From the IMG/VR virus record IMGVR_UViG_3300006969_000026, positions 1 through 26,593 of that record: a stretch of 26,593 nucleotides of DNA; one strand, given 5' to 3'. The position numbers were made by a program, and so were the translations under genes. Source of the stretch: a virus. Positions 1 through 26,593 of the stretch are shown piece by piece (the first letter of the stretch is position 1; each line of letters starts with the position of its first letter). A model generated the notes under the pieces. The model was not told the origin of the DNA, made no database searches, and saw nothing but the letters and a program-made list of their open reading frames with translations.

Positions 1-235
1 AGGCGTCGGCGTCGCGTGCCAGCAAGACGGTCGTCCAGGTGAACTGCACCTCGAACACACGCGCCTCCCGCAAGAGCCGCTCGGCCTCGGCCAGCACGCC
101 CGCAGGCGCGAGCCGCGCAGCCAGCGCTTCCAGCACCTCGCGCGGACCCGCCAGTGCGCACACGGTGCACACGAGGTGTGCTGCGTCGCACGCCAAGTGC
201 ACCCACGAGTCCGCGCCGCAGCTCGGGCACTTCAT
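1..235 (-). CDS. Small zinc-ribbon-like protein, 3' end cut by window edge
   Basis: Last visible gene of the leftward early operon; 78 codons are seen and the frame is still open at base 1. The protein begins MKCPSCGADSW and has a second CTVC pair at about residues 23-26, so two CxxC knuckles could bind one zinc ion. After that it is Ala/Leu/Glu-rich and probably helical. The ATG (235-233) overlaps the TGA of the upstream gene as ATGA, which fixes the start. No specific family is recognised. Cysteine pairs of this kind occur in many small phage DNA- or protein-binding accessory proteins, but the role here is unknown. Confidence 0.7.
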   Translation of the reverse strand, partial: MKCPSCGADSWVHLACDAAHLVCTVCALAGPREVLEALAARLAPAGVLAEAERLLREARVFEVQFTWTTVLLARDADA

Positions 236-612
236 GGCGCGTCCTCCACCAGGCCCCAGTCCGCCTCGTCCCAGGGCGACACGCCCCGGCGGATCGCGTC
301 CCACTCGGCGTCGTTCGGCGACCTGAACGTGCCGACCAGCTCACTGTCGTCCGCACCGCTCTCACGGTCGCGCCAGCAACGCACCGTCCCCTCCCAGATG
401 CTCACGCCGGGCGGCGCGTCATCGAGGCCGAGGTCGGCCAGGTGGCCCCCCAGTTGCTCCATGTCGCCAGGGACGGCTGGGCCGCCCGTGAAGAGCACGC
501 AGCCGCTGCCGCACTCGGTGTTTGCGACCACGGCGAAGCTAGGCTTGTCCCACGCGCTGAGCGGGTAGCCGCCCCAGCCGATCGTGGTCTTGTCTTTGTC
601 GAGCAGGCCCAT
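232..612 (-). CDS. Hypothetical acidic early protein (126 aa)
   Basis: Unrecognised protein, rich in Trp, Gly and Asp. It begins MGLLDKDKTTIGWGG, has a VANTECGSGCVLFTGGPA segment near the N terminus and ends acidic. No signal peptide or membrane segment is evident. A GTG at 615 is possible, but GGGAGG lies 6 nt before the ATG at 612, so that ATG is preferred; it overlaps the upstream stop as TGATG. It sits between a coiled-coil protein gene and a zinc-ribbon-like gene in the operon that encodes Erf and the RecE-like nuclease, so it is an early accessory gene. Function unknown. Confidence 0.7.
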   Translation of the reverse strand: MGLLDKDKTTIGWGGYPLSAWDKPSFAVVANTECGSGCVLFTGGPAVPGDMEQLGGHLADLGLDDAPPGVSIWEGTVRCWRDRESGADDSELVGTFRSPNDAEWDAIRRGVSPWDEADWGLVEDAP

Positions 613-944
613 CACTCGCCTCCCGTCTCGCCGCCCTCAGTTTTCGCCGCAGCCGTCCGCGCGATCACGAACCAGCTCAGCTCGTCCAGCACGTCGCTGG
701 CCGTGGCGCCCTCCTCGTACCGCGCCTCGCACCGCGCCAGCAGCTGCTGCACGTCCGCCAGCGGCACGCAGCCCGCGTGCTCGGGCGTGCCCAGCGCCAC
801 CGCACGCAGGGACGCGATCTCGTCGCGCAGGTGCTCGAGCGCACGCTCGGCGTTCTGCGCGCGCGTCTCGAGTTCGAGCGCGGCCAGGGCGGCGCGGCGG
901 CGCTCGTCGGCGTAGGTAGCGTCGAAGTCGTGGCCGTTGGTCAT
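612..944 (-). CDS. Hypothetical helical (coiled-coil-like) early protein (110 aa)
   Basis: Begins MTNGHDFDATYADERRR and continues with an Ala/Leu/Glu/Arg-rich stretch at about residues 12-50 with heptad-like spacing, suggesting a coiled coil and oligomerisation. A second predicted helix covers residues 63-100. The ATG overlaps the stop of the RecE-like gene (ATGA) and has AGGAGG 4-5 nt upstream, so the two genes are probably translationally coupled. This position directly behind a recombination nuclease would suit an accessory or inhibitor of host RecBCD or of the phage nuclease, but that is only positional inference; no family is recognised. Confidence 0.7.
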   Translation of the reverse strand: MTNGHDFDATYADERRRAALAALELETRAQNAERALEHLRDEIASLRAVALGTPEHAGCVPLADVQQLLARCEARYEEGATASDVLDELSWFVIARTAAAKTEGGETGGE

Positions 945-1792
945 GCTGCCTCCTCGTCACCCATCCAAGATGGCACGTCGGCCATCACGACCTCGTTCGG
1001 CACGAGCGGCCACTCGCCCGTCTCGTAGTGCATCGCCAGCGCGTCCAGCTGTTGCACGCACCAGCGCTCGCCCGCGTCGATCAGCGCCTGCGGAATCTCC
1101 ACCACGCGCCAGCGGTGCGGGAACGCCTTCTCGGCGCCCAACAGCAAGTACCGGAAGGCGCTGACGTCCACGCCCTCGTACTCGAGCGCCAGGCGAACCA
1201 TGGCGGCCTGTCTGTTGTAGCCGTACTTGATGATGGAGCGCCCGCTGCAGAGCTGGCCGAGCTTCGCCGTTGTTTTCAAATCCAAGGCATACGGGCGCCA
1301 CTCGCTCGCCGCGCTGCCCTCGAGACTCAGCCAGTCCGGGCGCGACTGGATGCCGGGAATCGCCCAGCGACCGCGCACGACGTCCTCGTGGTAGACGGTC
1401 GCCTGCGGCGTGGCATCGGCCATCAGCGCTTGCGCAATCGGGCAGCAGTCGAGTGTGCCGATCAGCGCCTCGATGGCGCGCGCGTCCTCGCCGTCCACGA
1501 TGGCGCGCCCCATCGCCTCCTGGTCCGCGCGCCAGGCCTTGCCTTCTTTGGTCACGAACGACATGCCGATAGGCTTCGCCACGTACTTGGACGCGTACTC
1601 GTGGGGCCGCTGCAAGGCGTCCTCCATGGCACGGCCGGCGAGATAGACGCGCGTGTCGTCGGCGGACCAGAGCTTCTGCTCGTGGGCGATGTAGTAACCC
1701 CTCGCGCCGCACTCCGCGAGTGTGCGCAGCTTGTGGTGGCTGGCGCGCTTCGAGGCTAGGTAGTCGTCAAGCGGTAAGTCGAGCGAGATCAT
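941..1792 (-). CDS. RecE-like PD-(D/E)XK exonuclease (283 aa)
   Basis: Probable exonuclease that resects double-stranded ends so that the annealing protein encoded just upstream (Erf-like) can pair the single strands. Visible core: a G-x3-E element at residues 53-57 (AGRAMEDAL), the acidic residue in SRPDW (Asp153), and the D-x-K motif in ALDLKTT (Asp171, Lys173), followed by a YGYNRQAAM helix that fits the Gln-containing motif of RecE/lambda-exo-type nucleases. This matches the DUF3799/exodeoxyribonuclease VIII-like PDDEXK group rather than RecB. The frame is open further upstream, but the ATG at 1792 has GGAAGGA at good spacing and overlaps the erf-like stop (ATGA), so it is chosen. It lacks the long N-terminal extension of E. 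coli RecE, as is usual in phages. Confidence 0.87.
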   Translation of the reverse strand: MISLDLPLDDYLASKRASHHKLRTLAECGARGYYIAHEQKLWSADDTRVYLAGRAMEDALQRPHEYASKYVAKPIGMSFVTKEGKAWRADQEAMGRAIVDGEDARAIEALIGTLDCCPIAQALMADATPQATVYHEDVVRGRWAIPGIQSRPDWLSLEGSAASEWRPYALDLKTTAKLGQLCSGRSIIKYGYNRQAAMVRLALEYEGVDVSAFRYLLLGAEKAFPHRWRVVEIPQALIDAGERWCVQQLDALAMHYETGEWPLVPNEVVMADVPSWMGDEEAA

Positions 1793-2508
1793 GCTGCACG
1801 TCCTTCCTTCGCGCGTGCGAAAGCAGCGTCGGCCACCACGCGGGGGTTGAGCTTGAGCGCCTGGCAGCGGGCGCCCCACTCGCCCAGGAACTCGGCGCGC
1901 ACGCGCTCGGGCGCGCCTGCCTTGGCCAGCTCCGCGCGGGCGTGCGTGTGAAACTTCGCGAGCGAATCGAAGTCGCTCTGTGCCGCAAGCTCGCGACGCA
2001 GCGTGGTGAGCGTAGCCACGAGGTCCTGGTTCGCCTGCTGTGGTTGCTGCGGCGCAGCCTGCGTCTGCTGGGCCTGCGCCGCCTTCGCCACGCCCGGCCC
2101 GCGGTTTTCCGCGCGCTCGCCGTCATCGTCCTCAGCTGCGATGCCGAGCGCCGCCATGGCGCAGTACCGGCGCGCGTAGGAGATGGCGCTGCCGACGCCC
2201 TGCGGCGTCTTCTGTGCGAGGGGCATGTCGAGCGCGCCGCGGAACCACTGGCCGCTTTTGTGCGCCACGATGGTCACCACGCGCACGTGGGTTTCGCACG
2301 CGCCCACCGCCATCTGCGTGAGCGACAGGCCGTGTTTGGCAAGCGGCGCGCGCACTGCTTCGAGCACGTCCGCCAAGTCAGCAAACTTGCTCTTGAAGTG
2401 TGGGTTGCTCGCCGTCTTCTTGGGCGGTGTCACCTCGCCCTGGAAGGCGGCCAGCGCGGTGAAAAGCTCGCCGCACTGCTCGCTCATGCTTACGTCCATG
2501 TCGGTCAC
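1789..2508 (-). CDS. erf: Erf-family single-strand annealing recombinase (239 aa)
   Basis: ERF-family protein that anneals complementary single strands for phage recombination or genome circularisation. Diagnostic segments are NPHFKSKFADL at residues 35-45, the KHGLSLTQ segment just after, and SYARRYCAMAALGI followed by an acidic EDDDGE tract at residues 110-131. The C-terminal part, after a Gln/Ala-rich linker at about 140-160, is helical and variable, as in other Erf proteins. The GTG at 2508 is preferred because GGGAGG lies 5 nt upstream and the GTG overlaps the previous stop (GTGA); an in-frame ATG at 2499 is the alternative. It lies directly before the RecE-like nuclease, forming the usual two-component recombination pair. 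Confidence 0.93.
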   Translation of the reverse strand: MTDMDVSMSEQCGELFTALAAFQGEVTPPKKTASNPHFKSKFADLADVLEAVRAPLAKHGLSLTQMAVGACETHVRVVTIVAHKSGQWFRGALDMPLAQKTPQGVGSAISYARRYCAMAALGIAAEDDDGERAENRGPGVAKAAQAQQTQAAPQQPQQANQDLVATLTTLRRELAAQSDFDSLAKFHTHARAELAKAGAPERVRAEFLGEWGARCQALKLNPRVVADAAFARAKEGRAA

Positions 2509-2810
2509 GCTGCCTCCCTGCGCGTGCGGCGCTGGTAGGTCTCGCCGCGCGAGAACGCCGTGATCAGCGCCAGCACCGGCTCGGCGGGCCCGAGCCGCGC
2601 CGCGTAGCGCTCGGTTGCGTCGATCGCGTCCATGCTGCTGGTGAAGCGCTCGCGCTCGTACTCCTGGGGGTCGATGGGGTGGCCCGCGTGGTGCACGCCG
2701 TAGCTGACAAACAGCCACGCGCTCCACCAGTCGTCGCAGATCTTCGCCACGCTCATCGTGAGTCTGCCCGCTTGCCGCTGCATCTCACTCGTTTTCCAGC
2801 CCGTGTTCAT
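2505..2810 (-). CDS. Hypothetical early protein (101 aa)
   Basis: Begins MNTGWKTSEMQRQAGRL and is rich in aromatic residues in its first half (WWSAWLFVSYGVHHAGH at about 29-45). The middle, EYERERFTSSMDAIDATERYAARLG, looks helical. No recognised family or membrane segment. The ATG at 2810 overlaps the upstream stop as ATGA and has GGAGG seven bases upstream; a GTG at 2816 is too close to that ribosome binding site. It immediately precedes erf in the operon, a place where phages often carry small recombination or anti-host factors, but nothing in the sequence shows the role. Confidence 0.7.
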   Translation of the reverse strand: MNTGWKTSEMQRQAGRLTMSVAKICDDWWSAWLFVSYGVHHAGHPIDPQEYERERFTSSMDAIDATERYAARLGPAEPVLALITAFSRGETYQRRTRREAA

Positions 2811-3040
2811 CGCCACTCCTCCTGCTCACTGATTGCCACTGGCCCACAAGCCCGCTCGTCCTCGCGCTCGCGCTCTGCGTGCTCCGCGTCCACGCACGCC
2901 GGGCACACGCGGTCGCCCTCGACGTCTTCGAGCACCTCCGTGCGCGTCGCCACGCCGCACCAGGCGCACGCGTAGTGCTGGAGCAGCTTCGCGAATGCGT
3001 CGCGCGTCAGGGCGGGGAGCTTGCGTGCTGCGCGGGTCAC
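2807..3040 (-). CDS. Small zinc-finger-like protein (77 aa)
   Basis: Has two cysteine pairs, CAWC at about residues 25-28 and CPAC at about 46-49, separated by 17 residues with a TRTEVLEDVEGDRV strand-like linker, which fits a zinc ribbon. A strongly charged AEREREDER helix follows. The GTG start overlaps the upstream stop (GTGA) and has AGGAGGG just before it. It is one of six short CxxC proteins in the early regions of this phage. It probably binds nucleic acid or a host protein; the target is unknown. Confidence 0.75.
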   Translation of the reverse strand: MTRAARKLPALTRDAFAKLLQHYACAWCGVATRTEVLEDVEGDRVCPACVDAEHAEREREDERACGPVAISEQEEWR

Positions 3041-3351
3041 GCTGCCCTCCTAGAGCTCAGCGTGTAGGCCTGGCCCATCTGGATCGCGTAGGACAGCGTC
3101 TGCTCGCACTCGCCGCGCAGCGCGTCTGCCGCCTCGCGCCCGAGCGCATCGCCCACCGGCCACTCGCCCAGCACTTCGAGGCGGTCGTCGCCGCGGCGGT
3201 CTTCCCAGGCGGCCACGTCCACGCAGGCGTGCTCGGCCAGGTCGCCCTCGCCGCGCACCAGATCAAGGCGGTGGGTGTGGTTGTCGTCCTCGAAGGGGCC
3301 AACGACCGAGACGATGTGCCAGCGGGGGTCAGGTTTTACAGCGGGAGCCAT
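3037..3351 (-). CDS. First gene of the leftward operon, hypothetical (104 aa)
   Basis: Unrecognised protein beginning MAPAVKPDPRWHIVSVVG, with alternating short strands in the first half and a helical C-terminal half (ADALRGECEQTLSYAIQMGQ). The frame is open upstream to a TTG at 3387, but the ATG at 3351 is preferred. No Shine-Dalgarno sequence precedes that ATG. It lies about 7 nt after the putative -10 element of the left promoter, so the mRNA may be leaderless. Being first in the operon, directly controlled by the perfect operator, it would be among the earliest proteins made after induction. Function unknown. Confidence 0.65.
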   Translation of the reverse strand: MAPAVKPDPRWHIVSVVGPFEDDNHTHRLDLVRGEGDLAEHACVDVAAWEDRRGDDRLEVLGEWPVGDALGREAADALRGECEQTLSYAIQMGQAYTLSSRRAA

Positions 3352-3357
3352 GAGAAG

Positions 3358-3387
3358 AACATATCCCACGGATATGTCCCACGTCAA
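3358..3387 (-). promoter_or_regulatory. Putative left early promoter (PL)
   Basis: Read on the minus strand: a -35-like TTGACG (3387-3382), an 18-nt spacer and a -10-like TATGTT (3363-3358). The spacer is almost filled by the perfect 19-bp operator, so a bound repressor would exclude RNA polymerase. The predicted start of transcription (about 3351) coincides with the ATG of the first operon gene. The -35 is good (5/6); the -10 is only 4/6 to the sigma-70 consensus. Confidence 0.5.
3359..3377. promoter_or_regulatory. Left operator, perfect palindrome
   Basis: ACATATCC-CAC-GGATATGT: two perfect 8-bp half-sites around a 3-bp spacer. The same pattern recurs in less perfect form at 4465-4483 and 4519-4537 between the divergent repressor and Cro-like genes. 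A symmetric site lying inside a promoter spacer is what a dimeric helix-turn-helix repressor would use. The AT-rich half-sites stand out in this very GC-rich sequence. Confidence 0.75.
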
Positions 3388-3451
3388 GCTTGGCTGGTCG
3401 CAGGCCTGCGATCACGCAGCCGCCGTGTACGATTTCGGACCTATCCGGCGG

Positions 3452-3718
3452 CTAGTTCGCGATCTGGCGGTCCACGTCCTCGGCAACGTAGCGGTAGCCG
3501 CTCCGCTCCACGTACCTGCGGACCCGCCGCTCATCGCGCACGCCGATCATGGCGAGCATGCGGCGGTAGCCGACGCTCGCGATCTCGTGGTCGCTGGCGC
3601 CTAGACCTATTTCAAGCACGGGCCCATCCTGCCGCACCGCCCCCAGATCGGGGACGCGCACGACTGTTAGCCCAGCACTACGCGCGATTGCGCGTGCGGT
3701 TATCCCCCGGTGAGCCAT
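3452..3718 (-). CDS. Small orphan gene between repressor and left operator (88 aa)
   Basis: Basic protein, beginning MAHRGITARAIARSAGL and ending in an Arg-rich helical part (RRVRRYVERSGYRYVAEDVDRQIAN). The C-terminal two thirds have the high-GC third positions of neighbouring genes; the first 40 codons do less (ATA, CTA, AGT are used), so the true start could be internal. The ATG at 3718 has no Shine-Dalgarno sequence but falls 2-4 nt after the predicted transcription start of an upstream promoter-like element. Its place next to the repressor is where phages often carry superinfection-exclusion or lysogenic-conversion genes. No family recognised. Confidence 0.55.
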   Translation of the reverse strand: MAHRGITARAIARSAGLTVVRVPDLGAVRQDGPVLEIGLGASDHEIASVGYRRMLAMIGVRDERRVRRYVERSGYRYVAEDVDRQIAN

Positions 3719-3728
3719 AGGGGCGGAC

Positions 3729-3756
3729 TGTATGTTTCGGGACGAAACTGTTGCAA
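3729..3756 (-). promoter_or_regulatory. Putative leftward promoter of the orphan gene
   Basis: On the minus strand: TTGCAA (3756-3751), 16-nt spacer, CATACA (3734-3729). This is almost the same pair of hexamers and the same spacing as the putative repressor promoter (TTGCAA-16-CATACC at 4504-4477). The spacer contains the perfect inverted repeat GTTTCG-GGA-CGAAAC. The transcript would start within a few bases of the ATG at 3718. Confidence 0.35.
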
Positions 3757-3830
3757 TGACTATTTCGCAACAGGACCCACCCGGTGGGGTGAAACACCCC
3801 GTCCCCCGTCCTGGACTGGCGCACGTGCGC
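3734..3830. repeat. Cluster of five inverted repeats upstream of the orphan gene
   Basis: Within about 100 bp there are GTTTCG-GGA-CGAAAC (3734-3748), CTGTTGC-N12-GCAACAG (3748-3773), CCCAC-CCG-GTGGG (3776-3788), GGGGTG-AAA-CACCCC (3786-3800) and the self-complementary GCGCACGTGCGC (3819-3830). The first two overlap the putative orphan-gene promoter and could be operators for a second regulator. GGGGTG-AAA-CACCCC would form a stable hairpin downstream of the repressor gene but has no U-run after it. The rest of 3719-3882 shows no gene on either strand. Confidence 0.6.
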
Positions 3831-3882
3831 GTTCGCGTTGCCTGACACCCGACAGGGGCGCAAACAATCTTGCGCTGCGCAG

Positions 3883-4443
3883 CTATTTCAGCGGCTTGTG
3901 CGGTTTTTTGGGCAGCTTTGGCGGTTTCACGAGCTGCAAGGTGTTGCGCCGCCGGTGCTCCTCGAGCTCGCGGTCTAGGGCGTCGTTTTCTGCAGCCACC
4001 TCGAGCACCTGGTCGAAGGGAATGCGCTCCTGCAAGGCCAGCGCCCAGGCTGCATACAGATTTGCAGTGGGCAAAATCTCGCCCGGGAAACGCGTGGACT
4101 CCAGGATGCGCCGCTGCTCGGGCGTCGTCGCCTGGCCTATCTCCGTGCGCAGGAAATCGTAGAACACGCGCAGGCGGTGGCGTTCACGTGCAGCGGCCAA
4201 GTCGGGCTGGGTGAAGTAGTTATGCGGCAGCCCGAGTACCTCGGCGGCCTTCTTCTGGTTGTCTGCGTTGAAACCCCTGCCGTCAATCCAACGTTTTACC
4301 GTCTGGTAGGGGGTCGTGTACCCCAACCGTTTCCCAAGTTCTGTGGGCGGCATACCCGCGCGCTGCAGGGCCTCGCGCAGCAGCTCGCCTGGCGTGGCTG
4401 CGATCATTTCGTGCAGCAAGAGGAATGAATCCAGGGTGTGCAT
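3883..4443 (-). CDS. CI-like helix-turn-helix repressor (186 aa)
   Basis: Probable lysogeny repressor. Residues 19-60 form a helix-turn-helix of the HTH_3/XRE type: LLREALQRAGM-PPTELGKRLGY-QTVKRWIDGRG, followed by a helix ending EVLGLPHNYF. The C-terminal 100 residues are helical and end in a Lys/Pro-rich tail (KPPKLPKKPHKPLK). No Ala-Gly cleavage site or S24/LexA peptidase motif is visible, so induction by RecA-stimulated self-cleavage is not supported. The start is chosen at the ATG at 4443 (or the adjacent GTG at 4446); an internal ATG at 4407 is possible. It is divergent from the Cro-like gene, and two operator copies lie between them, so autoregulation is likely. Confidence 0.8.
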   Translation of the reverse strand: MHTLDSFLLLHEMIAATPGELLREALQRAGMPPTELGKRLGYTTPYQTVKRWIDGRGFNADNQKKAAEVLGLPHNYFTQPDLAAARERHRLRVFYDFLRTEIGQATTPEQRRILESTRFPGEILPTANLYAAWALALQERIPFDQVLEVAAENDALDRELEEHRRRNTLQLVKPPKLPKKPHKPLK

Positions 4444-4464
4444 CACGTCAATGGGTCCACAGTG

Positions 4465-4483
4465 ACATATCCGTCGGGTATGG
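4465..4483. promoter_or_regulatory. Right operator 1
   Basis: ACATATCC-GTC-GGGTATGG matches the perfect left operator at 14 of 16 half-site positions with the same 3-bp spacing. It overlaps the -10-like element of the leftward repressor promoter, so occupancy would repress the repressor gene itself. Confidence 0.68.
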
Positions 4484-4504
4484 TCATTGGGGAAAGTATT
4501 GCAA
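4477..4504 (-). promoter_or_regulatory. Putative repressor promoter (PRM-like)
   Basis: On the minus strand: TTGCAA (4504-4499), 16-nt spacer, CATACC (4482-4477); transcription would begin near 4470, about 27 nt before the repressor ATG. The -10 lies within right operator 1. TTGCAA is self-complementary, so the same six bases can also serve the rightward promoter. Confidence 0.4.
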
Positions 4505-4527
4505 ACCACCCGAATAGGATGTATCCC
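4499..4527 (+). promoter_or_regulatory. Putative right early promoter (PR)
   Basis: TTGCAA (4499-4504), 17-nt spacer, TATCCC (4522-4527). The -10 is weak (3/6) but lies in right operator 2, and the expected start of transcription (4533-4534) is the ATG of the Cro-like gene, giving a leaderless mRNA. No better rightward promoter was found between the divergent genes. Confidence 0.35.
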
Positions 4528-4537
4528 GGCAATATGT
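4519..4537. promoter_or_regulatory. Right operator 2 (degenerate)
   Basis: ATGTATCC-CGG-CAATATGT matches the operator consensus at 12 of 16 half-site positions with the same spacing. It covers the putative rightward -10 and the start codon of the Cro-like gene. It is less certain than the other two copies. Confidence 0.5.
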
Positions 4538-4779
4538 CCGAGCTTGCTCGTTGGTTGTCCCACAATGGGGAGACCGCCACAACCCTGATGAAACGCACCG
4601 GCCTCAGCTGGGCGACCATCCAGCGCGCCGTCCACAAGACGCGGCGGCTGGACCTGAGCACGGCAATCCGGCTGCACGTCGCCACACGCGGCGAGGTGCC
4701 TGTGGCGGCCTTCTCGCCCGACGCCAGCGTGCTGGATGAGCTGGCCGCGCTGCGCAAGCCGCGCCGCAGGTCGGCGTGA
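4534..4779 (+). CDS. Cro-like helix-turn-helix regulator (81 aa)
   Basis: Small DNA-binding protein, divergent from the repressor. Residues 1-50 read as a compact helix-turn-helix: MSELARWLSHNGETATTLMKR then TGLSWATIQRAVHKTRRLD, where TGLSWATIQRAV is the turn and recognition helix, followed by LSTAIRLHVATRG. The C terminus is basic (RKPRRRSA). The frame is open to 4438, but similarity to Cro-type proteins begins at MSEL, and the ATG at 4534 lies inside right operator 2. No Shine-Dalgarno sequence is close, consistent with a leaderless message. It probably antagonises the repressor at the shared operators. Confidence 0.75.
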   Translation: MSELARWLSHNGETATTLMKRTGLSWATIQRAVHKTRRLDLSTAIRLHVATRGEVPVAAFSPDASVLDELAALRKPRRRSA

Positions 4780-5134
4780 TGGGTTCCCCCCCGCGCACGC
4801 ACACCTGGGCGGGTCTACCCCCTGCTCCCCGTCCGGGTGAGCGTGCGCTCTTTTACGGCTGCGCAATGCCGCGTGGCCTGCCCCAGCGCTCGCGAACGGG
4901 ACACGCAACACCGTTTGTGCAGCGGGCGCAGGGGCAACTTTCGCGGGCGGCGGACATTGGTGTTCGCCGCTTACGAACCCCCGGGCCGCGAGTGCGGATC
5001 ACGCGCGGTCCGGGGTGCTTGCTTCGCTGACTGACTGACGTTTCAGCGCTCGAAGGCGTGGTGCGCGGAGATGTGCCGCGACGAGTCGCTGGTACTCCAT
5101 GAATCACTTCGGGCGCTGTTTTTAGGGGGCTAAC
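4780..5134. other. 355-bp interval without a convincing gene
   Basis: Lies between the Cro-like gene and the methylase, the position of nut/terminator sites in lambdoid phages. It contains possible hairpins: GAGC-GTGC-GCTC followed by TTTT (4839-4854), GTTCG-N7-CGAAC (4962-4978) and CGGATC-N6-GGTCCG (4995-5012, one G-U pair), plus a short TGACTGACTGAC tandem tract near 5029-5039. A rightward frame at 4779-5030 has an overlapping start but poor codon pattern and an unremarkable Arg/Pro-rich product. The interval may hold antitermination or terminator signals; nothing is proven. Confidence 0.5.
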
Positions 5135-5632
5135 GTGCAGGCGGCGTTGCTGAGCAGCGTGAAGATGGACTGGGTCACGCCGCAGTGCGTGCTTGAGCGC
5201 GTGCGGCGTGTCGATGACATCGCGCTCGACCCTTGTACGACGCTGGACAACCCGTGCGACGCGAGCGCGGTCTTTACGCTCGAGCGGCACGACGATGGCC
5301 TCACGCTCGGCTGGGGCGGGTACGGCGGGCTCGTCTACACAAACCCGCCTTACGGGCGCGAACTGCCGCGCTGGGCCGCCAAAGCGACGGCCGAGGCTCG
5401 ACTCGGCGCCGAGATCATTCTGCTCGTGCCGTCGCGCACTGACACGCGCTGGTGGGGCTGGTCGTACGACTCATGCCAAGCCATCGCGTTCTGGAAGGGC
5501 CGCCTCACCTTCGCCGGCGCTCCTGCCCCTGCGCCGTTCCCGTCCTGCTTGTTCTACTGGGGCGAGCGCCAAGGGCGTTTCAAGCGCGCGTTCAGCGACG
5601 CGGCGCGCGTCATCCCCGGAGGTGGCGCGTGA
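5135..5632 (+). CDS. Phage DNA N6-adenine methyltransferase (Dam-type, 165 aa)
   Basis: Transfers a methyl group from S-adenosylmethionine to adenine N6 in DNA, probably to protect phage DNA or mark it for replication. It belongs to the short phage family resembling PF05869: the N-terminal DWVTPQCVLERV segment and ALDPCTT element are followed by the catalytic NPPY motif at residues 70-73 (TNPPYGRELPRW), then ILLVPSRTDTRWWGW and AFWKGRLTFAGA, all hallmarks of the family. It is complete at the usual length. The GTG start has AGGGGG just upstream. It is the first gene of the right early operon after the non-coding interval and overlaps the next gene by 4 nt (GTGA). The target sequence cannot be read from the protein. 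Confidence 0.92.
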   Translation: MQAALLSSVKMDWVTPQCVLERVRRVDDIALDPCTTLDNPCDASAVFTLERHDDGLTLGWGGYGGLVYTNPPYGRELPRWAAKATAEARLGAEIILLVPSRTDTRWWGWSYDSCQAIAFWKGRLTFAGAPAPAPFPSCLFYWGERQGRFKRAFSDAARVIPGGGA

Positions 5633-5874
5633 GTTGGCGCGACGCACGCACGAAGACCGAGGAGCACGCCCCCGGCGTCACCGTGGCGCAGCCAGGCGTC
5701 AGGCGCGGCTGCTGGGCCACCTGCACGGGTGCAGGCTACTCGGTTCGCTACGCCGTGCCGCGCAGCTGCTCGCTGCAGGCCCGGACCGGCAAGCTCACCT
5801 GCCACGCTCACCGCGCTCGCGAGCGCGACGCCCAGACGCTCAAGGCCGAGCTCGCGCAGGAGGCAGCCGAATGA
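5629..5874 (+). CDS. Small Cys/His-rich protein (81 aa)
   Basis: Contains GCWATC near residue 28, a further Cys at about 47 and CHAH at about 57-60, so four Cys/His ligands could hold a zinc ion. It ends in a charged helix (RARERDAQTLKAELAQEAAE). The GTG start overlaps the methylase stop (GTGA) and the TGA overlaps the next ATG (ATGA), so it is embedded in a translationally coupled chain between methylase and replication initiator. Family unknown. Confidence 0.7.
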   Translation: MSWRDARTKTEEHAPGVTVAQPGVRRGCWATCTGAGYSVRYAVPRSCSLQARTGKLTCHAHRARERDAQTLKAELAQEAAE

Positions 5875-6836
5875 CGGACGGCCTCGCCACGTTCCACCGC
5901 CGCAAGTCGGGCGGTCACTATGCGCGCCTGATGGGCACGCTGTGGCGCCACCTGAAGGCGCAGGACGCGGGCGACTCGGCGCTGGGGCTCTGGACGCGGA
6001 TGCTGTCGTACTGCGCCGACGTGGGGCGCCAGGAGCTGTCGGCGCGCGAGATGGCGACCCTGCTGGCTGGCGACAAGAACGGCCCCCGCAAGCTTTCCGC
6101 CCTGCTGCGTGCAGGGCTGGTCGACAGGATCGAGGGCGGCAGGTACGCGCCGCACGACTGGTTCGACCACAACCCCGGGACCCGTCCAAGCGACGCGGAG
6201 AACGGAACACGTACGCGCGAAGGTGAGGAGCACGCGCGCGAACGTGAGGAGAACGTGACTACGAACGTGACTAGGATCGTGAGAAACGGTCCTGAACAAA
6301 ATCACGTAGATAAGCCGCCTCTCTCTAGACCCAAGACCCAGGAAGAAGAAAGAGAGAACCCCTCACTTCGTTCGGGGGTCGGCGCTGCTGCGCCAACCGC
6401 CGGGGGTGAACCGGAGCTTGAGCTTCTGCCCCACGAGCCGAACCTCGAACCGCGGCCGAAAAAGCCACGCGACGAGGCCAAGAAGCTCTGGGTCTCCACG
6501 CTCGCCGGCGAGGCGAAGGTGCTGCGCATCCCGGTGCCGGACGTCGGCGGCAAGGTGCGGGACGCCGTGATCCGGATGGCGCGGGAGCGGGCGGCTGAGA
6601 CGGGCGAGTCGTTCCCTTCGGTGCTCCGGGCGTGGGTGACCGGCGGCCTGACCGACCACGTGAAAACGGGCAAGGCGGCCCAGTGGGCGCTCAAGGACTG
6701 GCGGCCCTACGCGCCAGCGCAGCCCGTTCGCATGAACGGAAGACCGCGCATGGCGGAGGCCACGACGCATCTGGACTTCGCGGACGCGGAGCCGCTCGAG
6801 ACGCAGCTTGCACGGCTGAGGGAAGACCATGGGTGA
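5871..6836 (+). CDS. Replication initiator-like protein (321 aa)
   Basis: Probable origin-binding or replisome-organiser protein. The N-terminal 105 residues look like a winged helix: YARLMGTLWRHLK, SALGLWTRMLSYCADVGRQELSAREMATLLAG, then RKLSALLRAGLVDRIEGGRYAPHDW, as in phage initiators that read DNA through a MarR/DnaD-like fold. A long, charged, low-complexity linker (about 105-190) is encoded by iteron-like DNA repeats. The C-terminal domain (about 205-280) is helical with KLWVSTLAGEAKVLRI and ends WALKDWRPY. The gene directly precedes a DnaC-like helicase loader, the O/P arrangement of lambdoid phages. The ATG overlaps the preceding stop (ATGA). Sequence similarity to a named family is not certain. 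Confidence 0.7.
   Translation: MTDGLATFHRRKSGGHYARLMGTLWRHLKAQDAGDSALGLWTRMLSYCADVGRQELSAREMATLLAGDKNGPRKLSALLRAGLVDRIEGGRYAPHDWFDHNPGTRPSDAENGTRTREGEEHAREREENVTTNVTRIVRNGPEQNHVDKPPLSRPKTQEEERENPSLRSGVGAAAPTAGGEPELELLPHEPNLEPRPKKPRDEAKKLWVSTLAGEAKVLRIPVPDVGGKVRDAVIRMARERAAETGESFPSVLRAWVTGGLTDHVKTGKAAQWALKDWRPYAPAQPVRMNGRPRMAEATTHLDFADAEPLETQLARLREDHG
6215..6287. repeat. Iteron-like direct repeats inside the initiator gene (candidate origin)
   Basis: Five direct copies of a core AACGTGA or close variant: AAGGTGA at 6220, AACGTGA at 6241, 6252 and 6264, and ATCGTGA at 6276. The first two sit in a 16-nt unit (GCGCGAAGGTGAGGAG at 6215-6230, GCGCGAACGTGAGGAG at 6236-6251; one mismatch). The last three are 12-nt units in tandem. 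An A-rich stretch follows (6284-6312) in otherwise very GC-rich DNA. This matches lambda ori, where iterons and an AT-rich segment lie within gene O. Confidence 0.6.
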
Positions 6837-7548
6837 CCTGACGAAGATGGGCAGTGCTTCGGAGTTGCACGCGGTGATGCGCGATGCGTTCCGCGCCACG
6901 CACGATCCGGGGCGCGCGGCCGAGCACAACGCGCGCGAGGCAGCTCGCAAGGAGCGCGAGGCATCCTACCGGGCTGGCCTGTGGCGCCGCCGCTATCGCA
7001 GCGCAGCGCCTGTGCGCGTCGCGGACGCGGCGTGGGATGCACGCGAGACGCCCGCCGTGCTCACGGTGCGCGACTGGCTCAAGGACCCGTCGCGGCACCT
7101 TGTGCTGCGTGGTGGCGTCGGATGCGGGAAGACCACGGCGGCGTGCGTCGCCGTGAAGCATTGGGTGGACCCGGTGAGCCTGCCCATGGGTGGCGATCAC
7201 GACTACGTGCCTGGCGTGCGCATCGACTGGCATGAGCGGCACGATGTGGCGTGGCTCCGGCCTGACCAGCTCGTGAGCGCGGTGCTGCACGACTACGACG
7301 AGAACAGCCCGAAGCTGCGGCCATACGTGGTGGTGGACGACATGGGCCTCGAGACGAAGGCCGACTTCGCCGTGGCGCTGTGCGAGCTGCTCGACCGCTC
7401 GGGCCACACGGTGTTCGTCACCACGAACCTCACGAAGGCGCGCTTCCGCGCGCGCTACGACCTGCGCCTGCTCGACAGACTGAACGACACAGCTCGGGCC
7501 ATCGACCTGCCGGAGAAGAGCATGCGGCGACAGGATGGGGGGTTCTGA
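6829..7548 (+). CDS. DnaC-like AAA+ helicase loader (239 aa)
   Basis: Probable ATPase that loads the host replicative helicase at the phage origin. Walker A is GGVGCGKTT (residues 95-103), Walker B is YVVVDDMG (about 166-173), a sensor-1-like TTN lies at about 198-200, and RLLDRL near residue 214 holds the likely arginine finger. Before the ATPase core are about 90 residues rich in Arg and Ala, where DnaC-type proteins contact the helicase. The length is normal for the family. The ATG overlaps the initiator stop by 8 nt. No helicase gene is visible nearby, so the host DnaB is the likely partner. Confidence 0.88.
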   Translation: MGDLTKMGSASELHAVMRDAFRATHDPGRAAEHNAREAARKEREASYRAGLWRRRYRSAAPVRVADAAWDARETPAVLTVRDWLKDPSRHLVLRGGVGCGKTTAACVAVKHWVDPVSLPMGGDHDYVPGVRIDWHERHDVAWLRPDQLVSAVLHDYDENSPKLRPYVVVDDMGLETKADFAVALCELLDRSGHTVFVTTNLTKARFRARYDLRLLDRLNDTARAIDLPEKSMRRQDGGF

Positions 7549-7706
7549 TGATCAGCCTTGACCAAGCATTGACCTGGGTGACGTGGGCGTTCTTTTCGGG
7601 CGCTGCCATGGGCACGCTCGCAACGGTGGCGCTGGCGCTGCAGTTCGGGCTCCAGCTGCGTCGCAAGCGCGGACGCGTGCGTGAGATGTTCGAGGCACGG
7701 CCGTGA
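7548..7706 (+). CDS. Tiny single-span membrane protein (52 aa)
   Basis: Begins MISLDQALTWVTWAFFSG and has one hydrophobic span at about residues 8-33, followed by a basic tail (QLRRKRGRVREMF), so the C terminus should stay in the cytoplasm. The ATG shares its A with the TGA of the loader gene (TGATG). It could affect host membrane or phage exclusion; the single span and the location away from an endolysin do not show that it is a holin. No family recognised. Confidence 0.65.
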   Translation: MISLDQALTWVTWAFFSGAAMGTLATVALALQFGLQLRRKRGRVREMFEARP

Positions 7707-7876
7707 ACAAGCGCCCGCTCTCCACCACGTTCACGTACGAGGAGGTGCTCTTCGCCCTGCGCGCGCTGGACGCGGCGCTGTGGAAGCCGCGGCTCACGGA
7801 CGAGGAGCGGCTGCTGGCGGAGCGGGTGGAGGCGAAGTTTTTGCGCCTGCGTGATCGGGCGAGGGGGGCACAATGA
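7703..7876 (+). CDS. Small helical hypothetical protein (57 aa)
   Basis: Begins VNKRPLSTTFTYEEVLFALRAL and is predicted helical nearly throughout, with alternating Leu and charged residues (TDEERLLAERVEAKFLRLRDR). The GTG start overlaps the previous stop (GTGA) and its own stop overlaps the next start (ATGA). The codon pattern matches neighbours. Function unknown. Confidence 0.65.
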   Translation: MNKRPLSTTFTYEEVLFALRALDAALWKPRLTDEERLLAERVEAKFLRLRDRARGAQ

Positions 7877-8016
7877 TCTTACTGTCTGCTGTCGTGTGCA
7901 AAACGTGCTGGGACTGCTGGCCGGTCACGGTGGGCGCGTTCGTGCTCGGGTCGTGGTTTGGCATCATGATCTTGGGCTTGCTGATCGGCGCAAGCCGCAG
8001 GACGGAGAAGCCGTGA
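7873..8016 (+). CDS. Tiny Cys-containing membrane protein (47 aa)
   Basis: MILLSAVVCKTCWDCWPV followed by a strongly hydrophobic stretch at about residues 16-39 (VTVGAFVLGSWFGIMILGLL) and a short basic tail. Three cysteines are spaced C-x2-C-x2-C in front of the span. It could be a lipoprotein-like or small integral membrane protein. Overlaps of 4 nt on both sides support it as a gene. Function unknown. Confidence 0.6.
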   Translation: MILLSAVVCKTCWDCWPVTVGAFVLGSWFGIMILGLLIGASRRTEKP

Positions 8017-8306
8017 TCGAGGCGCTCGCATGCCCTGCGTGTCACGCCGAGGGCTACCGCGCCCTCGGTGCGCATGCGCTGGGCGTGCGTGTGGCGTGCG
8101 CGCTGTGCGGCACCGTGTACCTCTTGCCGAGCGTGAAGCGCATGCGGGAGCGCGCGGACCGCTACTGGGCGGTGGACGAGCCGAGCTATCACGAGCCGCG
8201 CACTGCGGGCGTGCTCGAGCCTACGCCGGTGGCGCGGCGGTCGCTGTGGGCGCGGCTCTGTGCGTGGTGGCGGTGCTTGCTGGCGGAGTGGCGAGGTGAG
8301 GCGTGA
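8013..8306 (+). CDS. Zinc-ribbon-like protein with C-terminal hydrophobic segment (97 aa)
   Basis: The N terminus has CPAC (about residues 7-10) and CALC (about 29-32), a classic two-knuckle zinc ribbon. The middle is charged (KRMRERADRYWAVDEPSYHE) and the last 20 residues are Trp/Leu/Arg-rich (SLWARLCAWWRCLLAEW), probably an amphipathic helix at a membrane or a protein partner. The GTG overlaps the preceding stop. It sits just before rusA. No family recognised. Confidence 0.7.
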   Translation: MIEALACPACHAEGYRALGAHALGVRVACALCGTVYLLPSVKRMRERADRYWAVDEPSYHEPRTAGVLEPTPVARRSLWARLCAWWRCLLAEWRGEA

Positions 8307-8800
8307 CCGCGAGCCGCCGAGACTTGGCGCACATGGTCAAGGGCCGCTTCGACGTGATGGTGTGCACGGGCGTGGACGCGGACGGCGTCGTCTCGCTCGT
8401 GTGCGAGGAGTCCGTGAGCTTCGTTGTGCCTGGGGTGCCCGTGCCCTGGATGCGCGCAGCGAAGAAGGGCAAGCGGCACTTCACCCCGCCTCGCATGGCA
8501 GCGCACCAGGAGCGCGTGGCCTACGCGTTCAGCGCTGCCGTGGGCCGCGGCTGGCGCCCTGACGGCATGTTCCGCGTGGCCTACGAGTTCGTGCTGCCCG
8601 ACTGGCGCGTGGTCGACCTGGACAATCTCCGCAAGCTGCCGAACGACGCGCTGAACAAGCTCGCGTGGGTGGACGACAACCGCATAATGGAGGACCCGGG
8701 TCGCAAGGTCGTGGACCCGGCGCAGCCGAGCTGCACGCGCGTCACCATCACGCGCATCGGCGACTGGCCGGTGAAGCAGCGGAAGGCGAGGCGGGCATGA
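8303..8800 (+). CDS. rusA: RusA-family Holliday-junction resolvase (165 aa)
   Basis: Cuts four-way DNA junctions made during recombination or replication so that phage DNA can be packaged. RusA hallmarks are present: VVDLDNLRKLPNDALN with Asp105 and Asp107, and WVDDNRIMED with Asp124 and Asp125, together giving the carboxylates that bind Mg2+. The N-terminal strand SVSFVVPGVPVPWMRA is also typical. The protein is about 40 residues longer than E. coli RusA (120 aa) because of an N-terminal extension; an ATG at 8333 may be the true start. It works with the Erf/RecE-like pair made from the left operon. Confidence 0.9.
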   Translation: MTASRRDLAHMVKGRFDVMVCTGVDADGVVSLVCEESVSFVVPGVPVPWMRAAKKGKRHFTPPRMAAHQERVAYAFSAAVGRGWRPDGMFRVAYEFVLPDWRVVDLDNLRKLPNDALNKLAWVDDNRIMEDPGRKVVDPAQPSCTRVTITRIGDWPVKQRKARRA

Positions 8801-9117
8801 AGTGCGACCGGCGGTGGTGGAACGACGGGCGGCTCAAGCGCGAGCAGGCGGCGTGCGTGGGCGAGCCGGACCCTGAGCCGCTCGACCTGTCGCATGAGCC
8901 GGATGAGGCCTACGCCGTGCGCGTCGTGTGCCGCTCCGATAAGTGGATGCGGCTACGCGCGCCCTCGCTGGCCGAGATGGATGCGCATATCAGCGCGTCG
9001 ATGGACGAGTGCTGGCGCCGGCTCATGGCGGGCGACCCGATCGGGCAGCCGTGGCACGAGGTGCTCGCTGCGTGGGCGCCCAGCGCAGGCGCGTTCTTCG
9101 GCGTGAGGCGCCCATGA
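8797..9117 (+). CDS. Hypothetical Trp/Glu-rich protein (106 aa)
   Basis: Begins MKCDRRWWNDGRLKREQ and contains two helical segments, one ending SMDECWRRLMAGD. There are only scattered cysteines and no obvious metal site or membrane segment. The ATG overlaps the rusA stop (ATGA) and its stop overlaps the next ATG (ATGA). It is an early accessory gene without recognised homology. Confidence 0.65.
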   Translation: MKCDRRWWNDGRLKREQAACVGEPDPEPLDLSHEPDEAYAVRVVCRSDKWMRLRAPSLAEMDAHISASMDECWRRLMAGDPIGQPWHEVLAAWAPSAGAFFGVRRP

Positions 9118-9242
9118 GCCAGACGGTGACGATCGTGTTCGACCGGGGCGAGCTGCTCGTGTGCGTGCTCGTGTACGTGGTGACGCAGTTCGCGATCGAG
9201 TGGGCGCTACAGAAGCGAAAGGGGGCGAGTGATGGCGACTGA
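9114..9242 (+). CDS. Tiny single-span membrane protein (42 aa)
   Basis: MSQTVTIVFDRGELLVCVLVYVVTQFAIEWALQKRKG: one hydrophobic span at about residues 13-31 with a basic cytoplasmic side. The ATG overlaps the previous stop (ATGA). Function unknown; similar in kind to the other three tiny membrane proteins of this operon. Confidence 0.6.
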   Translation: MSQTVTIVFDRGELLVCVLVYVVTQFAIEWALQKRKGASDGD

Positions 9243-9420
9243 GCAGTACACGACGTGGATTTGCGATCGCTGTGGCTGGCGCGTCAGCGAGCTTGCGCAG
9301 GGGGCCCCTGTTCTGCCTGAGCGCTGGCTGCGGTTGCACAGCATGGACCTCTGCGCGGCGTGCCTGCGGTCTTACAACGACTGGTTGCGCGCGCCCCCGA
9401 CGCCGAAAGAGGGCGGATGA
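9232..9420 (+). CDS. CxxC zinc-finger-like protein, first of a tandem pair (62 aa)
   Basis: Begins MATEQYTTWICDRCGWR and has a second pair in LCAACLRSYNDWLRAP, so CDRC at about 12-15 and CAAC at about 40-43 could chelate zinc. The ATG at 9232 has AAGGGGG seven bases upstream; a GTG at 9229 is too close. Its sequence is clearly related to the next gene (TTW-CDRC-R and LCAAC-RSY-W-R-P shared), indicating tandem duplication. No known family. Confidence 0.72.
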   Translation: MATEQYTTWICDRCGWRVSELAQGAPVLPERWLRLHSMDLCAACLRSYNDWLRAPPTPKEGG

Positions 9421-9626
9421 TGGCCGTCGAGGAGGTCACCACCTGGGTGTGCGACCGCTGCGGCGCGCGCAGCCACAAGCCTGAAGGCTGGGCGCTGGCA
9501 AGGGCCCAGGAGCTGTGGGCAGCCGCCGTGGCGGTGGAGAGCTGGCACCTGTGCGCCGCGTGCTGGCGGTCCTACCGCGCGTGGGTGCGCACGCCCAGGG
9601 CGAAGGAGACGGCCAGTGATCAATGA
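9417..9626 (+). CDS. CxxC zinc-finger-like protein, second of a tandem pair (69 aa)
   Basis: Begins MMAVEEVTTWVCDRCGAR and has LCAACWRSYRAWVRTP, matching the preceding gene in both cysteine pairs and the surrounding aromatic and basic residues. The middle is a more hydrophobic helix (ALARAQELWAAAVAVESW). The ATG overlaps the upstream stop (ATGATG). Divergence outside the cysteine motifs suggests an old duplication with retained metal site and changed specificity. Confidence 0.72.
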   Translation: MMAVEEVTTWVCDRCGARSHKPEGWALARAQELWAAAVAVESWHLCAACWRSYRAWVRTPRAKETASDQ

Positions 9627-9720
9627 CATTCCGCAGGCGGTACTCTGGACGACGCGCTTTCTGTGCGGCCTGGGCGGGCTGCTCGTGCTCGCGTGGCTGT
9701 ACGAGAACAGGTGGTGGTGA
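9616..9720 (+). CDS. Tiny single-span membrane protein (34 aa)
   Basis: VINDIPQAVLWTTRFLCGLGG continuing LLVLAWLYENRWW: a single hydrophobic span covering most of the protein, with a Trp-rich C terminus. The GTG has AAGGAG 8 nt upstream and overlaps the previous gene by 11 nt. It ends 3 nt before the small terminase gene. Very short, so confidence depends on the ribosome site and the tight packing. Confidence 0.5.
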   Translation: MINDIPQAVLWTTRFLCGLGGLLVLAWLYENRWW

Positions 9721-9723
9721 GCA

Positions 9724-10185
9724 GTGCCGGCCCCTCAGCGCCTCAGTGAGCAGCAGCGCAAGTTCGCCGAGCGCGTAGCGGTGCACGGCAACCACACACG
9801 AGCGGCCGAGGAGGCCGGCTACAAGCATCCGAACGTGATTAGCGTGCGATTAGTAAAAATGCGGCCTGTGGCGGACGAGATAGCCCGCGTGCGCGCCGTG
9901 ATCGCCAAGAAGGCCGACAAGGCCGCTGTGGCCGACGCCATGGAGTTGCAGACGTTCTTGACCGAAGTCGTACGCGGCCAGGTCAAGGACTACGACCTGA
10001 CGCTGTCGGGCGACGTGGAGGAGCTGCCCCCGAAGCTCGCTGAGCGGCGCAAGGCGGCCATGGACCTGGCGAAGCTCCTGGGCCTGCTCAAGGACCGGAT
10101 CGAGCACTCGGGCGGCTTGAGCCTGGTGGAGATGTCCTTCGAGCAGCTGGTGCAGCTTGCGAAGATCGGGGGCCCCGATGATTGA
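9724..10185 (+). CDS. Terminase small subunit (153 aa)
   Basis: Recognises phage DNA for packaging into the prohead. The N terminus RLSEQQRKFAERVAVHGNHTRAAEEAGYKHPNV is the helix-turn-helix of the Terminase_2 family (aligned sequences typically read LT-KQ-F-E-Y---N-T-AA--AGY), followed by a long helical oligomerisation part (EIARVRAVIAKKAD, ELQTFLTEVVRGQVKD, AERRKAAMDLAKLLGLLKDRIEHSGG). The length is normal. The GTG start has GGTGGTGA just upstream. A large terminase gene would be expected directly after it and is not there. Confidence 0.85.
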   Translation: MPAPQRLSEQQRKFAERVAVHGNHTRAAEEAGYKHPNVISVRLVKMRPVADEIARVRAVIAKKADKAAVADAMELQTFLTEVVRGQVKDYDLTLSGDVEELPPKLAERRKAAMDLAKLLGLLKDRIEHSGGLSLVEMSFEQLVQLAKIGGPDD

Positions 10186-10618
10186 CCATGCGCAGGAGGC
10201 CGAGTTGGCGCTTGTCGAGGACGCGTGGGTCAACACGCAGCGCGACTACTACGCGGGCACGCCCCCGGGGGCTTACTACCCCTGGATGCGCAAGCTCGTG
10301 CGCGGGAAGCTCGCCCACTCGCTCGTGCTGGTGGACCGCGAGGACGGCCTGGTGCTCGGCTACGTGGTGGCGGAGAGCGTCAGAAACGCCGTGCGCGTCC
10401 ATCACCTGTACACGCGCGGGCACTACCGGCGCGAGGGCAGGGCGTTTCGGCTGCTCGCTCGAGCGTGTGAGCTGCTCGGCGGCGAGCGCCTGGAGTACAC
10501 GTGCCGTGCTGCTCGAGCGGCGAAGGTCGAGCGCAGGCCCTGGACAGTCAAGAAGTGGTGCGACGCGCTTGGGGCGCGGTTCGTGCACGAAGGAGAGGCA
10601 GCCCGTGAAAGTGCTTGA
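10178..10618 (+). CDS. GNAT-like N-acetyltransferase (146 aa)
   Basis: Resembles acetyl-CoA-dependent GNAT enzymes: paired strands SLVLVDREDGLVLGYVVAE (residues 48-66), then motif A, RVHHLYTRGHYRREGRAFRLL (73-93), whose R-R-E-G-R part is where the pyrophosphate of acetyl-CoA binds, then a helix and a last strand (CDALGARFVHEGE). Upstream PPGAYYPWMRKLVRGKLAHS may contribute the acceptor site. It overlaps terS by 8 nt, with GGGGG before the ATG at 10178, and lies within the packaging module. The substrate is unknown: a host or phage protein or small molecule. Short for the family but with the core intact. Confidence 0.65.
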   Translation: MIDHAQEAELALVEDAWVNTQRDYYAGTPPGAYYPWMRKLVRGKLAHSLVLVDREDGLVLGYVVAESVRNAVRVHHLYTRGHYRREGRAFRLLARACELLGGERLEYTCRAARAAKVERRPWTVKKWCDALGARFVHEGEAARESA

Positions 10619-10919
10619 AGTCGTAACGACCACCCGCATCCGCGACCCCCACCGCCCCCCGATGACGTCCATGACGCAGCGGGACGAGTACAAGACGTCA
10701 GACGGCTACGAGCTGGAGCTGCACCCGAGCGGCCTGGCCGTCATCATCCGCGGCCGGGACCACACGCGCCTCGCCCCCATCGCCAGCGCCATCGTGGAGG
10801 AGGAGGTGGATCTGTCGGGCTATGCCGCCGACCTGAATGACGCCGCCCTGAGCGCGCTTACGGGTGGCGCGATCGGCAGCCGCCCCCGCCCGCCGGCCAA
10901 GAAGCGAGGCGCACGGTGA
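10605..10919 (+). CDS. Hypothetical protein (104 aa)
   Basis: Begins VKVLEVVTTTRIRDPHRPP and contains a small strand-rich core (EYKTSDGYELELHPSGLAVIIRGRD, where the polypeptide reads like a PH-like or barrel strand pair), then a helix and a basic Pro-rich tail (RPRPPAKKRGAR). The GTG at 10605 has AGGAG about 9 nt upstream and overlaps the acetyltransferase gene by 14 nt. The tail could touch DNA or the portal. No family recognised. Confidence 0.65.
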   Translation: MKVLEVVTTTRIRDPHRPPMTSMTQRDEYKTSDGYELELHPSGLAVIIRGRDHTRLAPIASAIVEEEVDLSGYAADLNDAALSALTGGAIGSRPRPPAKKRGAR

Positions 10920-11338
10920 GACGGCTGCGCGCTGTGCACCGCTCGAGCGTCGAGGTCGTCCGCCACGACCTCAAGCCTTTGATCATGGGCCTGTGCCGCA
11001 ACATCGTGGAGCACGGCGAGGAGAACACGCAGCGCCTGGACGCCCAGGACCGGCTCTGGAAGTACGACCAGGTGGAGTGCATCTGGTATCGCGCCGTGCG
11101 CGTCCGGGAGGACCCGCCACGCTGGCGCGCTGAGACGTTGTCCGGCCTGCCCGAGCGCGTGGCCGGGCTGAGGGTGTACGCCGATGCCGTGTACGGCGAT
11201 GCCGAGGCTGGGCTCGAGCCGGAGCTGCGCTTCAGGTTTGCCCACGAGGTGATGGCCCAAAAGCTCGTGCGAGACTGGGACGACGCGCGCGCTCGAGCGG
11301 CCAAGGCAAAGTTCTTATGCGGCGAGGTGGTGCGATGA
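10916..11338 (+). CDS. Hypothetical protein (140 aa)
   Basis: Begins MRRLRAVHRSSVEVVRHDLKP and is mainly helical with a central strand-rich part (QVECIWYRAVRVREDPPRW). The GTG overlaps the previous stop (GTGA). It lies in the place where other phages of this type carry the large terminase, but it is far too small and has no Walker or nuclease motifs, so it is not a terminase remnant. Function unknown. Confidence 0.65.
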   Translation: MRRLRAVHRSSVEVVRHDLKPLIMGLCRNIVEHGEENTQRLDAQDRLWKYDQVECIWYRAVRVREDPPRWRAETLSGLPERVAGLRVYADAVYGDAEAGLEPELRFRFAHEVMAQKLVRDWDDARARAAKAKFLCGEVVR

Positions 11339-11571
11339 ACAAGGACGAGTTCGTGGACCTGTGCAAGGAGCTGCTCGAGCACGGCGCGGTGGACGTGACC
11401 GCGGGCATCTTCCGCGCGACCTTTCGCCAGCAGCCTGCGCAGGCGCATGCCCTGCGCCGCGAGCGCGAGACGCCCGACGCGGGCAGTAAGCCACCCAAGC
11501 CCGTGACGCCGGACGACGCGCGCCACGGCTACTACGACCGCGTCATGGGCAGCGGCCGGGACGAACGGTAA
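11335..11571 (+). CDS. Small hypothetical protein before portal (78 aa)
   Basis: Begins MNKDEFVDLCKELLEHGAVDVTAGIF, a helical N terminus, followed by a flexible Pro/Arg-rich middle and ending GYYDRVMGSGRDER. The ATG at 11335 overlaps the previous stop (ATGA). Its stop codon TAA is itself part of the strong TAAGGAGG ribosome site of the portal gene. No family recognised. Confidence 0.65.
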   Translation: MNKDEFVDLCKELLEHGAVDVTAGIFRATFRQQPAQAHALRRERETPDAGSKPPKPVTPDDARHGYYDRVMGSGRDER

Positions 11572-11581
11572 GGAGGCATAG

Positions 11582-13465
11582 ATGGACTACGGCGACGCAC
11601 AGCGAGCAGAGTTCTGGTGGGACGCCACGAAGGACGCGGTGGGCATGGCGGTCATTCGCATGGCTGACAGCATCGTGAACCAACAGCGCGCCCAGCGGGA
11701 GGACACGCGCTTTTACATGGACTTGTGCAGCAACTCGAACACGGCGGGCAATGACACCTACGCGCTGCTCTCCAATGGCAAGCGCTGGGGCTGGGACCGT
11801 AAGATGAGGCAGAACATCTGCGCGGCGGGCGTGGACACGGCGAGCAGTCTCATCGCGCAGAACCGCACCGCGCCCATGTACCTGACAAGTCTGGGGGACT
11901 TCACGCTGTCGCGGAAGGCCGAGCAGCGCTCGCGGGTCTTGCACTCCCAGTTCTACGACCTGGGCGTCTACCGCATCATGCCCGAGGCGTGGCGGGACGG
12001 CGGGGAGACGGGCACGGGCCACCTCTTCGGCTGCGTGCGTAACGGGCGGCCTTATGTCGAGCGGTGCCTGCCCAACGAGGTGCTGGTCGACGACATGGAC
12101 GGGCGCTATCGGTCGCCGCGGTCCATCTACCGCGTGCACTTCGTGGCGCGTGAGCAGCTCAGGAAGCTGTACAAGGACGCGCAGGGCATCAAGGAGAGCG
12201 GCGGCCCGAGCGCGCACGACTACATCGACTTCAATCTGAGGACTGACGCGTGCGTGGACCGCGTGCGGGTCATCGAGGCCTGGCACCTGCCGAGTGTCAC
12301 GGGCGGCGACGACGGCCGGCACGTCGTCTGCACGGACAAGGTGGTGCTGCGGGACGAGCCATGGAAGCGCGACCGCTTCCCGTTCGTGCGCATTGCCTAT
12401 GCGGAGCGGCGGATTGGCTACTACGGCCAGGGCCTGTGCGAGCGGCTTGCAGGCTCCCAGATCCAGCTCAACGAGGTGAATGACACCATTCGCGACTGCC
12501 AGCGCCTGCTCAGCACCGCGCTGCTCTGGATCGATGAAAACGACGAGGGCGCATGGGAGGACATGACGAACATGCCCGGCCAGGTGTACCGCAGCGGGAC
12601 GCCGCCGCAGCTGCTCAGGTGGGAAGCGACGCCGGGCGACCTGTTCAGGGAGCGCCAGACCATCAAGGAGGACGCCTTCGACCAGGAGGGCCTGTCGGCG
12701 TCCATGATCGGCGGCGACGGCGGAAGCGCCGGCCTGTCGAGCGGCCGGGCTATCCGCGCCGAAGACGACGTGCGCTCGCGGCGTCACATCGACCCGACGC
12801 GCCGACTCGAATACGCGTACCTGGACGTCACGCAGCTGATCAGCGACCTGAACGACGAGTGTGCCGAGCTTGACCCGGACTACGTTGTCACCGGCCGCGC
12901 TCGGTTCGGGCGCCAGACGTTCTTGCGCACGAGCAAGTGGAAGGAGCTCGAGCTGCCGGACGGCGACGTCAGGGTGAACATGTTCCCGATGGCCGCCCTA
13001 CCCACCACGGTGCAGGGCAAGTTCGCAGCGGTGGACGAGTGGATCCAAGGCGGCTTCGTGTCGCGGCCGCAGGCGCTCGACCTCATGGAGTTCCCCGACA
13101 TCGACGCGTGGCAGCAGCTCGAGAACGCGAACATTGACCTGGTGCGCTGGCAGATCGAGCGGCTCCTGGACTTGGCCGAGGGCGAGCCGGGCGAGCTGCC
13201 CATCGAGAACCAGGACCTACCCATGGCGGTCAAGTTCATCAACCAAGCCTTCCTGGTCGCCTACCGCATGCAGGCGCCCGCTCACGTGCAGCTCGCCTTC
13301 CAGACGTACCTGGCTTATGCGAAGCAGCTCACGGACAAGCTCGCCGCGGAGGAGGCCGCCCAGGCCGCACCTCCGCCCGAGTCCATGGGCCCCGCCGCCC
13401 TGGACCAGAACGCCGCCGCTGCGGCCCAGCTCGCCGCCCCGCCGGCAGGGGGGATGGCAGCATGA
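11582..13465 (+). CDS. Portal protein (627 aa)
   Basis: Forms the dodecameric ring at one capsid vertex through which DNA is packaged and ejected. The layout agrees with podovirus-type portals: an N-terminal helical wing with SLIAQNRTAP, a segment ending YVERCLPNEVLVDDMDGR that is usual in these portals, FPFVRIAYAERRIGYYGQGLCERLAGSQIQLNE (clip and stem start), SASMIGGDGGSAGLSSGRAIRAEDD (tunnel-loop region), and a C-terminal Ala/Gln/Pro-rich crown (AAEEAAQAAPPP and following). The start has the strongest ribosome site in the window (TAAGGAGG, 5 nt spacing). The last 4 nt overlap the scaffold gene (ATGA). Position before scaffold and coat supports the call. Confidence 0.9.
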   Translation: MDYGDAQRAEFWWDATKDAVGMAVIRMADSIVNQQRAQREDTRFYMDLCSNSNTAGNDTYALLSNGKRWGWDRKMRQNICAAGVDTASSLIAQNRTAPMYLTSLGDFTLSRKAEQRSRVLHSQFYDLGVYRIMPEAWRDGGETGTGHLFGCVRNGRPYVERCLPNEVLVDDMDGRYRSPRSIYRVHFVAREQLRKLYKDAQGIKESGGPSAHDYIDFNLRTDACVDRVRVIEAWHLPSVTGGDDGRHVVCTDKVVLRDEPWKRDRFPFVRIAYAERRIGYYGQGLCERLAGSQIQLNEVNDTIRDCQRLLSTALLWIDENDEGAWEDMTNMPGQVYRSGTPPQLLRWEATPGDLFRERQTIKEDAFDQEGLSASMIGGDGGSAGLSSGRAIRAEDDVRSRRHIDPTRRLEYAYLDVTQLISDLNDECAELDPDYVVTGRARFGRQTFLRTSKWKELELPDGDVRVNMFPMAALPTTVQGKFAAVDEWIQGGFVSRPQALDLMEFPDIDAWQQLENANIDLVRWQIERLLDLAEGEPGELPIENQDLPMAVKFINQAFLVAYRMQAPAHVQLAFQTYLAYAKQLTDKLAAEEAAQAAPPPESMGPAALDQNAAAAAQLAAPPAGGMAA

Positions 13466-14490
13466 GTGACGTAACAGCCCCCGCCGCGCCCGCAGGCGCC
13501 CCACCCACGCCCGCAGACGGCGCCGCCGCCCCTGCGCCTGCCCCGGACCCTGGCGCGCCCCAGAACGCCATCGAGGCCATCCTGGCCAAGCGCCAGGCCA
13601 AGGAGGCCGCCGCCGCCCAGGCCGAGCCGGCCGAGAAGCCAGGCGACCCGCCCAAAGATGGGGACAAGCCCCCACCGCCCGAGGACAAGGGCCTGTCGCT
13701 CAAGCACGCCCAGCTCAAGGCGGACCACCGCAAGGCCCTGGCCGAGCGCGAGGCGCTGAAGGCCTCGATGGCCGCCGCGGAGAAGGAGCGGGACGAGCTC
13801 AAGGCCATGTTCGGGCCCGGCAAGAACCACCTGGCGGCACTCGAGAAGGCGGTGGGCAAGCCCTTCAAGCAAATCATGGAGGACGCCGCCCGGGGCGCGT
13901 ACGACCAGCGCAACGCCCTCCCCCCTGAGCAGCAGGCCAAGCTCGACGCGTTCGACCGCTGGAAGGCCGAGCAGGAGGCGAAGGAGGCGCAGAAGCAGGC
14001 CGCCGCCGCCCGGGCCGAGGACATCGGGCTGGCCGAGCAGTACATGAAGGCGAACACGGACAAATACCCGCTGTTCGCGCTGAGCGGGTTCGCGGCCGAA
14101 GACCTGGTCGAGCGTGCCTACGCCGAGCTGAAGGAGGGCAGGCAGCCCGACTTTGACGCCCTGGCCAAGGCGGCCGAGGACTACGCGGTGACTAACCTGG
14201 AGACGTTCTTCGAGAAGGCCGACTTGCTCGGCGTGCTTGTCAAGCGTCCCAATGTGCGGCAAAGATTGCTGCAGGCCCTGGGCCTCAGCGAGAACAATGC
14301 GGCGCGCCCCGCAAGCAGTACGCAGGGCGGAAGCGGAGCCGGGACTGGTCCCCGGACGCTCACCCACACATCGACGCAAGAGTCCCCAGTACCGCCCGAA
14401 TCCCCCCCGAATGACGAGGAGGAGGACTGGATGGCTGGGGCCAAGGCGCGGCTCGCCCAGTACAAGCAACACGGCCGAATAGGCCGGTAA
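13462..14490 (+). CDS. Scaffolding protein (342 aa)
   Basis: Highly charged, helical, with Ala/Pro-rich N terminus and long coiled-coil-like stretches (HAQLKADHRKALAEREALKASMAAAEKERDELK at about 77-110; KWKAEQEAKEAQKQAAAARAEDIGLAEQ at about 170-200). It ends in a short basic region (GAKARLAQYKQHGRIGR) like the coat-binding tail of P22 scaffold. Genes of this type between portal and coat guide prohead assembly and are then removed. No protease domain is seen. The stop is followed by 41 nt with a hairpin before the coat gene. Confidence 0.75.
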   Translation: MSDVTAPAAPAGAPPTPADGAAAPAPAPDPGAPQNAIEAILAKRQAKEAAAAQAEPAEKPGDPPKDGDKPPPPEDKGLSLKHAQLKADHRKALAEREALKASMAAAEKERDELKAMFGPGKNHLAALEKAVGKPFKQIMEDAARGAYDQRNALPPEQQAKLDAFDRWKAEQEAKEAQKQAAAARAEDIGLAEQYMKANTDKYPLFALSGFAAEDLVERAYAELKEGRQPDFDALAKAAEDYAVTNLETFFEKADLLGVLVKRPNVRQRLLQALGLSENNAARPASSTQGGSGAGTGPRTLTHTSTQESPVPPESPPNDEEEDWMAGAKARLAQYKQHGRIGR

Positions 14491-14507
14491 CCCTCCATGT
14501 GTCCTGC

Positions 14508-14529
14508 GCGAGCCGCTGAGGTGGCTCGC
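14508..14529 (+). promoter_or_regulatory. Hairpin enclosing the coat-gene ribosome binding site
   Basis: GCGAGCC (14508-14514) can pair with GGCTCGC (14523-14529), a 7-bp GC-rich stem with loop GCTGAGGT. The GAGG at 14518-14521 is the only Shine-Dalgarno-like sequence before the coat ATG at 14532 and lies in the loop and stem edge. The arrangement could adjust translation of the major capsid protein. A second small stem, CGGCC-GAATA-GGCCG (14472-14486), lies at the end of the scaffold gene. Confidence 0.45.
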
Positions 14530-14531
14530 CC

Positions 14532-15770
14532 ATGGCAACGACCCAGACGACAGATGTCTCGTACATCTCCAAGGTCATCTACAAAGACGGCATTCAGCAG
14601 AAGCAGATCGTGCGCGACAAGGCGCTGCTGACTGCGACCAAGCACAACACCAAGTTCACCAGTGCCGAGGGCATCAAGGTCCCGATCCTGTACGGCACGG
14701 GGCAGGGTGCGTCTGCAACCGTGGCGAACGCCGCGAGCAACGCGTCGCCCGACGCCGGCGAGGCCTTCACGGTCACGCAGGCGACCTACTACACGAACTT
14801 CGACATTCACGGCAAGGTCGTGCGCAACGCCCTGAAGGGCAACGACGACTCGTACTTCCTGCAGCAGCTCAAGCTGGCGATGGACAACGCCCAGGAAACC
14901 ATGGGCTCGGAGCTAAACCGTCAGGCCTTCGGCACGTCCGCAGGCTGGCGGGCGCGCGTCGGCGGCGCCGCTCCCACCGGCAGCACCATCGTGCTCGCAA
15001 ATCCGCAGGACGCGGTGTTTTTCGAGAAGAACATGATCGTCGTGTTCGCGGCGACGCCCACGGGCGCCATCCGCGCGGGCACGCCGGGCTCCGCCAAGAT
15101 CACGAAGGTGGACACGTCGACTGGCATCCTGACCGTGGAGGGCGTCATCACCACGCTCATCACCACGCCGGGCGCGGGCGACTACATCTTCCGCCAGGGC
15201 GACGCGCAGAACGTCGCCGCGAGCGGTCTTCTCACCTCGGGCCTCGCGGACTGGAACCCGCAGACCGTCACTGCCACGCCGTTCTTCGGCGTGGACCGTA
15301 CCTCGTTCCCCAGTCGCCTTGCCGGCGTGCGCTACCCGGGCTCGAACGACCCGCTCGAGACCGTATTCATCAAGGCGATGGCCGCCGGCCGTGCCGAGGT
15401 GGGCAGCGGCTTCAAGAAGGGCGATCTGTTCCTGAATCCCATCAACTTCGCCGCCATCCAGTCCTCCAAGGAGGGCGGGCGGTGGATCACGGAGCCGAGC
15501 TCGTACGGCATCGGCATCGACAAGTTCCAGATCGGGGCGTTCAAGTTCGTTGAAGATGCCATGTGCCCGGTCAACGTCGCGCACATGGTGGCGGACGGCG
15601 CCTTCGAGCGTGCGAGCTGCGGCGACGCGCCTTACTGGAACAACTTCGACGGCGCGGACATGTGGCTCGACCGCGCCACGGACCAGTACAAGGGGCAGCT
15701 CGTCCACGACGGCAACTTCATCGCCGTCCACCCGCAGCAGCTCATGCGGATCGAACTGCAGGCGGCGTGA
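14532..15770 (+). CDS. Major capsid (coat) protein, HK97-fold (412 aa)
   Basis: Builds the icosahedral shell. The N-terminal MATTQTTDVSYISKVIYKDGIQ and TAEGIKVPILYG elements, the TYYTNFDIHGKVVRNALKGNDDS segment and the C-terminal LNPINFAAIQSSKEGGRWI, AFKFVEDAMCPVNVAHMVADGAFERAS, QYKGQLVHDGNFIAVHPQQLMRIEL segments read as an HK97-fold coat. A strand-rich Gly/Thr-rich insertion (about 135-225) could be an I-domain-like barrel as in P22-group coats. It has no cleavable N-terminal domain, consistent with a separate scaffold. The start sits just behind a hairpin. Gene order portal-scaffold-coat supports the call. Confidence 0.85.
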   Translation: MATTQTTDVSYISKVIYKDGIQQKQIVRDKALLTATKHNTKFTSAEGIKVPILYGTGQGASATVANAASNASPDAGEAFTVTQATYYTNFDIHGKVVRNALKGNDDSYFLQQLKLAMDNAQETMGSELNRQAFGTSAGWRARVGGAAPTGSTIVLANPQDAVFFEKNMIVVFAATPTGAIRAGTPGSAKITKVDTSTGILTVEGVITTLITTPGAGDYIFRQGDAQNVAASGLLTSGLADWNPQTVTATPFFGVDRTSFPSRLAGVRYPGSNDPLETVFIKAMAAGRAEVGSGFKKGDLFLNPINFAAIQSSKEGGRWITEPSSYGIGIDKFQIGAFKFVEDAMCPVNVAHMVADGAFERASCGDAPYWNNFDGADMWLDRATDQYKGQLVHDGNFIAVHPQQLMRIELQAA

Positions 15771-15773
15771 ACC

Positions 15774-16130
15774 ATGGCCAACTTTCTCAAGAAGATGCTC
15801 AGGGCCTACGGACCCGACCGGGTACAGGCCTCTTGCCAGTTCACGACGGCGGGCACGGGCCAGCCGAGCACGTTCAACCTGAACGGCGTCGTGAGCGTCG
15901 TGCGCAGCGGCGTGGGCCTGTACACGCTGACGTTGCTCGACTCCGCGAAGGAGTACCACGTCAGCGTGAGCCGGCAGTCCACGGCTGCGCTCGCAGACAA
16001 CCAGGCCGTCATCGGCACCATCAACCTCCAGGCCAAGACCATCATCATCACCGTCGCGTCGGCCGGCGCCGCGGCGGACACCACCGGCATCACGCTGTAC
16101 GTCACCATCGGCGTCCGGGTGGGCAACTGA
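15774..16130 (+). CDS. Small beta-rich head protein (118 aa)
   Basis: After a basic start (MANFLKKMLRAYGPDRV) the protein is almost all alternating strands rich in Thr, Val and Ser (SSTFNLNG-like, VVSVVRSGVGLYTLTLLDS, TIIITVASAG), ending ITLYVTIGVRVGN. The size and place directly after the coat gene suit a capsid decoration or stabilisation protein, but this is inference. It lies 3 nt downstream of the coat stop and overlaps the next gene by 1 nt. Confidence 0.6.
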   Translation: MANFLKKMLRAYGPDRVQASCQFTTAGTGQPSTFNLNGVVSVVRSGVGLYTLTLLDSAKEYHVSVSRQSTAALADNQAVIGTINLQAKTIIITVASAGAAADTTGITLYVTIGVRVGN

Positions 16131-16318
16131 TGGACGACGAGAAGCCCAAAGGCCTCGGCCTGCTCATCGGTCTCAAGCCGAAGGGTAAGGACGAGTCTGA
16201 CGAGGGCGAGGACGACGAGGAGGACACGAGCGCGGCGCAGGCGGTGCTCGACGCCATCAAGGCGGACGACCCGAAGGCCCTGAAGGCCGCTCTCAAGCTC
16301 TGCTACGCGGAGGAATGA
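16130..16318 (+). CDS. Small acidic hypothetical protein (62 aa)
   Basis: Begins MDDEKPKGLGLLIGLKPKG, then an acidic run (DEGEDDEEDTS) and a short helical end (DDPKALKAALKLCYAEE). The ATG shares its A with the previous TGA (TGATG), and its stop is followed directly by the next ATG. A conserved helical tail of this kind is common in small proteins near phage head genes; the role is not known. Confidence 0.65.
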   Translation: MDDEKPKGLGLLIGLKPKGKDESDEGEDDEEDTSAAQAVLDAIKADDPKALKAALKLCYAEE

Positions 16319-17002
16319 ATGCCCACCGTGCTCGTGTCTGCGATCCAAGAGCGCGTGCGGGTCCTTTGCGACCTGCCCGTGTACACCGCAGACACGCCCA
16401 TCACGAGCGCGATGATTCTCGACCTGGTGAAGGTGGCCACGGAGCTCCTCGCGGGCCTTGTGGGTTCGGCGGCGTCGGCAGAGCTGTACTTCGCCACGTC
16501 CGCCACGCTCACGACGGCGCCGAACGTCGACACGGTGGCCCTGCCGACCGGGTTCGTGAGCCTTCTGCGCCTGTCCTGGCAGAAGAGCGCCACGCAAGAC
16601 CTGCCGCTGGAGGTGGCGAGCGTCGACAACTTCGACGCCTGGCCGGGCACGTGGAGCGGCGTCACGCCGCGCTATCGCCTGCTGGGTGAGGCCGTCCAGC
16701 TGTTCCCGACGCCGGACGCGGCGCACACGCTCAACATCTATTACGCCACGGGCCTCTCGCCCACGGCAGCCGCAGACCAGCTCGTGCTCCGAGCGGGCTG
16801 GGACCTGTGGATCGGCCTTCAGACGGCCATGCTGGTGCGGGCGCGCCAGCAGAAGGACCCGAGCGACCTGGGCGCGCTGCTCAGCAAGGTGGAGGCAGAC
16901 CTGCGCGCGCAGCTCAAGCGGGACCGCTGGGGCGTCCGGCGCGTGCGTGACGTGCGGCCCGGGGGCGACCGCGGCTACCCGCGTAACGGCCGGTGGTGGT
17001 GA
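16319..17002 (+). CDS. Head-tail adaptor (gp4-like) protein (227 aa)
   Basis: Probably the ring below the portal that joins head to tail. N-terminal helices (AIQERVRVLCDLP, MILDLVKVATELLAGLVG) are followed by a strand region with PTGFVSLLRLSW and YRLLGEAVQLFPTP, and by helices at the C terminus (LVLRAGWDLWIGLQTAMLVRARQQKD, LLSKVEADLRAQLKRDRWG) and a basic tail, the pattern of podovirus adaptor proteins such as P22 gp4. It follows the coat and head genes and precedes the tail nozzle gene, as in related phages. Membership in a named family is inferred. Confidence 0.6.
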   Translation: MPTVLVSAIQERVRVLCDLPVYTADTPITSAMILDLVKVATELLAGLVGSAASAELYFATSATLTTAPNVDTVALPTGFVSLLRLSWQKSATQDLPLEVASVDNFDAWPGTWSGVTPRYRLLGEAVQLFPTPDAAHTLNIYYATGLSPTAAADQLVLRAGWDLWIGLQTAMLVRARQQKDPSDLGALLSKVEADLRAQLKRDRWGVRRVRDVRPGGDRGYPRNGRWW

Positions 17003-17355
17003 TGGCAGGTCTGCCGCCGTTCCCGTGGGCCACCACGATTCGTGAGACCAAGGAGCTCCTTGGGTTCTGCCAGAAGGTGGCGGAGTTTTTGCGCGCGGTG
17101 AGCAAGCTCGAGATCCTGAACGGGCACTTTGTGCAAGTGTCGTTCGTGGCGACCGGGGGCGCGCTTGCCCGGCACACGCTCGGCCGGCCGTACAACGGGG
17201 CGATCGTGGTGGCGAGCAGTGACCCGGAGGTCACGCCCGGCGTGCTTGCGGTCTCCGTGAAGGAAGCGGTGCGACTTGGCGTCCCCGTGAGCGAAAAGGT
17301 CGCGTTCAGCGCGCCCTCTGCCTTCACGGCCACGCTCACCGTGTGGGTGTTCTGA
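17002..17355 (+). CDS. Small beta-rich virion protein (117 aa)
   Basis: Starts MAGLPPFPWATTIRETKEL. The second half has a strand-rich HFVQVSFVATGGALARHTLGRPYNGAIVV segment resembling the small beta-sandwich domains often found in phage tail proteins (the phrase LGRPYNG followed by hydrophobic strands). It is joined to neighbours by TGATG overlaps at both ends. Its place between adaptor and nozzle suggests a tail accessory role. Not assigned to a family. Confidence 0.6.
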   Translation: MAGLPPFPWATTIRETKELLGFCQKVAEFLRAVSKLEILNGHFVQVSFVATGGALARHTLGRPYNGAIVVASSDPEVTPGVLAVSVKEAVRLGVPVSEKVAFSAPSAFTATLTVWVF

Positions 17356-20300
17356 TGCCCAGCAAGGTGCAAGAGTTCGCCCAGTCGCTGTCGCTCGACC
17401 TCGGCATGGACAACACGGCGCACCGCTCGGCCGTGCAGCCGTTTGGCCCGGGCGGCGCGCTTGTCTCGAGCACGAACACGCGCCTCTCGAAGACACGCGG
17501 TGTGCCGCGTAAGAGTCCACGCGCCGCCATCATGGCCGACCCGGGTTCGCCGCATAACGGCACGGCGTCCTGCGGTGGCGTCATCCCGTGCGGGCACATG
17601 TCGAGCAGTCTCGTCGTGCGCCACCGGGGCTACGGCGCCCAACGCATCGCGAATACGAGCATGATGCAGCTCACCGCGCCGCTGACCACGATGGCGGTGG
17701 GCGGTCTGCGGCACTACTGGCCAGCAGACGTCACGCGCGCAGGCGTCGTGCCGTCCCCTGGGCAGTACACGCCGCCCGCCATGTGCTCGCACAACGGATT
17801 TCTGTGGTTTGCGTCCTGGCGCTACGACTCCGGGACCGTCGCTCTGTTCGTGTCGGTCCTTGGCCCGAGCGGCGAGCTCGCCGCCATGCCCAAGTGGGTG
17901 AGCCCCACGAGCGGCTTCACCATCGCCACGCCGCTGTGGGTAGGCCTGACCGCGCACGGCGCGAACGGCGTGCGGCTGTGGCACAGGGACTCCGCGACGG
18001 GGGCCGTGCGGCTTGCCACGTTGACGATCATCAACGGCGTGGTGACCCCCGGGACATTCACGACCGTCTACTCGCCGATCGCCGCGGGCGCAGGCACGTA
18101 CGACGTGACCGCGCACGAAAGCGACACGATCGCGTACCTCGTGACGCTCGGCTCGGGGGCGGCGACAGACGTGGCGCTGACCAAGGTCAGCGTCGCCACG
18201 AACACGGCCGTGAATACAACCCTGTGGGCGGTGGCTGCGGCCGCCACGTCGAAGCTCGCCGTCAAGTCTGCCCAGATGAGCCTGGTAGGCGCGCGCGTCG
18301 CCGTCGTGCACGTCGCGGCCGCCGGCACGTGCCAGACACGCGTCTACCAGGACACAGGGACGCCCGCCGAGCAGTACACGCAGGCCCTGGCCGGGACGCT
18401 CGGCGGTGAGCCGCTCGTGGCGTTCTACCGTCAGGGCTCAACCGAGTACTGTATCTCGGGCGTCTCTGACAGCACGGGCACGGTCACGACGGGGGGCTTC
18501 GCCACGTATGCGGGCACGTTCCTCGAAGCCCGTCTGATTACTTCGCCCGGGAACCTCGTGCACACCCTGATCTTGCCGTGGACGCGCGCGGTCTCGCGCT
18601 TCATGCACCACCTACCCGTAAACGGTCTGGCTGAGATCTACCCGCTGTTTTGCGTACAGACCTGCTGGGACGGCGACAACGGCGACAGGCCGACCACGCA
18701 CGCCTGGCTGAGCGACCCGGACGTGCGCGTCTTGCGCATCGACTCGGGCACAGGCGTGTCGTGCGTCGGGCGCTTCGGGGTGGACACGGCCGCGATCTAC
18801 CCGACCGACCCAGGCGGCGGCACCCTGAACGTGCTCTACAACAGTCAGGTCGCGTGCATGGCGGCCGACAAGTTCGGCTTCGTGTACGTCGAGCGCCAGG
18901 TGGACCAGGACCTGCCCACGGGCAGTTCCACCGTGCGCTACGTCGAGATGGACTTCGCGCCGCGGCAGCCCCGCTTTGCGGTCGGCGCGGACGGCGTGGC
19001 CATCATCGCGGGCGCGATGCCGATGGAGTGGGACGGCATCACGGTCTCCGAGATCTGTGCGCCCGTCCGGCCCAAGGTCGCCGTGGCCGTCACAGGCGGC
19101 GCAGGCCCCGTCATTCCGGCGGGCACTTACCTCGTGGCCGCGGTCTACCAGTGGGTGGACGCGGCGGGCGTCCTGCACCGCTCGATGCCGTCCGAGGTGG
19201 TCAGCGTAGCCGCCGCGGGCGCGGCTTGGATCGTGTACGTGAGCGTGCCTGCTGCCCTCATGCGTGACGGCCTGACGATCGAGAAATACGAGACGCTGGT
19301 CTACATCGGCGAGCTCGGGGGGACGGTCCTTTACCGTCAGTACGCCACGGCCACCACGAGCAACGCGTACGTTGACACGTTCGGCAACATCGCGCTTTCG
19401 CTCGGCGACGCGGTGCATCCGCCGATCTACAGCACTGGCGACCCGGCCGAAGAACTCATGGCCCAGCAGCCGCCCGCCTTCGCGGACGTGGAGGTGGTGA
19501 GCGATCGTGCGTGGGGCATTGAGGCCGAGCGGCCGGGTCGTCTGTGGCACACGAAGTCCAAAGTGAAGGGCATCGCCTACGAGTGGAGCAGCGACCTGAC
19601 CGTGGACCTGCCGCCGCGCGCCGGCGCCGCCCTTTCCGTCGTGGACCTGAGCGGGAGCCTCGCGGCGCTGTGCACGGGCGGCGTGTGGAGTGTCACCGGG
19701 CCAGGGCCTGACAACGCGCTGCTCTCGGGCGGCTTCAATCCGCCCGAGCAGGTGAGTGATGCCGCCTGCACGGACCGGGGCAGCGTCATTCGCACGCCGG
19801 CCGGCGTCTTGTTCATCTCGAACGGGCGCTTTGCGATGATTGGCGCAGGCGGGCAGCGGCTCTTCGACCAGATCGACGCGTCGGCGCTCGGCGCGGTGTG
19901 CCCGGTGCTCTTGCGCGAGACGCATGAAGCCGTCTGGTTCAGCGCGAGCGGCGTGCACATGGTCTACAACTACCAGGCGGACCGCTGGTCCTCGTGGGCC
20001 AGCGACACCGTGCCCGCGGTCGTGTGCGCGGCGCGCGACCCGGTGACGGGTTACGTCAACCTGGTGCGCTCCTCGGGCGGCGCTGCGTGGCAGCTCGACC
20101 CGCGCCTGGCGTCGCTCACGGCGCAGCTGTCGTTCGAGACGGGCGACATGGTCTTCGGCGGGCCCGAGGACGACAACGTCGTGAACGAGGTGGTCTTGCG
20201 CGCCCAGTCTTACGGGTCGCACGGCGTCACGATGACGCTCACGACCGACTACGGCCAGGGCGATGGCACGCCGTTTGCGCGCGTGTACTCGGCGGCTGAG

Positions 20301-20495
20301 GTCGCTGCATGCACGGTGGCGGGGCAGTACACGCTGTCTGTGAGCCCCGGGAGCATGTGCCTGCGCGCGCTCAAGGTGGCGGTCGCAGAGACGGGCGCAG
20401 CCGGCGACGGCATGGGCCCCGTGTCGCTCACGGTCCAGGGCGCGCGCAACGGCGGCACCCTTCGCAGCGCGGTGCGCGCAGCCGGGAGGAAATGA
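17355..20495 (+). CDS. Large tail nozzle-like beta-propeller protein (1046 aa)
   Basis: Strand-rich throughout, with repeated short Gly/Thr/Val strands, no membrane segment and few long helices. Residues 565-660 look like an immunoglobulin-like insert (PKVAVAVTGGAGPVIPAGTYLVAAVYQW). Residues 700-930 have repeats of the kind seen in tail nozzle propellers (RLWHTKSK, VWSVTGPGPDN, GSVIRTPAGVLFISNGRFAMIG, VHMVYNYQADRWSSW). Genes at this position in podoviruses encode the tube/nozzle that closes the tail (for example T7 gp12 or P22 gp10-type), but this protein is about twice the size of P22 gp10. The ATG overlaps the previous stop (TGATG). The assignment rests on position and texture. Confidence 0.6.
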   Translation: MPSKVQEFAQSLSLDLGMDNTAHRSAVQPFGPGGALVSSTNTRLSKTRGVPRKSPRAAIMADPGSPHNGTASCGGVIPCGHMSSSLVVRHRGYGAQRIANTSMMQLTAPLTTMAVGGLRHYWPADVTRAGVVPSPGQYTPPAMCSHNGFLWFASWRYDSGTVALFVSVLGPSGELAAMPKWVSPTSGFTIATPLWVGLTAHGANGVRLWHRDSATGAVRLATLTIINGVVTPGTFTTVYSPIAAGAGTYDVTAHESDTIAYLVTLGSGAATDVALTKVSVATNTAVNTTLWAVAAAATSKLAVKSAQMSLVGARVAVVHVAAAGTCQTRVYQDTGTPAEQYTQALAGTLGGEPLVAFYRQGSTEYCISGVSDSTGTVTTGGFATYAGTFLEARLITSPGNLVHTLILPWTRAVSRFMHHLPVNGLAEIYPLFCVQTCWDGDNGDRPTTHAWLSDPDVRVLRIDSGTGVSCVGRFGVDTAAIYPTDPGGGTLNVLYNSQVACMAADKFGFVYVERQVDQDLPTGSSTVRYVEMDFAPRQPRFAVGADGVAIIAGAMPMEWDGITVSEICAPVRPKVAVAVTGGAGPVIPAGTYLVAAVYQWVDAAGVLHRSMPSEVVSVAAAGAAWIVYVSVPAALMRDGLTIEKYETLVYIGELGGTVLYRQYATATTSNAYVDTFGNIALSLGDAVHPPIYSTGDPAEELMAQQPPAFADVEVVSDRAWGIEAERPGRLWHTKSKVKGIAYEWSSDLTVDLPPRAGAALSVVDLSGSLAALCTGGVWSVTGPGPDNALLSGGFNPPEQVSDAACTDRGSVIRTPAGVLFISNGRFAMIGAGGQRLFDQIDASALGAVCPVLLRETHEAVWFSASGVHMVYNYQADRWSSWASDTVPAVVCAARDPVTGYVNLVRSSGGAAWQLDPRLASLTAQLSFETGDMVFGGPEDDNVVNEVVLRAQSYGSHGVTMTLTTDYGQGDGTPFARVYSAAEVAACTVAGQYTLSVSPGSMCLRALKVAVAETGAAGDGMGPVSLTVQGARNGGTLRSAVRAAGRK

Positions 20496-21457
20496 TGGCC
20501 TTCGGGGACAAGTTCAAGAAGTTTTACGGCAAGATCGACCCGTTCGGCGGCCGCATGTTCGGCTTCGACAAGGACGACCGCGAGAAGTTCAAGCCTCAGC
20601 AGCAGTACGCCGGCGGCTCGAAGGCGGCGTCCGAACGCATGGGCGAGCGCTACGAGAAGGGCTCCCAGTACGGCGGCGAAGTCATGCGGGCCGGCATCGG
20701 CCGCACGAACCAAGCGGCCGACCGAGCGGCCAGCGACTACGGGCGGATCGGGGGCCAGGCAAACCTAGAGCAGACCAAGGCGGGGCTGCGCGCCGGCGAG
20801 GAGCGCGGGAAAGCGCTCAGCAGCGCAGACTACATGACGGGCGTCGCTCGCGGCGAGATGGGGCAGGACCGCCAGCGCCTGCTCAAGATGGCGGACACCG
20901 CCTCACAAGACTACCAGCGCACGGCGGACGCGCAGCTCCGGGCGTCGCAAGACTCCACGCAGCGCCAGGCGCTCGCGCAGGGCTCGCGCGGCGGCGCAGG
21001 GGGGTTGCGCGCAGCCATGGCCGGGTCGCTGAACGCAAACCAGCAGGCGGCGACGCAGGCGCAGATCACGAACGCGCAAGAGCAAAACCAGCTGATGCAG
21101 ACGAAGACGGATATGTTGGGGAGGGCCAGCGACATCTCGACGAACCGGGCGAACGTGCTCGGGCAGGCGGCGAACCTGTACTCGGGCCGCGAAGCTTCCG
21201 AGCGCGGCTACGGCATCGCGCAGCAGGGCATCGAGGGAAACGCCGCCGGCGGGCGGTTCGGTGCGCAGGCTGCCGCGGGCGGGCAAGAGACCGGCGCGGG
21301 CCTTACGACGCGCGGGCAGTACCTGGGCGCCGAGACCGGTAAGACCAACGCCGAGCTGAACGCGGGGCGCGAGTACGAGCAGCAGCGACAGCAGAACGAA
21401 AAGGCCAACTACACGAACGACTGGTTCCCCCTGAAGCGCTTCAATGCGCCCGCCTGA
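20492..21457 (+). CDS. Gln/Ala-rich ejection-type virion protein (321 aa)
   Basis: Starts MMAFGDKFKKFYGKIDPFGG and soon becomes a low-complexity helical protein, rich in Gln, Ala, Gly and Arg with few hydrophobic residues (RTADAQLRASQDSTQRQALAQG and similar). Such proteins sit inside the head with the DNA and enter the host at infection. A second in-frame ATG follows immediately (ATGATG), and the first overlaps the nozzle stop. Ordered before three more ejection-type genes. No enzyme motif is visible. Confidence 0.6.
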   Translation: MMAFGDKFKKFYGKIDPFGGRMFGFDKDDREKFKPQQQYAGGSKAASERMGERYEKGSQYGGEVMRAGIGRTNQAADRAASDYGRIGGQANLEQTKAGLRAGEERGKALSSADYMTGVARGEMGQDRQRLLKMADTASQDYQRTADAQLRASQDSTQRQALAQGSRGGAGGLRAAMAGSLNANQQAATQAQITNAQEQNQLMQTKTDMLGRASDISTNRANVLGQAANLYSGREASERGYGIAQQGIEGNAAGGRFGAQAAAGGQETGAGLTTRGQYLGAETGKTNAELNAGREYEQQRQQNEKANYTNDWFPLKRFNAPA

Positions 21458-21466
21458 GGTAAGGCC

Positions 21467-21907
21467 ATGGCGAACTACGGCGCTTTCATCAAAGACAACC
21501 CCCAGCTGATGGGCCAGGCCATGGGCATGCTCGGCGGCGGCGGGCAGCAGCAGGGCACGCCCCCGCCACAGGACGCGCAGCCGGGCATCGAGGGTGTGCG
21601 CCAGCAGAAGGACACGGGCGACAAGGGCTACGACGGCATCAAGAACGTCGTCAGCACGATTGCGAGCTTCTGGACGGGCGGCGCGGCCGGCATCGCCAAG
21701 AACGCGGCCACCACCGCAGCGAGCGGCCGTAGCGGACCTGACGCCGCGCAATCCGGAAGCGGAGGCGGAGCCGGCGCGAGTTCCGGCGGGTACGGGAGCC
21801 TGGGCGGCGCGAGTGCCATGGGCGGCGGGAACTACAGCCAGACGGCGCAGAACGCGAGCAACCAGGACTGGATGAAAAAGTGGGCAGGGGGGTTCTCCGG
21901 TGGCTGA
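21467..21907 (+). CDS. Small Gly-rich virion protein with shared N-terminal tag (146 aa)
   Basis: Begins MANYGAFIKDNPQLMGQAM, which resembles the start of the following gene (MADYSDLFRQNPQLFAQVM). The middle has KNVVSTIASFWTGGAAGIAKNA, a likely membrane-active helix, and the second half is Gly/Ser-rich (SGGGAGASSGGYGSLGG). Size and composition suit a small ejection protein that could interact with membranes. It overlaps the next gene by 8 nt. Function inferred only. Confidence 0.6.
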   Translation: MANYGAFIKDNPQLMGQAMGMLGGGGQQQGTPPPQDAQPGIEGVRQQKDTGDKGYDGIKNVVSTIASFWTGGAAGIAKNAATTAASGRSGPDAAQSGSGGGAGASSGGYGSLGGASAMGGGNYSQTAQNASNQDWMKKWAGGFSGG

Positions 21908-23837
21908 CTACTCCGACCTATTCCGCCAGAACCCCCAGCTGTTCGCGCAGGTGATGGCTTCGCTGTCTGGCGCGGTCGGCTCGAGCGCGTGCGCTGAGCC
22001 GACGCCCGCGCCGCCGCCTGAAACGCAGCAGCCCACGCCCATCGAGGCCCCGCCGCCGGTCCAGCCGGTTCCCGCCCAGGCGCCCGTGCAAGCGCCGCCC
22101 GTACAGGCCCCGCCTGTGCAAGCGCCGCCCGTCGAGCAGCCGCCCGCGCAGGCGCCTCCGGCGTATGGGGCGCTCGAGCCCGGCAACATCGACCTTACGC
22201 GCCGCCCGCACGTGCAGAACGAGGACGGGTCTGTCAGCACCGTCAGGTCCATGGGCGTCAACATCGACGGGAAGGAAGTGCTCATCCCGACCGTGAGCGA
22301 CGACGGGCGCATCATGTCGGATGACGAGGCGGTGGACGAGTACAAGCGGACGGGGCGCCATCTCGGCGTGTACGCGTCGCCCGAGGCGTCCACGGCGGCG
22401 GCCGAGGCCATCCATCGCGACCAAGAAGCGAACATGCCCGAGAACACGCTCGCGCCCGCCGTGCCGAGCGGCCCCACGGGCCCAGTCGACATGCGCGTCG
22501 CGGCGGACGCGGAGCGCCCCACAGGCTCGCTTGGCCAGCAGCAGGCGCAGCTCCTGGGCGAGGGCGTGGCCGCCGCGAACGAGGCGGGGGATAGCTTCGC
22601 ACGCGAGGGCGACGCCAAGGCGCTTGCGGCGAGCGAGGCTGCGAAGATCTACGGGGCGCAGGCGGGCATTGCGGACCGCTACGCACAGGCGGCTGAGCGT
22701 GGTTTCAACGACCACCAGTCACGCGCGGCGCACTACCGTCAGATGGAAGACGACGACTACAAGCGTCTGCAGGAGGAGCCGGCGAAGCCCGGCCACCTGA
22801 AAAACATCTTCAACGTCATCACGGGCATCATCGGCGCGGCGGCGGGCGGCGAGCAGGGAGCCGCGATCGGCATGCTGCGCCAGCACGTCAACCGTCAGGC
22901 CGAGGAGGACGCGCAGGAACGTGCGGCGGCCGAAAAGCGCCTTGAAGTGGGCGGCAGAATCCAGGACCGGATCCTGCGGGACTCCTCAAACGAGTTCGAC
23001 GCTGCGTCGAAGCTCGTGGCGGGCCAGTGGATCGTGGCCGCGCGCCAGCTCGAGCAGGTGGCGAACGAGTCGAACGTGCCCGCCTTCCGCGAGCAGGCGC
23101 TCAGGCTGTCGACCGACGCCAAGCAGCAAGCGCGCAACTTGCTCAAGCACAACGTAGAGACACAGGTGCAGCAGGCCGAGGCGGCCCAGGCCGCGCAGGC
23201 CAAGGCGCGTGCGGCGTCCATGCGCACGCGCTGGGACCAGCTTTCGCAGCGTGATCTCGAGCTCTTCGCGTCGCAGGGCCTCCTGCCGATCGACGTCGCC
23301 AAGAAGCTCGCCGAGACCCAGAAGGCGCAACGCGAGGCGCCGGGCGATGCGACCAAGGGCCCGCGGTCTATCCCCGGCCGCCAGGTAGCGGACCCGGAGG
23401 CGTTCGCCTCGGCGCGCGACGTGGACCTGGCGAAGTTCCGCGAGACTGACGCGAAGATGCGGGCCCTTGGCACGACATTGGACAAGCTGGACGCGCTTCT
23501 CGCGAAGCACGGGACCGAAGCGTTTGGAGACGTGGCGGCCGAGATGGACGCGCTTTCCGCGTCTGCGCTCGGCACCATCAAGGACGTCAAGACGCTCGGC
23601 ACGCTCGACAGCGGTCTACTCACGTTCGGTGAGAAGCTCCTGGGCGACCCCACGAGCTTCTACAAGGGCGGCGCCTCGACCCGGGCGCGCATCAAGGCCT
23701 CCCGCGCAGCGCTGCAGGAGGAGGTGGAGGCCATGGCCGAGGGCATCGGCCTCAATCGTAAGGCCGAGACCACGGTGGACGACCAGGCCGCGGCGTTCGG
23801 CGCCGTGCCCCTGGCGAGCTCGGGGGGCTCCCCCTGA
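21900..23837 (+). CDS. Ejection-type internal virion protein with tag, Pro repeat and IDL-RP domain (645 aa)
   Basis: Modular: residues 1-25 share the tag of the preceding gene; 45-88 are Pro/Gln/Ala repeats (PVQAPP); about 94-178 form a compact domain, GNIDLTRRPHVQNEDGSVSTVRSM- and GKEVLIPTVSDDGRIMSDDEAVDEYKRTGRHLG- ending AIHRDQE, that I recognise as recurring in many phage internal proteins; the rest is mainly helical with a Gly/Ala-rich hydrophobic stretch near 300-320 (FNVITGIIGAAAGG) and long coiled-coil-like helices. The start is a GTG at 21900. The layout fits a protein packaged with the DNA and expelled into the host. No catalytic motif is evident. Confidence 0.65.
   Translation: MADYSDLFRQNPQLFAQVMASLSGAVGSSACAEPTPAPPPETQQPTPIEAPPPVQPVPAQAPVQAPPVQAPPVQAPPVEQPPAQAPPAYGALEPGNIDLTRRPHVQNEDGSVSTVRSMGVNIDGKEVLIPTVSDDGRIMSDDEAVDEYKRTGRHLGVYASPEASTAAAEAIHRDQEANMPENTLAPAVPSGPTGPVDMRVAADAERPTGSLGQQQAQLLGEGVAAANEAGDSFAREGDAKALAASEAAKIYGAQAGIADRYAQAAERGFNDHQSRAAHYRQMEDDDYKRLQEEPAKPGHLKNIFNVITGIIGAAAGGEQGAAIGMLRQHVNRQAEEDAQERAAAEKRLEVGGRIQDRILRDSSNEFDAASKLVAGQWIVAARQLEQVANESNVPAFREQALRLSTDAKQQARNLLKHNVETQVQQAEAAQAAQAKARAASMRTRWDQLSQRDLELFASQGLLPIDVAKKLAETQKAQREAPGDATKGPRSIPGRQVADPEAFASARDVDLAKFRETDAKMRALGTTLDKLDALLAKHGTEAFGDVAAEMDALSASALGTIKDVKTLGTLDSGLLTFGEKLLGDPTSFYKGGASTRARIKASRAALQEEVEAMAEGIGLNRKAETTVDDQAAAFGAVPLASSGGSP
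22048..22160 (+). repeat. Pro/Gln/Ala coding repeat in the ejection protein
   Basis: About 110 bp of imperfect 15-bp units encoding PVQAP repeats. One 17-nt stretch (GTGCAAGCGCCGCCCGT) occurs twice exactly, at 22086-22102 and 22116-22132. The repeat joins the N-terminal tag to the folded domain and is probably a flexible linker; unit number may vary between related phages. Confidence 0.75.
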
Positions 23838-26593
23838 TGGCGACCCTGGCCATCATCGCGCCAGACGGGCGCACGTTCGACGTCCCGGAGGAGAACGTCC
23901 CGGCGGCGCTCGCCGCTGGCTGGAAGATGCCCGGGACCGCGGCCGAGGCGCCGCCAGGTGAGGACGCGCCCGCGAGCGTAGAGCCTGCGCCGCCCGCCCC
24001 TGCTGAGGCAGCCCCGCCGGTGAACATGGTCCCGGTCAAGGCGCCAGACGGGCGCACGTTCAATATCCCGGAGACGAACCTACAGGCCGCCATGGACGCG
24101 GGCTGGGAGCCTGACGTCTCGCTCGGCCAGAAGATTCGCACGGGTGCGGAAGGCCTCGCGCGCGGCGCGTCCCTGGGCATCTCTGACGCCATTCAATCGG
24201 TCGGCGCGGGCCTTGGCACGGCGCTCGGAAGCGCCCTGGCCGAGGATATTGGAGGCGCCCAGCCCATCACGACCACGCGTGGCGTCGGCGGCCCGGCCGA
24301 GCTCGAGCGGCCCCTGTACGACCCGGCCGCCGCCCGGGAGTCCCTGCAAGGCATCCGCACGCGCGAGACCGCGGCTCCCGGCATCGCAGGGGCCACAGGC
24401 GTCGCGGGCGCCATCCTGCCAGCGGTCCTGTCGGGCGGCACGAGCACGGCCGCGTCGGCTGCCCGGCTCACGCCTGCGGGCCTCACGAGCCTCCTGGGCG
24501 CCCGCGTGCAGGCCCACCTGGCCCAGAAGGCGGGCACGGCGGCGCTCGGCCGTCTGGGGGCGCTAGCAGCCGGCGGCGCGGCCGAGGCGGGCGTACAGAG
24601 TGCCACGGAACGCGTGGTAGACGACTTGATCTCGGGCGACCACGAGATCAGCGCCGAGCGCATGCTGTCCGGCCTGGGCGGCGTGCTCGCGGACGCGGGC
24701 TTGGGCGCGCTCACGGGCGGCGTGATCGGCGGAGCCATCGAGGGCGGGCAGAAGGCGTACGGCGCCGTCCGGGGGCAGCTGGCACGCCGCGCCGCGGGGA
24801 AGGCGGCCGAGGAGGCGGCGCCCGCGCTGGTCTACGACTTGACGCTCGAGCCGGCCGCCGCGGCTGAGGCTGCCGGCCCCATGCTCGCGAAGGACCTGCC
24901 CTCGCTGGCGGACAACTCGAACTCCTCGATCGTCCAGGCGGCGCGCGGCTCGGTAGATGGGTTCGACGACGTCTACGATGGCGCGGTGCGTGCCATTCGC
25001 GACGACTACGACGACATCCTGAGGCTGCGCGCGGAGGTGGACGGGGGCGCGAACATCGGGGCGAAGCGCGCGGACGCCATCAAATACACCGGCACGCCCG
25101 AAGAGATCGCGGCGGCGCGCCCGCGCGTCAATCAAATGCTGGACGACACGCAGCTCGCGATCCGAACCACGACGGAGCTTGACGGCTTCAAGCCTGCGCT
25201 CGAGCACGGCGGCGGCCTGACTGCCTTCAAGCGCGTGGACTCCGCGGTGGACGAGGCCCGCCGCATCATCAATCAGAAGCTGGACGAGGGGGAACTTGGC
25301 GAAGCCTTCATGATCGCGGACGACCTCAAGCGCATCGTGGGCCGCTCTCAGAACACGCCGAACTCGATCGCAAAGCAGAAGCTCCGGGACCTGTACGACC
25401 GCATCGTGAAGCCTGCGGGCGAAGACGAGGCCACATGGGGCCAGCTCGCCGTCAACCAGAAGCGCGTCAACCCTGCGTGGACTGAGTCCATCCGCCGGGA
25501 CCAGGACGACTTGATCCGGCCGTTCACGCGCACGTCGGGCGAGCCCCCGCCTGGTCGCTGGGACGACCTGCAGCAATCGAACAGCGACACGATCGGCGCG
25601 CTGCTGAAGCGGATTGGCGTCGACCCGACGTCCGAGGCCACAGAGAAGGCGTTTCGCCAGCACCTGCGCGCCGCTGTGGTGGACGCGCAGACCCGCGCGC
25701 AAGTGTGGGGCTCGGCCAACGACATCGCTCGTGCCACGAAGATGACGCAGGCCGTCGAGCGCATTGAGAACCGCATGAACGCGGTCGCCTTCGCGGCAAA
25801 GGACAAGAAGGCCTGGCAGAAGATCATGAAGTACGCGCCCGGCACTGCGGGCGGCGTACTGCAGGGCGCGGCCAAGCTCGGCCAGCTCACGCTCACCCCG
25901 ATCCAGCGGATGGCCGACGCGGCCCTGAAGCAGCAGCAGGCGGTGGAGAAGGCCGCAAAGAACGTGGGGCAAGTGCTGCTCGGCGCGGGCTCGCCCAAGG
26001 CGCTCCTCGCCACGATCAGCGTGAACCGCATGCAGGACGCGGTAGCTCAGGCCCAAGCCCTTCAGGACCCAGCCTCGCCCGAGTCTGGGCGCCTCCGGCA
26101 GGCCGTGAACGAGGTCGCCCAGGACGACCCGGCCTTCGCCGCCGCGCTCGACCAGAAGCAGCGCCAGCAGGCAGCGTTCTTGGCCGAGAAGGCGGGCCCC
26201 GTGCGGGACGAGGGCGACCCGTTCGCGACGGGCCCAGCGCCCCGGGACAAGGTGGCAGCCCAGCAGCTCGGCCGCTACGTGGCCGCCGTGGACGACCCGG
26301 GCGAAGCGCTCCTGCGCGTGTCCCAGGGCATGGGGTCGGCGGAAGATCTCGAGGTGCTGCAGACGCTCTACCCGCGCATCTATGACGTGTGGGTGAAGCG
26401 GGTGGAGGCGCAGCTGAAGAGCGCCAAGAAGCCCCCGACGACAGCGCAGCGCCAGCACCTGCACCGCGCGACGGGCATCCCCCTGGCCCGCGAACAGCAG
26501 CCAGGCGCGCTCCCATTCCTGCAGCGTGTGGGTAACGCCCCGCCTGACACGGAGCAGCCGCCCCCGCCCGCGTCGGGTAAGGGCATGAACATC
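23837..26593 (+). CDS. Large internal virion (DNA-transfer) protein, 3' end cut by window edge
   Basis: At least 919 codons, open to the last base. It starts with two copies of a short module: APDGRTFDVPEENVPAALAAGW (residues 8-29) and APDGRTFNIPETNLQAAMDAGW (69-90), joined by a Pro/Ala-rich linker. Glycine-rich hydrophobic helices follow (around 105-130, 180-215, 230-310), then long charged helical regions. Such Ala/Gly-rich giant proteins after the tail genes are typical of P22 gp16/T7 gp16-type ejection proteins that form a channel across the host envelope. No lysozyme or protease motif is visible in the part shown. The ATG overlaps the previous stop (TGATG). Confidence 0.65.
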   Translation, partial: MATLAIIAPDGRTFDVPEENVPAALAAGWKMPGTAAEAPPGEDAPASVEPAPPAPAEAAPPVNMVPVKAPDGRTFNIPETNLQAAMDAGWEPDVSLGQKIRTGAEGLARGASLGISDAIQSVGAGLGTALGSALAEDIGGAQPITTTRGVGGPAELERPLYDPAAARESLQGIRTRETAAPGIAGATGVAGAILPAVLSGGTSTAASAARLTPAGLTSLLGARVQAHLAQKAGTAALGRLGALAAGGAAEAGVQSATERVVDDLISGDHEISAERMLSGLGGVLADAGLGALTGGVIGGAIEGGQKAYGAVRGQLARRAAGKAAEEAAPALVYDLTLEPAAAAEAAGPMLAKDLPSLADNSNSSIVQAARGSVDGFDDVYDGAVRAIRDDYDDILRLRAEVDGGANIGAKRADAIKYTGTPEEIAAARPRVNQMLDDTQLAIRTTTELDGFKPALEHGGGLTAFKRVDSAVDEARRIINQKLDEGELGEAFMIADDLKRIVGRSQNTPNSIAKQKLRDLYDRIVKPAGEDEATWGQLAVNQKRVNPAWTESIRRDQDDLIRPFTRTSGEPPPGRWDDLQQSNSDTIGALLKRIGVDPTSEATEKAFRQHLRAAVVDAQTRAQVWGSANDIARATKMTQAVERIENRMNAVAFAAKDKKAWQKIMKYAPGTAGGVLQGAAKLGQLTLTPIQRMADAALKQQQAVEKAAKNVGQVLLGAGSPKALLATISVNRMQDAVAQAQALQDPASPESGRLRQAVNEVAQDDPAFAAALDQKQRQQAAFLAEKAGPVRDEGDPFATGPAPRDKVAAQQLGRYVAAVDDPGEALLRVSQGMGSAEDLEVLQTLYPRIYDVWVKRVEAQLKSAKKPPTTAQRQHLHRATGIPLAREQQPGALPFLQRVGNAPPDTEQPPPPASGKGMNI
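23858..24061 (+). repeat. Direct repeat encoding the tandem APDGRTF module
   Basis: An exact 21-nt direct repeat, first copy 23858-23878 and second copy 24041-24061 (183 nt apart), encodes the APDGRTF start of two related modules at the N terminus of the large internal virion protein. The linker between them is Pro/Ala-rich. Identity at the DNA level suggests recent or gene-converted duplication. Confidence 0.8.

Follow-up and report, generated by a model that had tools for sequence, protein, structure and literature searches.

The repressor CI of the lactococcal phage TP901-1 is a protein of 180 amino acids with an N-terminal helix-turn-helix (HTH), a helical C-terminal part and no S24 domain; its operators OR, OL and OD all lie in the cI-mor region, and its partner MOR acts in complex with CI (PMC7250872). 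The telomere phage PY54 harbors, in immB, a lambda-related switch whose cro and cI transcripts are leaderless (PMC4488713). Here we describe a window of 26,593 nucleotides (the whole stretch of viral DNA analysed, IMG/VR record IMGVR_UViG_3300006969_000026) that appears to combine features of lambda, TP901-1 and PY54. It carries a family of palindromes that are very probably the operators of a phage immunity module, one of ordinary textbook logic in a lineage that is new.

The likeness to lambda lies in the layout. The repressor and Cro genes are divergent, a palindromic operator is repeated at the left early promoter and in the repressor/cro intergenic region, the left operon with its recombination genes shares the repressor strand and lies 3′ of the repressor gene, and the immunity module is replaced among relatives. 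A first, sequence-only reading had recognized the OL/OR logic of lambda in this region. Its topology is borne out, but the sites, two on the right and one strong one on the left, do not form tandem triplets like OL1-3 and OR1-3, the repressor lacks the S24 domain responsible for autocleavage and cooperativity, and the analysis identified neither an N nor a nut or terminator system.

The repressor gene (3883-4443, minus strand) encodes 186 amino acids with an HTH_3-like N-terminus, a helical C-terminus and a basic, proline-rich tail. It is transcribed divergently from the gene of a Cro-like HTH protein of 81 amino acids (4534-4779, plus strand). Both HTH assignments are below Pfam's cut-offs (HTH_3 at 18.7 bits for the repressor, HTH_26 at E = 8e-4 for the Cro-like protein); the repressor also matches PHROG transcriptional regulators. 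Its AlphaFold2 model is all-helical, with a pLDDT of 75 overall and about 90 in the HTH region. A fold search with this model returned weak generic DNA-binding matches of the Cro/C1 type (lambda, 434, BswR, DdrO and Stl), none at E ≤ 0.001 and none of them a significant whole-chain structural match, and a search of solved structures by sequence gave nothing useful. The model of the Cro-like protein, helical with a low-confidence pLDDT of 58, was kept out of inference. No match to the S24 peptidase domain (PF00717) was detected in the window or in its four relatives. Self-cleavage of the lambda type, stimulated by RecA, is therefore not expected, and prophage induction would proceed by another route, for example through an antirepressor or an interaction between Cro and the repressor. 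By its length, helical C-terminus and lack of an S24 domain, the repressor appears to resemble TP901-1 CI more closely than that of lambda; few, well-separated operators are a further likeness. None of the described TP901-1 operators, however, lies at a separate left operon more than 1 kb away.

Between the repressor and the left operon, 3′ of the former, lies a gene of 88 codons without family match (3452-3718, minus strand). The left early operon begins with a gene of 104 codons (3037-3351, minus strand), predicted to be leaderless, and further on includes genes for an Erf-like annealing protein and an exonuclease VIII-like protein. On the plus strand, genes for replication, the terminase small subunit, the portal and the capsid come after cro. 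The terminase small subunit gene is not followed by that of the large subunit in the window (9724-11582); in the relatives, the large subunit gene is located far downstream, after the structural genes. All four longer relatives encode a tyrosine integrase and a large terminase, and the window has no integrase, which identifies it as a fragment of a temperate-type phage. The integrase genes imply a temperate life style, as judged from gene content; no resolvase-type integrase was found. A scan of bacterial genomes revealed no capsid relatives, and phage GenBank records contained no relative of the portal or of the full-length repressor.

Analysis of inverted repeats revealed a single perfect 8+3+8 palindrome in the 26.6 kb, ACATATCC-CAC-GGATATGT (ACATATCCCACGGATATGT), at 3359-3377 (site 1, OL-like); 25 others have one mismatched pair. 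Scanning with the consensus ACATATCC-N3-GGATATGT identified ACATATCCGTCGGGTATGG at 4465-4483 (site 2, OR-like, repressor side), with two mismatches and 22-40 bp 5′ of the repressor ATG, and ATGTATCCCGGCAATATGT at 4519-4537 (site 3, OR-like, cro side), with four mismatches. The sequence-only reading had given precisely these coordinates and sequences for one perfect and two imperfect copies. It had placed sites 2 and 3 between the divergent HTH genes, which is true of site 2; site 3 overlaps the presumed -10 (4522-4527) and the cro ATG (4534), and is therefore not purely intergenic. Its set of three sites is present but may be a set of four, as it had missed a weak, tentative auxiliary site, ACCTATCCGGCGGCTAGTT, with four mismatches, at 3439-3457 over the stop codon of the 88-codon gene. 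Its proposal to look for further matches in the rest of the phage produced none in the window at up to three mismatches, where sites 1 and 2 stood alone and 100 dinucleotide shuffles gave no match. At up to four mismatches exactly four places were found, all within 3359-4537, the Markov mean being 0.08 per window. Each repressor lineage of temperate phages has, as a rule, its own operator, so the unfamiliar palindromic core is what one would expect.

The right-hand sites 2 and 3 are 54 bp apart from centre to centre, or 5.1 helical turns, a spacing that is compatible with an interaction between bound dimers but is not evidence for one. The strong and the weak left-hand sites are 80 bp apart, and looping between left and right sites, over 1.1 kb, is possible. 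A perfect 14-bp palindrome of another sequence, TCGCAGGCCTGCGA, lies at 3398-3411, just 5′ of the left promoter, and is kept in the relative G001 described below; no further copy at up to two mismatches occurs in the window or the compared parts of G001, and it could be a site for some other regulator.

The promoter scan of 3300-4900 gave one sigma70-like match, a predicted left early promoter on the minus strand (3358-3387; 9 of 12 positions matching) with a -35 box TTGACG (3387-3382), an 18-nt spacer and a -10 box TATGTT (3363-3358). As the sequence-only reading had it, the first palindrome lies in the left promoter: site 1 extends over the spacer and the greater part of the -10 hexamer. The candidate cro promoter (4499-4527, plus strand; TTGCAA at 4499-4504, a 17-nt spacer and TATCCC at 4522-4527) is weak, with 7 of 12 matches, was not among the matches of the scan and was assigned by analogy with the relatives. 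The overlap of operators with early promoters is thus clear on the left and depends on a weak promoter match on the right. No promoter was recognized for the repressor gene. The start codon of the left operon follows its -10 hexamer by 6 nt, and the cro ATG follows TATCCC by the same distance. This gap suggests that the mRNAs of both the left operon and cro are leaderless, a reading drawn from spacing alone, in which they would resemble the PY54 genes. PY54 differs in that its Cro binds one operator and its prophage is a linear plasmid, whereas the relatives of the window encode tyrosine integrases.

The homoimmune comparison relied on one relative, G001 (IMGVR_UViG_3300031198_000006), which shares 85% DNA identity with the window and has a repressor 96% and a Cro-like protein 99% identical to those described here. 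All four sites, including the weak one, are identical letter for letter, and the predicted left promoter and its 6-nt distance to the start codon are the same. The two non-coding regions contain 14 substitutions, all outside the sites: 9 of 91 positions differ in the intergenic stretch 4443-4533, and 5 differences are found in the left non-coding stretch 3352-3451. The left gene, the 88-codon gene and the gaps are 73-77% identical. Conservation extends over the entire left non-coding block, so that the identity of the left sites is weaker evidence than that of the intergenic ones; the flanks of 3439-3457 are conserved too. Among viral contigs, the exact palindrome occurred in ten stretches, of which that of G001 was the only related one. 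The other nine, in contigs of 34-52% G+C without a recognized second strong copy to make up an operator set, were treated as chance occurrences.

Three further relatives, G002, G003 and G004, were found through their capsid genes. The structural genes of G002 and G004 are about 86% and 78% identical to those of the window, and at the place of its immunity region both encode a different repressor (about 197 amino acids) and a different Cro-like protein. The palindrome of the window has no copy in either genome, even at four mismatches. Instead, they carry ATGCCA-N-TGGCAT: a pair of sites, one of them imperfect, precedes the left gene, a third lies at the cro start codon and a fourth in the distal part of cro, the last recalling OD of TP901-1 and having no counterpart in the window. 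The only further copies of this motif at up to one mismatch belong to the repeated end of the G002 record. When left and right regulatory zones were searched for palindromes in common, the operators of the window, G002 and G004 came up, and none of 300 random zone pairs scored as well. The search recovered nothing in G003, whose repressor is 32% and Cro-like protein 36% identical to those of the window; a left palindrome, GAGTTGAATATATGCAACTC, is present there without a recognized matching site in the repressor/cro zone. Both homoimmune phages have the predicted recognition helix YQTVKRWI; that of G003 is different. The 88-codon gene is found only with the repressor family of the window (77% identical in G001, 44% in G003) and is absent from G002 and G004.

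The sequence-only reading had suggested comparing immunity regions for covariation of site and recognition helix. Site and repressor do change together: G001 has the same repressor and the same sites, and G002 and G004 have another repressor and another palindrome. The site accordingly follows the immunity module and not the host or the phage backbone. From these gene comparisons, the repressor, Cro, the operators and the 88-codon gene move as one module, as expected for phage immunity. The central claim of the sequence-only reading, that shared operators link the left early promoter with a repressor/Cro switch, is supported by the divergent HTH genes, the promoter overlap, the conservation in G001 and the replacement in G002 and G004.

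These comparisons also bear on other explanations of the palindromes. AT-rich palindromes lying over promoters would fit a generic bacterial regulator, and the phage could use the sites of such a host protein at its early promoters. We regard this as very unlikely, since closely related phages, presumably infecting similar hosts, carry another palindrome at the corresponding places and the site tracks the repressor module of the phage. The inverted repeats could also act as RNA hairpins, in a terminator or in translational control: each pair of arms can form a stem, and sites 1 and 3 lie at start codons. The changes that set sites 2 and 3 apart from the palindrome are, however, uncompensated, site 1 is located upstream of the predicted transcription start, and a scan found no terminator-like site, all of which makes hairpins highly improbable. 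That AT-rich palindromes arose here by chance is an explanation with a negligible probability. The sequence-only reading had likewise called chance unlikely, and sites 1 and 2 are indeed far beyond chance. Given the local base composition, the expected number of four-mismatch matches is 0.014 for the 1.2-kb region and 0.017 for the 98-bp intergenic stretch, so that site 3 and 3439-3457 are individually events of about 1-2% locally and draw their significance from position and conservation. For sites 1 and 2, chance was rejected on their absence from the shuffles, their conservation in G001 and the equivalent layout of different sequences in G002 and G004.

A variant that leaves the operators in place, and is not exclusive of them, concerns the bound protein: the set would be bound by the Cro-like protein alone or by the repressor alone, or each would bind a different subset (for example, Cro alone at site 2), and the sites would then not form a common operator set of CI and Cro. 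The strengths of the sites differ (zero, two and four mismatches), the single operator bound by PY54 Cro provides a precedent (PMC4488713), and the TP901-1 antirepressor MOR alone binds little DNA (PMC7250872). Moreover, the repressor, Cro and the sites are replaced jointly, and the comparison therefore does not tell the two proteins apart. On the other hand, a set present at the left promoter as well as at cro calls for a protein acting on the two, which is what a prophage repressor has to do. We consider such split binding a reasonable, if somewhat doubtful, possibility.

Taking the palindromes as operators of the repressor and/or the Cro-like protein, we propose that, in the prophage, dimers of the 186-residue repressor would bind site 1 and thereby occlude the promoter of the left early operon with its annealing protein, its exonuclease and, in the relatives, the integrase. 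At site 3, they would do the same to the cro/right early promoter. Both sites lie on a -10 element and either adjoin or overlap the start codon of an apparently leaderless gene, so that a single bound dimer would directly block RNA polymerase. Site 2 is located between the cro promoter and the repressor gene; it would most likely set repressor autoregulation and would be a natural target for the Cro-like protein in shutting off the repressor. More tentatively, the phages may represent a temperate lineage in which the -10/start-codon region of leaderless early genes also serves as operator, small repressors that do not self-cleave coordinate left and right operons more than 1 kb apart, and whole operator-repressor-Cro cassettes are swapped; if true, this would combine the topology of lambda with a TP901-1-like repressor. 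Such a mixed architecture, with operators at two loci, a small repressor lacking S24 and apparently leaderless genes, is useful for asking how induction proceeds without self-cleavage. These otherwise similar uncultured phages also form a natural comparative set, with two immunity types that have clear operators and a third partly resolved. As operator and repressor change together, operators of uncultured phages become readable from sequence alone, and immunity groups predictable.

Several minor features of the relatives were also observed. G003 and G004 have identical ends of 123 and 127 bases, respectively, and are therefore probably complete circular assemblies. At its repressor start, G003 carries a perfect 8+2+8 palindrome, GTCTTGCGACCGCAAGAC (L030, about 6420-6445), unlike its left GAGTTGAATATATGCAACTC; the two might serve different proteins. 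The ends of the G002 record (L031 1-687 and L032 18693-19379) repeat the left early region in a similar but not identical form, which may reflect an assembly artefact, a strain mixture or a real duplication. Finally, a small lipoprotein-like gene absent from the window lies on the opposite strand between the left promoter and the repressor in G004 (L034 8616-8970, plus strand), G003 (L030 5100-5552, plus strand) and G002 (L032, about 18387-18711); these genes are candidates for lysogenic conversion or superinfection exclusion.
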